Shown here: piece by piece, positions 1-64,000 of the stretch
How positions within the stretch are numbered: the stretch's first letter is position 1
Layout: each line of letters starts with the position of its first letter
The notes under the pieces: generated by a model
The model's database searches: none
Seen by the model: the letters and a program-made list of their open reading frames with translations, nothing else
What the model was told of the DNA's origin: nothing
Source: Saprospiraceae bacterium
Lineage (GTDB): Bacteria; Bacteroidota; Bacteroidia; Chitinophagales; Saprospiraceae
Reading direction: 5' to 3'
Assembly: GCA_024103195.1 (NCBI GenBank)
Contig: JAGFIW010000234.1
Location: 1 to 64,000, forward strand
DNA: 64,000 nt
Program-made: the position numbers and the translations under genes

Positions 1-153
1 GGACGCCTCCATGCCAGAGTACTTCTTACGCCAACCGTAAAATGTAGCAAGGCTGATCCCAAGCTCACGAGATATATCGGCCGCAGATCGACCGGATTCG
101 TTGTCTTTGAGGGCCTTGATGATCTGCGCCTCTGAAAAATTGCTTCGCTTCAT
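1..153 (-). pseudogene. IS3-family transposase OrfA, N-terminal fragment cut by the window edge
   Basis: The minus strand from an ATG at 151-153 reads a basic N-terminus followed by a helix-turn-helix of the HTH_Tnp_1/IS3 OrfA type. The motifs FSEAQIIKAL, SAADISRELG and SLATFYGWRKKYSG are visible over 51 residues before the window ends. In this family OrfA binds the element's ends and is fused by programmed frameshifting to the OrfB integrase. Whether the rest of the element is intact cannot be judged here. The upstream side carries a plausible IS end near 203. Confidence 0.85.
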
Positions 154-194
154 AAGTCCTAAGTTTACAATTTTGAACTGGATTAAAAAAGGGG

Positions 195-203
195 AAGTCT
201 ACA
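195..203. mobile_element. Putative terminal end of the IS3-type element
   Basis: Read on the minus strand, the sequence 5' of OrfA begins TGTAGACTTCCCC. It has the TG start and short leader expected of an IS3-family right end, about 50 bases upstream of the OrfA start. The opposite end lies outside the window, so the inverted repeat cannot be matched. From 209 to about 247 there is a low-complexity A/T tract with repeated TTAAAC-like units. Confidence 0.4.
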
Positions 204-317
204 TTTGCACCCTAAACAATTAAACCTTAAACATTTAAACATAAACCTAGGCCCTGTACCTTATTATCTGTACCAAAGTCATCCTGCAAACTGCAGACTG
301 TAAACTAAATTTCCGAT

Positions 318-3300
318 TTACTCCATAAGGATCATACTTTTTGTTGCGCTGTGAGTATCCGTATGAAGTTGATAATAATAAATTCCGCTGCCTGGTAATT
401 CGGATCGCAATAAAGTGAGCGAATGATAACCTTTGGAATAAAAACCATTTATTGTCTTCAAACAAATTCCGGTAGCATCAAACAGCTTAAATGTAATCTG
501 ACTGGCTTCGGGCAGATAAAAACGAATGTCCGTATGTGCATGAAAGGGATTAGGTACGTTTTGGAAAAGGGAGAATTTATTGCCAACCAGCCCTTCCTCT
601 ATAAATTGGAATTGCACATCCAAAAAAGCATCGTTTTCGGCATACGCTTCTGCGCGCAATTGTTGGTTATTCAGCTTCAGATTTTGTTGCACATTTCCTG
701 CTTTTAATGTCCGGAATCGAATGCGATAAAGCACTTGATCATCCTCCAGGGATTGGGCCGTGGCATTATGCCAGCTCGTGGTAATTTGGCCAAAACCCAC
801 GTTGTTCAGACCGAAATTTTCTTCACTGAGTAAGGGCCAAACGGGTTCGAGAGCCACAAAGGAGAGTATTTCCGGATCAAAATCGAGGGAATATTGGTAC
901 CCATTGATCTGATTAAAATCCGATGCATGAATCAATATTTCCAGATCAGTTTCAGCAGCAAAGGATTCATTATTAAATAAGAAATAAAGTTTACCTGATG
1001 TATTCCGAGTATCCACATTCAAAAGTGAATTTGGAGAAGCATCGCCATTGACATCCCCAATTTTTATACCCCTAAACTTAAATACATTCACTGGCAAGTC
1101 GAGGGTTGAACGATGTATGCTCTCTGGGAAAAAACAAGGCTTCAGGGGGTTGGGGAAGGCATAATTATAATCTACAAAACGCCAACTGGTATTGTTCAAA
1201 AATTCAGAGCCCGGTATTAAAATCATTTTTCTCAAAGCAAATATATCCGAGATAGAAATGTGACATGATTTGTTGACATCGGCAGCAATTAAATAATAAG
1301 GATTGGAAATTTGTTTAATACCAAGCAAGTGTTGTTGAATAAGTAGTAGGTCAAATGTTGATACACCGTTTAGAGGGTTAATATTTTTAGATGGGGATAC
1401 CGTATAATCGCCATCTAATGGAGCAAGTCCTAAATAAGCCTTGCCTTCTGCATCGGTTATTAATCCGGAAATAGGGAGACTTCCTGTCATTTCGACATCC
1501 GCTAATTCAACGCCATATTCATCTGTATTCACAATTTGCACTAATAAGTTGGAGGATGAAGGTAAGTTTTTGCATTCGTTAAAATCATCCTGAATAATTA
1601 TAGTCGAAACACAAAAATCCCAATTTCCGGAGGCATCTCCAACCCAAACGGCCACTTCAACAATGGGATCGGGGGCTAAAGGGGGCAAATCCAGACACGA
1701 AAAATTAAGCGTACTGGTGGCGCTGGGAGAAGGAATATGTTGTCCGGGAATGAGTCCTGAAACGCGTTGTAAACGCAGATCAAGATCGTCATACGCTGTG
1801 CAATTATCCAAGCTCAAGCCTGTTTCAAGTTGCTGAGCTGTTACGGTGACAATACCTGATGAAGCAAGAGGGAAATTAACAGTAATAGTTGGATGGCAAA
1901 CCGGTGCAGGAGGGGCACAATCACGAATGGTAAAGGATTTGCTACATGTGTTTACAACACCAAATTGATTGGTTGCTGTGATGACAATTTGATGAACACC
2001 AATGGGATAAGTTCCCCCTGCCTGATCTCCTGTGCCTTGCGCATCAATAGTGCCATCCTGATCGAAATCTATTTCCCAGTTAAACGTCCAGGTTACAGAA
2101 TCAATACAAGGATCAAGAGGCTCGCCGGTAAGTGCAATCAATTCGGTAAGACAATTGGGATCATAGCTGCAGTATTCTTCAGGTCCACAATCTGCCCATT
2201 GAGGATCCGCAGGTGGTTTCAGAGTAATATGCTGGGTATAATAAAAATAACCATCTCCATCATCTGCAAAAAGATGACTGTCATCACAATCTGAGAAATC
2301 CCAATCCAGACAAGGAGCAAGATTAAATAATTCCTCACAAGTTAAGGCAACACCCAGATCACTATTGGCATAATTAAATAAATGTGGTCCATTCCCCGGA
2401 TCGGTAAATGTGACAGGTTGACCGGTAATGGCATTATTTTCGAATCTAATAGCTGTCGAATCAATCCATCGCACATTGTACTTTTGATCGATTTCCAGAC
2501 CAGAAATTGGAATGCCAGCACTGGAATATTGAAGTATAAACCGGTCACCTAACGCAAAATTTAATGCATTGAGTAGTGTAAATAAATTAGGTGAAAAGGA
2601 GATGGTGTTGGTGGCTATATCAATTTGTGTAGCTAAAATATCCGGGGCGCCGTCGGGACTAAATCTACAATCATCTTTGATAATCCAGGTACGTAGTAAT
2701 TTATCATATTCCCCAGAATGGATGATTATGGAATCAGAATAGGTTACGGATACTTGCTCACAATCACCATTATGGCGCACATCTCCGGTAACGGATAAAT
2801 CATGATTGTCGGTACATGCTATACTTACATCGCTTGGAAACTGGACAATAAATTCTGTAAGGTCTTTTATTAAAATCTTTTGGATACACGAGGAAGAATT
2901 TCCGGAATTGTCCGTAACAGTCCATTGGCGATTAATTTGTGTATTTGAAGGGCAACTGCCTGGTTGTTGAAGATCCTGGTGTATGACAGTCAGTCCGCAA
3001 CCTTCCATGTTATCTGATACGTCTGGCTTTAATCCTGTATTGAGTATATAAGCAATATGAAGACAAACCTCATTGATAAGACCACCTGCCAAAGGGGCCG
3101 TATCTTCCACCACCACCATCCATGAACGGGATGTGCAGAACATGTGGGCAGATCCTGCCGGTACATTGGTAATATCAGTACCTGTTATTGTCAGGAACTC
3201 AATCGTATTGTTGTTAATAACCTGGAACAAGTAAGCCGAGCCTATTGAGATACCGCCTAATGATGTGCCTGTTGAGGAAGCATACTCCAGAAGAATCCGG

Positions 3301-4988
3301 TCGCCCGGAGTCAAACCTGCGTCTTGGATGAACAACTGTACCTGAAAGTTGCTGATGCGGTTGGTCGCGGAATTAATGTCGTTCAGACCTGCCGTGAAGC
3401 AGAGGTTTTGGGATGTGCAAGTATTTATAGTCACACCATTGAATATCTGCAGTTCGTCGCCTTTCGGCTTCATGTGGCCCTGGTTGTAGGTACCAATGCC
3501 TGGTTTAGATGAAGTACAGGTGAAATTGGCAGGTGCAATCAGGCCTGTTTGATTAAACCAATTGATGTCATACGCCTGGTCGTTTAGCGTAACGTTCATT
3601 CCCATTGGAAACAGTACAGGTTGACCGTTACAGCTATTGGAAGGAATGAGCATAGCCTTTCGGTTCAAAGGGCTATATAGGGTAATTACCAGTTGATTCA
3701 CTAATTCATGGTCGATGTTCAATTGCAGGTCAACGTCAACAATAATGGCGCCTACAGGGATGTCTAAGACGTCAATTTTCATAGGATAGGTCTTCGCAAT
3801 TGAATTAGAAATATGGATATTGGGTTGGATGCAGGTTATAGTTGTGTCAATGCCTGTCGTCATATACGGCAAACCACACTGCACGGTGATATCATTAGGA
3901 CAGTTAATTACAGGCTTGTCAATATCGAGGACAGTGACTGGAATGATACAATAGGCGTCATTACCATATGCATCCCGGCAGCGTAATTCAACGAATAATG
4001 GAATCGAGTGATCGAGGTCGCAGCAATAAAAATTTATTTGGGAATTAAAGTTAAAATCTCCGGTACGGTTACAAGGATGTGCCACAAAATCACCATTTTC
4101 TAATGTGCCACGACGAGCAGCAAACGTGATATTGGAACAATCATCCTGAGAGCCATTGTCGAAGCTGCTTGCATTCACAAACGTGATGCTATCTGCTAAA
4201 GAGATTACAGATAAGGTGTCGCAAATCACAACAGGTGGTGTTTTGTCGCGTACATGTACTTGAACCGTGCACTCACTTTTGTTACCACAGTCGTCTATCA
4301 GGGTTTGCACAATCGAGTAAGTATGTGGTTCAGGACGCACAGGTAATTTAAGCACAAAGTAACCCTGTGCATTTTTAGTATTAGCAATGACGATAGAACC
4401 GTCTGGATGGGTCGTCCATACAAAGTAGGTAATGCTGTTTGATGTAGAACAATCGTCCGTCACCTGCATCGATGGTATCATAACATAAGCCGTGCAGTCC
4501 TGAAAGCCATTGTTCATCGTCGGACCTACAATTACTTCGTCGGGCTCGGGGCAAATGATGATTGGAGGCGTCTTGTCAAGCACTTTAATGATCTGGATAT
4601 GGCTGTGGATTTCACTGGCACAGGGATCCGTAATTTCCCAATAGCGAAGGATTTCATAGCTGCCTGCGCATAGTTGTGTAACTGAATCCGAATAGGTCCA
4701 TTGTAAGCTGTCGCAGGTTCCTTGGGGGAATCCAGCATTTCCAAAGGTGCTATCAATATATTCAGGTGTGGGGTACGGGCTTTCGCAGTCGATACTTGAC
4801 TGGTCGGTATCATCAAAATTTGGCGGAAAGTCAATGGAATTGGATACCTTGGATGGAATGACATTGTTAGAGCAGCCAATTTCGAAGTCTAAAAAAACCA
4901 GATTTTCAGGAAATGAATTCTTGCTTTGAGCCTGAATTGCCCAACAAAGGAGACTTAAAATACAAAGCAGAAATGTAGAAGTTTTCAT
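318..4988 (-). CDS. Large secreted multidomain protein with HYR-like repeats, dockerin-like region and T9SS C-terminal sorting domain
   Basis: A 1556-residue exported protein. The ATG at 4988 gives a clean signal peptide (MKTSTFLLCILSLLCW, cleavage near AQS); the in-frame TTG two codons upstream is less likely. Repeated immunoglobulin/HYR-like modules carry motifs such as DKTPPIIICPE (about residue 138), DKTPPVVICD (about 248) and DIDKPVINCPND (about 353). Two related segments start GDRILLEYASS (about 563) and GDRFILQYSSAG (about 813). A dockerin-like stretch (about 1196-1258) has two D/N-rich repeats, NPLNGVSTFDLLLIQQHLLG and ADVNKSCHISISDIFALRK. The last 85 or so residues match a type A T9SS sorting domain (FQNVPNPFHAHTDIRF, then GIYYYQL). 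It is probably a surface adhesin or matrix protein; no catalytic domain was recognised. Base composition is more A/T-rich than the core genes after 7.5 kb. Confidence 0.85.
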   Translation of the reverse strand: MKTSTFLLCILSLLCWAIQAQSKNSFPENLVFLDFEIGCSNNVIPSKVSNSIDFPPNFDDTDQSSIDCESPYPTPEYIDSTFGNAGFPQGTCDSLQWTYSDSVTQLCAGSYEILRYWEITDPCASEIHSHIQIIKVLDKTPPIIICPEPDEVIVGPTMNNGFQDCTAYVMIPSMQVTDDCSTSNSITYFVWTTHPDGSIVIANTKNAQGYFVLKLPVRPEPHTYSIVQTLIDDCGNKSECTVQVHVRDKTPPVVICDTLSVISLADSITFVNASSFDNGSQDDCSNITFAARRGTLENGDFVAHPCNRTGDFNFNSQINFYCCDLDHSIPLFVELRCRDAYGNDAYCIIPVTVLDIDKPVINCPNDITVQCGLPYMTTGIDTTITCIQPNIHISNSIAKTYPMKIDVLDIPVGAIIVDVDLQLNIDHELVNQLVITLYSPLNRKAMLIPSNSCNGQPVLFPMGMNVTLNDQAYDINWFNQTGLIAPANFTCTSSKPGIGTYNQGHMKPKGDELQIFNGVTINTCTSQNLCFTAGLNDINSATNRISNFQVQLFIQDAGLTPGDRILLEYASSTGTSLGGISIGSAYLFQVINNNTIEFLTITGTDITNVPAGSAHMFCTSRSWMVVVEDTAPLAGGLINEVCLHIAYILNTGLKPDVSDNMEGCGLTVIHQDLQQPGSCPSNTQINRQWTVTDNSGNSSSCIQKILIKDLTEFIVQFPSDVSIACTDNHDLSVTGDVRHNGDCEQVSVTYSDSIIIHSGEYDKLLRTWIIKDDCRFSPDGAPDILATQIDIATNTISFSPNLFTLLNALNFALGDRFILQYSSAGIPISGLEIDQKYNVRWIDSTAIRFENNAITGQPVTFTDPGNGPHLFNYANSDLGVALTCEELFNLAPCLDWDFSDCDDSHLFADDGDGYFYYTQHITLKPPADPQWADCGPEEYCSYDPNCLTELIALTGEPLDPCIDSVTWTFNWEIDFDQDGTIDAQGTGDQAGGTYPIGVHQIVITATNQFGVVNTCSKSFTIRDCAPPAPVCHPTITVNFPLASSGIVTVTAQQLETGLSLDNCTAYDDLDLRLQRVSGLIPGQHIPSPSATSTLNFSCLDLPPLAPDPIVEVAVWVGDASGNWDFCVSTIIIQDDFNECKNLPSSSNLLVQIVNTDEYGVELADVEMTGSLPISGLITDAEGKAYLGLAPLDGDYTVSPSKNINPLNGVSTFDLLLIQQHLLGIKQISNPYYLIAADVNKSCHISISDIFALRKMILIPGSEFLNNTSWRFVDYNYAFPNPLKPCFFPESIHRSTLDLPVNVFKFRGIKIGDVNGDASPNSLLNVDTRNTSGKLYFLFNNESFAAETDLEILIHASDFNQINGYQYSLDFDPEILSFVALEPVWPLLSEENFGLNNVGFGQITTSWHNATAQSLEDDQVLYRIRFRTLKAGNVQQNLKLNNQQLRAEAYAENDAFLDVQFQFIEEGLVGNKFSLFQNVPNPFHAHTDIRFYLPEASQITFKLFDATGICLKTINGFYSKGYHSLTLLRSELPGSGIYYYQLHTDTHSATKSMILME

Positions 4989-5090
4989 GTTCAAGGATTT
5001 TAATATTCAACAACATCAATTCAGAGATGCGAGAAATTATAACATGTCATAATGTATCATGTAAGGGGTAAGTACCATTCAATGATGATC

Positions 5091-5098
5091 CAAAATTA
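5091..5098 (-). promoter_or_regulatory. Candidate TAnnTTTG promoter for the large secreted protein
   Basis: The minus strand reads TAATTTTG here, an exact match to the Bacteroidota -7 consensus. A CTTG that could serve as a weak -33 box lies about 20 bases upstream. This would give a leader of about 100 bases before the ATG at 4988. The 275-base gap to the IS4 transposase otherwise holds only A/T-rich sequence and the left end of the IS. Confidence 0.4.
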
Positions 5099-5170
5099 AC
5101 CCACTTCAACCTATAATGCAAGCAATATCAACTATTTAAAGCATTTGATTTAAATGAATATATTTCACAG

Positions 5171-6518
5171 CTGTCCAAAACGTTTTAGCTTGTCAAATAT
5201 AGGCACTGATAACCAATTGGTTATATCTTGATAGCGTCCAAATTTCAAAAGCACTCTTCCCACTTAGAACAGGGATAGAGCTTCTGGTGGCGGTTTATCT
5301 GATCTGAAGGGCCTGTCCAAGAACTCCCTCATGTCCAGCTTGCTGAAGAAATAGACCCTGATCATGGTGACCAAATTGGACAGGTTCCAGGAGTATTTTG
5401 CCCTGTTGATGAGATATTTCAGCAGAAGGATGGCAATCATGGCTGTCCAAACCTGGATCAGTACGGCATTGTAATTTGTGCCGACGAATGATTTGATCCG
5501 CAAGGACTTGTTGATCTGTTTGAAGAAGCATTCGATGTCCCAGCGAGACCTGTACAGGTCGGCAATGGTTTTTGCTGTCCATGACATCTGGTTGGTCAGG
5601 AAAACCATCTTGTGGTCATCTCAGGGTCAATACGGGTAACGAAACGAAGCGGTTTGGAATAGGTTCGGGAAGTCTTTGAGCCCGTCAATACGATATCCTG
5701 ATCGGCTACCAGCCCATCCAGCTGATCCTGAATGCCATAGGACTCCACAATCTCGGTGAGTGATCTGTCCTTGAGCCGGGTGACGAATAAGATTCCTCTG
5801 CTGTCCAAATCCTTCAGCCAGGCAAAGTCCACGTAGGCCCTATCCACGACAAGCACACTTCCGGTTGGAAGTTGCAACCCCTTCGCAGCCTTCAGGTCGT
5901 GCTTGCGCCCATCACTGACTTCGGCGAAGCTGGGTAGCTCGGAATCATAATCCAGGACAGTGTGGATCTTCATGGCACCCTTATGAGTCCGATACTTGGC
6001 CCTAGTCAGACAAGTTCAGACACAGGCTGACCAGTGTTGAATCCATCAGGTAGATCTTACGCTTGAACTAATGACCATATTTACGTCTACGCTGTAGATT
6101 GGGTTCATACATCTCCAACAGGGCAAAGTAGTAATCCATGAAGAGCTGCCATTCCCGGTTGGCATTGATATAACTCACAGAGGACTTACTTGGCACTCGT
6201 TCGATGCCCAAATGGGACAGATTACCATAAGCAGACTTTAACCCCTGACTGATGTCTCTTACTGAATCCACTTTGGCCAGATGGACAAAGAGCATGCTCA
6301 CAAGGTGGGTCCAGGAATTGATGCCTTTGACATGCTTGTCTGTTTGCCTGGTCTTGACGATGCGGCCAAAAGAATGACGATCCAGAAGACTTGTGATCTG
6401 CGAGAATAGAGATAAATTTGCTGTGGACATGGCTGACTAGGACTGTCGTAATCCTATGGAAGAAATACCAGGCTATGTCAACCTTTTACGCCTTCAGGCA
6501 ACAAAAACGTTTTGGACG
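5171..6518. mobile_element. IS4-type insertion sequence with matching terminal inverted repeats
   Basis: The left end reads CTGTCCAAAACGTTTT (5171-5186). The right end, read inward on the minus strand, is CCGTCCAAAACGTTTT (complement of 6502-6517 or so). These form a 14-base perfect inverted repeat (GTCCAAAACGTTTT) about 1.35 kb apart, enclosing a broken IS4-family transposase. I could not find a convincing target-site duplication in the flanks. The right end lies only about 46 bases before the start of the downstream barrel gene. Confidence 0.75.
5264..6430 (-). pseudogene. IS4-family DDE transposase, inactivated by a stop and two frameshifts
   Basis: Three collinear minus-strand pieces together make one IS4-type transposase of about 385 residues. 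The N-terminal DUF4372-like part (6430-6068: SLFSQITSLLDRHSFGRIVK) ends at an in-frame TAG (6068-6070). The reading continues as KRKIYLMDSTLVSLCLNL, with the first catalytic Asp, then loses frame with another TAG near 6003 (apparent one-base insertion). It resumes as the segment with the second Asp (VLVVDRAYVDFAW). A one-base deletion near 5608 separates the final piece, with YRSRWDIECFFKQINKSLR, the Y-x2-R-x3-E signature of IS4 elements. With all three lesions no full transposase can be made. Confidence 0.85.
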
Positions 6519-6563
6519 GGTCTGAGCCACTTTATTAAATCATCACATTTTAAATTTCCGTTG

Positions 6564-7127
6564 ATGAGTAATTTGAAATTTCTATTTCTTTCAGGGTATA
6601 TTTTCTGGCATTCTGGTGTTGTTGCCCAAAATGATGAAATTCGTTTTGGAGATGTGGAACTAGGTGGATTTTATTCACTTGTTATAGATAAGGAATTTAT
6701 TGAGGATAGTACTTTTTACGCAGGTTTTGCCAGTCACTATATAAATATGCACTTACGCAATCAAATATCCGAGAGATGGTACATTGGTGGTGAAGTGATT
6801 ACAGCAATTGTTGTGAGTTCTGAGCCGGTAGAAAGTCCATTTTTCCTTTTTGGCGTGCATAGCGAATACAAAATTATTTCAGGCAATAGAGCTCGTCTTT
6901 TCGGAAGATTGGGATTTAGTACCGGGGATTTAAGCTATGCGGATCCCGGTGTACCTGAGCGGCGCATGGTTGCGAATGTCGCATTTGGAGCCAGCCTCGA
7001 GATTTATGTTGCATCCGGGATTTCTGTAGATATCGGCTATTACAACCATTCTCCATTGAACAGAATTACAAATAGCTATAGCGCGGCTATGCCATTTCTG
7101 GGAGTTCATTATCGCATTCGTGATTGA
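6564..7127 (+). CDS. Small outer-membrane beta-barrel protein, function unknown
   Basis: A 187-residue protein. I chose the ATG at 6564 because it gives a signal peptide (MSNLKFLFLSGYIFWHSG, cleavage near VVAQ). The longer reading from 6456 runs through the IS end and has no such sense. The mature protein has alternating hydrophobic/polar strands rich in Gly, Tyr and Phe (GGFYSLVID, YAGFASHYINMHL, YIGGEVITAIVV, ARLFGRLGFSTGD, ASLEIYVASGISVDIGYYN) and ends in a barrel-like strand (MPFLGVHYRIRD). That pattern fits an eight-stranded outer-membrane barrel. No family was recognised. The IS4-type element ends about 46 bases upstream, so its original promoter may have been displaced. Confidence 0.7.
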   Translation: MSNLKFLFLSGYIFWHSGVVAQNDEIRFGDVELGGFYSLVIDKEFIEDSTFYAGFASHYINMHLRNQISERWYIGGEVITAIVVSSEPVESPFFLFGVHSEYKIISGNRARLFGRLGFSTGDLSYADPGVPERRMVANVAFGASLEIYVASGISVDIGYYNHSPLNRITNSYSAAMPFLGVHYRIRD

Positions 7128-7218
7128 TGCGCTACATCAACCACTAATAAACGGCCAACCTGATGTCAGGGGCGAAGCCTGGTACTATTACCTCATACCG
7201 GAAGAATATCAGGCGGGA

Positions 7219-7465
7219 TGTAAATTCCGGAGCAAAGTGACCCCCCTATTCCGGCATATTGGCCCCCCTGTTGCAAGTAACAGTCTGGTTGTGATAACCA
7301 TCATTTGTTTTCATAAACGAAAGCAAATGGCAACAAGGACAATCGGTATGGAACAATACAACATGATCCTCAGATTGCAGGAACTGGGGTTTTCAATCAA
7401 AGGCATTGCCCGACAGCTCGGATTGGCTCGCAACACGATCTACTGGTATTTGTCTGACCAGGGCG
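7219..7465 (+). mobile_element. IS21-type element, left-end remnant
   Basis: A TGT-starting end at 7219 is followed by two direct copies of a repeat built on ATTCCGG and ending in C6 (about 7224-7246 and 7248-7268). This resembles the multiple terminal repeats of IS21-family elements. The repeats are followed by the first 45 codons of an istA-like gene. Similarity stops around 7461, and 30 bases later the yifB stop codon begins, so the rest of the element is gone. Confidence 0.6.
7327..7461 (+). pseudogene. IstA-like transposase N-terminus, truncated
   Basis: The ATG at 7327 opens a helix-turn-helix characteristic of IS21 IstA proteins: MEQYNMILRLQELGFSIKGI, then ARQLGLARNTIYWYL. After about 45 residues the frame runs on into sequence antisense to yifB with no further similarity, so only the DNA-binding N-terminus survives. 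A normal IstA has several hundred more residues including a DDE domain, followed by the ATPase IstB; neither is present. Confidence 0.65.
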
Positions 7466-7495
7466 GTTATAGTCCTCCAGGTGCCAATGAAGGCT

Positions 7496-9055
7496 TCAGC
7501 CCGCCCAACCTTCGCGGTCCAGGCTTCTGTATTGGATGGCCTCAGCCAGATGTTCCACCTTGATGTCCGGACTCCCTGCGAGGTCGGCCGCCGTTCTGGC
7601 CACCTTGAGAATGCGGTCGTAGGCACGGGCGGAGAGTTGGAGGCGTTGCATGGCCGTCCGGAGGAGGGTCGTTCCTGCCTGGTTGATCCGGCAGACATCT
7701 TGGACCATCCGGCTGGGCATCTGGGCGTTGCAGTGGATGCCCGGCCATTCGCGAAATCGCGTCTCCTGGATCTCCCGGGCACTTTCCACACGGGCGCGAA
7801 TATCCTTGCTGGTTTCGGAAGGCCGTTCAAAACGGGACAATTCCTCATAACTGACCGGCGTCACTTCAACGTGAAGGTCAATCCGGTCCAGCAGGGGACC
7901 CGATATCCGGGTCAGATAGCGTTTGACCACGCCGGGTCCGCAGACACATTCTTTTTCAGGATGGTTGTAATACCCGCAGGGGCAGGGGTTCATGCTGGCT
8001 ATCAGCATGAAACTGGCGGGGTATTCGATGCTGATCTTGGCCCGGGCGATGGTGACCCTCCTTTCTTCCATGGGTTGCCGGAGCACTTCCAGGACCGTTC
8101 GCTTGAATTCCGGCAATTCGTCGAGGAACAAAACGCCATTATGCGCGAGGGAGATTTCTCCGGGATGGGGGTTGCTGCCTCCGCCCACGAGGGCCACATC
8201 GCTGATGGTGTGATGGGGACTACGGAAAGGCCGGTTGGTGACCAGTCCTCCATGCGTGGGGAGCACGCCGGCGACCGAGTGTATTTTGGTTGTCTCCAGG
8301 GCTTCGTGCAGGGTGAGTGGAGGCAGGATCGTCGGCATCCGCCGGGCCAGCATGGTTTTTCCTGCGCCCGGAGGCCCGATGAGGATAGCATTGTGCCCCC
8401 CGGCAGCGGCCAACTCGAGAGCCCGTTTGATATTTTCCTGACCTTTTACGTCGGCAAAGTCCACCGGATATTGATCCTGCTGTTCGGCAAACAGCTCGCG
8501 GGTTGGGATAACGGTGGGATGAAGGGTTTGATCGCCCGACAGGAAATCGACGGCTTCCCGAAGGTGCTCGATCCCGTAAACGTCCAGATCGCTGACGATG
8601 GCGGCCTCCCGGGCATTGGCTTTGGGAAGGAGTATCCCTTTGTATTTTTCTTTTCGCGCCTGGATGGCAATGGGCAGGCTTCCTTTGACGGGCCGGAGGC
8701 TCCCGTCCAGTGAGAGCTCACCCAGCATCAGATACCGGTCCAGGCGGTCGGCCGGCAATTGATCGCTCGAGGCGAGAATGCCCAGGGCAATGGGCAGGTC
8801 ATAGGAAGATCCTTCCTTGCGCACATCGGCAGGCGCCAGATTGATCACGATCTTCTGACGGGGCATCCGGTACGCAGAATTTTTAAGCGCGGATTCAATA
8901 CGGTGAAAACCTTCCTTGACGGCGTTGTCCGGCAACCCCACCATGTGATAACCCACCTTGGTCAGGGCACTTACCGCACCACCCGTATGTACCTCGATGG
9001 TAATGGTCCGGGCATCAATGCCATGGACGGCACTGCTATAACATTTGACCAGCAT
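7496..9055 (-). CDS. yifB: YifB/ComM-family Mg-chelatase-like AAA+ ATPase
   Basis: 519 residues, the normal family length. The N-terminal ChlI-like subdomain (about 1-170) is followed by the AAA+ core with Walker A GPPGAGKT (about 227-234), Walker [12 protein letters not shown] (about 307-317) and the Mg_chelatase_C helical domain ([20 protein letters not shown]). In Vibrio and Haemophilus the relative ComM is a hexameric helicase that promotes branch migration during natural transformation; that role here is inference. It starts two bases after the stop of the acyl-CoA ligase gene, so the two are probably cotranscribed. Its 3' end borders the IS21 remnant, but the C-terminus looks complete. 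Confidence 0.93.
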
Positions 9056-9057
9056 GC

Positions 9058-10890
9058 TTATACCTTCTCGTCCTGCGCGTACAATTGATCGATGACGGGC
9101 TGATATTTCTCCAGGATTACCCTTCTTTTCAGTTTGAGGGTCGGCGTGAGCTCCGCATCGCTACCGTCATTTTTTACCGGTTCCCAGGGTTCGGTAATCA
9201 AATGAAATCGTTTGATCTGTTCCCCCCTCCCGAAGTGGGGATTGACGGATTCCACGATCCTGTGGTACTTGTCCACCACCCGTTCATCCGCCAGAAGTTG
9301 CTCCCGTCCGCCCGCGGAAATCCCCTTGTACCGGCACCAATCCATCAGGGCAGACCAGGCGGGTACGATCAGGGCGGCGACATATTTCTTCCCTTCTCCG
9401 AGGACCATCGCCTGGTCTACCAGGAAGGATTCCTTCAGGCGGCTTTCGATCGGGGCCGGCGCTACATATTTTCCGCCGGAGGTTTTCATGAGTTCCTTTT
9501 TCCGGTCGGTAATCTTCAGAAACCTGAGATCGCCCCGTTGTTCCCAGCATCCCACATCGCCCGTACACAACCAGCGTTCGCCATTGATTTCCCGGAAAAC
9601 GCGGGCATTTTCCTCGGGCTTGTTGAAGTATCCTATCATGACATTGGGTCCTTTGACCAGAATTTCCCCCTCTCCCGGGCCGTATTGATCCTCCTCCACC
9701 TCGATCCGCACCTCAATGCCCTCAATAGGGAGACCGACACAACCGATCCGTGACTTGCCCGGGGCGAAATGCGAAAAGGCAATACCGGGAGCGGCTTCTG
9801 TCAGACCGTATCCTTCCCGAACGGGTATTCCGGCATAGGAAAATACCCGGGCGATGGACACCGGGCAAGGGGCAGCACCGGTGATGATGCCCCTGAGTTC
9901 TCCACCCAGCGCCTGTCGCCATTTGCGAAAGACCAGTTTGTCGGCCACCCATTTTTTCACCAGTGACCAACCCGTATAAACCTTGTCATATTCGTAGTCG
10001 GCGGCCTGCCGCAATGCCCAGAAGAACAGCACTCTTTTGACGCCGGAAAGGCCGAGGCCTTTGTTGTAAATGCGCTCATAAACTTTTTCCAAAAGCCGAG
10101 GCACGGTTGTGAAAAAATGGGGGCGAAACGACTTCAGGTCGCCGTCCTCCCCCCCCAATCGGTCCGGGGCACTGAAAAGGGTACTGACACCGGCATACAT
10201 GTAGGCAAAGGAAACGGCGCGTTCGAAAATGTGACAGAGCGGCAGAAAGCTCAGGCTTCGCATCCCCGCTTCGACAGGGATAAGAGGCAATATGGTCAGG
10301 ACATTGAAGACCACATTGTTGTGGCTGAGCATGACCCCTTTCGGAAATCCCGTAGTGCCGGATGTATAAATGATGGTTACCAGATCATCGGGTTTGATCG
10401 TCGGGGTGATGGCCTTAAGGGCAGTGGTATCTTCTTTGCGCAGGTCCTGCCAGAAGGGGATCTCCGGACGTTGGTCCAGGGAGATGAGCAGGGACATCCC
10501 TTCTGTATCCCTGGCGGCCTCGGAAACCTTTTCATAAAGATCCTTGCCCCCGACAAAGGCGGCTTTTGCGCCTGCGTCCCGGAAGATGTACCGGTATTCC
10601 CTGCTGCTGATGGTGGGATAGACAGGGACACCGACAAGCCCGGCCAATTGGCAGGCCAGATCCGCAATCACCCATTCCGGACGATTGATATAGTCAACAA
10701 TGACCACGCGGTCCCCTCTTGTCAATCCCTGTGCGAGGAGCCCGGCGGCCAATTGTTCGGCGTCCCGGATCAACTGGTCGGTCGACCACCATACCACCCC
10801 TTTTTCGGTGGTATATCCGAAAGCGCGTTCCAGGGGATACCGGCTTCGCTGGTATCCCATGAAATCGAAAATCCGAGTGGGGGTCTCCAT
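9058..10890 (-). CDS. Long-chain fatty-acid--CoA ligase (AMP-forming)
   Basis: 610 residues of the ANL adenylating superfamily, closest in layout to bacterial FAA1-type long-chain acyl-CoA synthetases. Visible motifs are the phosphate loop [14 protein letters not shown] (about 173), YGLTEAAPG (about 360), CTGDVG (about 443) and the hinge and catalytic-lysine region [18 protein letters not shown] (about 458-475). The enzyme activates fatty acids to acyl-CoA for beta-oxidation or lipid synthesis, probably in the cytosol at the membrane face. It sits two bases upstream of yifB. Chain-length preference cannot be read from the sequence. Confidence 0.92.
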
Positions 10891-11031
10891 GATCTCGTCC
10901 CGGGTTCAGGCCTGTAAATAACGCCAATTCCGGCGAGATACGCGACAAATGGGCACTTCACGGCCACGCAGAACATGCCCGCCCGGGATGCTTCAACAAA
11001 TAGCGGATGGGACGTCGGGGTCAGGCAAAGG

Positions 11032-11538
11032 TTACTTCCGTACCTTCTCGAGCAGGTCGGCACCCTGTACATTCAGGCTGCGGGACAACCTGGCCACTGT
11101 TCCGAGGTCGATCTCTCCCACCATGGTCAACAAAAGAAAGCGGGAAGGTCCGCCAACCACCATGACCAGTTCCTTGACGCTGGATCCGGATCCCTGGGTA
11201 AAAAACCGCACCTGCTCGCCCTTTTCCCTGAGCGCCATCAGTTCTTCGTATTTGGCGCCGCTCAGGCGGTCACCGCTGGTTTTGAACAGGGCGGTGCCGT
11301 CCTGACCGCTGAGTTGAATGACCCGCATGCCTTTCATCTTGCGGATCATCTGGCGGACGTCTTCTTCCATGGCCAGGTCCTTTTTTTCGGCCATGACTTC
11401 AAACATCCTGGCGCTGATGTAGGCCGAGGTAAACCGCTGGTCCTTGAGGTAGTCCTGGAAATGGCGGTTGATCGCGTCGTCCTGGGCGACAACGCGGATG
11501 GAAATGGTGGCAAAGGCGAGAAGCAACAGGTATTTCAT
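11032..11538 (-). CDS. DUF4252 secreted protein
   Basis: 168 residues. The ATG at 11538 begins a signal peptide (MKYLLLLAFATISIRVVAQ); the longer reading from 11628 overlaps the upstream gene and has no signal sequence. The mature part fits DUF4252, a Bacteroidota family usually encoded beside ECF sigma factors: FEVMAEKKDLAMEEDVRQMI, MKGMRVIQLSG, GGPSRFLLLTMVGEIDLGTV. It is the third gene of a sigma / anti-sigma-like / DUF4252 set, 10 bases after the second. It may act as a sensor or output of that regulon. Its biochemical function is unknown. Confidence 0.8.
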   Translation of the reverse strand: MKYLLLLAFATISIRVVAQDDAINRHFQDYLKDQRFTSAYISARMFEVMAEKKDLAMEEDVRQMIRKMKGMRVIQLSGQDGTALFKTSGDRLSGAKYEELMALREKGEQVRFFTQGSGSSVKELVMVVGGPSRFLLLTMVGEIDLGTVARLSRSLNVQGADLLEKVRK

Positions 11539-11548
11539 TGGAACGGAT

Positions 11549-12046
11549 TTATTGGGTGGAAAAGATGTCGAGTTCCTGAGCGGGAGCAACGGATTCCACG
11601 GTGAGGGTCTGTCCCTGGTCCATGGCACCGGAAACCAGGCTCAACGCTGCGACAAACTGTTGATAGGCCTCTTCGGGATCATCCCAGGTATCCGCCATCA
11701 GGGATTCTTCCCGGGAGGACATGTGTTCCCGGTTCAGCAACCACCAACCGGCGGTCACGATCAGGAGAACGGCGGCGGCATAGGCAAGTATCCGGCGGAG
11801 GGGTATCACTCTTCCCGTCGCTTCGGCAGGAAGACGCTGCATGACCCGGTTTTCAAAGTCAGGGGACAGGGACAGGGCAGAGCCGGATTCTTTCCAGTCA
11901 AAGAGGGACCGCCACTCGAGGTGTTCGTCCGCTACCTCCCCCGAACGGAAATAAGCCGTCAGACGGCGTTCTTCCTCGACGGAAGTCTCGGCCGAAAAAT
12001 ACTTCTCGAGCAGCCGGGAAATCTGGGCAGGTGGTTCAACGGACAT
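11549..12046 (-). CDS. Membrane-anchored anti-sigma-like protein
   Basis: 165 residues. The N-terminal cytosolic part (ISRLLEKYFSAETSVEEERRL) resembles the zinc-finger-less N-termini of Bacteroidota anti-sigma proteins. One transmembrane helix lies at about 84-101 (ILAYAAAVLLIVTAGWWLL). A periplasmic tail follows that is rich in Asp and Glu. The start overlaps the end of the sigma-factor gene by 11 bases, which suggests translational coupling. I infer that it holds the sigma factor at the membrane until a signal arrives. No catalytic motif is visible. Confidence 0.7.
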   Translation of the reverse strand: MSVEPPAQISRLLEKYFSAETSVEEERRLTAYFRSGEVADEHLEWRSLFDWKESGSALSLSPDFENRVMQRLPAEATGRVIPLRRILAYAAAVLLIVTAGWWLLNREHMSSREESLMADTWDDPEEAYQQFVAALSLVSGAMDQGQTLTVESVAPAQELDIFSTQ

Positions 12047-12548
12047 GGTGTTGCAATTTGACTTTCAGGTGTTGGCGGGCACGAAACAACTCCGACTTGA
12101 CCATGGCCAGCGAAAGCCCAAGGATTTCTCCAATCTGGTCATAGGTCATCTCCTCGATTTCGCGGAGGTGCAGGACAAGTTGCTGCCGCTGCGAAAGGGT
12201 TTTGATCGCGGCCTGCACCTTGCGTACCGTTTCACTGGCTTCCATCTGGCGATCCGCCTGAATCAGGTCTCCGGCAGGGGGCATTACATCGCTGATGTCC
12301 GCGTGCTTTTGATCGCGGCCCTTCAGATGATTGAGCGACAGGTTGCGGGTCATGGTCATGCAATAAGCCTCCGGTTTTTCGAGTCCGGCCAATTCTTGGC
12401 GCTTTTTCCAGATGCGGAGAAATACTTCCTGGACGATATCTTCTGCCACCATGGGGTCATGAACAAACTTCAGGGCAAAGCGGTACAACTTGTTTTGCAA
12501 CGGTAAATAAATCCGGCGGAAGTCTTCCGTATCCATGTGGTGGACCAT
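12036..12548 (-). CDS. RNA polymerase ECF sigma-70 factor
   Basis: 170 residues with both ECF regions. Region 2 shows LYRFALKFVHDPMVAEDIVQ and EVFLRIWKKR. Region 4 shows LSQRQQLVLHLREIEEMTYD followed by the helix-turn-helix QIGEILGLSLAMVKSELFRA. The ATG at 12548 was kept; a second ATG four codons in would serve as well. It heads an operon with the anti-sigma-like and DUF4252 genes and is divergent from the PAP2-like gene. The minus strand reads TAACTTTC at about 12561-12568, a possible weak promoter. Target genes are unknown; autoregulation is typical of the class. Confidence 0.92.
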   Translation of the reverse strand: MVHHMDTEDFRRIYLPLQNKLYRFALKFVHDPMVAEDIVQEVFLRIWKKRQELAGLEKPEAYCMTMTRNLSLNHLKGRDQKHADISDVMPPAGDLIQADRQMEASETVRKVQAAIKTLSQRQQLVLHLREIEEMTYDQIGEILGLSLAMVKSELFRARQHLKVKLQHHVR

Positions 12549-12638
12549 TGAGCGGGCGGAAAGTTACAGCCTGGCGCCGTCTTTCTGTAGGACAATCCCT
12601 CCAACAAGGGAAAATCCCCGCGGACTACACCGTGTCAT

Positions 12639-12646
12639 TACCTTTG
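12639..12646 (+). promoter_or_regulatory. TAnnTTTG promoter of the PAP2-like gene
   Basis: TACCTTTG ends five bases before the ATG at 12651. This is an exact Bacteroidota -7 element, so the transcript would be nearly leaderless. Confidence 0.5.
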
Positions 12647-12650
12647 GGTC

Positions 12651-13328
12651 ATGAAGGAATGGAAGCTGGGCGCCACCGCTGTTTCCGTGATTTTTCACCC
12701 GCTTGGAGTGCCTACCCTGGCCCTGGTGTTTCTGCTCTGGGCCAACCCTTATGCTTTTGGCGTGAACCGGATCGGGGAAAAATGGCAACTGGTCTTTACC
12801 GTCGCGGTGCTCACGATGGTCATCCCGGCCATTTCCGTGTTGTTGATGCGTCTTCTGCACCTGGTGGAGGATTTGCGGGTGAGCGAACGCATGCAACGGA
12901 TCGGACCCTATATAGCAAGCGGTATTTTCTACTCCTGGCTTTCCCGCAACCTGCTGGCCAGTGATGACGTTCCGATCGTGTTTACCGCCATATCCCTGGG
13001 ATGCACCGTTGCGATTTTCCTGTGTTTCGTCATCAACGTACAATTCAAGATCAGCCTCCATACCGTAGGTGCGTCGGCGATGACCGCCATCTTCCTGTTG
13101 TTGTGGATGCATTATCCTTATGCCAATGCGGTCGTGTCGATACCCGGTTGGGGCGCCGTTCGCATCAGCGTAATGACCATGATTTTCCTGTCGGTGCTGG
13201 TGGCCGGCCTGGTAGGTACGGCCAGATTGATCCTGGACATCCACCGGCCTTCCGAAGTTTATTGGGGGTACGCAGCCGGATTCATTTCACCATTCCTCGG
13301 TCTGCATCTCGCCCGCATCCTGGGTTAA
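12651..13328 (+). CDS. PAP2-like phosphatase-family membrane protein
   Basis: 225 residues with about six hydrophobic helices. The second half holds a PAP2-like arrangement: FKISLHTVGASAM (the K...H-x2-G-A part) and GLVGTARLILDIHRPSEVYW followed by GYAAGF (the R...H-x4-V-x2-G part). Known members hydrolyse lipid phosphates such as phosphatidic acid or undecaprenyl pyrophosphate at the membrane. The first signature motif is weak, so catalytic activity is uncertain. It is followed after 13 bases by mtgA, so a cell-wall lipid-carrier role is an attractive inference. Confidence 0.75.
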   Translation: MKEWKLGATAVSVIFHPLGVPTLALVFLLWANPYAFGVNRIGEKWQLVFTVAVLTMVIPAISVLLMRLLHLVEDLRVSERMQRIGPYIASGIFYSWLSRNLLASDDVPIVFTAISLGCTVAIFLCFVINVQFKISLHTVGASAMTAIFLLLWMHYPYANAVVSIPGWGAVRISVMTMIFLSVLVAGLVGTARLILDIHRPSEVYWGYAAGFISPFLGLHLARILG

Positions 13329-13341
13329 TCCTTTGACAAAT

Positions 13342-14148
13342 ATGGCCGCCGAATCCTCCCCCAAAATCAACCGGACACACGAGCGGGTACGGGTCGCCTT
13401 CTGGTGGTTCATCCAGCGGATTGCCGGCAGTTTCCGGGGCAAGCCATGGTGGCGCAAAGGATTGGCTGCCCTGTTCTGGGGCGGTTTCTTTTTCGCCTTC
13501 CTGAGTATCGCCATCACGATGGTTTATGCCGTGGTGCCGGTGTGGATCACCCCGCTGATGGTCATCCGTTCCGTACAGGGCATTCGTGCCGACAAAAAGG
13601 AACTTTGGGACAAGCACTGGGTACCGGGATCTGCGATTTCGTCCCACCTCAAACTGGCAGTAATCTGTGCGGAGGACCAGAATTACCTGAAGCACAGCGG
13701 ATTTGATCTGGGCGCCATCGAAAAGGCTATCAAGCACAACAAACGCTCCAAGCGAAAGCGGGGTGCCAGTACCATTTCCCAGCAGACCGCCAAGAATGTT
13801 TTTCTTTGGCCGGGACGATCGTGGATACGAAAGGGCCTGGAGGTTTGGTTTACTGCCTTGATCGAGTTGTTCTGGAGCAAGAAGCGCATCATGACGGTTT
13901 ACCTCAATGTGGTGGAACTGGGCCCCGGCGTGTACGGCGCGGAAGCGGCCTCCAAGCGGTTTTTCCGGAAGACGGCGGCCCGTATCGCGCCGTCGGAGGC
14001 GGCCTTGCTGGCGGCGGTTTTACCCAGTCCGTTGCGCTATTCCGCCCAACGCCCGGGACCCTGGGTGAGGGAGCGGCAGTCCTGGGTATTGCGCCAGATG
14101 CGTCTGTTTGGCGGCACATCTTACCTGAAAAGCCATCCGGAATGGTAA
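13342..14148 (+). CDS. mtgA: Monofunctional biosynthetic peptidoglycan transglycosylase
   Basis: 268 residues, glycosyltransferase family 51. The ATG at 13342 is preferred over the TTG three codons upstream. A membrane anchor lies at about 40-65 (KGLAALFWGGFFFAFLSIAI). The catalytic domain carries AVICAEDQNYLKHSGFD (general-base Glu), RGASTISQQTAKNVFLW, KKRIMTVYLNVVELGPGVYG and AEAASKRFF. It polymerises lipid II into glycan strands at the periplasmic face of the inner membrane. There is no transpeptidase domain, which separates it from class A PBPs. It lies between the PAP2-like gene and pth in one direction. Confidence 0.95.
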   Translation: MAAESSPKINRTHERVRVAFWWFIQRIAGSFRGKPWWRKGLAALFWGGFFFAFLSIAITMVYAVVPVWITPLMVIRSVQGIRADKKELWDKHWVPGSAISSHLKLAVICAEDQNYLKHSGFDLGAIEKAIKHNKRSKRKRGASTISQQTAKNVFLWPGRSWIRKGLEVWFTALIELFWSKKRIMTVYLNVVELGPGVYGAEAASKRFFRKTAARIAPSEAALLAAVLPSPLRYSAQRPGPWVRERQSWVLRQMRLFGGTSYLKSHPEW

Positions 14149-14160
14149 GGACCGACAACC

Positions 14161-14168
14161 TACCTTTG
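14161..14168 (+). promoter_or_regulatory. TAnnTTTG promoter of pth
   Basis: TACCTTTG is found eight bases before the pth ATG (14177). It lies after the mtgA stop (14148), so pth can be transcribed on its own from a nearly leaderless mRNA. Confidence 0.5.
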
Positions 14169-14176
14169 CTCCCGGC

Positions 14177-14737
14177 ATGAAATACCTCATCGCCGGATTG
14201 GGCAACATAGGCCGGGATTATGAAGGTACCCGCCACAATATCGGATTTGATGTGGTCGACCATCTGGCCCGGACCAGCCAGACGGAGTTTGCCCTCGACC
14301 AACATGCCCATGTGGCCAAAATGAAATACAGGAGCCGTACGCTGGTGCTGATCAAGCCGACGACCTACATGAACCTGAGCGGCAAAGCCGTACGATTTTG
14401 GATGCAAAAGGAGAACATTCCCCTTGAAAATCTGCTGGTGGTCGTGGATGATCTCAACCTGCCCCTGGGACGTCTGCGGTTGAGAGGCAAGGGTTCAGAC
14501 GGAGGACACAACGGTCTCAAAAACATAGACCAGATCCTGGGAAGGAATGATTATGCCCGTTTGCGGGTAGGTATAGGCAATGACTTCGGCACGGGCCGGC
14601 AGGTGCAATATGTCCTGGGACCCTGGTCGGAAAGTGAGCGGGCCGAATTGCCGGGCGTTCTGGATCGGGCTGTAGAGGGGATTCATTTGTTTGCCACTAT
14701 CGGGCTGGCCCGGGCCATGAATGTGGTGAATACCTGA
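14177..14737 (+). CDS. pth: Peptidyl-tRNA hydrolase
   Basis: 186 residues, the usual length. The family motifs are GLGNIGRDYEGTRHNIGFD (catalytic His in TRHNIG), LIKPTTYMNLSGKAV, VVVDDLNLPLGRLRLRGKG and GGHNGLKNIDQILG. The enzyme cleaves peptidyl-tRNA that drops off stalled ribosomes, recycling tRNA in the cytosol. It is normally essential. Nothing unusual was seen in the sequence. Confidence 0.97.
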   Translation: MKYLIAGLGNIGRDYEGTRHNIGFDVVDHLARTSQTEFALDQHAHVAKMKYRSRTLVLIKPTTYMNLSGKAVRFWMQKENIPLENLLVVVDDLNLPLGRLRLRGKGSDGGHNGLKNIDQILGRNDYARLRVGIGNDFGTGRQVQYVLGPWSESERAELPGVLDRAVEGIHLFATIGLARAMNVVNT

Positions 14738-14826
14738 AAGCGGTATCAGTTTCACCCATGATGCGCGTCATCGTTCCGACTCCCGCAAAGCCGGAATTTT
14801 GAAGTACTTCCCATCCTGTACTTCGC

Positions 14827-17204
14827 ATGAACGAGAACGCCCTGATTCTTCCGTTTGATCAATTGGACCTGACCGCCATCGCCGAGGTGGGGGGCAAGAA
14901 CGCTTCGCTCGGTGAGATGCATCAGCGTCTCAAGGCTTTGGGCATCCGGGTGCCTTCCGGATTTGCCATTACGGCCGAGGCTTACCGGATGTTGCTGGAG
15001 GAAAACGGGATTGGCCCGTCTTTGGCCGGGTTGTTGGAACAACTGGACATGCCATCGCTGTCCAACCTGGCGGAAACCGGGGCGGCATGCCGCAAGCTGC
15101 TGGCTGGTTGTCAACTGCCCGGAGCGGTAGCCCGGGCTTTGGATGACGCCCTGGAAAGGCTGGATCCGGAAGGACAAATGGCATTCGCCATCCGGAGCAG
15201 TGCGACGGCGGAAGACTTGCCGGATGCCAGTTTTGCCGGGCAGCTGATTCCTTTCTGAATGTCCGGGGCCGTCCGGCCATTCATCGGGCCGTTCTCCGCT
15301 GCTATGTCTCCCTCTTCAATGACAGGGCGATCAAATACCGCACGGATCACGGAAATGATCATATGCAGGTCGACTTGTCCGTTGGCGTCCAGGAAATGGT
15401 GAGGTCGGATATCGGTTCGTCCGGCGTGGCCTTTACCATTGATCCGGAGACCGGATTTGGAGGGGTTATCTATGTCACTGCTGCGTGGGGTTTGGGCGAG
15501 TATGTCGTACAGGGTGTGGTCAATCCGGATGAATTCTATCTCTTCAAAACCGCGCTTGATTCCGGTCATCGTGCCCTGATCCGGCGTCGGCTGGGTGTCA
15601 AGGACCAGAAACTGATGCTGGGCGGAGACGAGCATCATCCTGTTGTCCATCAGGAAACCAGTGCCTGGGAGCGGGGACACTTTGCCTTAAGCGCAGAAGA
15701 GGCCGAATTGCTCGGGAGGTGGTGTTTGGCTATCGAGCGGCATTACGGGCGGCCCATGGATATCGAATGGGCCAAATGCGGCAAGTCGGGTATATTGTAC
15801 ATCCTTCAGGCCCGACCTGAAACCGTCCATCGGCCTGGCAGGCCATTATTTGTCAAGGAGTATCGGCTGAAGACGGCGGCAAGTCCCCTTTGCCGGGGCA
15901 AAGCGGTCGGACGGGCCATTGCCAGTGGCCCGGTGCTTATCATCCAATCCCTGGCGGATGGCTTCAAGGTCCGGGAGGGAGATATCCTTGTGGCGAAAAT
16001 CACCAATCCCGACTGGAATGCCCTGCTCCGGAAAGCCGTCTGTATAGTGACCGACCAGGGTGGACGCACCAGCCATGCCACCATAGTGGCCAGGGAACTG
16101 GGCATTCACGCCGTTGTCGGGACCGGAAACGCTACATCCCGACTGCATGACGGACAAATGGTCACTGTGGCCTGTACGGGCGGGGATGAGGGCCAGGTAT
16201 ATGCAGGTGCTTTGGAGTGGGAGGAGTCGCAGGTAGACCTGGATCCGGTCCTGCCCAAGCGGGTCAAACCTATGTTCATCCTGGCCGATCCGGACAGGGC
16301 ATTCCTCCTGGCGGGATATCCGGTGGCAGGCGTAGGCTTGTTGCGGATGGAATTCATTATTTCCAGAGAAATCCGGATTCACCCCATGGCCCTCATCCGG
16401 TATGAAGATTTACCGGACGGTTCGGAAAAAGCAGCCATTCAGGGGATCACCAGCGCCTATCCGGACAAGGCGATGTTTTTTGTCGAGCAACTGGCGGGTT
16501 CCGTGGCCATGGTGGCCGCTGCCTTTTTTCCGAGGGAGGTGATTGTGCGGATGAGTGATTTTAAATCCAATGAGTATGCCCAGCTGCTCGGAGGTGCCTG
16601 GTTTGAGCCCGATGAGGAAAATCCGATGATCGGATTTCGCGGAGCATCCCGCTATTACCATGACAAGTACCGGGCCGGCTTCGGCCTGGAGTGTGAGGCG
16701 ATCCGGATGGTGAGGGATGACATGGGCCTTACGAATGTCAAAGTGATGATCCCGTTTTGCCGTACGGTGGAGGAAGGCCAAAAAGTGTTGGAGGTCATGG
16801 AGCAATATGGTTTGAAGAGAGGCCAAAACGGATTGAAGGTCTATGTCATGGTCGAGCTCCCCGCCAATGTGATCCGCGCGGATGCCTTCGCCGCGCTTTT
16901 CGACGGCTTTTCCATCGGCACCAATGACCTCACCCAATTGACCCTGGGCCTGGATCGGGACTCGGCTTTGGTGAGCGATTTGTTTGACGAAGAGGATCCG
17001 GCGGTGAGTGACCTGATTATCCGGGCCATCCACGCTGCCAAAAAGAGGGGTATCCCGATAGGACTTTGTGGCCAGGCGCCCAGTGACCGTCCGGGTTTCG
17101 TGAGGCTTCTAGTCAGGGAGGGCATTGACAGTATATCCTTCACGCCGGATGCCCTGTTGAACGGGATCCTCCTGATGGAAGAGGCGGAACGGGACTTTTC
17201 CTGA
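14827..17204 (+). pseudogene. ppsA: Phosphoenolpyruvate synthase, split by a one-base frameshift near 15245
   Basis: Two pieces join into one 792-residue PEP synthase if one base is added. The first frame (14827-15258) has VGGKNASLGEMHQRL, VPSGFAITAEAY and AIRSSATAEDLPDASFAGQ, then ends early in LIPF-stop. Shifting frame at about 15245 gives DSFLNVRGRPAIHRAVLRCY and runs without a stop to 17204. The second part has the swivelling domain with the phospho-His (TDQGGRTSHATIVARELG, about residue 412). The PEP-binding TIM barrel follows, with GFRGASRYY, SIGTNDLTQLTLGLDRDS and the catalytic Cys in LCGQAPSD (about 747). The enzyme makes PEP from pyruvate and ATP for gluconeogenesis. The lesion is a single deletion outside a homopolymer, and the rest is well conserved, so either a recent mutation or a sequence error is possible. 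Confidence 0.85.
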
Positions 17205-17258
17205 ACCGGATGTGGAAAACTTTTTCCCTCCATGATCCGGAGATTCCGTCCCCCATGT

Positions 17259-17266
17259 TACATTTG
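17259..17266 (+). promoter_or_regulatory. TAnnTTTG box without a downstream protein gene
   Basis: TACATTTG matches the Bacteroidota -7 element exactly and lies just 5' of the structured stretch 17281-17441. No good -33 TTTG was found, so the support is modest. Confidence 0.35.
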
Positions 17267-17450
17267 TTCGGTTTTCATCTGAAAACTCCCCACCCCAAAA
17301 ACCGACCTGGAACGATCGTGTGCCGTAGTCATCCGGCAGACCGGGTTCGGGGGTGGTCAAGGATTCCTCCCAATCTGTTTGACGTCTGCCAAGGAAAGAC
17401 TCCCGGCCACCAGGCCAAAGGAGAAACGCGTTTATAATCCTATGACGTCA

Positions 17451-17480
17451 AAACAGGTTGCCCGTACGGGCAGCCTGTTT
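17451..17480. terminator. Hairpin terminator between the ppsA side and bamA
   Basis: AAACAGG-T-TGCCCGT pairs with ACGGGCA-G-CCTGTTT, a long stem with one mismatch and T-runs on both strands. It can end transcripts in both directions: bamA on the minus strand (corrected stop 17518-17520) and the candidate RNA on the plus strand. Confidence 0.7.
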
Positions 17481-17517
17481 ATGTTTGGGTGAATGGCCAT
17501 TCAGGCGAGGGCAGACA

Positions 17518-20027
17518 TCAATCCGGCTCGAAACCAATGATGAAGTTGAACTGTCCGTAATTGCTCCACTTGGTGCCGACAGGCAGGTTTTTGTCGAATC
17601 CGAATCCGTAGTCAAATCCGAGGAGGCCGAACATCGGGAGGAAAACGCGCAGACCCATTCCCGCCGAACGGCGGAGATCAAGGGGCTGTATTCCCTGAAC
17701 GTTCTCCAGGAATTGCCCCCTTCGGCAAAGGCAAGCACAAAGATGGTCGAAGAGGGATTTAGGGAAATCGGGTAACGAACTTCCAGGGTGAATTTGTTGA
17801 ACACAGAGCCATATCCGCGGTTGTTGGCCGGGAGATCCGCGACGTCATAACCCCGCATGGAAATGAGTTCGTTGCCAATGAAGAAGGCGCCCTGGTTGGC
17901 GAGACCGGCACCCCCCACTTCGAAACGTTCGAAAGGAACCGTCCCGATTTCGCGGTTGTAGTTGCCGAGGAATCCGAATTTGGCGGCGGCCCGCAGGGTG
18001 AGTTTCTCTACCAGCGGCGTGTACCATTCGGCGGTGGCCCGGATCTTGTGGTATTCGAGAAACTTGAATTTTTCCTGGGGACTCAGGCTGCTGTAGTCCT
18101 TGCCGGGCGAGAACAGCGAGTAAGGGGGAGTGAGCTGGGCGGACACCTGAACCAGGGACCCTGTGCGTGGAAAGGTAGGATCAACGATGGAATTGCGGGC
18201 CAGGGTGAGTTTGAGGTGCAGGTTGTTGAAGCTGCCCGCACTGATGGTGGATCCGTCGTCCAGGAAAAACCGGGTGTAATTGTTCAACGACAGATTTTGC
18301 ATGTTGACGGCCGCCGTAAGGACAAAGTTGTCGTCCGGCCAACGCAGGCGGGTGCCAATGGAAGTGGTCAGGTTGAGAATGTCGAGACCGCTGTATCCGG
18401 AAGCCTGGCGGGTCAGGCCGTTGCTGACCGAGTTGAAAAAGGCGGCTACGGTAAAATTGCGGGGTTTCTTGCCGCCCAGCCAGGGCTCGGTGAAGGACAT
18501 GTTGTAACTCTGGAAGAAACGGCTACCGCGCTGGGCCCGGATGGAAAGACGCTGGCCGTCACCCTGTGGAAGGGGATGCCAGGCTTCGGGGCGGAATATG
18601 TTCCGCATGGAGAAATTATTGAAAGACACCCCGAGTGTACCGATCACACCCTGATTGACACCACCCCATCCTGCGGAGAGTTCCAGTTGGTCAGCAGGTT
18701 TTTCCTCAACCGTGTACTCGATATCCACGGTACCTCTTTGCGCATTGACCGGTGTGTTGATACCCAGATTTTCCTGGTTGAAATATCCCAGATTAATGAT
18801 TTGACGCTGGGAACGGATGATGTCCGATCGGCTGAATTTTGCCCCGGGTACCGTCCTGAGTTCCCGCCGTATCACGTGTTCATGGGTGCGGTCGTTGCCG
18901 TTGATGACCACCCGGTCGATGGTGGCTTGAGGGCCTTCATAAATCCGGATTTCCAGGTCAATCGAATCACCGTCAATGGCGACCTCTACAGGGTTGGCCT
19001 GGAAAAACAGGTAGCCGTCATCCATGTACAGCGAGCTGACATCGCGACCATCCATGCTGAAGGAAAGGCGGCTGCGCAGGAGCTCCTCGTTGTAAACATC
19101 GCCCTTTTCGATCTGCAACACCCGGGACAAAGCCTCTGCATCATAGATGTAGTTGCCCCGCCAGGCAATGTCGCGGAAGTAGTACACATTGCCCTCCTGA
19201 ATATCCATGTGGATGCGTACCCGTCCGTTGTGATCCCGCCAGACCGAATCACGGGTGATGCGGGCATCGCGGTAGCCGAGCGTATTGTAATACTGGATGA
19301 TGTTTTTCTTGTCGTCCTCGTATTTGGACCGGATGAGTTTGGAGGCGGTGAATATTTTCCAGCGGTGCTTGGTATCCTTCATCTGCTTTCGCAGCTTGGC
19401 CGCTTTGACATGGTCATTGCCGTCGAAGGTGATGCTGGCAATGCGGACTTTCTTGCCCCGGTCAATGTCGAAAGCGAGTCGAACGGCATTGACGAGTTGA
19501 TCATCGGGTTCTTCCTGGACCCGGACTTCCGTGTCCAGGTAGCCTTTTTCGACAAAGAATTCCCGTATGGCATTTTGACAACTCACGAGGCTGTTCTCCG
19601 AGATAATGGTGCCTTTGATGAGGAATTTGTTGACGATCTCGTTGAGGTCTTCATGATAGCTTTTCTTGACCCCTCTGAAGGTATGGCGGGCAAACCGGGG
19701 GCGCTCCGTAACAGCGATCTGCAGAAACAGGATATCGCCGATCCGTTTTTCCTCAAGGATTTGGATATCGGTAAAGAGCTTGAGTTTCCAGAGGGCTTTC
19801 AGTGCTCTGGAGATGTCTTCACCCGGGAAGGTGATCTTGCCGCCTACCCGGAGTCCGGAAACAGCGATAAGGGTGGCTTCGTCGCTGTAGGTGGCTCCGG
19901 ACACCTTGATACCCCCGATCTCGAAACTCCGGGGATCCTCCATGTAGTTGACAGCGGGAGGCGTCACCTGTGCCATGACAGGTGCAGACAACAATATGAG
20001 GAGCAGGAATACGATCGAATGCCGCAT
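17518..20027 (-). pseudogene. bamA: Outer-membrane protein assembly factor BamA, frameshifted in its last strands
   Basis: BamA/Omp85. The ATG at 20027 gives the signal peptide MRHSIVFLLLILLSAPVMAQ. POTRA repeats follow (IGGIKVSGATYSDEATLIAV, VRIASITFDGNDHVKAAKLR, ATIDRVVINGNDRTHEHVIR), then the barrel (QLELSAGWGGVNQGVIGTLG and MRGYDVADLP). After FAEGGNSWRTFREYSP the frame is lost and reads non-family sequence to 17448. Adding one base in the GGGG run at 17682-17685 restores LDLRRSAGMGLRVFLPMFGL and ends in YGQFNFIIGFEPD with a stop at 17518-17520, giving 836 residues. That is the expected terminal strand. BamA folds barrel proteins into the outer membrane and is essential, so a homopolymer error in the sequence is more likely than a real knockout. 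uppS lies upstream on the same strand. The Skp/OmpH genes often found after bamA in this phylum are absent. Confidence 0.88.
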
Positions 20028-20109
20028 CAGGATTGCCGGGCGGGTTTGCATCGAAGGAACGGAATGGGAAAGGGGAAAGCGGCCTGGCCGTCCGGGGTTT
20101 AACATCATA

Positions 20110-20856
20110 TTAATGGGTCATTAATTGTTCCGAGGTCTTGCCGAAACGCCGTTCGCGGCGCTGGTAGTCCCGGATGGCCTCATGGAATTGGTCTTTGCCG
20201 AAGTCCGGCCACATGACCGGTGTGAAATAGAGCTCTGCGTAAGCGATCTGCCAAAGCAGGAAATTGCTGATCCGGAATTCCCCGCTGGTGCGGATCAGCA
20301 GTTCAGGATCAGGCATGGTGGAAGTGTACAGGAAGTCGGCAACGGCGGCTTCATCAAGATGAGCGGGGTCCAGTTTGCCTTCGCTGGCGGCGTGGGCGAT
20401 CATTCGGGCGGCCCGGGTCATTTCCTGTCGGGCACTGTAATTCAGGGCCAGGGTCAGGGTCATCCGCTGATGGTTTCGGGTGGCTGCAATGGCCTCCTGC
20501 AGACTGTTGGCGGTTTGTACAGGCAGTCGGGAAGTGTCACCGATGGTGTGCAGCCGGATATCGTTGTCCTGCAGGGTCCGGAGTTCACGCCGGATGGTCC
20601 GCACCAACAGTTGCATCAGGGCATTGACCTCACGGGAGGGGCGGTTCCAGTTTTCGGTACTGAAGGCGTATAAGGTGAGATAGGGGATGCCCAGTTCGGC
20701 GGCGGCTTCTGTCACCGCCTTTACAGACCTCACCCCGTTGCGGTGTCCGAACACCCGGGGCTTGCCGTGGGCTTTGGCCCACCGGCCGTTGCCATCCATG
20801 ATGATGGCCACATGTTGAGGTAGTCGGGCCGTGTCGATCCCCGATTTGAAATCCAT
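20110..20856 (-). CDS. uppS: Isoprenyl transferase (undecaprenyl diphosphate synthase)
   Basis: 248 residues from the ATG at 20856; the longer frame from 20997 adds non-family sequence. Family motifs are HVAIIMDGNGRWAKAHG (catalytic Asp), RVFGHRNGVRSVK, LTLYAFSTENWNRP, ALNYSARQEM and PDPELLIRTSGEFRISNFLL followed by AYAELYF. It adds isopentenyl units to farnesyl diphosphate to make the C55 lipid carrier for peptidoglycan and surface glycans. It is 82 bases upstream of the bamA start on the same strand, a common Bacteroidota pairing. A TACCTTTG box lies just upstream. Confidence 0.96.
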   Translation of the reverse strand: MDFKSGIDTARLPQHVAIIMDGNGRWAKAHGKPRVFGHRNGVRSVKAVTEAAAELGIPYLTLYAFSTENWNRPSREVNALMQLLVRTIRRELRTLQDNDIRLHTIGDTSRLPVQTANSLQEAIAATRNHQRMTLTLALNYSARQEMTRAARMIAHAASEGKLDPAHLDEAAVADFLYTSTMPDPELLIRTSGEFRISNFLLWQIAYAELYFTPVMWPDFGKDQFHEAIRDYQRRERRFGKTSEQLMTH

Positions 20857-20875
20857 TCGACGAAACGATAGCCGA

Positions 20876-20883
20876 CAAAGGTA
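20876..20883 (-). promoter_or_regulatory. TAnnTTTG promoter of uppS (and probably bamA)
   Basis: The minus strand reads TACCTTTG, 19 bases upstream of the uppS ATG at 20856. It is an exact -7 match; no clear -33 was seen. It also supports the shorter uppS start. Confidence 0.5.
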
Positions 20884-20923
20884 GCCACATTTGTCCAATG
20901 GCTTCCGGGCTTTGCCGGTGATA

Positions 20924-22693
20924 TCAGTTCCGGGGCGGAAGGGGTGCCAGGCCCAGCTCCTCCCACTGGGCGTCGGCAATTGGCGAGGGAGCGTCAATCA
21001 TCATGTCGCGTCCCGTATTGTTTTTGGGGAAGGCAATAAAGTCGCGGATGTTGTTTTGCCCGTTCATCACGGCACACAGACGGTCCAAACCGAAGGCGAT
21101 CCCTCCATGGGGAGGCGCTCCGTATTCAAAGGCGCCAAGAAGGAATCCGAATTGTGCCTCTGCCTCTTCCGTTGAAAATCCGAGCAGGCTGAAATTGCGT
21201 GATTGCAGCGCGCGATCATGGATCCGGATGGATCCGCCCCCGATTTCCGTGCCGTTGATGACGAGGTCGTAGGCATCCGCCCTCAGTCGGCGGAGTACTT
21301 CCCGGTCGGTACTGTCCATGAGGCCGACATCCTCCGGTTTGGGGCTGGTGAACGGGTGGTGCATGGCAAAAAAACGACCGGACTCCTCATCCCACTCGAG
21401 CAGGGGGAAGTCCAAAACCCACAGCGGACGAAAAATGCCCGGTTGGATCAGGCCCAGTCTCCTTCCCATTTCAAGCCGGAGTTCGCCGAGTTGTTTGCGG
21501 GTTTTTTCCTCCTCGCCGCTGAGGACAAGAAGCAGATCTCCGGGGCCGGCTTCAAAGACGGTGCCCCATTGCCGGAGTTGTTCATCGGTGAAATACTTGC
21601 CGACAGAGGACTTGATCGTCCCGTCTTCATTGAACCGCACATAGACCAGGCCTCCGGCGCCGATCTGGGGGCGCCGCACCCAATCCGTTAGTTCATTGAG
21701 ATCCTTGTTGGAATACCGGTCTGCGATGCCTTTGGCACAGATACCTGCGACCAGCCCTGCCTGATCGAACACCGGAAAACCCTGCCCGCGGGCCAGATGA
21801 CCAATGTCGCCAATGGTCATTTCAAAACGCAGATCGGGTTTGTCGGAACCATAGCGTTGCATGGCTTCATCATAGGACATCCTCGGGAATTCGGGCAACC
21901 CGATACCCAGGAGTTTCAAAAACAAATGGCGGGTCAGACCTTCGAAAGTCCGGAGAATGTCCTCACGGCTGACAAAGGCCATTTCACAGTCTATCTGGGT
22001 GAATTCCGGCTGCCGGTCGGCGCGCAGGTCCTCGTCGCGAAAACATTTCACGATCTGGAAATAGCGGTCCATGCCGGCCACCATCAGGATTTGCTTGAAG
22101 GTTTGGGGCGATTGGGGCAGGGCATAGAACTCGCCGGGATTGAGGCGACTCGGCACGACAAAATCACGGGCTCCTTCCGGCGTGCTTTTGATGAGAAAAG
22201 GCGTTTCGATCTCGACAAAGCCCTGCCCGTCGAGATAATGCCGGGTTTCCAGGGTGAGTTTGCCCCGAAACAAAAGGTTGCGCTTTACCGGCTCCCGCCT
22301 CAGATCCAGGTACCGGTATTTCATGCGCAGGTCATCTCCTCCGTCCGTATCCGCTTCAATGGTAAAGGGAGGTACCTTGGAGGCGTTGAGTACATCCAGC
22401 AGATCGACGTCGATCTCGATGTCACCCGTTGGCCGGTTGGGGTTCTTGCTGGTCCTTTCGCGCACGACCCCTTCGACCCGTATGACGTATTCCCGTCCCA
22501 GTTTGCGTGCGCGGGCGCACAATTCGGGACGGGTGTCCATGTTGAAAACCAACTGGGTAATCCCGTAGCGGTCTCGCAGATCCACAAAGGTGAGGCCGCC
22601 GAGGTCGCGACTGACTTGTACCCAGCCGCTCAAAAGGACGCGCTGGCCGGCATCTGTCAGACGGAGACTGCCGCAGGTATGGGATCTGTACAT
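20924..22693 (-). CDS. aspS: Aspartate--tRNA ligase
   Basis: 589 residues, the normal length for the bacterial class. The N-terminal OB-fold ([20 protein letters not shown]) is followed by the class II catalytic core. Motif 2 shows [20 protein letters not shown], with [20 protein letters not shown] before it. The bacterial insertion (GAD) domain lies at about 300-410. Motif 3 shows [15 protein letters not shown]. It charges tRNA-Asp in the cytosol. Without tools I cannot say whether it is discriminating or not. A TACCTTTG box lies 28 bases upstream of the start. Confidence 0.97.
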
Positions 22694-22721
22694 CGTATCG
22701 AGGATTCGGTGGGACGGGGGA

Positions 22722-22729
22722 CAAAGGTA
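22722..22729 (-). promoter_or_regulatory. TAnnTTTG promoter of aspS
   Basis: The minus strand reads TACCTTTG, 28 bases before the aspS ATG. A TTTAATTG stretch about 20 bases further upstream could contain the -33 box. Confidence 0.5.
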
Positions 22730-22739
22730 TGAGAAGTCA

Positions 22740-23001
22740 AGCCCAATTAAACCCTAATCGTGCATTTGAAATACACGATTAGCCCAATGGTCCAGACGAA
22801 GCTTGCTTGTCTGGATCAAGGAGAGGACGAAACCCGCTCCGATAGCAGGTTTGGGAAGACGCTTTGGTCTTCTTCCACGATTAGGTTCAACCCAGACATT
22901 GAGCGTGATTGAATTTCTTTCGATCAAAATATGAGTTAATTCATTCACGCTCAATCGTCTGCGCCTCGCGCAAAAAATGCATTAGCATTTTTTGGGTTGA
23001 A
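22740..23001. repeat. Palindrome-packed spacer between aspS and the M28 peptidase gene
   Basis: Five hairpins fall in about 260 bases. (1) CTAATCGTG (22754-22762) with CACGATTAG (22774-22782), extended inward by ATTT-G-AAAT. (2) TCCAGAC-g-AAGC with GCTTGTCTGGA (22791-22815). (3) GAAGAC-6-GTCTTC (22855-22872). (4) A 17-base arm starting TTGAGCGTGA (22899-22915) that pairs 16 of 17 with 22938-22954. (5) AAAAAATGC-ATTA-GCATTTTTT (22972-22993). CACGATTAG recurs at 22876-22884, and TTCAACCC (22886-22893) is complementary to GGGTTGAA (22994-23001). A 66-codon minus-strand frame spans 22754-22954, but it ends inside hairpin 1 and looks incidental. The stretch could be a dispersed palindromic repeat, a small mobile element or a structured RNA. 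Confidence 0.7.
22972..22993. terminator. A/T-rich hairpin with T-run, possible terminator
   Basis: AAAAAATGC-ATTA-GCATTTTTT is a perfect nine-base stem with a tetraloop and a terminal T-run on both strands. It may end any transcript of the palindromic spacer. It stands about 40 bases before a TACCTTAG box (23033-23040) that may be the weak promoter of the M28 peptidase gene. Confidence 0.45.
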
Positions 23002-23059
23002 AGGGAGGTTGGCCACAGCACCCGACTTTGCCTACCTTAGCCACCTTAACAGCAATTCC

Positions 23060-24475
23060 ATGCGTGCTTTCGGGCTTTTGATGCTCCTGTTGTCAGCCGT
23101 TGTGACGGTATTACCCGGGCAGACTGATGAGGATGCATTTTTGTTGCGCCGTATCCACACAGCTGCCCTGACGGAAGGGAAAGCCTATTCCTGGCTGCAC
23201 CATTTGTCCGAGGAGATAGGTGGACGTCTGGCCGGGTCACCGGAGGCGGAGGCCTCGGTACACTATACCTATGCACAGCTCGAAGATCTGGGCCTCGACC
23301 AAGTATGGCTTCAGCCCTGCACGGTCCCGCATTGGGAGCGGGGTGCGCCGGAGGTGGTGCGTGTATTGGCCGGCGAAGGACACCAGGAGAGGGTTTTGAA
23401 GGCCCTTGCCCTCGGCAATTCCGGGGCTTCCGGACCGGAAGGGGTTTCCGGCCGGGTCATTGAAGTTCGTTCATTGGAGGAGGTGGACTATCTGGCTGAA
23501 AAGGTGGAAGGGGCCATCGTGTTTTTCAATCGCCCCATGGATCCGGGTGAATATCACACGTTCCACGCCTACGGCAAAGCGGTTGACCAGCGGGTGTACG
23601 GGCCCGCCAAGGCCGCCCAATACGGCGCCAAAGGCGCCATCGTACGATCCATGACCACCAGGGTGGATCCCCACCCGCATACCGGGGTCACCCTGTTTCC
23701 GGAAACGGTGGATCCCATTCCGGCAGTAGCCATCAGTACCGCTGATGCCGATTGGCTCAGTGCCCAATTGAAATCCGGACAGAACCGGGAGATATTCCTG
23801 TACACGGACTGCCGCCACCACGGCCGCGTGCCGAGCCACAATGTCATCGGCGAAATCCGGGGAAGTGATTTTCCCGATGAAGTGATTTTGGTCGGGGGCC
23901 ATCTCGACAGTTGGGACGTAGGCGGAGGTGCCCATGATGACGGCGCCGGTTGTGTCCAGGCCATGGATGTCCTCCACCTGCTCAAGACCGTGGGTTATCG
24001 ACCGCGCAGGACCATCCGCTGCGTGTTGTTCATGAATGAGGAAAACGGGTTGGGTGGGGGATTGGCGTATGCCGATTCTGCCCGCACTTCGGGAGCATTC
24101 CATCTGGCCGCCATTGAATCCGATGCCGGCGGGTTTTCCCCCCGGGCGTTTTCCTTTGAAGCGGACCCGGAAGTATTTACCGACTATATGAAAGCCGTCC
24201 ATCAATGGTTGCCCTTGTTGGAGCCCTATGGCATTCAGTTGCAAACCGGCGGTTCAGGGGCGGACATAAGTCCCCTGAAGTTCCAGAAAGGCCTGCTGGC
24301 CGGCCTCCGACCGGATTCCCAACGCTATTTCGACTATCACCATACCGCCATTGACCGGATCGACGCGGTTCACCCCCGCGAACTGGCCTTGGGGGCTGCC
24401 GCCCTGACATCCCTGGTGGTGCTTATTGACAAATACGGCCTGCGAGCGGAGCCGACATCTTCCGGCAGCCGTTAA
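23060..24475 (+). CDS. M28-family exported metallopeptidase (carboxypeptidase Q-like)
   Basis: 471 residues. The ATG at 23060 starts a signal peptide (MRAFGLLMLLLSAVVTVLPG). A protease-associated (PA) insert fits the region around 120-220 (DYLAEKVEGAIVFFNRPMD). The two-zinc M28 core has VGGHLDSWDVGGGAHDDGAG (His and Asp ligands, about 278-298), MNEENGLGGG (Glu-Glu, about 327), ESDAGGF (Asp, about 353) and DYHHTAIDRID (last His, about 427). The family trims amino acids or dipeptides in the periplasm or outside the cell. The VOC lipoprotein gene begins 18 bases after its stop, so they may be cotranscribed. The substrate is unknown. Confidence 0.93.
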   Translation: MRAFGLLMLLLSAVVTVLPGQTDEDAFLLRRIHTAALTEGKAYSWLHHLSEEIGGRLAGSPEAEASVHYTYAQLEDLGLDQVWLQPCTVPHWERGAPEVVRVLAGEGHQERVLKALALGNSGASGPEGVSGRVIEVRSLEEVDYLAEKVEGAIVFFNRPMDPGEYHTFHAYGKAVDQRVYGPAKAAQYGAKGAIVRSMTTRVDPHPHTGVTLFPETVDPIPAVAISTADADWLSAQLKSGQNREIFLYTDCRHHGRVPSHNVIGEIRGSDFPDEVILVGGHLDSWDVGGGAHDDGAGCVQAMDVLHLLKTVGYRPRRTIRCVLFMNEENGLGGGLAYADSARTSGAFHLAAIESDAGGFSPRAFSFEADPEVFTDYMKAVHQWLPLLEPYGIQLQTGGSGADISPLKFQKGLLAGLRPDSQRYFDYHHTAIDRIDAVHPRELALGAAALTSLVVLIDKYGLRAEPTSSGSR

Positions 24476-24492
24476 GCGATCTGTCCACACCC

Positions 24493-25722
24493 ATGATTCC
24501 ATTCCCCATGTCCTGTTGTACGTTTCGTCGTTATTTGGCCTTTGTCCTGCTTGGGATGGCCGGTTGTTCCCTGTCGGCCCAGGAACCATTTCCCCCTCCC
24601 CTGCCGGTGGATACGGCCGGTATGGAGGAGAATCAACCCGCAGACCCGGCCACGGACGACGACGATCCTTTTTATTGGGCCGGAGATGGTACGGCCATCA
24701 GCGGGGTGTACGAGGTGGTCATCGGCGTGCGCGATCTGGATCAGGCATTGCGGTATTTTGGAGACCTCGGATTCCGTTTGGTCCAAACGGGTTATCTGTC
24801 GCCTCTGGCGGCGCAGGCTTTGTACGGCCATCCCTCCGGTGTGAGAGCTTACCGGCTGCAAAACGGAAATATCGACAGTCACGGCATGATCCGGTTGTTG
24901 CACTGGGAAAAACCCCTGGGGGATGGCGTCGGTTATGGCAGGCCTGGTACCATCGGTTCCAGGGTCATGGCCATGCTGACTACGGATATTTACCGGCTTC
25001 ATGACATTTACCACGATGCCCGGATGGCGGGAGAACCCTGGCTGGTCAGTGAACCGGTCAGGCAATCCCTGACCGGGGATGACAGCCCGCGGGGATTTTT
25101 TGAAAGACCGGTGGGCACCCGTGAGATGTCGGTTTACGGAGCACAATGGAACCACCTCTTTTTTCAACGGTATGGCTATACGGTACCGGGTTACGGGAAT
25201 GTCCATCTCAATACCCGGCTCAGGACCAGCGAAATCACCCACCACGATTTTTTTGTCCGGGTGGACAGTATGGCCCAACTGGCCTATCTGGAGAAAGTAC
25301 TCGGCTTGCAGGCGGATGGCGCGCCATCACTGAATGGCGACTGGATGCCGGGTCCCCGGTCCCTGTATTTCCTTCAGCCCGGTGAATCCTATTGGTTTCA
25401 GAGCTTCCAATCCCCCAACAATGTGGCTGGCAAACTCCGGTTTTTTGTTCCCGTCCAGCCCCGGGCTGACCGGTCTTCCCTTCAGCGACCGGGACATACG
25501 GGGGTGACGGCTCATACCTTCTACACCCCCTACCTGGACCGGATGTGGAATGACGTCGTCCAGGCACAACTCCGTCCCACACCTGTGGCTGCCAATGAAT
25601 TCGGTGAACGGTGTTTCGTCTTTCGTGGCCCCGAAGGCGCGACATGGCAGATCATTGAAAGACTGAAAGCGCCTTTTAACGAACCCATTTTCTTCTACAA
25701 TATCCAGATGCTCGATGAATAG
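24493..25722 (+). CDS. Putative lipoprotein with VOC (glyoxalase-fold) domains
   Basis: 409 residues. The N-terminus has RR, a hydrophobic stretch and a lipobox ending LLGMAGC (Cys about 25), so it is probably a lipoprotein. After an acidic linker (PADPATDDDD) come two VOC-like halves. One starts GVYEVVIGVRDLDQALRYFG (about 72) and the other HHDFFVRVDSMAQLAYLEKV (about 250), each with a beta-alpha pattern and a late Glu/His-rich strand. VOC enzymes use a metal centre for ring cleavage, isomerisation or epoxide opening. Here the metal ligands are not certain and an exported VOC lipoprotein is unusual. It lies directly upstream of alkB and the GMC oxidoreductase gene, which suggests a shared oxidative pathway (inference). 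Confidence 0.65.
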   Translation: MIPFPMSCCTFRRYLAFVLLGMAGCSLSAQEPFPPPLPVDTAGMEENQPADPATDDDDPFYWAGDGTAISGVYEVVIGVRDLDQALRYFGDLGFRLVQTGYLSPLAAQALYGHPSGVRAYRLQNGNIDSHGMIRLLHWEKPLGDGVGYGRPGTIGSRVMAMLTTDIYRLHDIYHDARMAGEPWLVSEPVRQSLTGDDSPRGFFERPVGTREMSVYGAQWNHLFFQRYGYTVPGYGNVHLNTRLRTSEITHHDFFVRVDSMAQLAYLEKVLGLQADGAPSLNGDWMPGPRSLYFLQPGESYWFQSFQSPNNVAGKLRFFVPVQPRADRSSLQRPGHTGVTAHTFYTPYLDRMWNDVVQAQLRPTPVAANEFGERCFVFRGPEGATWQIIERLKAPFNEPIFFYNIQMLDE

Positions 25723-25767
25723 CCGTCCTATGCCCGGCCATCAGGATGCTGTATTTTTGACAGCAGG

Positions 25768-26859
25768 ATGTTGACCATGCCCTCCGGCTTACCGCTCTCA
25801 AAAAGATCCCTGCGGTACCTTCCCGTTTATCTGGTACCGGGAGTGGTCTTTTTCTCCCTGACCGCCACCGGGGTGTGGACATTTACAGCGGTTGTCGTTT
25901 TATTCGGGATCATCCCTCTCGCGGAGTGCTTGACCCGGGGGAGCACCCGTAATTTGACGGCAGAAGAGGAATTGGAAGTTCTCGGCGATCCTTCTTTCGA
26001 CCGGATTCTCTACAGTCTGGTGCCGTTACAAGCGGGTTTACTGTTGTTTTTTCTCTACCGCATGAGTGAAGAGGGGTTGCCCTTGACGGATCGGATCGGG
26101 ATGATCACCGCGATGGGCATGGCATGTGGTGTATTGGGCATCAATGCCGCGCATGAATTGGGTCACCGCTCTTCGGTGTTCGAGCGTACCCTGAGCCGGT
26201 TCCTTTTGTTGACGACCCTTTACATGCATTTCCATATCGAGCACAATCGCGGTCATCACAAAAATGTGTCTACCGATCTGGACCCGGCTTCCAGCCGGTA
26301 CGGGGAATCGGTGTACGCTTTTTTTCTGCGGTCCATATACGGCGGATGGATCTCTGCCTGGCAATTGGAGGCGGAACGGCTGCGGCGGATGCATCGGCCG
26401 GTTTGGGGACCCGAAAATGAAATGTTGTGGTATCAGATCATCCAGGCGGGTTTGGTGGGGCTTATTTTCTTTGGTTTAGGAGAAACGGCCGCGCTGTCTT
26501 TTTTGGCCGCCGCCCTGGTCGGGGTTTTGCTGTTGGAGACTGTCAATTACATTGAGCATTACGGACTGCGACGGCGAAGGAATGGCCTACGCTACGAGAG
26601 AACACTGCCCGCCCATTCATGGAATTCCAACCATCCCCTGGGCAGGGCCGTACTGCTGGAATTGTCGCGGCATTCCGACCATCATTACCAGGCATCCAGG
26701 AAATTTCCCGTGCTCCGGCATTTTGACGAAAGTCCCCAAATGCCGACCGGTTATCCCGGTATGATGCTCTTGTCCCTTGTCCCGCCACTTTGGTTTCTGA
26801 TCATGCACCGGGAGATCAAGCATTACCGGCAAACCCGAGTGGGCGCAGCCCTGGCCTGA
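25768..26859 (+). CDS. AlkB-type membrane alkane 1-monooxygenase / fatty-acyl hydroxylase
   Basis: 363 residues of the integral-membrane diiron hydroxylase family. The expected histidine clusters are all present: NAAHELGHRSSVFER (about 129), FHIEHNRGHHKNVSTDLDPA (about 156-175), NYIEHYGLRRRRNGLRYE (about 261) and LSRHSDHHYQASRKFP (about 297). Several transmembrane helices surround them. AlkB enzymes hydroxylate the terminal carbon of alkanes using O2 and electrons from rubredoxin. No rubredoxin gene is seen nearby. The ATG at 25768 is preceded by AGCAGG; a second in-frame ATG at 25777 is possible. The GMC oxidoreductase gene follows after 49 bases. The true chain substrate cannot be told from sequence. 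Confidence 0.88.
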   Translation: MLTMPSGLPLSKRSLRYLPVYLVPGVVFFSLTATGVWTFTAVVVLFGIIPLAECLTRGSTRNLTAEEELEVLGDPSFDRILYSLVPLQAGLLLFFLYRMSEEGLPLTDRIGMITAMGMACGVLGINAAHELGHRSSVFERTLSRFLLLTTLYMHFHIEHNRGHHKNVSTDLDPASSRYGESVYAFFLRSIYGGWISAWQLEAERLRRMHRPVWGPENEMLWYQIIQAGLVGLIFFGLGETAALSFLAAALVGVLLLETVNYIEHYGLRRRRNGLRYERTLPAHSWNSNHPLGRAVLLELSRHSDHHYQASRKFPVLRHFDESPQMPTGYPGMMLLSLVPPLWFLIMHREIKHYRQTRVGAALA

Positions 26860-26908
26860 CACGATCCAGGATCCGTGGCCTTTACGAACCTGTTCATCCT
26901 ATGGGAAA

Positions 26909-28516
26909 GTGAATACGGAATATGATTTTGTCATCATCGGCAGCGGTTTCGGAGGATCCGTATCCGCATTGCGCCTGGCTGAAAAAGGATACCGGGTGCT
27001 GGTGCTGGAAAAAGGGCGCTGGTTTTCGCATCCCCGGGATTTTCCGACCACCAATTGGAATCTGCCCAAATGGCTTTGGCTTCCCCGGATGGGTTTGCGG
27101 GGGTTTTTCCGTATTGGCATTTTCCGCCATGTCACGGTATTGAGTGGGGTTGGCGTCGGCGGAGGATCCCTGGTATATGCCAACACTTTGCCGGAGCCCA
27201 AACAGGATTTTTACAGCAGCGGTGAATGGGGGCGCCTCGGCGACTGGGCAACAGAGCTCAGACCATACTATGCCCTTGCCCGCCAAATGCTCGGGGCCAC
27301 GCCTCATCCCTACATGAGTCACAGTGACCGGGTCATCAAAACGCTGGCCGAGGAGCTGGGCCTCGGCCAAAAATTTGAAAAGCCCGATGTTGCCGTTTAT
27401 TTCGGCAAGCCGGGTGAAACCGTGTCCGACCCCTATTTGAAAGGTGAGGGCCCGGACAGAACAGGATGTGTGCTTTGCGGGGGATGCATGCTGGGTTGCC
27501 GGTATAATGCCAAGAACACCCTCGACAAAAACTACCTTTATCTGGCGCAGAAACGGGGTGTGGAGATCCGGGCGGAAAAGAACGTATTTGATGTACAACC
27601 ATTGGATCCTTCCGGAGAAACCGGATACCGCATACATTTTAGAAATTCTCTTCGATGGTTTTCCCGCACGGAAACCACAACCGCCCGCCGGGTCATTTTT
27701 GCCGGTGGCGTCATGGGCACCCTGCCTTTGTTGTTGCGGCTTAAAAAGTCCTCCCTGTCGCGATTGTCCGACACATTGGGGAAAGGAATCCGAACCAATT
27801 CCGAGAGTCTTGTCGGGATAACGTCTTTTGACCGCAAAGCCTCTTTTTCCGAGGGGATCGCCATAGGTTCCATGCTCTCTCTGGACGATCGCAGGCATCT
27901 GGAACCGGTCAAATATCCTCCGGGCGCTGGATTTTGGAGGCTTTTCATGGCGCCCATGGTTCAGGGTCGCACTTTCTTTCTCCGCCTGTGGAGGATGTGG
28001 GCTGATCTTTTCCTGCACCCGTTGGAAAACCTGCGCACATATCTGGTCAATGACTGGAGCCGCCGTACCCAGATCCTGCTTTACATGGAGAGTATTGACA
28101 CCACCCTGGAGCTGACCCTTTCCCGGTTTCGTTTTCTGCGATCCCGTCTTTCCGGCGGACCACCACCAACGGCATTCAATCCGATGGCCCAGTTAATCGC
28201 CAGACGCGTAGCACGGATCATAGGTGGCAAACCGATGGTGATGGCCAGCGAATCCCTTCTGGGCATTCCGACCACCGCCCATATCCTGGGGGGAGCCTGC
28301 ATGGGAAAAGACCGGGAATCCGGCGTTATCGATACCCGCCACCGTGTTTTCGGTTATGAGGGCTTGTGGGTCATCGACGGATCGGCCATTTCAGCCAATC
28401 CGGGCGTCAATCCCAGTCTGACCATTACGGCCATGGCAGAAAGAGCCATGCATTTCATTCCCGACCGAGAATCAGGTTCTTTCAGGAATGAGGGACCTCC
28501 TCGAACCGGGCCGTAA
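26909..28516 (+). CDS. GMC-family FAD-dependent oxidoreductase
   Basis: 535 residues. The start is a GTG at 26909: no in-frame ATG precedes the FAD-binding motif YDFVIIGSGFGGSVSALRLA, which begins at residue 5. Other family features are GVGVGGGSLVYANTLPEP (about 80) and the C-terminal GMC signature around residue 500 (YEGLWVIDGSAISANPGVN, then PSLTITAMAERAM). A Cys-rich loop (VLCGGCMLGCRYNAKNTLDK, about 190) resembles cholesterol-oxidase-like and long-chain alcohol oxidase members of the class. I infer that it oxidises the alcohol made by the AlkB-like enzyme 49 bases upstream. Its 3' end overlaps the convergent tryptophanase gene by 35 bases. Confidence 0.88.
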   Translation: MNTEYDFVIIGSGFGGSVSALRLAEKGYRVLVLEKGRWFSHPRDFPTTNWNLPKWLWLPRMGLRGFFRIGIFRHVTVLSGVGVGGGSLVYANTLPEPKQDFYSSGEWGRLGDWATELRPYYALARQMLGATPHPYMSHSDRVIKTLAEELGLGQKFEKPDVAVYFGKPGETVSDPYLKGEGPDRTGCVLCGGCMLGCRYNAKNTLDKNYLYLAQKRGVEIRAEKNVFDVQPLDPSGETGYRIHFRNSLRWFSRTETTTARRVIFAGGVMGTLPLLLRLKKSSLSRLSDTLGKGIRTNSESLVGITSFDRKASFSEGIAIGSMLSLDDRRHLEPVKYPPGAGFWRLFMAPMVQGRTFFLRLWRMWADLFLHPLENLRTYLVNDWSRRTQILLYMESIDTTLELTLSRFRFLRSRLSGGPPPTAFNPMAQLIARRVARIIGGKPMVMASESLLGIPTTAHILGGACMGKDRESGVIDTRHRVFGYEGLWVIDGSAISANPGVNPSLTITAMAERAMHFIPDRESGSFRNEGPPRTGP

Positions 28517-29867
28517 AGTGACGCAGGAAGGGAGGTTCCCAATCGATTCTGAGGCCTTTGACTTTGTCGCGCCGGTTGAGGACACCTCCAAAGGTCTCGA
28601 TGACATAATCCATGTGGCTCTGGGTGTACACGCGGCGGGGGATGGCCAATCTGACCAGCTCACGGGTAGCCGGCACCAGTTTTCCGTCCTGATCATACCT
28701 CCCGAACATGACGGATCCGATTTCACAACAGCGGATCCCGCCAAGGCGATAGAGTTCGCAAACCAGGGCTTGCCCGGGATACAGATGCGGGGGAAGGTGC
28801 GGGTACAAAGCCCCGGCATCGATATATACGGCATGACCACCGGCCGGCTGGATCATGGGAATTCCCATGTCAATGAGTTTCTCCTCCAGGTATGCGGTAC
28901 TGTGTATCCTGTAGTGGAGGTAATCATGGTGGAAAACCTCTTCAAGTCCCTGGGCCATCGCCTCCATATCCCGCCCGGAAAGCCCTCCGTAAGTGGAATA
29001 ACCTTCCGTGATGATCAGTACCGTACGGCATTGCAGGGCGAGTTCGAGATCTTTGAGAGCCAGGAATCCACCCATATTGACGAGCGCATCCTTTTTGGCG
29101 CTCATGATGCATCCGTCGGCCAAACGGAACATCTCTTGGGCAATTTCCCGGCAGGTCATGGCTGACATCCCTGGCTCGCGCTGGTGTATGAACCATGCAT
29201 TTTCGGCAATACGGCAGGCATCGAGAATGAAACGAACGCCATAACGCCGGCAAATGGCAGCCACTTCCCTGGCGTTGGCCATACTGACGGGCTGCCCGCC
29301 TCCGCTGTTGTTGGTGACGGTCAGGATGACGGCGGCGACATTTTCCGGGCCCGATTCCCGGATTCCGGCCTCCAGACGCGTCGTATCCAGGTTGCCCTTG
29401 AAGGGATACCATTGGCCGGCATCCCTGCTTTCGGGAGCAGGAAGATCAATGCCCGTGGCACCGGAATATTCGATATTGGCACGCGTGGTGTCGAAAAGGG
29501 TGTTGGAAAAGAAAATTTTGCCCTGGCCTCCGATGCGGGTGTACAACAAGTGTTCCGCAGCCCGGCCTTGATGCGTGGGCAATACATACGGACATCCCGT
29601 GAGATCTTGAATGACTTTCTCGAGCCGCAGCCAGCTTGTCGCTCCGGCATAACTTTCGTCACCCCGCATGATGGCCGCCCATTGTTCGGCACTCATGGCC
29701 GATGTGCCGCTATCCGTGAGGAGGTCGATCAGGACATCTTCCGAATGCAGGAGGAAAGGGTTGAAGTGGGCTTCCTGCAACCGGATTTCACGTTCTTCCG
29801 TCGAAGTCATCCTGATGGGTTCGACGACCTTGATCCGGAAGGGTTCTATGACCGTATGGTGCTGCAT
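28482..29867 (-). CDS. tnaA: Tryptophanase (beta-eliminating PLP lyase)
   Basis: 461 residues of the tryptophanase/tyrosine phenol-lyase family. It matches TnaA throughout: EPFRIKVVEPI, HSEDVLIDLLTDSGTSAMS, RGDESYAGATSW, LPTHQGRAAEHLL and the PLP lysine region MSAKKDALVNMGG (about 255). The substrate-selecting segment reads IRCCEIGSVMFGR. TnaA has EIGS here, while tyrosine phenol-lyase has ERGI with the Arg that binds tyrosine's ring. That favours L-tryptophan to indole, pyruvate and ammonia. Its ATG overlaps the hppD stop (ATGA), so it is translationally coupled to the tyrosine-degradation genes. No tnaC-like leader is seen. Confidence 0.88.
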   Translation of the reverse strand: MQHHTVIEPFRIKVVEPIRMTSTEEREIRLQEAHFNPFLLHSEDVLIDLLTDSGTSAMSAEQWAAIMRGDESYAGATSWLRLEKVIQDLTGCPYVLPTHQGRAAEHLLYTRIGGQGKIFFSNTLFDTTRANIEYSGATGIDLPAPESRDAGQWYPFKGNLDTTRLEAGIRESGPENVAAVILTVTNNSGGGQPVSMANAREVAAICRRYGVRFILDACRIAENAWFIHQREPGMSAMTCREIAQEMFRLADGCIMSAKKDALVNMGGFLALKDLELALQCRTVLIITEGYSTYGGLSGRDMEAMAQGLEEVFHHDYLHYRIHSTAYLEEKLIDMGIPMIQPAGGHAVYIDAGALYPHLPPHLYPGQALVCELYRLGGIRCCEIGSVMFGRYDQDGKLVPATRELVRLAIPRRVYTQSHMDYVIETFGGVLNRRDKVKGLRIDWEPPFLRHFTARFEEVPHS

Positions 29868-31018
29868 CAGAGCGTGCCTCTCCGGCGTTGTTCGTCTTCG
29901 ATGGATTCAAAAAGCGCTTTGAAATTTCCCTTGCCAAAACTGCGGGCGCCTTTGCGCTGGATGATTTCAAAAAACAGCGTCGGCCGGTCCTCCACCGGTT
30001 TGGTGAAAATCTGGAGCAGGTAGCCTTCTTCATCGCGATCAACCATGATGCCTAATTCCTTCAACCGGCGAACATCCTCGTCGATGTTCCCGACGCGATC
30101 CATAACGGTATCATAATAGGACCCCGGCACGTGAAGGAATTCGACACCCCGCTGTCGCATTTCCGACACGGTGTGAATGATGTCTTTCGTCGCCACAGCA
30201 ATGTGTTGGCACCCCGGCCCTTCGTAATATTCGATATACTCCTCGATCTGGGACTTTTTCTTTCCTTCCGCCGGCTCGTTGATGGGAAACTTGATCCTTC
30301 CGTTGCCATTGGTCATCACCTTGGACATCAAAGCGGAATAGGCCGTGGATATGTCTTTGTCGTCAAAGGAGATCAGATTGGCAAAGCCCATGACTTCGGC
30401 ATAAAAACAGGCCCATGTGTTCATCTGCCCCCAATCCACATTGCCCACCATATGATCGATGTATTCCAGACCCATCGGTTCGGGTTGGTAATCGGACGAC
30501 CAGGCTTCGTACCCGGGCAGAAAGGGTCCCCCGTATTGGCTGCGTTCCACAAACACATGGACCGTATCCCCATAAGTGTGGATACCCGAGCGAACGACTT
30601 GCCCATATTCATCCCTTTCGACGACCGGGGTGAAGTATGGCCTGGCTCCCCGGCGGGTGGTGGCCTCGTAGGCGGCGGTGGCATCCTCCACCCACAATGC
30701 GATTACCTTGACCCCATCCCCGTGCGCACGGATATGGTCATAGATGGGGGAGTCCGACTTCAGCGGGGTGGTCAAAACCAGCCGGATCTTGCCTTGCTGC
30801 AATACATAGGAAGCCCGGTCTCTGACGCCGGTTTCCAGGCCGGCATAAGCGAGCGACTGGAAGCCGAAGGCCGTTTTGTAATAATGGGCGGCCTGTTTGG
30901 CATTGCCTACATAGAGTTCGATGTAATCGGTCCCGAGCAGAGGCAGGAAATCATCTGCTTCAGGGAAAATTTTTTCAAGCCCGTAGGCGTAGTCTTTGAT
31001 TCCGGTCAGGGTTTTCAT
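29867..31018 (-). CDS. hppD: 4-Hydroxyphenylpyruvate dioxygenase
   Basis: 383 residues, a two-VOC-domain non-haem iron enzyme. Iron ligands are visible as LEYIDHMVGNVDWG (His, about 190), GCQHIAVATKDI (His, about 269) and LFFEIIQRKGARSFGKGNFK (Glu, about 352, with the conserved C-terminal loop that follows it). The enzyme converts 4-hydroxyphenylpyruvate to homogentisate, the second step of tyrosine breakdown. It lies 68 bases after hmgA, which performs the next step, and overlaps tnaA. The short gap to hmgA holds a hairpin (TGCCGG-6-CCGGCA, near 31045). Confidence 0.96.
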   Translation of the reverse strand: MKTLTGIKDYAYGLEKIFPEADDFLPLLGTDYIELYVGNAKQAAHYYKTAFGFQSLAYAGLETGVRDRASYVLQQGKIRLVLTTPLKSDSPIYDHIRAHGDGVKVIALWVEDATAAYEATTRRGARPYFTPVVERDEYGQVVRSGIHTYGDTVHVFVERSQYGGPFLPGYEAWSSDYQPEPMGLEYIDHMVGNVDWGQMNTWACFYAEVMGFANLISFDDKDISTAYSALMSKVMTNGNGRIKFPINEPAEGKKKSQIEEYIEYYEGPGCQHIAVATKDIIHTVSEMRQRGVEFLHVPGSYYDTVMDRVGNIDEDVRRLKELGIMVDRDEEGYLLQIFTKPVEDRPTLFFEIIQRKGARSFGKGNFKALFESIEDEQRRRGTL

Positions 31019-31086
31019 TTCGCTTCATTTTTTGGATACGGGGCCATGCCGGTCCGTGCCGGCAGGTCACCTTTGTTTGCTGGTAT

Positions 31087-32262
31087 TCAGCCAATCGGTT
31101 CCAGGGCACCCATCCAGGACTTGAAATAATCCTTCACCTCCAGGGACATGGCGGCTTCGGTGATCTGGACGGGACGGAACGGGTCAATCATTACCGCCAA
31201 TTCGGCTGTTTCCTTTTTGCCGATACTTCGTTCGATGGCTCCCGGATGCGGCCCGTGCGGGATTCCGGCCGGATGGAGGGTGAGCTGTCCTTTCCCGATG
31301 TTGTTCCTGCTCATGAAATCACCATCCACGTAATAGAGAATCTCGTCGCTATCAATATTGCTGTGATGGTACGGGGCGGGAATGGCCTCGGGATGATAGT
31401 CGTACAGGCGGGGTACAAACGAGCAGATGACAAACTGATCGGCTTCAAAATGCTGATGGATGGGTGGGGGCATATGGATTCTGCCGGTAAGCGGTTCAAA
31501 ATCGAAAATGGAAACGGCATAAGGATAATGGCAGCCATCCCAGCCCACTACATCGAAAGGGTGAGTGCCGTAGGTATAAGGATAAATCTTGTGCTGCTTC
31601 TTGATCATGACCCGGAAGTCTCCGGTTTCGTCATGCGTTTCCAGTTGTCCCGGCAAGCGGAGATCGCGCTCGCAAAAAGGGGCGTGTTCAAGAAACTGAC
31701 CGGACTGATTGCGGTAGCGACCAGGGAAACGGACAGGACTGTAGGATTCAATGTACAGGATCCGGTTGTCGTTACCGTTCCATTCCAATTGGTAAATGGT
31801 GCCTCTCGGGATGACCAGGTAATCGCCATACGTGTAGGGAATGGAGCCGTACATGGTGTGCAAAGTGCCGTCTCCCTTGTGGATGAATAGGATTTCGTCG
31901 GCATCGGCGTTTTTGAAAAAGTAATCCGACATGGAGGCAACAGGGGCGGCCAGTCCGACGAGCAGGTCGGCATTGACGAAAAGCGGAGTGCGGCTGCGGA
32001 TGTAATCCCTTTCAGCGGGCAGTTCGAATCCGCGAAAACTGAGGGCTTGGAGATTTTCCGGAATGGCAATGCGGGGTGCTATTGACCAGGGGATCTCCTT
32101 TTCCTTGACAATGGTGGGGGGATGCAGATGATACACGAGGGCGGAAACGCCCGAAAAACCCTGTGTGCCTACAAGTTCTTCGTGATAGAGTTGACCATCA
32201 GGCTGTCTGAACTGGATATGGCGTTTGCGGGGAATGATCCCCATGCGCTGATAAATGGGCAT
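31087..32262 (-). CDS. hmgA: Homogentisate 1,2-dioxygenase
   Basis: 391 residues in a cupin-type ring-cleaving dioxygenase fold. The ATG at 32262 (MPIYQRMGIIPRKRHIQFRQ) was chosen; the frame from 32331 adds a tail without family character. Features include VIPRGTIYQLEW, DVVGWDGCHYPYAVSIFDFE, PPPIHQHFEADQFVICSFVP, PYHHSNIDSDEILYYVDGDF and LHPAGIPHGPHPGAIE. The clustered His and Glu residues fit the Fe(II) site. It opens homogentisate to maleylacetoacetate. The isomerase and hydrolase for the last two steps are not in the window. It is the first gene of the hmgA-hppD-tnaA operon. Confidence 0.93.
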   Translation of the reverse strand: MPIYQRMGIIPRKRHIQFRQPDGQLYHEELVGTQGFSGVSALVYHLHPPTIVKEKEIPWSIAPRIAIPENLQALSFRGFELPAERDYIRSRTPLFVNADLLVGLAAPVASMSDYFFKNADADEILFIHKGDGTLHTMYGSIPYTYGDYLVIPRGTIYQLEWNGNDNRILYIESYSPVRFPGRYRNQSGQFLEHAPFCERDLRLPGQLETHDETGDFRVMIKKQHKIYPYTYGTHPFDVVGWDGCHYPYAVSIFDFEPLTGRIHMPPPIHQHFEADQFVICSFVPRLYDYHPEAIPAPYHHSNIDSDEILYYVDGDFMSRNNIGKGQLTLHPAGIPHGPHPGAIERSIGKKETAELAVMIDPFRPVQITEAAMSLEVKDYFKSWMGALEPIG

Positions 32263-32385
32263 GATATCCGGAGTGAATTCGACCGATAAAATTCGGCATG
32301 ACGACTCCGGTTCCCGACTGACGCGGGTCAATACCTCCGATGATCCTGATCAGCCAACAGGAAGGGAAGAATGCAGGAAATGCGG

Positions 32386-32452
32386 AAGGAGCGACCTTTC
32401 AGCCTCAGGTGCACAGCCCGGTACAAGCCGTGTGGAGGCAGGGCCGCTCCTT
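32386..32452. other. Long imperfect hairpin upstream of hmgA
   Basis: AAGGAGCG-a-CC (32386-32396) and GCCTC (32402-32406) pair with GAGGC (32435-32439) and GGG-c-CGCTCCTT (32441-32452). They enclose a loop that itself has GC-rich complementarity. The hairpin lies in the 205-base gap between the start of hmgA and the end of the 4-TM gene, both on the minus strand. It has no T-run. It may be a terminator for the 4-TM gene, a processing site or an attenuator-like leader of hmgA. The rest of the gap shows nothing else. Confidence 0.45.
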
Positions 32453-32467
32453 CCTGATCGGTCAGGG

Positions 32468-32887
32468 TCACTTTCCTCTGCCCAGCATCCAGGCAGCAAC
32501 AGCTCCTACCACTGCGGACATGGCACCGTAAGCCAGAACATCGACAAGGGTTCCGGTCAGGTTGATGATGTGGGTGGTGGCATAGATCATGAAATCAATG
32601 GATGCACCGACAAGCAGACCTATTACGGCACCGGCCTTCGCTCCTGTGACCGGCAAGGTGATATTGGTCCAGTGTCCGAAGATGTAGGCGAAAAGCAATC
32701 CGTAAAGAAGACTGCCAAGGATCAGGGCCCACCAGATCATTTCGTCATCCCCGCGGTAAACGCCGGTAGCGCTACCTGCCTGGCCTTCCATAAAACCCGA
32801 CAGCAGCATGCCGTAAACGATCCACCCCAGGAAGAAATACACCACGCCGGACACGATGCCGGCAATCAGAATTTTTGAAGTGCTCAT
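32468..32887 (-). CDS. Four-helix membrane protein, function unknown
   Basis: 139 residues with four hydrophobic helices: ILIAGIVSGVVYFFLGWIVY, MIWWALILGSLLYGLLFAYI, AGAVIGLLVGASIDFMIYAT and VDVLAYGAMSAVVGAVAAWM. The small Gly- and Ala-rich helices and the short Gly-Asp-rich loop after helix 1 resemble uncharacterised small inner-membrane proteins common in Bacteroidota. No catalytic or transport signature was recognised. It stands alone on the minus strand. An inverted repeat (GAATATTT at 32944-32951, AAATATTC at 32967-32974) and a TACATTCG box (32923-32930) lie upstream. Confidence 0.75.
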   Translation of the reverse strand: MSTSKILIAGIVSGVVYFFLGWIVYGMLLSGFMEGQAGSATGVYRGDDEMIWWALILGSLLYGLLFAYIFGHWTNITLPVTGAKAGAVIGLLVGASIDFMIYATTHIINLTGTLVDVLAYGAMSAVVGAVAAWMLGRGK

Positions 32888-32922
32888 AGTGTGATGATGG
32901 TTTGGTTGCTAGGGAAACTGAA

Positions 32923-32974
32923 GCGAATGTAATGAGATCTGAGGAATATTTGTCATATAGTGAAATAAATATTC
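32923..32974 (-). promoter_or_regulatory. Weak promoter and inverted repeat upstream of the 4-TM gene
   Basis: The minus strand carries TACATTCG (near the TAnnTTTG consensus) 36 bases before the ATG. Further upstream are perfect eight-base arms, GAATATTT and AAATATTC, separated by 15 bases. The arms lie where a regulator could reach the promoter. Confidence 0.3.
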
Positions 32975-33018
32975 GTGCAGCCTGTGACCGTTGGAAGAAC
33001 GGATGGATCAAGGGGGCA

Positions 33019-33168
33019 TTACAGGAAAAGCGGACAACGCCGGCAGGGTCTCCCCTTCAGGTATTTGCGGCAGCATTTCTTCTTCCGGTGTGATGGCACC
33101 GGGCGTTTAGTATTTGCCGGCCGGGTGGAGCGCCATTTTTCGGCAGCCAAAGCAAGGGCAAGCATCAT
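33019..33168 (-). CDS. 49-residue basic, Cys-rich small protein
   Basis: A short gene in the 417-base gap between the 4-TM protein and the esterase. The minus-strand ATG at 33168 (or the adjacent ATG at 33165) follows an exact TACCTTTG box by four bases. The product starts hydrophobic (MMLALALAAEKW). It has a basic middle (RPVPSHRKKK) and ends CCRKYLKGRPCRRCPLFL, with four Cys in CC-x8-C-x2-C spacing. From memory, very short Bacteroidota proteins with a similar Lys/Arg-rich CC..K-G-x-x-C-x-x-C tail exist, but I cannot confirm it here. The pattern could bind a metal such as zinc. The remainder of the gap shows only the inverted repeat near 32960. Confidence 0.5.
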   Translation of the reverse strand: MMLALALAAEKWRSTRPANTKRPVPSHRKKKCCRKYLKGRPCRRCPLFL

Positions 33169-33172
33169 GGGA

Positions 33173-33180
33173 CAAAGGTA
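33173..33180 (-). promoter_or_regulatory. TAnnTTTG promoter of the 49-residue gene
   Basis: The minus strand reads TACCTTTG ending four bases before ATGATG. The spacing is the same as for the PAP2-like, pth and gldH genes, which supports the mini-gene as real. Confidence 0.5.
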
Positions 33181-33304
33181 GTGGCCTTCAGACGGCCATG
33201 CCTCCCTTTCATTGCGGGTTAAACACCCGAATACTCAGGTATCTTGTACCCTTCCAAAACCCCCGGCCTTCATCCGGGTTATATTTCCGACCTACTTCCT
33301 CCGT

Positions 33305-34435
33305 ATGAGATCACTCCTTTTGTCCTGCCTTGTGCTTACCGCTCCGATGGTCTTGCCGTCTCAGGTATCCCACACCATGGAACACGATGGATGGGTCCGT
33401 TCGTGGATCGTTTACGCGCCGCCCGGAAATCCTCCTGCAGAGGGATTCCCGGTTATTGTTGCCCTGCACGGATTCACCCAGACGGCCCAGGTGATGATGA
33501 TGGGCAGTGGCCTGAACGCCCTGGCCAACGAGGAAGGATTTCTGGTCGTTTACCCCCAGGGCGTCAATAATGCCTGGAATACCCAAACCGGACTTCCCGG
33601 GGGTTCCGCAGCCGATGACACGGGGTTCATAGGGCGACTTTTGGATACCCTTCCCACCCTGTACCCGACAGATACGACGAGGACCTATGCCTGCGGTTTC
33701 TCCAATGGGGGGTATATGACTTACGAATTGGCGTGCCGTCTGGGATCGCGGTTTGCCGCCGTGGGATCTGTGGCGGGTACAATGACCATCAACAGTTTTG
33801 ATGCCTGTCAGCCATCAGTCCCGATTCCCCTGATGCATATCCATGGCACCGCCGACTTTGTGGTCAATATCAATGGCGGTTTCGGCAGCAAGTCTGCGGG
33901 GGAGGTCCTGGCGTTCTGGCAGGACCACAACGGGTTGCCTACGCAGGCCTTTACCCAGATGCTCCCTGACCTGGTCCAGGAAGGTTCCACCGTTGAATTG
34001 AACATCTGGGGCCCGGGACCCGACAGTGTGGAAATCCGGTTTCTCCGGATTATCGGGGGAGGCCATACATGGCCGGGTTATACCGGGGCTTTCGGGATCG
34101 GGAATGTCAACCAGGACATTCGGGCAGAGGAGATGCTCTGGCAATTTTTCCGGCGTTTCCGGCGGCCTCAGTCTCCGGTCTCCTTGTCCGGGAGGGACAT
34201 GACGGAGAATCCGCTGTTTTATCCCAACCCGGCCACGGATCACATCTTCTTTCCTCCGCCTGCCCCCTATCGGGTCAGGTTGGTCAACGCCCTTGCCGAG
34301 ACGATTCTGGAGAGTAACGGAGAGCGCATCATGGCAGTGGGCCACCTCCCTTCCGGGTTGTATTTTCTTTGCTTTTCCGGTCCGGATGGCGGGGGGAAGG
34401 ACACCTGGCAGCCTGTCATTCTCCACCGCAGGTAA
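33305..34435 (+). CDS. Secreted PHB-depolymerase-type esterase with T9SS sorting tail
   Basis: 376 residues. The ATG at 33305 opens a signal peptide (MRSLLLSCLVLTAPMVLPSQ). The alpha/beta-hydrolase core of the LpqC/feruloyl-esterase/PHB-depolymerase group has the oxyanion segment VIVALHGFTQTAQ (about 50), the nucleophile elbow ACGFSNGGYMTYE (Ser 133), an Asp in HIHGTADFVV and the late His in GGGHTWPGYTG. After about residue 300 a T9SS type A region follows, with FYPNPATDHIFF and LPSGLYFLCF. The protein is probably exported through the outer membrane and attached to the surface or released. Likely substrates are polyesters or feruloyl-type esters; which one is not clear. Confidence 0.88.
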   Translation: MRSLLLSCLVLTAPMVLPSQVSHTMEHDGWVRSWIVYAPPGNPPAEGFPVIVALHGFTQTAQVMMMGSGLNALANEEGFLVVYPQGVNNAWNTQTGLPGGSAADDTGFIGRLLDTLPTLYPTDTTRTYACGFSNGGYMTYELACRLGSRFAAVGSVAGTMTINSFDACQPSVPIPLMHIHGTADFVVNINGGFGSKSAGEVLAFWQDHNGLPTQAFTQMLPDLVQEGSTVELNIWGPGPDSVEIRFLRIIGGGHTWPGYTGAFGIGNVNQDIRAEEMLWQFFRRFRRPQSPVSLSGRDMTENPLFYPNPATDHIFFPPPAPYRVRLVNALAETILESNGERIMAVGHLPSGLYFLCFSGPDGGGKDTWQPVILHRR

Positions 34436-34491
34436 GCGCGGGATTATCCTATCGGATGACTTTTGTCAACATCTGCCTTTTTGGAAATCCA

Positions 34492-34499
34492 TAGTTTTG
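34492..34499 (+). promoter_or_regulatory. TAnnTTTG box upstream of the baeRF-type gene
   Basis: TAGTTTTG lies 52 bases before the ATG at 34552, in the 116-base gap after the esterase gene. It is an exact -7 match, with a loose TTTTG about 26 bases upstream. Confidence 0.4.
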
Positions 34500-34551
34500 T
34501 GCACCGGTTTCGTGAAGACGTGGCCGGTCATTACCCATAAAATTCTTCGAC

Positions 34552-35628
34552 ATGCTGATTGACCAGATATCCCGCCTGGCCGCCGAAAAAGGCGCACCGT
34601 GCATCACCATTTCCCTCAATACACACCGCACCCACCCCGACAATCTACAGGACGCCATCACCTTGAAAAACCTGGTCAAGGAAGCCGAAAGCCGGGTGTT
34701 GGCCAGCTATGACAAGCGAGCGGTCCAGCCCTTGCTCCAAAGGCTTCAATCCGTTCCCGACAAAGTGGATGCCAATCGCAATCTGGATAGTCTTCACCTC
34801 TTTTTGTCCAACGACACCGAAGAGGTAGTGCGATCGCCATTCCGAACCACAGACGCCAGGATCCAGATTCATGAACACTTTGCCGTCAGACCCCTTATCA
34901 AAGCTTACACCCGTACCCAGAGCTACCTGATCATGGTGTTGGGACAGGCCGGTGTGCAACTTTACGAGGCCGAGAATGATGCCATCCAGACCGAGATCCG
35001 CAACGGGGATTTCCCCTTTGGGGAGAATACCAATGTGATCACCGACCGCGAGAAAAGGAGCGATGCCAAGAAGCTCGACGAGATGGTTAGGGAGTATTTC
35101 AACGTCGTAGACAAAGCCCTTGTCAAAGTGGTCAACGAGACAGGACTTCCCTGTGTCGTGGTATCCACCCAGGACAACTGGGATCGCCTGCAACAGGTAG
35201 CCGACCGGCCTGCCGTTTACCAGGGCCATGTCGCCATTGATTACAACCACATGGCCCCGCACCAGATCGCCGAAGACACCTATTCCTTCATGCGCCTGCA
35301 AATGAGTCAGCAAAGAGCACGGCTCATTGAAGAAGTCCGGTACGCTGTAGGCCAGAGTAAGGTGATCACAGATCTGAACGAGATTTATCGGGCTGCTTTG
35401 GAAGGCAGGGGTGATCTGTTGCTGGTGCACGAGGATTATGCCCAACCTGTCCTCATGCAGGGAGAGACGGAGTTCACCCCGGTGGACGATCCCCAGCAGA
35501 ACGGCGTGGTGGACGATATCGTCAGCGACATCGCCTGGAATGTGTTGCTCCGCAAGGGGAGGGTGGTCTTTACACGGCAGGAAGGGTTGCAGGATTTCGG
35601 ACGCATTGCCCTGAAGGTGCGTTATTGA
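34552..35628 (+). CDS. Bacterial aeRF1/Pelota-like protein (baeRF family, Balon-type ribosome hibernation factor candidate)
   Basis: 358 residues. The layout fits bacterial archaeo-eukaryotic release-factor homologues: an N-terminal domain (CITISLNTHRTHPDNLQDAI), the central segment LDSLHLFLSNDTEEVVRSPF followed by HEHFAVRPLIKAYTRTQ, and a C-terminal eRF1 domain 3-like part (GRGDLLLVHEDYAQPVL, then VDDIVSDIAWNVLLRKGRVV). No GGQ peptide-release motif is visible. The studied relative Balon from Psychrobacter binds the ribosomal A site during dormancy. That this protein does the same is inference from family resemblance. No linked ribosome genes are present. It has its own TAGTTTTG promoter. Confidence 0.65.
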   Translation: MLIDQISRLAAEKGAPCITISLNTHRTHPDNLQDAITLKNLVKEAESRVLASYDKRAVQPLLQRLQSVPDKVDANRNLDSLHLFLSNDTEEVVRSPFRTTDARIQIHEHFAVRPLIKAYTRTQSYLIMVLGQAGVQLYEAENDAIQTEIRNGDFPFGENTNVITDREKRSDAKKLDEMVREYFNVVDKALVKVVNETGLPCVVVSTQDNWDRLQQVADRPAVYQGHVAIDYNHMAPHQIAEDTYSFMRLQMSQQRARLIEEVRYAVGQSKVITDLNEIYRAALEGRGDLLLVHEDYAQPVLMQGETEFTPVDDPQQNGVVDDIVSDIAWNVLLRKGRVVFTRQEGLQDFGRIALKVRY

Positions 35629-35797
35629 TCCCGCACAACATTCCATGCCTTTTGCTTTCCCGGGGCAGGATAGTTGTATTCGGGCAGACGGCCATCGGGC
35701 ATGATTGGGTGCATTTGCCTTGTGGAAGGCATAGTCGATGCCGGGGTATAAGCATTGCGTCATTCCCACGGAAAGTCCCGGTAGGGAGGGCATGATC

Positions 35798-35805
35798 TAT
35801 CTTCG
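35798..35805 (+). promoter_or_regulatory. Near-consensus promoter of the DEAD-box helicase gene
   Basis: TATCTTCG, one base off TAnnTTTG, lies 22 bases upstream of the helicase ATG at 35828. The same TATCTTCG stands six bases before the exonuclease III start. Confidence 0.35.
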
Positions 35806-35827
35806 CCCTCATGCCAGTCCTTTGCCG

Positions 35828-37153
35828 ATGACCACTTTTTCCGACATGAACCTGTCGAAGCCTCTGCTCCAGGCGTTGGAGGCTTTGGGTTTGTCCCATC
35901 CAACCCCTATCCAGGGAGAGGTTTTTCCGGTGGCCATGTCTGGCCGGGATGTGGCTGGCATCGCCCGAACGGGCACGGGAAAGACCTTGGCGTATTTGCT
36001 GCCATGCCTCCGCCAATGGACCTTCCAACGCGACGGGAATCCGCAGATATTGATCCTGGTCCCAACCCGAGAGCTCGTCGAACAGGTTGCTGCCGTCGCC
36101 AGATCCCTGACTGCCTTCATGTCCGTTCGCATCGCCGCCATTTATGGTGGGGTCAGTATGGTGCGTCAAGCCGGCGAGATCTCGGATGGGTGTGATGTGG
36201 TCATTGCCACCCCGGGCCGCCTTTTGGATTTTGTCCTCAAAGGGACTCTCAGGCTCAAGGCGATTCGCCGGGTGGTCCTGGACGAAGTGGACGAGATGCT
36301 GGCCCTGGGCCTGCACCACCAGGTAGTCCAGATTCTCGAACTTTTGCCACCAAAACGGCAGCACCTGATGTTTTCTGCCACCCTCGACCCGGATGCCGGT
36401 CAGCTGATCCGCCAATATTTTCGCGACCCGGTCCGGATCTATGGGGAAGAAGGGCCACCGGCCAAAATTGCCATTCATGGGTGGGCGGTACCCAATTTCC
36501 ACACCAAGGCCAATATGTTGCTTTACCTGTTGCGTTCGCGACCGGAAATGAGCAAGGTTCTCGTGTTTGTGTCCACCAGAAAACAGGCAGACCTTCTGGC
36601 CCATTTGATTTCCCCCCATCTTGAAGAGCCACCGGTCGTGCTCCATGCCTCCAAAGCCCAGCAACAAAGGTTTCAAAGCCTGGCCCGTTTCGAGGAGGGA
36701 TCGGCAAGATGGATGATCGCAACGGATATCGCCGCCAGAGGGATCGATTTTCAACGGGTGACCCATGTGGTCAGTCTGCAGTTGCCGGAAGAGCCGGAGT
36801 CCTTTAGCCACAGGATGGGCCGCACCGGCAGGGCCGGCGCGGAAGGCGAGGCCATCGTGCTGGTATCCGATGGGGAATGGGATGCTCTGGCAGCTCTGGA
36901 AGACCTGCTCGGTGAAAAAATTCCTCTGGCGTTGCTCCCCCCTGAAGTGGATATATCCGCACAGCTTTTACCCGAAGAAAAGCCGGTCATTGCGATGAAA
37001 TCACCTCCGGTTCGCGGTGTGGATCCTGCCGGGGGTGGTGCCTTTCATGCCAAAAAGGCCAAAAACACAAAAGTCAACCAACCCAACGCCTGGAAGAATA
37101 AAATGAAGGCCAAATACGGTAAACCCAAAACCAGGGGTCAGAAGAAAAAGTAA
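35828..37153 (+). CDS. DEAD-box-family ATP-dependent RNA helicase (DEVD variant)
   Basis: 441 residues from the ATG at 35828. The motifs in order are the Q motif (HPTPIQGEVFPVA), motif I ARTGTGKT (about 47-54), Ia PTRELV, Ib ATPGRLLDF, motif II DEVD (152-155, in place of DEAD), motif III SAT, motif V ATDIAARGID and motif VI HRMGRTGRAG. A basic Lys-rich tail (KAKNTKVNQPNAWKNKMKAK) probably adds RNA binding. Such helicases unwind short RNA duplexes in ribosome assembly or mRNA turnover. It converges with gldH (seven-base gap). The Ala-to-Val change in motif II is conservative and probably tolerated. Confidence 0.92.
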   Translation: MTTFSDMNLSKPLLQALEALGLSHPTPIQGEVFPVAMSGRDVAGIARTGTGKTLAYLLPCLRQWTFQRDGNPQILILVPTRELVEQVAAVARSLTAFMSVRIAAIYGGVSMVRQAGEISDGCDVVIATPGRLLDFVLKGTLRLKAIRRVVLDEVDEMLALGLHHQVVQILELLPPKRQHLMFSATLDPDAGQLIRQYFRDPVRIYGEEGPPAKIAIHGWAVPNFHTKANMLLYLLRSRPEMSKVLVFVSTRKQADLLAHLISPHLEEPPVVLHASKAQQQRFQSLARFEEGSARWMIATDIAARGIDFQRVTHVVSLQLPEEPESFSHRMGRTGRAGAEGEAIVLVSDGEWDALAALEDLLGEKIPLALLPPEVDISAQLLPEEKPVIAMKSPPVRGVDPAGGGAFHAKKAKNTKVNQPNAWKNKMKAKYGKPKTRGQKKK

Positions 37154-37160
37154 TTAAGGC

Positions 37161-37640
37161 CTAACCGGCCGTCCGCCTGTTACCCGAATCTTCAATGCGC
37201 AGCCGGAAAGCGCGAATGCCCGTGATCGTGTCAATACGCATCCAGGGTTCAAGCTTCAGGGTGTGTAGGCCCGGTGTCCGGAAGTAGGCCTTTTCCTGAA
37301 TGGGAATCGTCAATTGGCAGCGGGAGCGGCCGCAGTCCCCGTGCCACAGGCCGGATGGAGACTGGAGATCGAGACTGACGATCTGTTGCGTGGAAGTGCC
37401 ATCCGGAAACCCCGTGTGAAAACGCACATAACAATTCTGGTATCTGTAATCGCGTTGATGGTCCACGGTGAGCAACAAGCGGTAGATCGCCATCGTGTCG
37501 GGAATGTCAAACGACCAGGTCAGGGTGTCGCCGGCCGCCCATCCGCTGGCCGGAAGGGCCTTCTCCTCATCGACCAGGACAGGGTCTCCACAGGAGGTGA
37601 TGATGACCAACGTCCAAAGCAGGAGAAAGAAACGTTCCAT
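37161..37640 (-). CDS. gldH: Gliding-motility lipoprotein GldH
   Basis: 159 residues. A lipobox (LVIITSCGD, Cys 17) marks an outer-membrane or periplasmic lipoprotein. The body follows the GldH pattern: W-x-x-GDTLTWSFDIPDT, RLLLTVDHQRDYRYQNCYVR, LDLQSPSGLWHGDCGRSRC and FRTPGLHTLKLEPWMRIDTI followed by TGIRAFRLRIE. In Flavobacterium johnsoniae gldH is needed for gliding. Here it stands alone, with no other gld or spr genes nearby. A TACCTTTG box lies immediately upstream. Confidence 0.88.
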   Translation of the reverse strand: MERFFLLLWTLVIITSCGDPVLVDEEKALPASGWAAGDTLTWSFDIPDTMAIYRLLLTVDHQRDYRYQNCYVRFHTGFPDGTSTQQIVSLDLQSPSGLWHGDCGRSRCQLTIPIQEKAYFRTPGLHTLKLEPWMRIDTITGIRAFRLRIEDSGNRRTAG

Positions 37641-37644
37641 GTAG

Positions 37645-37652
37645 CAAAGGTA
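37645..37652 (-). promoter_or_regulatory. TAnnTTTG promoter of gldH
   Basis: The minus strand reads TACCTTTG four bases before the gldH ATG at 37640. It is an exact -7 element, giving a nearly leaderless transcript. Confidence 0.5.
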
Positions 37653-37717
37653 AGCCGGCCTCGCTGACCGGGTGATGATGCCTATCCACCATTCGCTGTA
37701 TAAGGGAGAATGGCGGA

Positions 37718-38554
37718 TCAGGCCTTGTCTTTCCGGGCGTCAGCGGCATGGCCGGATTCCTTTCTCAAATAGGCCAACCAGTAAACGCCGGCGACGAGGA
37801 GGGTGCCTCCCAGCAAATTGCCCGCCGTGACCCAGAGCAGGTTGAGCCATGCGGATTGACCGGAGATGATCCCTGACGGATCCAATGCCATGGCGTACGG
37901 GAGGAAAAACCAGTTGGCCACGGAATGTTCGAATCCCATGGCCACAAACGCACTGATGGGAAGGAGAATGGCCAAAATCTTGTCCGTAACGGTCCTGCCA
38001 CCCATGGCCAGCCAGACTGCCAGGCAGACCAACGCATTGCACAGAATGCCGCGGATCAGCGCGATGAATGCCGGTAAGGCTGTTTTGGTTTCGGCGATGG
38101 CGATGGCTGTTTCCCCAACCTGACCACCCATGAGTGCATCCGTGTCAGCGGCTGCGGCAAGAAGGACCGTACCCAGGCATCCGGCGACATTGCCCACATA
38201 AACAAGGGTCCAGTGACGGACCACATCGAATGTGCTGATGCTGCCAGTTGCCCAGGCCATAGCCATCAGGTTGTTGCCGGTAAAAAGTTCGGCGCCACCA
38301 ACGACAACCAGGATAAGTCCCAGACAAAAACCCAATCCACCGGCAAACCGGACAAGGCCGGATATCTCTTCCTGTCCGGAGATCAACACGGTGTAGAACA
38401 AGGCACCCAGTGAAATATACGCTCCGGCCAGGACGGACAACAAAAGGATGGTCAGGAATGGGGCTTTGACTTTGGCGACCCCGAGACCGGAAACCCGTGC
38501 GGCAATCTCCTCAGGTCGATAGGCGTCGCCGTAAAGAGACGGAGAGGGTTCCAT
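37718..38554 (-). CDS. Formate/nitrite transporter (FNT) family channel
   Basis: 278 residues from the ATG at 38554, with six transmembrane helices. FNT signatures are clear: GGAELFTGNNLM (first discontinuous-helix motif), RGILCNALVCLAVWLAMGGR and LPISAFVAMGFEHSVANWFF (pore-lining His). FNT proteins are pentameric channels for formate, nitrite or hydrosulfide at the inner membrane. The neighbours give no hint of the substrate, so I leave the symbol empty. A 148-base gap without features separates it from dnaJ. Confidence 0.93.
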   Translation of the reverse strand: MEPSPSLYGDAYRPEEIAARVSGLGVAKVKAPFLTILLLSVLAGAYISLGALFYTVLISGQEEISGLVRFAGGLGFCLGLILVVVGGAELFTGNNLMAMAWATGSISTFDVVRHWTLVYVGNVAGCLGTVLLAAAADTDALMGGQVGETAIAIAETKTALPAFIALIRGILCNALVCLAVWLAMGGRTVTDKILAILLPISAFVAMGFEHSVANWFFLPYAMALDPSGIISGQSAWLNLLWVTAGNLLGGTLLVAGVYWLAYLRKESGHAADARKDKA

Positions 38555-38729
38555 GAATGGTATTTGCCACAAATGTACCATGCCATGGCCGGAAAATCCG
38601 GAAGGTGGTCCCTCAACCCGGAGGTAAAGTCGCTGGCGCTGGATAAACCGTATTCATTTCCATCCCTCATACTGCCCGGCAATCGGGTAATCCCGTCCTT
38701 GCCCGGGGAAGGAAGGCCTCCAGGCAGGG

Positions 38730-39887
38730 TCAGGAAAAGTAATCCCGCATCCGCTCGAAAAATGTCCGCTCCCCTTTGCCCGGGGCAGGTTGGAAGTTGG
38801 GTTGGGTCCGGATGCGTTCCATGAGCTGGCGTTCTTCGTCTGTCAGCTTTTTGGGCGTCCATACATTGACATGGACGAGCTGGTCGCCACGACCATGGGC
38901 CTGGACATGCGGAAGACCTTTGTCCTTGAGGCGGAAAATTTTGCCGCTCTGGGTGCCGGCAGGGATCTTGATCTTGACTTTTCCGTCAATGGTGGGCACT
39001 TCTGATGTCGTGCCCAGAGCCGCATCGGCAAAATTGATGTAAAGATCGTAGATGATGTTGTTGCCTTCCCGGTGCAATTCCTCGTGGGCTTCCTCTTCGA
39101 TGGTGATGAGGAGGTCGCCGGGAGGTCCTCCACGCAATCCGGCATTACCCTTGCCTCGCAGACTGAGCTGCATGCCGTCTTCCACACCGGCGGGAATGTT
39201 GATTTCAATGGTTTCCTCGCCAGTGATCCGTCCTTCTCCCTTGCAACTGCCGCAGAAAGCGGAAATTGTTTGACCGGATCCATGGCAGGTGGGGCAAGTG
39301 GTCGTCGTCTGCATGGCCCCGAGAAAGGTCTGTTTGACCTGCCGGACATATCCCGAACCCCGGCAGGTGCCGCATGTAGCCACCGATTGGCGGTCCTTGG
39401 CTCCACTGCCACCGCAAGTGGCGCAGGATACTTGCTTGCGGACCTTGATTTTTTTGCTGACCCCGTTGGCGATTTCCTCCAGGTTGAGGGAGAGCTTGAC
39501 CCGCAGGTTGCTTCCCTTTTGCCCCTGTTGGCGCTGACCACGACCTCCGCCGAAAAAGGACTCGAAAGGACTGCCCCCTTCACCAAAAATATCGCCGAAC
39601 TGGGCAAAGATGTCCTCCATGTTCATGCCACCGCCCTGGAAGCCGCCGCCACCGCCCATTCCTTCCACGCCGGCATGTCCGTAACGGTCATAGCGGGCCC
39701 TTTTGTCAGGATCGTTGAGCACCTCGTAGGCTTCGGCCGCCTCCTTGAATTTCTCCTCCGCTTCCTTGTTGCCGGGATTGCGGTCGGGATGGAATTGCAT
39801 GGCTACCTTGCGGTAGGCCTTTTTGAGGGTGGATTCATCCGCATCGCGGCCTACCCCCAATATTTCATAATAATCGCGTTTGGCCAT
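38730..39887 (-). CDS. dnaJ: Chaperone DnaJ (type I Hsp40)
   Basis: 385 residues with the full type I layout. The J domain has [10 protein letters not shown] (HPD at about 33-35). A Gly/Phe-rich linker follows ([20 protein letters not shown]). Four zinc repeats are [24 protein letters not shown] and CGSCKGEG (about 155-215). The C-terminal substrate-binding domains end the protein. It stimulates DnaK and delivers unfolded clients. The start lies 10 bases after the grpE stop, so grpE-dnaJ form one operon. dnaK is not in the window. Confidence 0.97.
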
Positions 39888-39897
39888 TCGGTTTCGG

Positions 39898-40449
39898 TTA
39901 GGCGCCCACTACGACTTTGGCGTAGCGGATGATCTTGTCATGCAGACGGTATCCTTTTTCAACAGTGTCCAACACCTTGCCTTTCAGGTCGGGGGCCGGG
40001 GCCGGGATCTCGGTGATGGCCTCATGCAATTCGGGATCAAAGGGCTGCCCGTTGGCATCCATTTCCTCCAATCCCTTTTGCCGCAACAGCGCATGCAGTT
40101 TCTGGTAAACCAGCAGTAAGCCTTCGATCACAGGATCTTCCGTCTTTTGCTGGTCCTCAGCGATTTTCCGGGCTCTGTCAAAATCGTCCAGCACAGGCAG
40201 CAAAGATGACAGGATGTCCTGAGAGGCAGACCTCATCAGGTCAAGGCGTTCGCGAACCGTCCGCTTCTTGTAGTTGTCGAATTCGGCGAATAGCCTGAGA
40301 TACTTGTCCTTCAACTCCTGGACCTCATCGGCGGAGGCGGCGCTGTCGGCCGGTTGTTCATCGGTGTTTTCAAAGACGTCGGTCGCCGTGCCTTCCGATT
40401 CGGGAGCTCCGGGATCGGTCAGTGGGTCCTTCTTTTCGTTCTCTTCCAT
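39898..40449 (-). CDS. grpE: Nucleotide exchange factor GrpE
   Basis: 183 residues. The ATG at 40449 ([14 protein letters not shown]) is preferred; the longer reading to 40836 adds unrelated sequence. After an acidic disordered N-terminus comes the long coiled coil ([20 protein letters not shown]), with the family signature FDNYKKR. The C-terminal beta domain has [20 protein letters not shown]. GrpE releases ADP from DnaK. It is the first gene of the grpE-dnaJ pair and is preceded by the TlpA-like gene on the same strand (71-base gap). No CIRCE element was seen. Confidence 0.95.
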
Positions 40450-40520
40450 GACAGGTAGGGCATGTTGGCGGATACTGGAGGGCACAAAACCTTTGCCACC
40501 CGGGTCAGGCCGCCATTTTG

Positions 40521-41036
40521 TCAGTTTTCGGACAGGCGTCGTTCCAGCATCCGGTTGATGTCTTCCACCGGAAGATTCACCCCGATAATGATTCCGTCCG
40601 GGTCGATGAGATAGGTGGTGGGGATTTCCCGCACCCCAAAGCGGCGGGTCATCTCCCCGCTGAAATGCTGAAAATCGGCAAAATGCCAGCTCCAGTCGAG
40701 ACCATCTGCCAGGCGCGCCTTCATCCAGGCTGTCGAGTCCTTCTCCACACCCACAGACAATATCGCCAATCCCCGGTCCTGCCATTCGCGATACAATGCG
40801 GCCAGTCGGGGATTTTCCTTTCGGCATGGACCACACCAGCTTCCCCAGAAGTGCAGCAGGGTGTATTGCCCCTCAAGATCCCCCCGGGACAAGGAGGAGC
40901 CATCCGCCAGCCGAATCGAAAAGTCGGGTATCCGCTCTCCCTGGATGAATCGCGGCTTCTGCCAGAAATGGCGGGCGGCCAGGAACAAAACCACCGCAGT
41001 GACCAGGAGGAGCAGATTTCGTTGATGACGGGACAT
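40521..41036 (-). CDS. TlpA-like membrane-anchored thioredoxin
   Basis: 171 residues from the ATG at 41036. A signal anchor (NLLLLVTAVVLFLAARHFW) is followed by an AhpC/TSA-Redoxin fold: PDFSIRLADGSSLSRGDLEG, the active site HFWGSWCGPCRKENPRLAAL (C-x-x-C) and the cis-Pro loop GVREIPTTYLIDPDG. It probably reduces protein disulfides in the periplasm, for example in cytochrome c maturation. The reductase that feeds it is not in the window. It is divergent from atpD. Confidence 0.9.
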   Translation of the reverse strand: MSRHQRNLLLLVTAVVLFLAARHFWQKPRFIQGERIPDFSIRLADGSSLSRGDLEGQYTLLHFWGSWCGPCRKENPRLAALYREWQDRGLAILSVGVEKDSTAWMKARLADGLDWSWHFADFQHFSGEMTRRFGVREIPTTYLIDPDGIIIGVNLPVEDINRMLERRLSEN

Positions 41037-41038
41037 GA

Positions 41039-42708
<1,670 letters not shown>

Positions 42709-42709
<1 letters not shown>

Positions 42710-42960
42710 TGATGAATATCCAGGTCCTGACCCCCAAGGGAAAAGTGTTTGAAGGTACGGCTACGGCCGTACAGGTACCCGGCAGTGCCGGCCTCTTCGA
42801 GGTGTTGGAAAACCACGCCCCCATTGTCTCCAGCCTGGAAGCGGGCAAAGTCCGCATTACCCTCAGTGATGGCACCCGCAAGGAAATGGCCATTCAGGGG
42901 GGATTTGTCGAGGTGTTGCGCAATGAAGTAGCCCTGCTCGTCACCTTGGCCGAGGCCTGA
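42709..42960 (+). CDS. atpC: F1Fo ATP synthase epsilon subunit, short form
   Basis: 83 residues. It contains only the N-terminal beta-sandwich (MNIQVLTPKGKVFEGTATAV, LFEVLENHAPIVSSLEAGKV, GGFVEVLRNEVALLVTLAEA). The C-terminal two-helix regulatory domain of E. coli epsilon is absent. That is the usual Bacteroidota form and not a truncation by frameshift. It links the central stalk to the c-ring. The start overlaps the atpD stop; a second ATG at 42712 would serve equally. Confidence 0.93.
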
Positions 42961-42970
42961 TCCGAAGCTT

Positions 42971-42994
42971 GGACCAGGAGGCCGGACCTGGTCC
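42971..42994. terminator. Hairpin between convergent atpC and the paaG-like gene
   Basis: GGACCAGG (42971-42978) and CCTGGTCC (42987-42994) form a perfect eight-base stem with an eight-base loop, 10 bases after the atpC stop. There is no T-run, so it may act as a barrier or an mRNA-end stabiliser more than an intrinsic terminator. Confidence 0.4.
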
Positions 42995-43037
42995 GCTCGA
43001 TACGCCGTTTGCCCTCTTTGACGGCTTTACCCCGGTT

Positions 43038-43814
43038 TTATCGCCCCACAAAGACAGGCTTCCGTTTTTCCAGAAATGCGCGGACGCCCTCCTCGTAGTC
43101 ATGGGTTCTTCCGGCCATGGTCTGCAGCCGGTCTTCCATTTCGAGCTGGCTGTCCAGATCGTGATAGAGGGCCCGGTTGAGCGCCTGCTTGGTATAGGCC
43201 AGTCCACGGGTGGGCATGGTGGCCAATTGACGGGCCAGTTGGGCAACGCTTTCCTTGAATTGATCATCCGGAAAGACCTGGTAGATCATCCCCAGACGTT
43301 CGGCTTCACCGGCGCTGACTTTCTCGCCGGTCATCATCAGAGCGGATGCCTTCTGGAATCCGATCAGTCGGGGCAGGAAAAAGGTACCGCCACTGTCGGG
43401 GATCAGCCCGATCTTGCTGAAGGCCTGAATGAAGGAAGCCGATGAGGCGGCCACCACGATATCGCAAGCCAGGGCGATATTGGCACCGGCACCGGCAGCC
43501 ACGCCATTGACGGCGGCCACCACCGGTTTTTCCAACGCCCTGATTCGGCGGACAATGGGATTGTAGTGCTCCTGCAGGATGGTGGGCAAAGAAGGGCCGT
43601 CAGGCTCCGTCACCTCTTGCAGGTCCTGCCCGGCACTAAACGCCTTGCCTTCACCGGTCAGCACCACACAGCGCACTTCGGGATTTTCATTGCAGGCATC
43701 GAGTTCCCGCTGCAGCTCCAGGGCCATACTGCGGTTGAAACTGTTGAACACCGAAGGCCGGTTGAGGGTGAGATACGCGACACGGTCCTCCAGGTGGAAC
43801 ATGAGAGTGGACAT
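43038..43814 (-). CDS. paaG: Enoyl-CoA hydratase/isomerase family protein, PaaG-like
   Basis: 258 residues of the crotonase fold; the ATG at 43814 is preferred over a TTG two codons upstream. Key parts are CVVLTGEGKAFSAGQDLQEV (oxyanion hole) and VAAVNGVAAGAGANIALACD. The Asp-bearing segment FSKIGLIPDSGGTFFLPRLI has the SG-T and Asp pattern of PaaG (2-(1,2-epoxy-1,2-dihydrophenyl)acetyl-CoA isomerase). The FSAGQDL motif is also typical of PaaG. It lies 135 bases after paaD in the same direction, which supports the assignment to phenylacetate breakdown: isomerising the ring epoxide to the oxepin. A generic enoyl-CoA hydratase remains possible. Confidence 0.85.
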   Translation of the reverse strand: MSTLMFHLEDRVAYLTLNRPSVFNSFNRSMALELQRELDACNENPEVRCVVLTGEGKAFSAGQDLQEVTEPDGPSLPTILQEHYNPIVRRIRALEKPVVAAVNGVAAGAGANIALACDIVVAASSASFIQAFSKIGLIPDSGGTFFLPRLIGFQKASALMMTGEKVSAGEAERLGMIYQVFPDDQFKESVAQLARQLATMPTRGLAYTKQALNRALYHDLDSQLEMEDRLQTMAGRTHDYEEGVRAFLEKRKPVFVGR

Positions 43815-43949
43815 GGCCAAAGTTTTAGCCTCCCAAGATACAACCGGCGAGCGGTCCCCGGGGACTAAAACCCAGTGTTCTGGCCGGGAGAAGGGGCAAG
43901 GAACGGAGAAAACGCGCCGGAATCCTTAAAGGGATGGCACCCTGCGGGG

Positions 43950-44417
43950 TCAATGACATTTGAAATAATCAAAAGGCTCCTTGCAGTCCTGGCATTGCCA
44001 CAGGGCTTTGCAGGCCGTCGATCCGAAGGCGGACAATTCCCGGGTGTTTCTGCTGTGGCAACGGGGACAAGGGGGATGTTGATCCCGGGGCTGAGGAGGT
44101 GCGATACCGAAGCGCTCGAGCTTTTCCCGTCCGGCCGGTGTCATCCAGTCTGTTGTCCAGGCAGGATGCAGGATCGTGCGGATGACGGGATCCGGGATGC
44201 CGGCCTCGACAAGTACCGCGCGGATTTCCGTTTCGATGAGGCGCATGGCCGGACATCCGCTGTAGGTGGGTGTGATGGTGACGATGACGGAGCTGTCATT
44301 TTCCACGCTGACATCGCGGATGATACCGAGATCGAGCACCGTCAAAACCGGGATTTCGGGGTCGCAGACCCTGGAGAGGATCTGCAGGATTTCATCGCGG
44401 GAACGGGTGGCCGTCAT
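43950..44417 (-). CDS. paaD: 1,2-Phenylacetyl-CoA epoxidase, subunit PaaD
   Basis: 155 residues from the ATG at 44417. The N-terminal MIP18/DUF59 domain has VCDPEIPVLTVLDLGIIRDV and ITPTYSGCPAM. The C-terminus has a Cys4 zinc or iron-sulfur-like site, CPRCHSRN ... ACKALWQCQDCKEPFDYFKC. PaaD is thought to help mature the epoxidase metal centre. It sits 14 bases downstream of paaC. Order and length match the standard paaABCD cluster. Confidence 0.95.
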   Translation of the reverse strand: MTATRSRDEILQILSRVCDPEIPVLTVLDLGIIRDVSVENDSSVIVTITPTYSGCPAMRLIETEIRAVLVEAGIPDPVIRTILHPAWTTDWMTPAGREKLERFGIAPPQPRDQHPPCPRCHSRNTRELSAFGSTACKALWQCQDCKEPFDYFKCH

Positions 44418-44431
44418 GGGGAATGGGTCGT

Positions 44432-45193
44432 TTACCAGACCTGGCCGGGATACGCGCGCTGCATGTATTGCAGTTCGGCCAGCAAATGTCCGAGGTGTTC
44501 GGTGTGAATCCCGTTTTTGCCACCCTGCTGGATGACCGGGGTTTGGGGAATCGGCAGTCCGGCTTCGGAAAGGGTGGCATGGATGGCGTGTTGCCATTCG
44601 GGTCTGAGGACATCCGGGTCGGGGATGATTTCCGACCGGATCAACGTCTGCTCCCAATCCGAGGGGAGGAGCAGCTCTTCGCGGTATATCCACAGGTCAT
44701 CCAACGCTTGTGTCATGCGCCGGTGACTCTCCTCCGTTCCGTCTCCCAGGCGGATCACCCATTCACGGCTCCACCGATAGTGGTAGGATACTTCCTTGAC
44801 GGCTTTGGCCGCGATCTCCCCGAGTCCGGATTCGGGACTGTCACACAAGCGGTGCAGGAATGGCAAATGCCAGGCGTCAAACAGAAACTGGCGCAAGACC
44901 GTGTGGGCAAAATCCCCGTTGGGCTGCTCGACCAACAAGACGTTGGAATAGGCCCGTTCGGGTCGGAGGTATGCGATATCGTCCTCCGTCAGGTCGGAGG
45001 GGTGCATCTCCGCCGCCAACTGGTAGTACAACCGGGCCTGGCCGATGAGGTCGAGGGCAATATTTGTCATGGTGATGTCCTGTTCCAACACCGGGCCGTG
45101 ACCGCACCATTCACTGAGCCGGTGACCCAAAATGAGGCCATTGTCACCCATGTGGCGGGCAAAAAGGAACAGGGGGGAATCGGGTGCGGACAT
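44432..45193 (-). CDS. paaC: 1,2-Phenylacetyl-CoA epoxidase, structural subunit PaaC
   Basis: 253 residues from the ATG at 45193; a GTG at 45220 that overlaps the paaB stop is an alternative giving 262. The ferritin-like fold is recognised from LFLFARHMGDNGLILGHRLS, DLIGQARLYYQLAAE, FLHRLCDSPESGLGEIAAKA and VKEVSYHYRWSREWVIRLGD. PaaC is the non-catalytic partner that forms the A2C2 core with PaaA. It lies between paaB and paaD. Confidence 0.94.
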   Translation of the reverse strand: MSAPDSPLFLFARHMGDNGLILGHRLSEWCGHGPVLEQDITMTNIALDLIGQARLYYQLAAEMHPSDLTEDDIAYLRPERAYSNVLLVEQPNGDFAHTVLRQFLFDAWHLPFLHRLCDSPESGLGEIAAKAVKEVSYHYRWSREWVIRLGDGTEESHRRMTQALDDLWIYREELLLPSDWEQTLIRSEIIPDPDVLRPEWQHAIHATLSEAGLPIPQTPVIQQGGKNGIHTEHLGHLLAELQYMQRAYPGQVW

Positions 45194-45216
45194 CTCGGAG
45201 GATTTGAAGGGCGGTA

Positions 45217-45498
45217 TCACATATGACCGACCTCGTCAGGGATATCGTAAAAGGTAGGATGGCGGTACACTTTGCTGCGTGCGGACTCGAACATGGTATC
45301 CTGTTCTTCCGGGTCGGAAGCATGGATATGCCGGGACTCCACTACCCAGATGCTCACCCCTTCATTCCGACGGGTGTAGACATCGCGGGCGTTTTCGATG
45401 GCCATCTGCCAGTCGGCGGCATGCAGGCTGCCGACATGCTTGTGATCGAGACCGTTGCGGGAGCGGATGAATACCTCCCAGAGGGGCCAATCATTCAT
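45217..45498 (-). CDS. paaB: 1,2-Phenylacetyl-CoA epoxidase, subunit PaaB
   Basis: 93 residues. The conserved PaaB start WPLWEVFIRSRNGLDHKHVG, followed by SLHAADWQMAIENARDVYTR and the ending SARSKVYRHPTFYDIPDEVG, leaves little doubt. PaaB bridges and stabilises the PaaAC complex. It lies 14 bases after paaA. Its stop codon overlaps a possible GTG start for paaC. Confidence 0.95.
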   Translation of the reverse strand: MNDWPLWEVFIRSRNGLDHKHVGSLHAADWQMAIENARDVYTRRNEGVSIWVVESRHIHASDPEEQDTMFESARSKVYRHPTFYDIPDEVGHM

Positions 45499-45512
45499 GG
45501 TGATATGCGGTT

Positions 45513-46460
45513 TTATGCCACATCGCGGCGGTGGCGTTGTTTTTCGGCATGGGCCATGGCGGCCTCACGAACCCAGGCGCCTTCTTCATGGGCGCGAATC
45601 CGGTCTTTGAGCCGTTGGCGGTTGCAGATGCCATTGCCCTTGACGACCTGCCAGAATTCCTCCCAGTCGATTTCGCCAAATTCCCAATGCCCGGTGGATT
45701 CGTTCCACTTGAGATCGGGATCGGGGATGGTGAGGCCGAGATAACGGGCCTGGGGAACGGTGGCATCCACAAAGGCCTGGCGGAGCTCGTCATTGGATTT
45801 GCGCTTGATCTTCCAGGACATGGACTGCTCGGAGTGGGTGCTCTCGCTATCGTGAGGGCCGAACATCATGAGGGAGGGCCACCACCAGCGGTTGAGACTG
45901 TCCTGGGCCATGGCTTTCTGTTCGTCGCTGCCTCGGCAAAGCGTGAGGAGGATCTCGTACCCCTGGCGCTGATGAAAACTCTCCTCCTTGCAGATGCGGA
46001 TCATGGCGCGGGAGTAAGGGCCATAGGAGGTCCGCTGGAGCATGACCTGGTTCATGATGGCCGCGCCGTCCACCAGCCAGCCGATCGCTCCGATGTCGGC
46101 CCAACTGAGGGCGGGGTAGTTGAAAATACTGGAGTATTTAGCCTTCCCGCAAAGGAGTTCATCAATGAGCTCCTCCCTGGATACGCCCAGGGTTTCTGCG
46201 GCGGCATACAGGTACAGGCCATGGCCGCCCTCGTCCTGCACTTTGGCCAGCAAGGCGGCTTTGCGGCGGAGCGAAGGGGCACGTGTAATCCAGTTGCCTT
46301 CCGGCAACATACCGACCACCTCTGAATGGGCGTGTTGCGAAATCTGGCGGATCAATGTCTTGCGGTACCCATCGGGCATCCAGTCCTTAGGTTCGATCTT
46401 GACTTCCGCTTCGATCTTTTCATCAAATCGCTTCTGCAGGTCCACCAGGGTCATGGCCAT
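45513..46460 (-). CDS. paaA: 1,2-Phenylacetyl-CoA epoxidase, catalytic subunit PaaA
   Basis: 315 residues. The diiron ligands are in [40 protein letters not shown] (E-x2-H) and [20 protein letters not shown] (E-x2-H). Substrate-pocket segments include [20 protein letters not shown]. PaaA uses O2 to epoxidise the ring of phenylacetyl-CoA. It is the first gene of the paaABCD operon. The 70-base gap upstream holds a TTTG-N20-TATCTTTG promoter that overlaps a palindromic operator. The PaaE reductase, PaaK ligase and PaaZ are not in the window. Confidence 0.97.
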
Positions 46461-46479
46461 TCAATTTGCTTCGAATGTA

Positions 46480-46518
46480 CAAAGATAACGAAACTTGAAA
46501 AAACGAACAAACGTTCGT
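46480..46518 (-). promoter_or_regulatory. paa promoter with overlapping palindromic operator
   Basis: On the minus strand the -33 TTTG (46508-46511) is separated by exactly 20 bases from TATCTTTG (46480-46487), a full Bacteroidota promoter 20 bases upstream of the paaA ATG. The -33 box lies inside the palindrome ACGAAC-4-GTTCGT (46503-46518). This resembles operators of TetR-type PaaR repressors, known from other bacteria to respond to phenylacetyl-CoA. No regulator gene is visible nearby. Confidence 0.7.
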
Positions 46519-46530
46519 AAGGTGTAGGCT

Positions 46531-47175
46531 TCAGCGACGGACGAAGGGGTTGGTTCTCGCTTCCCGGCCCACGGTGGTCTCATCTCCGTGTCCCGGCCAA
46601 ACGGTCGTTTCGTCCGGCAGGGTGTAAATCTCGCGGCGTATGCTGGCGAGCAGGGTGTCCCAATCCCCTCCCGGCAGGTCCGTCCGGCCGATACTGCCCT
46701 CGAACAATACATCACCTCCGATCAGGAAACCTTCTTCTGCACAATAGAAGCAGAGGTGTCCTGGACTGTGACCCGGTGCCAGGATGCATGTGAGGCGGGT
46801 AGTACCGATCCGGATTTCCTGACCTTCGGCCAGTGCCGGACCGGGAGGAGGGACCTCCCTCCGGAGGGGAATGCCGTACATCCCGGCCACCACAGGTGTT
46901 GATTGGACAACGGGATGTTCGTCGGGGTGGATTTCAGCCTCAAGTCCCCATGTCTCCCGGACAAATCCGTTGCCCAGGACGTGATCGATATGGCCGTGGG
47001 TATTGAGCAACCGGACAGGCCGCCAACCGCCCCGCGCAATCATCTCCCGCAATAGGTTTTCTTCCTCCGTCGAATAGCATCCCGGATCAATGATGGCACA
47101 TTCGCCCCCCTCATCGACCACCAGGTAGGTATTTTCGGCAAACGGATTAAACGTCAGGCGGACAACTTGAGCCAT
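46531..47175 (-). CDS. MBL-fold metallo-hydrolase (glyoxalase II-like)
   Basis: 214 residues from the ATG at 47175 (MAQVVRLTFNPFAENTYLVV). The longer frame to 47223 overlaps the divergent gene's leader. Metal motifs are LLNTHGHIDHVLGN (H-x-H-x-D-H), LAPGHSPGHLCFYC, LIGGDVLFEGSIGRTDLPGG and VWPGHGDETTVGREARTNPF. This is the YcbL/GloB-like group, which hydrolyses thioesters such as S-lactoylglutathione in some members. The enzyme's own substrate is not shown by the sequence. It lies upstream of the paa operon in the same direction. Confidence 0.92.
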   Translation of the reverse strand: MAQVVRLTFNPFAENTYLVVDEGGECAIIDPGCYSTEEENLLREMIARGGWRPVRLLNTHGHIDHVLGNGFVRETWGLEAEIHPDEHPVVQSTPVVAGMYGIPLRREVPPPGPALAEGQEIRIGTTRLTCILAPGHSPGHLCFYCAEEGFLIGGDVLFEGSIGRTDLPGGDWDTLLASIRREIYTLPDETTVWPGHGDETTVGREARTNPFVRR

Positions 47176-47241
47176 GGTTCGTCGTTTTGTTGGGGAAACG
47201 GTACAAAGAACATAAATTGCCATCTTAATACCACCCGATTC

Positions 47242-50200
47242 GTGACCCGGCGCTCCAAATTCCTGCTGGTGGTCCTGCTGGCCGCCCTAAGCCCTTTCCT
47301 GTCTGCGGGACAAGGCATTCAGACGGAATTCGGCAAAAACCGGGTGCAGTACACACGGGATTTTGACGAATGGGTGTACTATGAAAGCGGGAACTTCATC
47401 ACGTACTGGTATGGCGAGTCGCGGCTGGTCGGACAGGCGGCCGTGATGATGGCGGAATATGAGCACGACGGCATCCAGCGGCTGCTGGAACACCGGATGA
47501 ACGACAAGATCGAGATCATCGCCTATACCGATCTGAGCGATCTCAAACAAAGCAATATCGGCCACGAGGAAGCCTTTACGCAGGTGACGGGCCGCACCAA
47601 AATCGCCGGCAACAAGATTTTCGTGCATTTCAACGGCGATCACCAGCATTTGCGCCGGCAAATCAGGGAGGGCATTGCGGAAGTTTACCTCGACGCCATG
47701 ATGGCAGGGGGCAATATCCAGGAGTATGTCCAGAATACCCTGTTGTTTGCCATGCCGGCCTGGTTTCGGGAAGGATTGATCGGCTATGTGGGGGAGGATT
47801 GGGATGTGATGGCCGACGACCGGCTGCGACGGATGTTTGCCCGGGAAAAACTGATGAAATTCGAAGATTTCGTCAAGGAGGATCCCGCCCTGGCGGGACA
47901 TGCTTTCTGGTATTATCTGGCCCAGCAATTCGGCAAGGGCTCCGTCGCCAATATCCTATACATCTCCCGGATCTACCGCGATGTCGAGGAGGGCATGCTG
48001 TACGTGCTGGGGACGCCTTATGCGCAATTGGCGGAAGGGTGGTACGCCTATTTCCGCCAGCGGTATGAGGCCGAACGCGCGCTTTTCGATCCGGCACCCG
48101 ATCAAACCCTGCCATTGCGCAACCGGCACCAGGCGCAGGTCACCCAGATGGCACTGAGTCCGTCCGGCGACCGGTTGGCCTATGTCACCAACCGGCAGGG
48201 TCGGGTCAACGTCTGGGTGCAGGATGTCCGCACCGGCAAGCGGAAACGGGTATTCCGCTACGGGTTTCGCAATGCTTTTCAGGAGCCGGATCTTCAGTAT
48301 CCGCTGATCGACTGGCACCCGTCAGGCCAGTCGCTGGCCCTCCTTTATGAAAAAAGGGACAAGCGATTCCTGCTGGAGAAATCGCTTGACGGAGGAGAGG
48401 ATTTGATCCAGGAGTTGGCTCCGCTATACCAGCGGGTCTACAGCATGCGGTATTTCGATGCGCAGCGCGTTTTGCTGACCGGTGCCACCGGTGGTCTTTC
48501 GGATGTGATGTTGTATCACCTGCCTACACGGCAGACCGAGCGGATCACGCAGGATCCCTGGGATGATCTGGATGCCCGCCCCTTTGTGTTCCGCGGCAAG
48601 AAAGGCATTCTTTTTACGTCCAACCGGGAGGACCTTTCGCTGACGCCCCGCAAGTTGGAGGGCATTTTGCCCACCGGCGATCTGGACCTGTATTTTTACA
48701 ACTACGAGGACAAGGCAGAACGGCTGGTGCGCATTACGCAGACCCCGCATGCCAATGAGCGCCTTCCCGAACGGATGGATGACCGGTGGTTTGCCTGGCT
48801 CAGCGATGTGTCGGGGATCTACAACCGGTACATCGGCTACCTGGATTCCGTAATCGTGCGCCACGACCGCCTGTTTCTGACACCGGATGCGGGTATTGTC
48901 CGCATTCATGGCGATTCCACTCATCTTCCGGCCCCGGAGGTATTTGATTCCATGTGGCTGGAGCCCATCCATGAGGTGTGGGCTTTCGGCCATGCGCAGA
49001 GCAATGCAGGCACCCATATTCTCAATCAGGTCACCGACCGGCCTTCCGGCACTGTCATCGAGTTGCGCATGCAGGAAGACCGATTGGTTTTCACGCGGAC
49101 AAACCTCGACACCCTGGACGTAAGACGCCCGGAGAAGACGATGTTGGCCACTCCGGCCAACCGCCGCCGGGTGGTGGCCGTCGCCCCTGCCCCTCCCCGG
49201 CTGACCCGACCCCACCGCGACACGGTGGTCAATTACTTCCAGACCCGCTTCACCTATCCCCAATTGCCTTCACGCGACTCGGTCATCACGGAAAGCGAAG
49301 ATCCCGAACTGCGCCTGGAGGAAGCTGCAGGATTCAACCTGCCGGGACGGCCGTTTGCGGCCGACACTTCATCGGCTCCCGTCCTGGAGCGGTTCAACAC
49401 ATCACGCATCATCCCGAGCCGACTGAAATTCCGGCTGGACCACATCACCAACCGATTTGACAATTCGATGCTTTTCGGCGGGTTGGACAATTATACCGGA
49501 AGACGCTTTTTGCATCTGGACCGCAGCCAGTCGATTTTTACACCACCACCGACCGGCCTTCTCATCAAGGCTGACGTCAAGGACCTGTTTGAGGATTACG
49601 AATTTGAAGGTGGAATGCGGATACCGACCAATTTCAGGGGGTCGGAGTTTTTTCTGGTTTTTTCCGACAAAAAGCGGCGCTGGGACAAGCATTACGCCGT
49701 GTACCGGGGTGATTGGTCCAATGTATTCGATCTCAACGCCAATGTCCTCAACGGTCCGCCTCACCTCATTCCTCCCGGACTGGGCGCTCCCGGATCGCCG
49801 CTTCAATACAAGGTGCGCATGCAGAGCACCCTTGGTCAGGTGCAATGGCGCTATCCGCTCGACATTTTTCGCAGTGTGCGCCTTCGTGCCACCTTGCGCA
49901 ATGACCGTTATTTCTGGCATGCCCTGGAGCCGGGCACCCTGGCTTTTCCCGCCGTCAACGAACAGCGGCTGGGTCTGCGTGCCGAATATGTTTTCGACAA
50001 CACGCTCGAGGTATCCCCCAACATCCTCAACGGGATGCGTTACAACATTTTTACGGAAGTGATGAAGGGATTCGGCATTCAGTTTGATCCGTTCAATTTT
50101 GATCTCAACCGGGGATCCACCGGGTTGGCGGGGGTGGATTTCCGGTATTATCTGCCCATCCTGAAGCACAGTGTTTTTGCCGTCCGTTTCAACTCCATTG

Positions 50201-50718
50201 TGTCTTTCGGCAGAGAACGCATTCTGTTTTATCTCGGTGGCGTGGACAACTGGCTACTTCCCAAATTCAACAATAATATCCCGGTTCCGGATGCTCCGTA
50301 TGCATTTCAGACGCTGGCGGCCAACCTGCGCGGATTTCGGTACAACATCCGCAACGGAAGTTCTTTTGCCCTGGCCAATGCCGAACTCCGGATACCCGTG
50401 GTGCGCCATCTTTTTCCCCGTGTAAAATCGGCTTTTTTCAGCAACCTGCAATTGACGGGATTTGTGGATGCGGGAACGGCATGGGAGGGATTTTCTCCGT
50501 ATGACGACGAAAATCCGCTCAATATCCTCTACCTCGAAAACCCGCCTGCCGTTTCCATGCGGATCAAATATTTCCGCGATCCGTTGGTAGCCGGTTACGG
50601 TGTCGGGGCGCGGAGCGTACTGTTCGGTTATTTTGTCAAAATGGATTACGCCTGGGGCGTGGAGACCCGCCGGGTCCACAAACCGGTCCTGTATCTCTCG
50701 ATCGGTACGGATTTCTGA
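47242..50718 (+). CDS. Large exported protein: peptidase-MA-like domain, TolB-type propeller and C-terminal outer-membrane barrel
   Basis: 1158 residues from a GTG at 47242, which directly precedes a signal peptide (RRSKFLLVVLLAALSPFLSA); no ATG is available. About 30-290 resembles gluzincin/peptidase-MA folds (REGIAEVYLDAMM, PAWFREGLIGYVGEDWD, HAFWYYLAQQFG), but no HExxH motif is seen. From about 300 to 640, PD40/TolB-like blades repeat (MALSPSGDRLAYVTNRQGRV, LIDWHPSGQSLALLYEKRDK, RPFVFRGKKGILFTSNREDL). After a linker, the last 400 or so residues look like a surface-antigen barrel (FAVRFNSIVSFGRERILFYL) ending in VLYLSIGTDF with a terminal Phe. It is probably anchored in the outer membrane with a periplasmic or surface propeller. 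No precise function is known to me. Confidence 0.75.
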   Translation: MTRRSKFLLVVLLAALSPFLSAGQGIQTEFGKNRVQYTRDFDEWVYYESGNFITYWYGESRLVGQAAVMMAEYEHDGIQRLLEHRMNDKIEIIAYTDLSDLKQSNIGHEEAFTQVTGRTKIAGNKIFVHFNGDHQHLRRQIREGIAEVYLDAMMAGGNIQEYVQNTLLFAMPAWFREGLIGYVGEDWDVMADDRLRRMFAREKLMKFEDFVKEDPALAGHAFWYYLAQQFGKGSVANILYISRIYRDVEEGMLYVLGTPYAQLAEGWYAYFRQRYEAERALFDPAPDQTLPLRNRHQAQVTQMALSPSGDRLAYVTNRQGRVNVWVQDVRTGKRKRVFRYGFRNAFQEPDLQYPLIDWHPSGQSLALLYEKRDKRFLLEKSLDGGEDLIQELAPLYQRVYSMRYFDAQRVLLTGATGGLSDVMLYHLPTRQTERITQDPWDDLDARPFVFRGKKGILFTSNREDLSLTPRKLEGILPTGDLDLYFYNYEDKAERLVRITQTPHANERLPERMDDRWFAWLSDVSGIYNRYIGYLDSVIVRHDRLFLTPDAGIVRIHGDSTHLPAPEVFDSMWLEPIHEVWAFGHAQSNAGTHILNQVTDRPSGTVIELRMQEDRLVFTRTNLDTLDVRRPEKTMLATPANRRRVVAVAPAPPRLTRPHRDTVVNYFQTRFTYPQLPSRDSVITESEDPELRLEEAAGFNLPGRPFAADTSSAPVLERFNTSRIIPSRLKFRLDHITNRFDNSMLFGGLDNYTGRRFLHLDRSQSIFTPPPTGLLIKADVKDLFEDYEFEGGMRIPTNFRGSEFFLVFSDKKRRWDKHYAVYRGDWSNVFDLNANVLNGPPHLIPPGLGAPGSPLQYKVRMQSTLGQVQWRYPLDIFRSVRLRATLRNDRYFWHALEPGTLAFPAVNEQRLGLRAEYVFDNTLEVSPNILNGMRYNIFTEVMKGFGIQFDPFNFDLNRGSTGLAGVDFRYYLPILKHSVFAVRFNSIVSFGRERILFYLGGVDNWLLPKFNNNIPVPDAPYAFQTLAANLRGFRYNIRNGSSFALANAELRIPVVRHLFPRVKSAFFSNLQLTGFVDAGTAWEGFSPYDDENPLNILYLENPPAVSMRIKYFRDPLVAGYGVGARSVLFGYFVKMDYAWGVETRRVHKPVLYLSIGTDF

Positions 50719-50823
50719 TCCTGCGGTCCAAAGGTTTACAGGGAGGATGTATTTTCCGAAAAAGGCAACCCAACACATCCTTTTGCCGTAACAGGGCGTT
50801 AAAACTTGTACAAACGCAACATT

Positions 50824-51744
50824 ATGGCAACCCTACCCAAGATTTCACCTGTGATCTGGATGATGGCACTGTTCGTTCTGACGGCCTCTTCCTGTGTCTC
50901 CAAAAAGAAGTATGCCGCCCTGGAATCCCAGCATCAGCAGGTCCGCGCCCAACTGGAGCGCCAACTGACCGATTGCCAAACGGAAAAGGACGGACTCCGC
51001 AAGGAGGTAAGTCTGAAGGACTCCGAGATCAGCGGATTGAAAGCCCAGATGGTCGCCCGTGACGGTCAATTGCAAAGTCTGGAAGAGCAGGTCAACTTTC
51101 TCAAGCAGACCAATACCAACCTGTTGGATCGCCTGGCCGATCTGTCGGTGGTCAGCAAAAGCGGCGCCGAGTCGATCCGCAAATCCCTCGAAGCCATCAA
51201 CGAGCAAAGCCGCTACATCAAAGACCTTTCCGGTCAGATCCAGCGCAAGGACTCCCTCAATCTGGCCTTGGTGATGAGCCTCAAACGCTCCCTAGCGGAC
51301 ATCAACGACGAGGATGTCCAGATCGAAGTCAAGAAAGGGGTCGTTTATGTCTCCTTGTCGGACAAGATGTTGTTCAAATCCGGCAGTGCGGTCATCAATC
51401 CCGCCGCCGAGAACGTCCTGGCCAAAGTGGCCCGGGTGTTGAACGACCACAATCAACTTGACATCCTGATCGAGGGGCATACGGACAATGTGCCGATCGC
51501 GACCGATTGCGTCAAGGACAACTGGGATCTGAGCGTTCTGCGGGCGACGGCGGTGGCGCGGTCCCTGCAGACCAAATACCAGGTATCGCCTGACCGGATG
51601 ATCGCCGGCGGAAGTGGCGAGTACAAACCCAAGGCCGATAATGCCACCACGGCGGGCAAAGCACAGAACCGCAGAACGGAAATCATCATCACCCCGAAAC
51701 TGGACCAGTTTTTCGAGTTGTTGTCTCCGGATGCGCAGAAATAA
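50824..51744 (+). CDS. OmpA-family lipoprotein with coiled coil
   Basis: 306 residues from the ATG at 50824. A signal sequence ends in a lipobox (FVLTASSCVSKKKYAAL). A long heptad-rich coiled coil (about 35-165; ESQHQQVRAQLERQLTDCQT, LQSLEEQVNFLKQTN) precedes the OmpA-like peptidoglycan-binding domain: FKSGSAVINPAAENVLAKVA, ILIEGHTDNVPI and NWDLSVLRATAVARSLQTKY followed by GEYKPKADN and QNRRTEI. It ties the outer membrane to peptidoglycan, as Pal-like proteins do. A strong terminator follows the gene. Confidence 0.93.
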   Translation: MATLPKISPVIWMMALFVLTASSCVSKKKYAALESQHQQVRAQLERQLTDCQTEKDGLRKEVSLKDSEISGLKAQMVARDGQLQSLEEQVNFLKQTNTNLLDRLADLSVVSKSGAESIRKSLEAINEQSRYIKDLSGQIQRKDSLNLALVMSLKRSLADINDEDVQIEVKKGVVYVSLSDKMLFKSGSAVINPAAENVLAKVARVLNDHNQLDILIEGHTDNVPIATDCVKDNWDLSVLRATAVARSLQTKYQVSPDRMIAGGSGEYKPKADNATTAGKAQNRRTEIIITPKLDQFFELLSPDAQK

Positions 51745-51770
51745 ACCCGTATTCGTATAGGTTAAAACCC

Positions 51771-51801
51771 AAAAAGCCGGTGCCTGTGCACCGGCTTTTT
51801 T
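51771..51801 (+). terminator. Strong intrinsic terminator after the OmpA gene
   Basis: AAAAAGCCGGTGC (51771-51783) and GCACCGGCTTTTTT (51788-51801) form a perfect 13-base stem with a CTGT loop and a T6 run, 26 bases after the stop codon. It is the clearest terminator in the window. Confidence 0.92.
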
Positions 51802-51831
51802 CGTGGGTGGAATCCGGCAGGGCGGAATCCC

Positions 51832-51839
51832 TACTTTTG
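51832..51839 (+). promoter_or_regulatory. TAnnTTTG promoter of parC
   Basis: TACTTTTG lies 20 bases upstream of the ATG at 51860, just after the terminator of the previous gene, so parC has its own start of transcription. Confidence 0.5.
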
Positions 51840-51859
51840 CCGGGTAAAAGCAGGATCCC

Positions 51860-54472
51860 ATGACCACCTCCCGGGAAGACAACCTCCAGACCCTGACAGG
51901 CATGTACGAGGAATACTTCCTCGACTATGCTTCCTATGTCATTCTGGAGCGCGCTGTTCCGGCCATTGAAGACGGGCTGAAGCCCGTGCAGCGCCGCATC
52001 CTTCATGCCATGCGGGAGATGGAGGACGGCCGCTACCACAAGGTCGCCAACATCATTGGCCAGACCATGCAATACCACCCTCACGGCGATGCGGCCATCG
52101 GGGACGCCCTGGTCAATCTGGGGCAGCGCGACCTTTTGGTGGATCCCCAGGGCAACTGGGGCGATGTGCGGACGGGCGACGGCGCGGCAGCAGCCCGATA
52201 TATCGAAGCCCGGCTCACCCCCTTTGCCCTGGAGGTGTTGTTCAACCCCCAGACTACGGAATGGCAGCTCTCCTATGACGGACGCAAGCGGGAGCCTGTG
52301 ACCCTCCCTGCCAAATTTCCTGTGCTCCTGGCCCAGGGGGTGGAAGGGATTGCCGTAGGACTTTCCACCCGTCTGCTGCCGCACAATTTCCTGGAGCTGA
52401 TCGATGCCTCCATCGATCTGTTGCGCCACAAAAAGGTGGAGCTCTACCCCGATTTTGACACGGGGGGCATGGTGGATGTGACCGAATACCAACAAGGCGA
52501 GCGGGGAGGCCGGGTCAAAGTGCGGGCCACGATTGAAATCCCGGACAAGAAAAACCTCGTCATCCGGGAGCTGCCCTATGGCGTCACCACGGGGGCATTG
52601 ATCGACACCATTGTCAAGGCCAACGACAAGGGCAAGATCAAAATCAAGCGCATCATCGACAACACGGCAGAGCACGTGGAAATCCAATTGGAACTGCAGC
52701 CCGGCATTTCGCCCGAAGTGACCGTGGACGCGCTCTATGCCTTCACTTCCTGTGAAGTATCGCTCTCGCCCAATGCCTGTGTCATATTGGACGACAAACC
52801 GCATTTTCTCAATGTGGTGGACATCCTCAAGTACAATACGCACCAAACCCGGACACTGTTGGGCCGCGAATTGGAAATCCGGCAGGACGAGCTGGAGGAA
52901 CAATGGCATTTCGCCAGCCTGGAAAAGATTTTCATCGAAAACCGGATCTACCGCGACATTGAAGAATGCGAGACCTGGGAGGAAGTCCTGACGGCCATTG
53001 ATACGGGATTGCGCCGATTTGTATTGACCCCGGGCATGAAGGAAAAACCGGGGGACAAAAGGGTGCGACTGTTGCGCGATCTGACGCAGGAAGACCTCGC
53101 CCGGCTGACCGAAATTCGGATCAAGAGGATCAGCCGGTACAACAGTTTCAAAGCGGACGAGCAAATTGCGCGCACCGAAGCCGAATTGGAGCAGGTCAAA
53201 CACGACCTGGCGCATTTGACCGACTACACCATTGCTTGGTTCAAACGGCTGAAGGAAAAATACGGCAAGGGGAAGGAGCGGCGGACACGAATCTGTTCGT
53301 TCGAGACCATTGAAGCCCGTGAGGTGGTGGCTGTCAATGCCAAACTGTATGTCAACCGCAAGGACGGTTTTATCGGAACGGGATTGAAAAAAGACGAATT
53401 TGTTTGTGATTGTTCGGACATCGACGACATCATCACCTTCCGGAAAAACGGTACTTTTTCGGTCAACCGGATTGGAGAGAAGGTTTTTGTGGGCAAAGAC
53501 ATTCTGCATGTGGGCGTGTGGAGCAAGAAAGACGATCGCACCATTTATCACATGGTGTATTGGGATGGGAAAACGGGGGTGTGTTTTGCCAAGCGATTCA
53601 ATGTAACGGCCATTACGCGCGACAAGGAATACGATCTGACCAAGGGCAGTCCCAACAGTCGTTGTTTGTATTTTTCGGCGCATCCCAACGGGGAGGCGGA
53701 GGTGGTGCAGGTTTCCCTGTCGCCCAACAGCAGGGCCCGGATCAAGGAATTCGAATTCGATTTCGGGGAGATGGCGATCAAGGGAAGGACTTCCCAGGGG
53801 AATATCCTGACCAAATACCCGGTCAAGCGGATTGTGCGGAAGGGTGTGGGCAAATCCACGCTGGGCGCCAAGCAGGTGTGGCTGGACCCTGTTTCCGGTC
53901 GTTTGAACGCGGAAGAGCGGGGTCAATTTCTGGGGGCATTCGACACGGGCGATCAGATCCTGGCGCTGTACCGGGACGGGTCGTATGCCGTCACCGAATT
54001 TGATCTCTCCAACCGTTATGAGGCGGAGGAATTGCTGGAAGTCCGCAAGTTTGACCCCACGGCCATAATGTCGGCGGTGTATTACGACGGGCACAAGGGG
54101 TGGACGGTGGTCAAGCGTTTTGTGATCGAGACCACGACGACCGGACAGCGGTTTTCCTATATCACCGATCACAAGGCGAGCAAGCTTTATCTCGTGACGG
54201 TGTTTCCGGATCCGGAGGTGGAGTACAAGTATGTGGACGGGAAAAAAGTGCTGCAGCACGAAATTGCCCTGATCAGTGATATCGTGGACATCAAGGGTTG
54301 GAAGGCACTGGGCAATTTGCTGGTCAAATTTCCGCTCAGGGAAATCCGTCTGACCACGGAACAGGCGGATCCCCGTGAAGGAGAAAAACCGGCCTCTTCC
54401 TATCACCCCGGCGACACGGTGGAATTTGACGTGGATGGGCGGCAGGGAGAATTGTTCGGCGACGGGGAGTGA
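51860..54472 (+). CDS. parC: DNA topoisomerase IV subunit A
   Basis: 870 residues. The type IIA breakage-reunion core has SYVILERAVPAIEDGLKPVQ, RRILHAMREMEDGRYHKVAN, MQYHPHGDAAIGDALVNLGQ and the catalytic tyrosine in GAAAARYIEARLTPFALEV (Tyr about 114). The C-terminal half is a Bacteroidota-type beta-pinwheel (FTVFRKNG-like blades such as DIDDIITFRKNGTFSVNRIG). It lacks a recognisable GyrA box, which favours ParC over GyrA. ParC with ParE decatenates daughter chromosomes. parE is not in the window; in many Bacteroidota it is next to parC, so its absence is worth noting. Confidence 0.9.
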   Translation: MTTSREDNLQTLTGMYEEYFLDYASYVILERAVPAIEDGLKPVQRRILHAMREMEDGRYHKVANIIGQTMQYHPHGDAAIGDALVNLGQRDLLVDPQGNWGDVRTGDGAAAARYIEARLTPFALEVLFNPQTTEWQLSYDGRKREPVTLPAKFPVLLAQGVEGIAVGLSTRLLPHNFLELIDASIDLLRHKKVELYPDFDTGGMVDVTEYQQGERGGRVKVRATIEIPDKKNLVIRELPYGVTTGALIDTIVKANDKGKIKIKRIIDNTAEHVEIQLELQPGISPEVTVDALYAFTSCEVSLSPNACVILDDKPHFLNVVDILKYNTHQTRTLLGRELEIRQDELEEQWHFASLEKIFIENRIYRDIEECETWEEVLTAIDTGLRRFVLTPGMKEKPGDKRVRLLRDLTQEDLARLTEIRIKRISRYNSFKADEQIARTEAELEQVKHDLAHLTDYTIAWFKRLKEKYGKGKERRTRICSFETIEAREVVAVNAKLYVNRKDGFIGTGLKKDEFVCDCSDIDDIITFRKNGTFSVNRIGEKVFVGKDILHVGVWSKKDDRTIYHMVYWDGKTGVCFAKRFNVTAITRDKEYDLTKGSPNSRCLYFSAHPNGEAEVVQVSLSPNSRARIKEFEFDFGEMAIKGRTSQGNILTKYPVKRIVRKGVGKSTLGAKQVWLDPVSGRLNAEERGQFLGAFDTGDQILALYRDGSYAVTEFDLSNRYEAEELLEVRKFDPTAIMSAVYYDGHKGWTVVKRFVIETTTTGQRFSYITDHKASKLYLVTVFPDPEVEYKYVDGKKVLQHEIALISDIVDIKGWKALGNLLVKFPLREIRLTTEQADPREGEKPASSYHPGDTVEFDVDGRQGELFGDGE

Positions 54473-54657
54473 ACCGGGTCGCTGACCGTATAGGGACGGT
54501 ATTCGCTCCGGCGTGAAACCGGTAGTCTGTCAACAGGCGGACTTGAATGAGCATGTTGGCCGGTCCGGGCAACGGCCGGATCCGGTAGATGGCATGCGCG
54601 CAAGTACTTTGGCGTTTTATTTGCCGTTATCCCGGTCGAGCAATGATATTCCTGTCC

Positions 54658-55287
54658 ATGCGATATCCAACCTTCCTTTTCCTGGTGCTGGCGGGCACCT
54701 TCTGGGCCTGCGGCCAGGAGAAGCCTGACACAACCCCGGTGATCAACGTGGAGAAACCCGCGGTGGATCCGCAGGTCTTTCCCCCACCCGTGACCGTCCA
54801 GAGCGACCGGAGCGGCTGGCGGGAAGCCCAATACGGGTCGAAGCCCCTCATCCTCATGACGGAAAAGAAAATGCCCAACACCGGGGAACGGGTGCCCGAA
54901 AATGCCCGGGTGTACATTGAGGAGAATGATACCTGGTCGGCCAACCTGGGCGAGGACTTACAGATGGTGCTCAACATGGTGACCTACAAACCCGATGTCC
55001 GACTGGATCTTGCCGCCATCCACCAGTTCGCCCTCGGCCAGTTTCGGGACAATCCGGCGGTGTCCGGCATGCAGTCCAGGGCTGGCGTGATCGAGGTGCC
55101 CGGTGCCGGCGGGTCGGCGCGGCTGGACGGCATCCTGTTCCGGGACGGGCTGTATCATTACTTCTGTGTGATCACGGCGGTGCGCGGTCAGACGGTGTGG
55201 CAGCTTTCGATGATCTATCCGGAGACCTACGAGGCCGGCCCGGGAGACGTGGAGGCGATTGCCGCCTCCATGCGTATGGTGGAGTGA
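54658..55287 (+). CDS. Putative lipoprotein, function unknown
   Basis: 209 residues from the ATG at 54658, which starts a lipoprotein signal (MRYPTFLFLVLAGTFWACGQ, Cys about 18). The mature protein has a Pro-rich linker and a compact alpha/beta region (MVTYKPDVRLDLAAIHQFAL, GSARLDGILFRDGLYHYFCV, TVWQLSMIYPETY, DVEAIAASMRM). Its ending resembles small surface-exposed beta-sandwich folds of the PsbP/DUF1795 type. No family is certain. xthA follows after 24 bases. Confidence 0.65.
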   Translation: MRYPTFLFLVLAGTFWACGQEKPDTTPVINVEKPAVDPQVFPPPVTVQSDRSGWREAQYGSKPLILMTEKKMPNTGERVPENARVYIEENDTWSANLGEDLQMVLNMVTYKPDVRLDLAAIHQFALGQFRDNPAVSGMQSRAGVIEVPGAGGSARLDGILFRDGLYHYFCVITAVRGQTVWQLSMIYPETYEAGPGDVEAIAASMRMVE

Positions 55288-55298
55288 TCCCTGCTGGG

Positions 55299-55306
55299 TA
55301 TCTTCG
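55299..55306 (+). promoter_or_regulatory. Near-consensus promoter before xthA
   Basis: TATCTTCG stands five bases before the xthA ATG. It is one base off TAnnTTTG and may give a nearly leaderless transcript. Confidence 0.3.
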
Positions 55307-55311
55307 CCGCC

Positions 55312-56079
55312 ATGGCCCTTCGCATCGCCTCCTACAACGTCAACGGTATCCGGTCGGCCCTCAACAAGGGTTTGGCCGAATGGCTGGTCGGCCAGGACTT
55401 TGACATCATCGGCCTTCAGGAGACCAAGGCTTCCGCTGATCAGGTGGACACGAGCGCTATCGAAGCCCTGGGATACCAAGCGCATTGGCACAGTGCCGAG
55501 AAGAAAGGATACAGCGGTGTGCTGACGCTGTCACGTCCCAGGCCCGACCGGGTCCTGGAAGGAATGGGGATGCCGGAATACGATGCGGAAGGAAGGGTCC
55601 TGCGCACGGATTATGGTGAGATCACGGTCCTCAACTGCTATTTTCCCAGCGGGACCACCGGAGAGATCCGGCAGGCAGTCAAAATGCGTTTTCTGGAAGA
55701 CTTTTATCATTGGGTCATGCGGCTTCGCGAGGAGCGGCCCAATCTGATCGTGATGGGGGATTACAACATTGCCCATACCGAACAGGATATTCACGATCCA
55801 AAGGGCAACAAAAATTCCAGCGGATTTCTGCCGGAGGAAAGGGCCTGGATGACCCGGTGGTTTGACAGCGGGTTTGTGGACACTTTTCGTTACAAGCATC
55901 CCGACCGCATCGCCTATTCCTGGTGGACCTTTCGGGCCAATGCCCGCACCAACAACAAGGGGTGGCGGATTGACTACCTGGCGGCCAGCCAGCCGCTTCG
56001 CCACAGAATCGCGGATGCCGGCATCGAACCGACAGCCATGCATTCCGATCATTGCCCGGTCTGGATGATGTTGTCGTGA
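55312..56079 (+). CDS. xthA: Exodeoxyribonuclease III
   Basis: 255 residues of the exonuclease-endonuclease-phosphatase superfamily. It shows RIASYNVNGIRSALNKGL, IIGLQETKASADQV (Glu metal ligand), LNCYFPSG, LIVMGDYNIAHTEQDIHDPK (Asp and Asn), RIDYLAASQPL and the catalytic pair MHSDHCPVWM. It removes AP sites and 3' blocks in base-excision repair. The residues required for catalysis are all present. Confidence 0.95.
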   Translation: MALRIASYNVNGIRSALNKGLAEWLVGQDFDIIGLQETKASADQVDTSAIEALGYQAHWHSAEKKGYSGVLTLSRPRPDRVLEGMGMPEYDAEGRVLRTDYGEITVLNCYFPSGTTGEIRQAVKMRFLEDFYHWVMRLREERPNLIVMGDYNIAHTEQDIHDPKGNKNSSGFLPEERAWMTRWFDSGFVDTFRYKHPDRIAYSWWTFRANARTNNKGWRIDYLAASQPLRHRIADAGIEPTAMHSDHCPVWMMLS

Positions 56080-56154
56080 TCCATGCGAAACCAAGCAGTG
56101 CCGGTTTTGCGTTATAAGGTTTCGGGTGTGTGCGCCAGCAAACCATGATTTTGT

Positions 56155-57327
56155 ATGAAGCGAATTCTCCATTTTTTCCTCTTGATGGCCGGAATCGTCC
56201 CGGCAAGTGGGTTATGTGCCCAGACTCCGGGTATCCGTTTTTTCGAGGGCACCTGGCAGGAAGCCCTGGAAGAGGCCGACCGAACCGGCAAGTTGATTTT
56301 TGTCGATGCCTATGCCACATGGTGCGGCCCGTGCAAGCGGATGGCTAAAGACGTATTTACCCAAAAGGAAGTGGGCGATTATTTCAACCGGTATTTCATC
56401 AACCTCAAACTCGATATGGAAAAAGGCGAGGGGCTGGTATTCCGGGAGCAATATCCGGTTGGCGCTTTCCCGACCCTTTTCTTCATTGGCGCGGATGCCA
56501 CTGTGGTCCACAAGGTGGTGGGCGGACAGACCGTAGAAGGCTTGTTGCGCCTCGGTCAATTTGCCCTCGGCAAGGCGGATGACCCGTCCGAATATGCCAG
56601 GAGGTTTGAAGAGGGGGATCGCGATCCCGAGCTGGTGTTGAAATACGTCACGGCCCTCAACAAAACCGGCAAGCCCAGTCTGAAAGTGGTGAATGACTAT
56701 CTGAAGTCCCGGTCCGACCTTTCTTCCGACATCCATCGGCGCATTGTTTTTGAAGGAGCTACGGAAGCAGACTCCAGGGTGTTTGAGCGGATGCTGGCCG
56801 ACCGGCCGGCCATGGAGCAGATGTTCGGCAAAGACCAGGTGGAGGCGAGGATTGAGGCGGCCTGCAGCGCGACCTTGATGAAGGCGGTCGAATTCGGGGT
56901 AGCGGACCTGCACGTTCTGTCCAAAGCAATCATGGAGAAGGAGGTTCCGTCGCGCGCAGAGGATTTTGCGCTGGACGCCGACCTGCAGTTTTACCGGAGT
57001 ACGGGGGCGCTGGAGGCGTATTTCAAGGCTTGTGCGCGATATGCCTCCGAGCGGGCCAGGACCGATCCTGCCGGAACAGGTCAACTTGCCCTTTCCCTCA
57101 TCAGGGAATATCGCGATATCAAGGAGGCGGTCCGGACGGCCCTTGATGTGGCGGATCAGGCCGGCCGTCATGCCGAGACCTACGAGCCGCTGATGGCCCA
57201 GGCGCAGGTGTACCAGATGGCCGGCCGCAAAAAAGAAGCTGCCAAAGCGGCCGAGAAAGCCCGCAAGATGGTCTCCGAAGATCCCAACCTGGTGCGTTTC
57301 ATTGAACATTTTATCGACAACCTCTGA
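56155..57327 (+). CDS. Exported thioredoxin-fold protein with helical C-terminal repeats, copy 1
   Basis: 390 residues with a signal peptide (MKRILHFFLLMAGIVPASGL, cleavage near CAQ). The thioredoxin domain has LIFVDAYATWCGPCKRMAKD (C-x-x-C at about 58) and cis-Pro GAFPTLFFIGADATVVHKVV. The rest is helical and ends in a TPR-like pair (MAQAQVYQMAGRKKEAAKAA). It resembles the DUF255/thioredoxin_7 group that reduces exported proteins. The next gene is a paralogue that overlaps by one base (TGATG), so the two were probably made by tandem duplication and are coupled. Confidence 0.85.
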   Translation: MKRILHFFLLMAGIVPASGLCAQTPGIRFFEGTWQEALEEADRTGKLIFVDAYATWCGPCKRMAKDVFTQKEVGDYFNRYFINLKLDMEKGEGLVFREQYPVGAFPTLFFIGADATVVHKVVGGQTVEGLLRLGQFALGKADDPSEYARRFEEGDRDPELVLKYVTALNKTGKPSLKVVNDYLKSRSDLSSDIHRRIVFEGATEADSRVFERMLADRPAMEQMFGKDQVEARIEAACSATLMKAVEFGVADLHVLSKAIMEKEVPSRAEDFALDADLQFYRSTGALEAYFKACARYASERARTDPAGTGQLALSLIREYRDIKEAVRTALDVADQAGRHAETYEPLMAQAQVYQMAGRKKEAAKAAEKARKMVSEDPNLVRFIEHFIDNL

Positions 57328-58484
57328 TGATCCGATATCTACCCGTTCTTCTGCTGCTCCTCGTCTCTTCACCCCTCATGTTCCTTTCGGCACAGGCCGT
57401 TCAATTTCATCATGGCGACTGGGCCTCGGCGCTGGCCCGGGCCGACCAGGAACAGAAACTCATTTTTCTGGATGCCTATACCACCTGGTGTGGCCCATGC
57501 AAGCTGATGGACAAGCAGACATTCACGGATTCGGCGGTCGGCGCGTACTTCAATGCGCATTTCATCAACGTCAAGATGAATATGGAGCAGGGTGAGGGCA
57601 TAGGCCTGGCCCGTCAGTTTTCGGTGCAGGCTTATCCCACGCTGCTTTTCGTGGATGCCTCCGGACATGTCGTCCACAGGGTGGCGGGATTTCACAATGC
57701 GGATGCTTTTCTGCAGTTGGGGCAGGCCGCCCGGGATCCCGAGCGCCGGTTGCAGGGATGGGATGCGCGTTATCGCGATGGAGACCGTCAGCCGGATTTT
57801 TTATTCGAGTATGCCTATCGGCGGTATTATTCCATGGACGGGACGCATCATCCGGTGGTCATGGACTATCTGGCCACCCAGGAGGATTGGACAACGACCA
57901 AAAACACGGAGTTCCTGTTTGAATTTGCGGAGTTTGTGGACGATACCATATTCCGGTATCTGATCAGGCACAGGCAGGCCTTTGAGGACCATTTCGGCAA
58001 GATGCCGGTCGTGAGAAAGATTGAGGAGGTCCTGGACATGGCCAATTTTCTCCATGCACCGGACTGGAACGCCACGGGGGCCATGCTGGCCGACATTTAT
58101 CCGAACGAGACGGGGCAGCGATTGATGGCACTGAAAATGAATTACTATCAGCAGTCGGACGATACGCCCGCCTATGTGCGAACGGCGACGGCTTATTTCC
58201 GGGAGTATGCGGCGGATGATGCTGACGCGCTCAACGATGCAGCCTGGACTTTTTACGAGAGGGTGGATGATCCTGTCGCGTTGAAGGAAGCTATCCGGTG
58301 GGCGCAGAAAGCCGTCAAGCTGGACGACAATTACCACAACAACGACACCCTGGCGGCTTTGTATGCCAAAACCGGCCAGAAGGCCAAGGCGAAAAAGACG
58401 GCCTTGCACGCCATCGAGTTGGCCCGGGCCCAGGGGCTGGACGATTCGCCTACCCGAGAGTTACTGGAACAACTCGGCCCCTGA
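57327..58484 (+). CDS. Exported thioredoxin-fold protein with helical C-terminal repeats, copy 2
   Basis: 385 residues, signal peptide MIRYLPVLLLLLVSSPLMFL. The thioredoxin part (LIFLDAYTTWCGPCKLMDKQ, cis-Pro QAYPTLLFVDASGHVVHRVA) is closely similar to the upstream copy. The C-terminal half has diverged, with a clearer TPR-like end (ALKEAIRWAQKAVKLDDNYH, NNDTLAALYAKTGQKAKAKK). The copies may serve different client proteins. No clients are encoded beside them. Confidence 0.85.
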   Translation: MIRYLPVLLLLLVSSPLMFLSAQAVQFHHGDWASALARADQEQKLIFLDAYTTWCGPCKLMDKQTFTDSAVGAYFNAHFINVKMNMEQGEGIGLARQFSVQAYPTLLFVDASGHVVHRVAGFHNADAFLQLGQAARDPERRLQGWDARYRDGDRQPDFLFEYAYRRYYSMDGTHHPVVMDYLATQEDWTTTKNTEFLFEFAEFVDDTIFRYLIRHRQAFEDHFGKMPVVRKIEEVLDMANFLHAPDWNATGAMLADIYPNETGQRLMALKMNYYQQSDDTPAYVRTATAYFREYAADDADALNDAAWTFYERVDDPVALKEAIRWAQKAVKLDDNYHNNDTLAALYAKTGQKAKAKKTALHAIELARAQGLDDSPTRELLEQLGP

Positions 58485-58490
58485 GGAGGG

Positions 58491-59750
58491 TCAAGGGGAG
58501 GATTCAGCGCTGGCCGGAGCCATCTCTTTTTCACCGGGAAGGAAGAGGCCCATATAGACGCCCCAGGCGGCCAGGATGAGGAATCCAGCGGCGATGATGG
58601 GCAGATGCACATGGATGGCATTGAGCCAACCGCCGATGATGGCGGGAAGGAGTTGACCCACGGAAATCATGGATTGGTTGATGCCCAGGATCTCGCCTTG
58701 CTGGTCATGTCCGGCCTGGGAAGAGACGACTGCCGTCAGATTGGGGGATGTGATGCCGTGAAAGATGGCGATGAAGGGATTGATCAGGAAGAAGGTGGCC
58801 CATTGACCCGGCAGGAGCAATACAAAAAGAAAAAGGCCGAGCAGGGGGAGGCTGAATGTGAGCACCTGCCGGCTGACCACGCGTTTGCTCAGATAGCGAA
58901 CGATCACGCCCTGGGTGAATACCAGCCAAATGCCCACATATCCGAACAGCAAACCGATCTCTTTCATGCCCGCCCCGATTTTGTGGAGCAGGAGGACGGA
59001 AAAAAACTGGGTAAAGAAGGTAAATCCCAGGGCTTGCAGCAAAACGACGGAAAAGATGACGCGCAGGTTGGGAGACCGGAAGGAGGTGAGGATATTGGCG
59101 ATGCCTTTGCCCAGCCGTATGGCATGGGATCGTTTTTCCTTCAGGGTCTCGGCAAACAAGCCCTGAACGAGGGCCAGATTGACGAGGGTGAGCACGGCGG
59201 TAAACCAGAAGGGCGTGGAAGGGGTAAACCAGGAAAGGACCGTAGGATCGGCGAGGATACCGCCGAGGGTAGGGCCAAGGATGAATCCCAGACCAAATGC
59301 CATACTGACCAGGCCGAAGTTGCGCGGCTTGGACCGTTCGTCACTCACATCGGCGATGGCGCTGTAAATGATGGCGATATTGCCTCCGGTAAATCCCGGC
59401 AACATCCGGCTGAAGAACAGCAAGGCCAGATTTTGGGTCATGATGGCCGTACCGAAGAGGACATAGCCCAACATGGTACCTGCCAGCGAGAGCTGAAGCA
59501 TGGGCTTTCGCCCGTACCGGTCCGACAGGGCACCAAGAACCGGTGCGCCAAAAAACTGCATTAGCGGATAGCTGGCCAACAGGAGGCCGTAGTACAAGGA
59601 GCGCTGTTCATGCGTGGCGCCAGTGGCAAAGGTGATGGCGTCGGGATCAAAGAACAGGGCGGGAAGGACCGGGATGATGATCCCCACGCCCAGCATGTCG
59701 ATGAACACGGTCAGGAAGATCGGGAGGAAAAGCGATCGGGGGTTCATCAT
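58491..59750 (-). CDS. MFS transporter, DHA1/TetA-like exporter
   Basis: 419 residues with 12 hydrophobic helices. MFS motif A is clear: GAPVLGALSDRYGRKPMLQL. The N-terminus VFIDMLGVGIIIPVLPALFF and GFILGPTLGGILADP (motif C-like GP-x2-GG) are typical of TetA-type drug:H+ antiporters. Substrate range cannot be read from sequence, and a resistance role is inference. Its end converges with copy 2 of the thioredoxin pair (six-base gap). Confidence 0.88.
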   Translation of the reverse strand: MMNPRSLFLPIFLTVFIDMLGVGIIIPVLPALFFDPDAITFATGATHEQRSLYYGLLLASYPLMQFFGAPVLGALSDRYGRKPMLQLSLAGTMLGYVLFGTAIMTQNLALLFFSRMLPGFTGGNIAIIYSAIADVSDERSKPRNFGLVSMAFGLGFILGPTLGGILADPTVLSWFTPSTPFWFTAVLTLVNLALVQGLFAETLKEKRSHAIRLGKGIANILTSFRSPNLRVIFSVVLLQALGFTFFTQFFSVLLLHKIGAGMKEIGLLFGYVGIWLVFTQGVIVRYLSKRVVSRQVLTFSLPLLGLFLFVLLLPGQWATFFLINPFIAIFHGITSPNLTAVVSSQAGHDQQGEILGINQSMISVGQLLPAIIGGWLNAIHVHLPIIAAGFLILAAWGVYMGLFLPGEKEMAPASAESSP

Positions 59751-59784
59751 TCGTGCCGGGAGGGGGCTTGCGTATCAGGTCCTT

Positions 59785-61278
59785 TTACTGCTTGCGTTTG
59801 TTCATGTCCCTTTCGATGATCGTGGCGATCTGGTTGACCTTGAGGTTTTTGCCGATGATGGTCCTTTCGGGATTGAGGACGTAGATCTCGGGGGTGTTGT
59901 CCACGTAATATTTGGCGTAAATGGCCCGGTTGGTGGGGTCGAACACGTTGGTCCAGGTCATGCCGTATTCCTTGACCTTTCGCTTGTATTCCGGTTCGGT
60001 GGTGTTGACCGAAATGCCGAAGACCTCCACCCCTTTGGGTTTCCACTCTTTCATGAATTCGATCAGTTTGGGCGTTTCTTCCCGGCAATGGGAGCATTCG
60101 GGATTCCACATGAAGACGATTACATAGGGCGATTTGATCTCGCCGATGCTGCGCATGACGCCGTTGACATCGCGGGCTTGCACATCGGGGGCGGGTTTGC
60201 CGATGAGGCTGGCTTCCATTTCGGACGATTGTTTCTGGAGGGCCCGCAAGTCCTCTTCGGATGCCCAGAATGCTTTTTCCTTGGTGAAATAATGCTTGAC
60301 CATGTGGACCTGAACGGCTTCGGCATCCATCAGGGTGCTCTCGCCGGGTTTGTAAGTCAGGGGTATGACGTTGGCGAAAAACTTGAAGTATTCCGGATGA
60401 TTGGCCACTTTGGCCAGCAGGCGATCGGCGGAAAAGATGATGGAGTCAGGCATTTGCGGGGTCAGCTCCTTGATGTAGCGCATCAGTTTGTTGTTGACAA
60501 CCGGTGTGCGCAGCAGACGCGGGTCGCTGAAGTCCACGTTGTCCCAAAGACCTTCGCGGTAGGTGAAGGTCTGAAGAGCGACGTCCACACTTCCGTCGGG
60601 ATTTTTCGGATAGGTGAGATCGGGATTCTGGCCCGACAGTTTGAATTTGGTAAAGAAAGCCTTCGGGTATTCGCTGGCAAAGCTCAGAATGTGGGCTTTG
60701 CGGGCGGCTACAAGGGAGTCGATCTCCTTTTTCATTTGGTCGAATTCCGGCGTTCCGGCTCCCCGGTTTTTTTGGGCGGTAGTCAGGTTCTTGAGCTGCT
60801 GGTCGATGGGTTGCTGGAAGCGGAGATTGCTGTAAAAGAGTTCATTCTCTTTTGACCCCTTGATTTCCATGGCCTGGATAAGATTTCCGGCCGTCGTGCT
60901 CAAGGTGAAATGCTGGTTGGCATCGAGGATGAGCTGGATATTGGAGAAATCCGGCAGGATGATGTAATAGAAACCGGGCGGATAGGCCGGATCCCGCTGG
61001 AAGCGTAGAGTTCCGCCGGCATCCACCAGGGTGGTGTCGATGATGTAATTCTGGTCGCCGGAGATGCCAACCAGTTTGGCAGTTCCGGCACCGAGGCCAT
61101 TCACCTGCACGGTGATGTTTGCATCCGGTGTGGCCGGCTCAATCGATTGGACACCCAGGGACGGCAGGGAGAAGGGCGCGTCGGTCAATGCTTCCGCCGG
61201 TTTTTCGGCGGGGGTATTCTGACAGGAAACCCACCAGAAGGACAAACAGCAAAGGAAGAGCAACAAAATGCGGGACAT
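59785..61278 (-). CDS. TlpA-family lipoprotein with DUF4369 and DUF5106 domains
   Basis: 497 residues from the ATG at 61278; the TTG upstream is less likely. A lipobox ends in FWWVSCQN. The DUF4369-like beta region (about 55-155) has ITVQVNGLGAGTAKLVGISG. The DUF5106-like helical region (about 225-340) has NVDFSDPRLLRTPVV. The C-terminal thioredoxin fold has VIVFMWNPECSHCREETPKL (C-x-x-C) and VDNTPEIYVLNPERTIIGK. It is a Bacteroidota-typical outer-membrane-bound thiol reductase. A TACCTTTG box lies upstream, divergent from the parA promoter. Confidence 0.88.
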   Translation of the reverse strand: MSRILLLFLCCLSFWWVSCQNTPAEKPAEALTDAPFSLPSLGVQSIEPATPDANITVQVNGLGAGTAKLVGISGDQNYIIDTTLVDAGGTLRFQRDPAYPPGFYYIILPDFSNIQLILDANQHFTLSTTAGNLIQAMEIKGSKENELFYSNLRFQQPIDQQLKNLTTAQKNRGAGTPEFDQMKKEIDSLVAARKAHILSFASEYPKAFFTKFKLSGQNPDLTYPKNPDGSVDVALQTFTYREGLWDNVDFSDPRLLRTPVVNNKLMRYIKELTPQMPDSIIFSADRLLAKVANHPEYFKFFANVIPLTYKPGESTLMDAEAVQVHMVKHYFTKEKAFWASEEDLRALQKQSSEMEASLIGKPAPDVQARDVNGVMRSIGEIKSPYVIVFMWNPECSHCREETPKLIEFMKEWKPKGVEVFGISVNTTEPEYKRKVKEYGMTWTNVFDPTNRAIYAKYYVDNTPEIYVLNPERTIIGKNLKVNQIATIIERDMNKRKQ

Positions 61279-61296
61279 AGGACAATGGATTGTTTT

Positions 61297-61304
61297 CAAA
61301 GGTA
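61297..61304 (-). promoter_or_regulatory. TAnnTTTG promoter of the TlpA/DUF5106 gene
   Basis: The minus strand reads TACCTTTG 18 bases upstream of the ATG at 61278. It also supports that start over the TTG. Confidence 0.45.
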
Positions 61305-61383
61305 CTTAAACGCAAATCCCCGATAGCTGTTGCATGCCATCGTCCTCGCCGGGGACTTCTCCGCGAGACTGGGCAGGATTCGC

Positions 61384-61391
61384 TACTTTTG
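61384..61391 (+). promoter_or_regulatory. TAnnTTTG promoter of the parA operon
   Basis: TACTTTTG lies 28 bases before the parA ATG (61420) and about 80 bases from the divergent TlpA/DUF5106 promoter. Confidence 0.5.
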
Positions 61392-61419
61392 GCCCAGGAA
61401 CCTATTAACAAAAACACCA

Positions 61420-62208
61420 ATGGGTATCATCATCTCCCTGTTGAACCACAAAGGAGGCGTGGGGAAAACCACGTCTGCCATCAATATCGGGGCCGGTCTG
61501 ACCGAACTGGGGAAAAAGGTTTTACTCGTGGACCTGGATCCACAAGCCAACCTGACCCTTTCGCTCGGCATCCCGCGACAAAAGGCCACCATTTACGAAA
61601 ACATCAAGGGCGAAGCCGAAGTGTCGCCTTTCACGGTACGTCCGGGTTTGGATGTGGTGACGTCATCCCTGGATCTGTCGGGCGCGGAAATGGAAATGAT
61701 CAACGAAGCGGGCAGGGAGTACATCCTCAAGGAGCTTTTCGAGCCTGTGTCGGAACAGTATGATTATGTCATTATTGACTGTCCGCCTTCCCTCGGGCTG
61801 TTGACGCTGAACGCCCTGACCTGCAGCCGCCAGGTCTTTATCCCTTTGCAGACGGAGTTTCTCGCTTTGCAGGGCCTGGCAAAGATCAAACAGGTCATAG
61901 ACAAGGTCAAGTTTCGCCTCAACAAAGACATTGAAATCGGGGGGGTTATTCCTACCATGTACGACGGACGCAAGGTGCTCAACCGGGACGTCGTGGATAC
62001 GATTCTCAAGTATTTCGGAGAAAAGGTGTTCAAGACGTATATCCGGGACAATGTGGCGTTGGCGGAGGCACCCGCCCAGCGAATGGACATTTTCGCCTAC
62101 AGCCCGAAGAGCGTGGGTGCGGAAGATTATCTCAACTTGTGCCGGGAGATCCTGGACCGAACTTCGACCCTGCGTCCGGTGGCTGAAAATGCCGGATTTG
62201 CCCAGTGA
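61420..62208 (+). CDS. ParA/Soj-family partition ATPase
   Basis: 262 residues from the ATG at 61420. The deviant Walker A is NHKGGVGKTTSAINIGAGL (with the signature Lys), then VLLVDLDPQANLTLSLGI, YVIIDCPPSLGLLTLNAL and IPLQTEFLALQGL. The C-terminus has VGGVIPTMYDGRKVLNRDVV-like sequence and ends without a DNA-binding extension. Such ATPases form nucleoid-bound dimers that position chromosomes or large complexes. The usual ParB is not encoded next. Instead a small ribbon-helix-helix-like protein starts inside its stop codon (GTGA). Confidence 0.9.
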   Translation: MGIIISLLNHKGGVGKTTSAINIGAGLTELGKKVLLVDLDPQANLTLSLGIPRQKATIYENIKGEAEVSPFTVRPGLDVVTSSLDLSGAEMEMINEAGREYILKELFEPVSEQYDYVIIDCPPSLGLLTLNALTCSRQVFIPLQTEFLALQGLAKIKQVIDKVKFRLNKDIEIGGVIPTMYDGRKVLNRDVVDTILKYFGEKVFKTYIRDNVALAEAPAQRMDIFAYSPKSVGAEDYLNLCREILDRTSTLRPVAENAGFAQ

Positions 62209-62717
62209 GCAGGAAATCCTTTACCGACGGCCTCGAGAGCCTCTTTTCTTCCGCCAGGGAGGAGAGGGCATTGCGCCGTTTGTCGCGTCCCGGCAGGCAT
62301 CCCGGACCTTCCGGTAAGGAAGAAAGTACGGCCGTGGCTGAGGAGGAACGCGAGGTCCGGACCGGCCGGCGGGGGTCGCACCAAAAAACCTTTGCGTTGG
62401 ATATCGAGGCTTTTCTGGAGGATGTCCTCCAGGAATCCATTCGCGAGGAATTGGAGAAAGAGGCGTCCCGGCCGAAAAAGCCCGACAAAGAGCTCGTTCA
62501 GGAACCTCCGACCGGCGTTGATGCCCTGATCCGCTCGACGCTCGAATCCGGGGAGATGGAGATCCAGACTGGGAAGACCAGACGGGTCACCTTTTTTTTT
62601 GATGAACGAAAGGTCGAGCGGCTCAAGGAGATCGCCAAAAGGGAAAACATCTACCTGAGGGAGGTGATCAGCCGGATCGTTGCCGAATATCTTTCCCGCA
62701 TGGAGCGGGGCGACTGA
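62205..62717 (+). CDS. ParA-partner protein with C-terminal ribbon-helix-helix-like domain
   Basis: 170 residues from a GTG at 62205 that overlaps the parA stop, so the two are translationally coupled. The N-terminus is short and conserved-looking (SRKSFTDGLESLFSSAREER). The middle is charged and disordered, with basic and acidic runs. The last 45 or so residues read RRVTFFFDERKVERLKEIAK and NIYLREVISRIVAEYLS, a beta strand plus two helices as in CopG/ParG ribbon-helix-helix proteins. It probably binds DNA as a dimer and stimulates the ATPase. No ParB fold is present. Its cargo is unknown. Confidence 0.65.
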   Translation: MSRKSFTDGLESLFSSAREERALRRLSRPGRHPGPSGKEESTAVAEEEREVRTGRRGSHQKTFALDIEAFLEDVLQESIREELEKEASRPKKPDKELVQEPPTGVDALIRSTLESGEMEIQTGKTRRVTFFFDERKVERLKEIAKRENIYLREVISRIVAEYLSRMERGD

Positions 62718-62749
62718 TCCTTTTCGCCATTCCACACGTTAATGCTGGC

Positions 62750-63637
62750 ATGAGATTGTTGCTGCTTGTCCTGACCGGTTGGCTTTTGCCGGCCTCGTTG
62801 CTGCGTGCCCAACCGGCTGAGCCGGTTTTGGAAAATGCCTTGATGTGGGAAATCCGCGGGGCTGACGGACCATCTTCCTGGCTCTTCGGAACGATCCATC
62901 TTTTGCCGGAGGCCGATTACCGGATGCCGGACACCTTGTTGACGGTGTTGGCCGGTTCGGACATGCTGGTGCTTGAGTTGGACATGAAAGCGGCGATGGA
63001 TCCTGCCGCCCAAATGGCGCTTTTACCGCGTATGATGATGCCTGAAGGCGTCACGCTGAAGACCTTGCTGAATGAAGAGGACCATACCCTGGTCATGGAG
63101 GCCATTGCGGCATCGGGATGGCCGTCCTTTCTGGCCGAAGGTCTCAAACCGCTCTTCCTTTCGGCCTTGATCGAGCCCGGTTTGGGACTGGGAACCGGAT
63201 TGGCTTCCTTCGATATGGCGCTCTACGAATACGCCGGGGAAAGGGGTATCCGGCATACCGGATTGGAATCCATGGAAGAGCAACTGGCCGCCTTTGATGC
63301 AATCCCCCTGGAGGAACAGGCCCGTCTCTTGGTCGCTCAGCTCCGGGATGATAAGGGGGGTGCGTCCGCCTTTGATGGTTTGGTAAAGGCTTACCTCACC
63401 GAGGATCTCTCCCTTCTGCAGCAAGCGATGGAAGAACAGGAGTCCGGACAAGCGGCCTTTATGGAAGCCTTGTTGTATCAACGAAACGACAGGTGGATCG
63501 AACGGATGGTTGCTCTGATGAAGGAAGGACGCATATTTTTTGCCGTGGGAGCCGGGCACCTGGGTGGAGAAAGGGGTGTCATTCGGCAGCTTCAGCGGGC
63601 CGGTTATTCCCTGGTCCCGCATCCGGTTTTTCGATGA
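62750..63637 (+). CDS. TraB/GumN-family protein
   Basis: 295 residues, with a signal peptide MRLLLLVLTGWLLPASLLRA. The family pattern starts MWEIRGADGPSSWLFGTIHL (G-T-x-H) and continues with LVLELDMKAAMDPAAQM. The terminal signature is MKEGRIFFAVGAGHLGGERG followed by VIRQLQRAGYSLV. GumN/TraB proteins are thought to be exported metal-dependent proteases related to Tiki; the activity of this one is not shown. It starts 32 bases after the RHH-like gene and may be part of that transcript. Confidence 0.88.
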   Translation: MRLLLLVLTGWLLPASLLRAQPAEPVLENALMWEIRGADGPSSWLFGTIHLLPEADYRMPDTLLTVLAGSDMLVLELDMKAAMDPAAQMALLPRMMMPEGVTLKTLLNEEDHTLVMEAIAASGWPSFLAEGLKPLFLSALIEPGLGLGTGLASFDMALYEYAGERGIRHTGLESMEEQLAAFDAIPLEEQARLLVAQLRDDKGGASAFDGLVKAYLTEDLSLLQQAMEEQESGQAAFMEALLYQRNDRWIERMVALMKEGRIFFAVGAGHLGGERGVIRQLQRAGYSLVPHPVFR

Positions 63638-63656
63638 TCCGGTAGCGAACCGGATC
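63636..63656. terminator. Hairpin after the TraB/GumN gene
   Basis: GATCCGGT-5-ACCGGATC is a perfect eight-base stem that begins at the stop codon. It has no T-run, so it may be a weak terminator or mRNA-end structure. A TATCTTTA box (63699-63706) follows and may drive the next gene. Confidence 0.4.
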
Positions 63657-63733
63657 GTGGTGCCCGGCAAAAGGGTACCAGGTGAAGATGTGCTTGTGTA
63701 TCTTTAAGCGGAAATAACCGGGCGAGGAAGAAT

Positions 63734-64000
63734 ATGGTGTGGTTTCGCGGATTGCGCATGCAGGTCAACAGGGGTATGGCCGCTTATCTCCGGCAGCGGA
63801 TCCGGCATATCAATTATTACCGGCGACATCCGCAGGAAGTACAGGCTAGATGGTGGCAAACCCTGGTGGAAGCCGGCCGCTGGACCCGGTACGGCCGGCA
63901 ATATGGGATGGACGGGATCCGGCAGTACCGGGATTTTGCCGAACGGGTTCCCATTGTTCATTACGAGGAAATCAAGCCCTACATCGTGCGGAGTATGCTG
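63734..64000 (+). CDS. GH3 auxin-responsive-promoter family protein, 5' part
   Basis: The ATG at 63734 opens 89 codons that run off the window. The product begins MVWFRGLRMQVNRGMAAYLR and continues with QARWWQTLVEAGRWTRYGRQ and DFAERVPIVHYEEIKPYIVR. This is the start of a bacterial GH3 family protein, an acyl-adenylate-forming enzyme related to plant jasmonate and auxin amino-acid conjugases. The catalytic motifs lie outside the window. The bacterial substrate is unknown. Confidence 0.75.
   Translation, partial: MVWFRGLRMQVNRGMAAYLRQRIRHINYYRRHPQEVQARWWQTLVEAGRWTRYGRQYGMDGIRQYRDFAERVPIVHYEEIKPYIVRSML

Follow-up and report, generated by a model that had tools for sequence, protein, structure and literature searches.

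The mobile elements most comparable to the locus analyzed here are a MITE (a gene-free mobile DNA element) and two families of transposons. MITECca01 of Cardinium is a MITE derived from IS982 (PMC9769881). IS1247, a member of the IS1380 family, is flanked by 5-bp direct repeats (PMC3281130), and IS1380 serves as the outgroup for the piggyBac transposons of eukaryotes in PMC10813416. We analyzed a cluster of hairpins between aspS and an M28 peptidase gene in the window (the whole stretch of 64,000 nucleotides from contig JAGFIW010000234.1 of a Saprospiraceae bacterium), and we interpret it, with a probability of roughly 0.9, as a MITE of 245 bases; that the feature is a mobile, non-autonomous element we hold to be very nearly certain. 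Like MITECca01, it is short, lacks a transposase gene, has terminal repeats resembling those of a full IS, and belongs to a family dispersed mainly between genes; unlike MITECca01, its family has ends and duplications that point to IS1380, with no parent found in the same genome, and interiors that are hairpin-rich and very variable. The IS1380 family (for example IS1247 and ISEcp1) resembles it in CCC-type ends, in the 5-bp AT-rich duplication and in a matching repeat at three loci (L205, L210 and L196), but the window element has no transposase gene and is unable to move by itself. The CCC ends and TTAA-like duplication are also reminiscent of piggyBac, a likeness of appearance, although the duplication is a 5-bp TTNAA in the window family and a 4-bp TTAA in piggyBac.

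The earlier note on this DNA had described five hairpins, taking their mutually exclusive pairings as typical of switches and the density of palindromes as a mark of dispersed mobile repeats. These palindromes exist and go well past chance: the region folds as RNA at -104.9 kcal/mol, compared with -70.8 kcal/mol for dinucleotide shuffles (z = -6.9), and as DNA with z = -9.0, and none of 200 shuffles attains its folding energy in either form. Dense local hairpins are indeed present, six in number rather than five (Table 1), and both exclusive pairings exist in the sequence. Locally, CTAATCGTG (22754-22762) pairs with CACGATTAG (22774-22782) as proposed, within a 14-nt arm that is 93% complementary; at a distance, CCTAATCGTG (22753-22762) pairs perfectly with CACGATTAGG (22876-22885), over 10 pairs, the 12 originally counted requiring a bulged C. 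The long stem, given as 17 bases, measures 18 nt with 94% complementarity (22898-22915 with 22938-22955), and the TTCAACCC and GGGTTGAA sequences said to close the 3' half were both located (22886-22893 and 22994-23001).

Table 1. Coordinates of the element and its flanking features in the window
Feature	Position	Strand	Remarks
Putative -7 box of aspS, CAAAGGTA (TACCTTTG on the minus strand)	22722..22729	-	Conserved in G004; flanks the element
Left target-site duplication, TTAAA	22747..22751	.	Family duplication 5 bp, consensus TTNAA
Whole element, read as a non-autonomous element (MITE), CCC...GGG, 245 bp	22752..22996	+	Copies: C61, C144 (degenerate), G002 C189 and C7
Left terminal inverted repeat, CCCTAATCGTGCATTTG	22752..22768	+	Two mismatches to CCCAAWTCRTGCATTAG
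Hairpin 1, left terminal repeat then its own inverted copy	22754..22782	+	Shared with C61, where a T-A pair is replaced by A-T
Hairpin 2, GGTCCAGAC...GTCTGGATC	22788..22818	+	Missing from C61
Hairpin 3, GACGAAACCCGC...GCAGGTTTG	22826..22854	+	Kept in C61
Hairpin 3b, GAAGACGCTTTGGTCTTC	22855..22875	+	Missing from C61; G002 C7 has a comparable one
CACGATTAGG, the left end in inverted form; candidate for the right terminal repeat of an internal unit 1	22876..22885	+	Suggested by tandem elements L174 and L232
TTCAA, TTNAA-type 5-mer at the putative junction of two internal units	22886..22890	.
Putative unit 2, CCC and long 18-bp hairpin 4	22891..22963	+	Conserved in C61, recognizable in C144 and G002
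Hairpin 5 and degenerate right terminal repeat	22971..22996	+
Right target-site duplication, TTGAA	22997..23001	.	One mismatch to TTAAA
Putative -7 box of the M28 peptidase gene, TACCTTAG	23033..23040	+	Conserved in G004; flanks the element

The 245-bp element contains no transposase-like open reading frame, its right terminal repeat is poor and eroded, and its two flanking duplications agree at four of five bases. The second CACGATTAGG lies directly 5' of TTCAA, which is followed by CCC, and the same order of end, duplication and end is found in the tandem MITEs L174 and L232 (G114/MAG-53), which are adjacent pairs with a common 5-bp duplication between them, a tandem insertion into the same target. 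We infer that the window element may consist of two units that meet at TTCAA, a TTNAA-type site; neither unit was found as a standalone copy. Such a composite would account for the second CACGATTAG, with its alternative pairing, as well as for the closure by TTCAACCC and GGGTTGAA; these sequences look like internal ends and duplications of the two units. An integron attC site, prompted by the RYYYAAC-like ends, was considered and dropped, because the matching R' site is absent and the ends are explained by the duplication plus CCC.

The search for other copies that the earlier note had called for revealed that the sequence is not unique: there are two clear copies and one degenerate copy (contig C144) in the window's own genome and two in a sister species (G002). 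The second clear copy (G000:C61:13200-13424, minus strand) is 85-88% identical to the window copy in blocks, and the two differ by whole hairpins (2 and 3b are gone from C61, and an extra one stands between hairpins 4 and 5). Its terminal repeats are clear (CTAATGCATTTTTTGGG pairs with the C61 left end over 19 nt at 84%), its flanks are TTTAA/TTTAC, and its gene neighbors, which on one side include what appears from the translation to be an S41-peptidase-like gene, differ from those of the window site. Of the two G002 relatives, C7 was found by BLAST and by a covariance model of the 3' half, and the other, C189, has the flanks TTCAT/TTCAT and is 79% identical to C61 over 96 bases. Because the model found nothing convincing outside the genus among 398 genomes of the family, the interior of the element appears to be genus-level; weak model matches in G012 and G064 proved on inspection to be unlike the element, the plasmid collection held no match to it, and an exact interior 20-mer did not occur in the genome and viral contigs. 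Another type of MITE, alike in its ends but with a different interior, is present in the own genome as a 302-bp element (L058, C66:123-424) that resembles elements of about 300 and 482 bp in G004, another sister species (L098-L111), and a subterminal hairpin core similar to this type also occurs in G165 (L162 and L163).

The ends are spread much more widely. A terminal repeat, CCCAAWTCRTGCATTAG, matches the ends of the window element and bounds elements of 100-500 bp across the host's family. The C61 left end matches many places in G004, some of them in inverted pairs about 290 bp apart, and a pattern search for the terminal repeat with up to three mismatches gave 43 places in G004 and nine in the own genome (one and zero, respectively, for the reversed control); where such places are paired, they enclose elements measuring 179-487 bp (a length that takes in two duplication bases on each side), flanked by 5-bp repeats, among them TTTAA/TTTAA, TTCAA/TTCAA and ATAAA/ATAAA. 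When at most one mismatch is allowed, 52 of the 398 family genomes contain the repeat, single matches being partly due to chance (the reversed control also matches about a dozen genomes once), and two other genomes have 46-47 places each. The exact 19-mer was found at 61 loci of the genome collection, mostly in Saprospiraceae MAGs but also in Sediminibacterium, Campylobacterota and others; the viral contigs gave no match to the terminal repeat. Terminal inverted repeats are clear in 50 distinct paired elements of the family. The 5-bp duplication is exact in 32 of them (mean 8.6 and maximum 16 after shuffling), no 6-bp duplication occurs, and the 5-mers show a preference for TTNAA, a pattern to which the window element, TTAAA-CCC...GGG-TTGAA, conforms. 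Relatives with the same ends, scattered through many Bacteroidota, make this an ordinary kind of mobile repeat. Two elements with these ends lie outside the Bacteroidota, in a Campylobacteraceae MAG (L214, 165 bp, flanks ATTAA/ATTAA) and a Nitratifractor MAG (L223, likewise 165 bp). Among the openly available papers on IS1380 and MITEs that were consulted, none describes an IS1380-derived MITE of Bacteroidota, and the family is, provisionally, apparently undescribed.

At the orthologous site in G004, aspS and the M28 gene are still divergent and about 160 bp apart, with no such element between them. The spacer blocks CAAAGGTA and GCCTACCTTAGCCA are common to G004 and the window; elsewhere the G004 spacer has diverged too far for an empty site to be recognized to the exact base. 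These conserved blocks resemble the -7 boxes of Bacteroidota (consensus TAnnTTTG); if they are such boxes, the element would sit upstream of both promoters and outside both leaders, apparently having inserted between two putative divergent promoters. Elsewhere in the window lie transposase-like reading frames split over frames at 5264-6436 on the minus strand, which from their translations look IS4-type, and the start of an IstA-like (IS21) frame at 7328-7560, which appears from its translation to be cut off beside a ComM/Mg-chelatase-like gene.

An IS1380 transposase gene lies beside the exact repeat, at a distance of about 10-80 bp, in three of the 61 loci (these having been fetched by the exact 19-mer only). 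L210 carries a truncated DDE_Tnp_1_4 gene (PF13701) some 80 bp inward of the exact repeat. Searching with this fragment recovered IS1380 elements from the family and from the order, among them L237, whose 449 residues score 264 bits against the NCBIfam IS1380 model NF033539 (cut-off 180, E = 1.9e-78) and which has three- and four-mismatch versions of the terminal repeat at its ends. L205 holds a full-length open frame of 450 residues, 52% identical to L237, between the exact repeat and a three-mismatch inverse (flanks TTTAA/ATGAA, which do not match), and L196 holds a C-terminal piece of an IS1380 transposase beside the exact repeat. The one-contig genome G603 carries seven IS1380 copies with ends CCCAAAAAGTTCATTAG and CCCAAAAAGTTCAATGG (CCCAAA), each with an exact 5-bp AT-rich duplication, so that CCC ends and this type of duplication are common to the MITE family and these IS1380 copies. 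With the transposase found at the same ends outside the genus, IS1380-family transposons are likely to be the parents of the window element's MITE family. PF13701 was not detected in the five genus genomes searched, all of them drafts and the MITE-rich G004 included, and no close IS1380 match was found in the other MITE-rich draft genomes; short-read MAGs lose multicopy IS, yet the same pattern of absence recurs across several genomes. Because no IS1380 transposase was found in any genus genome, the current mobilizer in the genus can be assigned to this family by inference only.

That gap, together with three Flavobacteriales loci with an exact end some 340 bp upstream of a gene for an IS1595-like transposase, leaves some room for a different transposase moving the same MITE family. 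These loci (L183, L187 and L236, from the MAG RE-26jul17-241) are diverged copies, all truncated by contig ends. IS1595 elements usually give an 8-bp duplication. The 5-bp duplication of the family instead matches the G603 IS1380 copies and that reported for IS1247 (PMC3281130), and at three loci IS1380 genes stand within about 10-80 bp of these ends, so we consider a non-IS1380 mobilizer unlikely. Movement as REP/BIME-type palindromes by a Y1 (RAYT) transposase has virtually no probability: palindromes are dense and the own genome encodes three Y1 transposases, but the window element does not occur in the flanks of the Y1 genes, and 5-bp duplications and paired terminal repeats are not REP features; we therefore rejected the association. 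By eye, two of these genes are flanked by different, tandem-like repeats (L028 in C222, 300-700; L027 in C250, 1-420).

The proposal that the two exclusive pairings serve aspS or the M28 gene as an RNA switch or a structured leader draws on the very stable fold and on the presence of both pairings, and in the computed RNA ensemble the distal partner of CTAATCGTG is favored (about 0.9, versus 0.1 for the local one). That partner, however, is missing from the C61 and G002:C189 copies that were checked; the alternative fold is thus not conserved, and the alternative pairing is peculiar to the window copy. An alignment of three copies breaks many of the pairs, no Rfam family matched near its gathering score (at a permissive E-value only chance matches appeared), copies adjoin unrelated genes, and the G004 spacer and the position relative to both putative promoters speak against a leader. 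An alternative structure conserved at the same gene, the mark of a riboswitch or RNA leader, was not found, and we regard a switch as highly improbable. Of the two roles originally offered, the mobile repeat is supported by the dispersed copies, the terminal inverted repeats, the 5-bp duplications and the absence from the orthologous site, and the switch, lacking a conserved partner or site and an Rfam match, is not.

As a MITE, the element combines short length and the lack of a transposase gene with shared terminal inverted repeats, a target-site duplication and several dispersed copies. A transposase, probably of the IS1380 family, would recognize the MITE ends in trans and cut at the CCC/GGG ends, and insertion would follow at TTNAA-like sites with duplication of 5 bp; on this reading the hairpins would owe their existence to terminal and subterminal inverted repeats and not to selection for an RNA fold. 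The mismatched duplication, the eroded right end and the lack of a detected IS1380 transposase in the genus indicate that the window copy is probably an old, immobile insertion. It is also conceivable, though we think it quite improbable, that the hairpin-rich interiors persist because they have a function, for example as regulatory RNA that is transcribed or as an enhancer of transposition by foreign IS1380 transposases; some are recognizable between genera, G004, the own genome (C66) and G165 having a subterminal hairpin core in common. If the enhancer variant were true, foreign IS1380 transposases could move MITEs in genomes that have none.

A defined mobile element thus takes the place of a speculative RNA switch. 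Several genomes hold dozens of MITE copies with no detected transposase, which makes what moves them a testable question, and TTNAA-CCCAAWTCRTGCATTAG...GGG-TTNAA provides a searchable signature for this IS1380-type family of MITEs, in Saprospiraceae as well as in other Bacteroidota.
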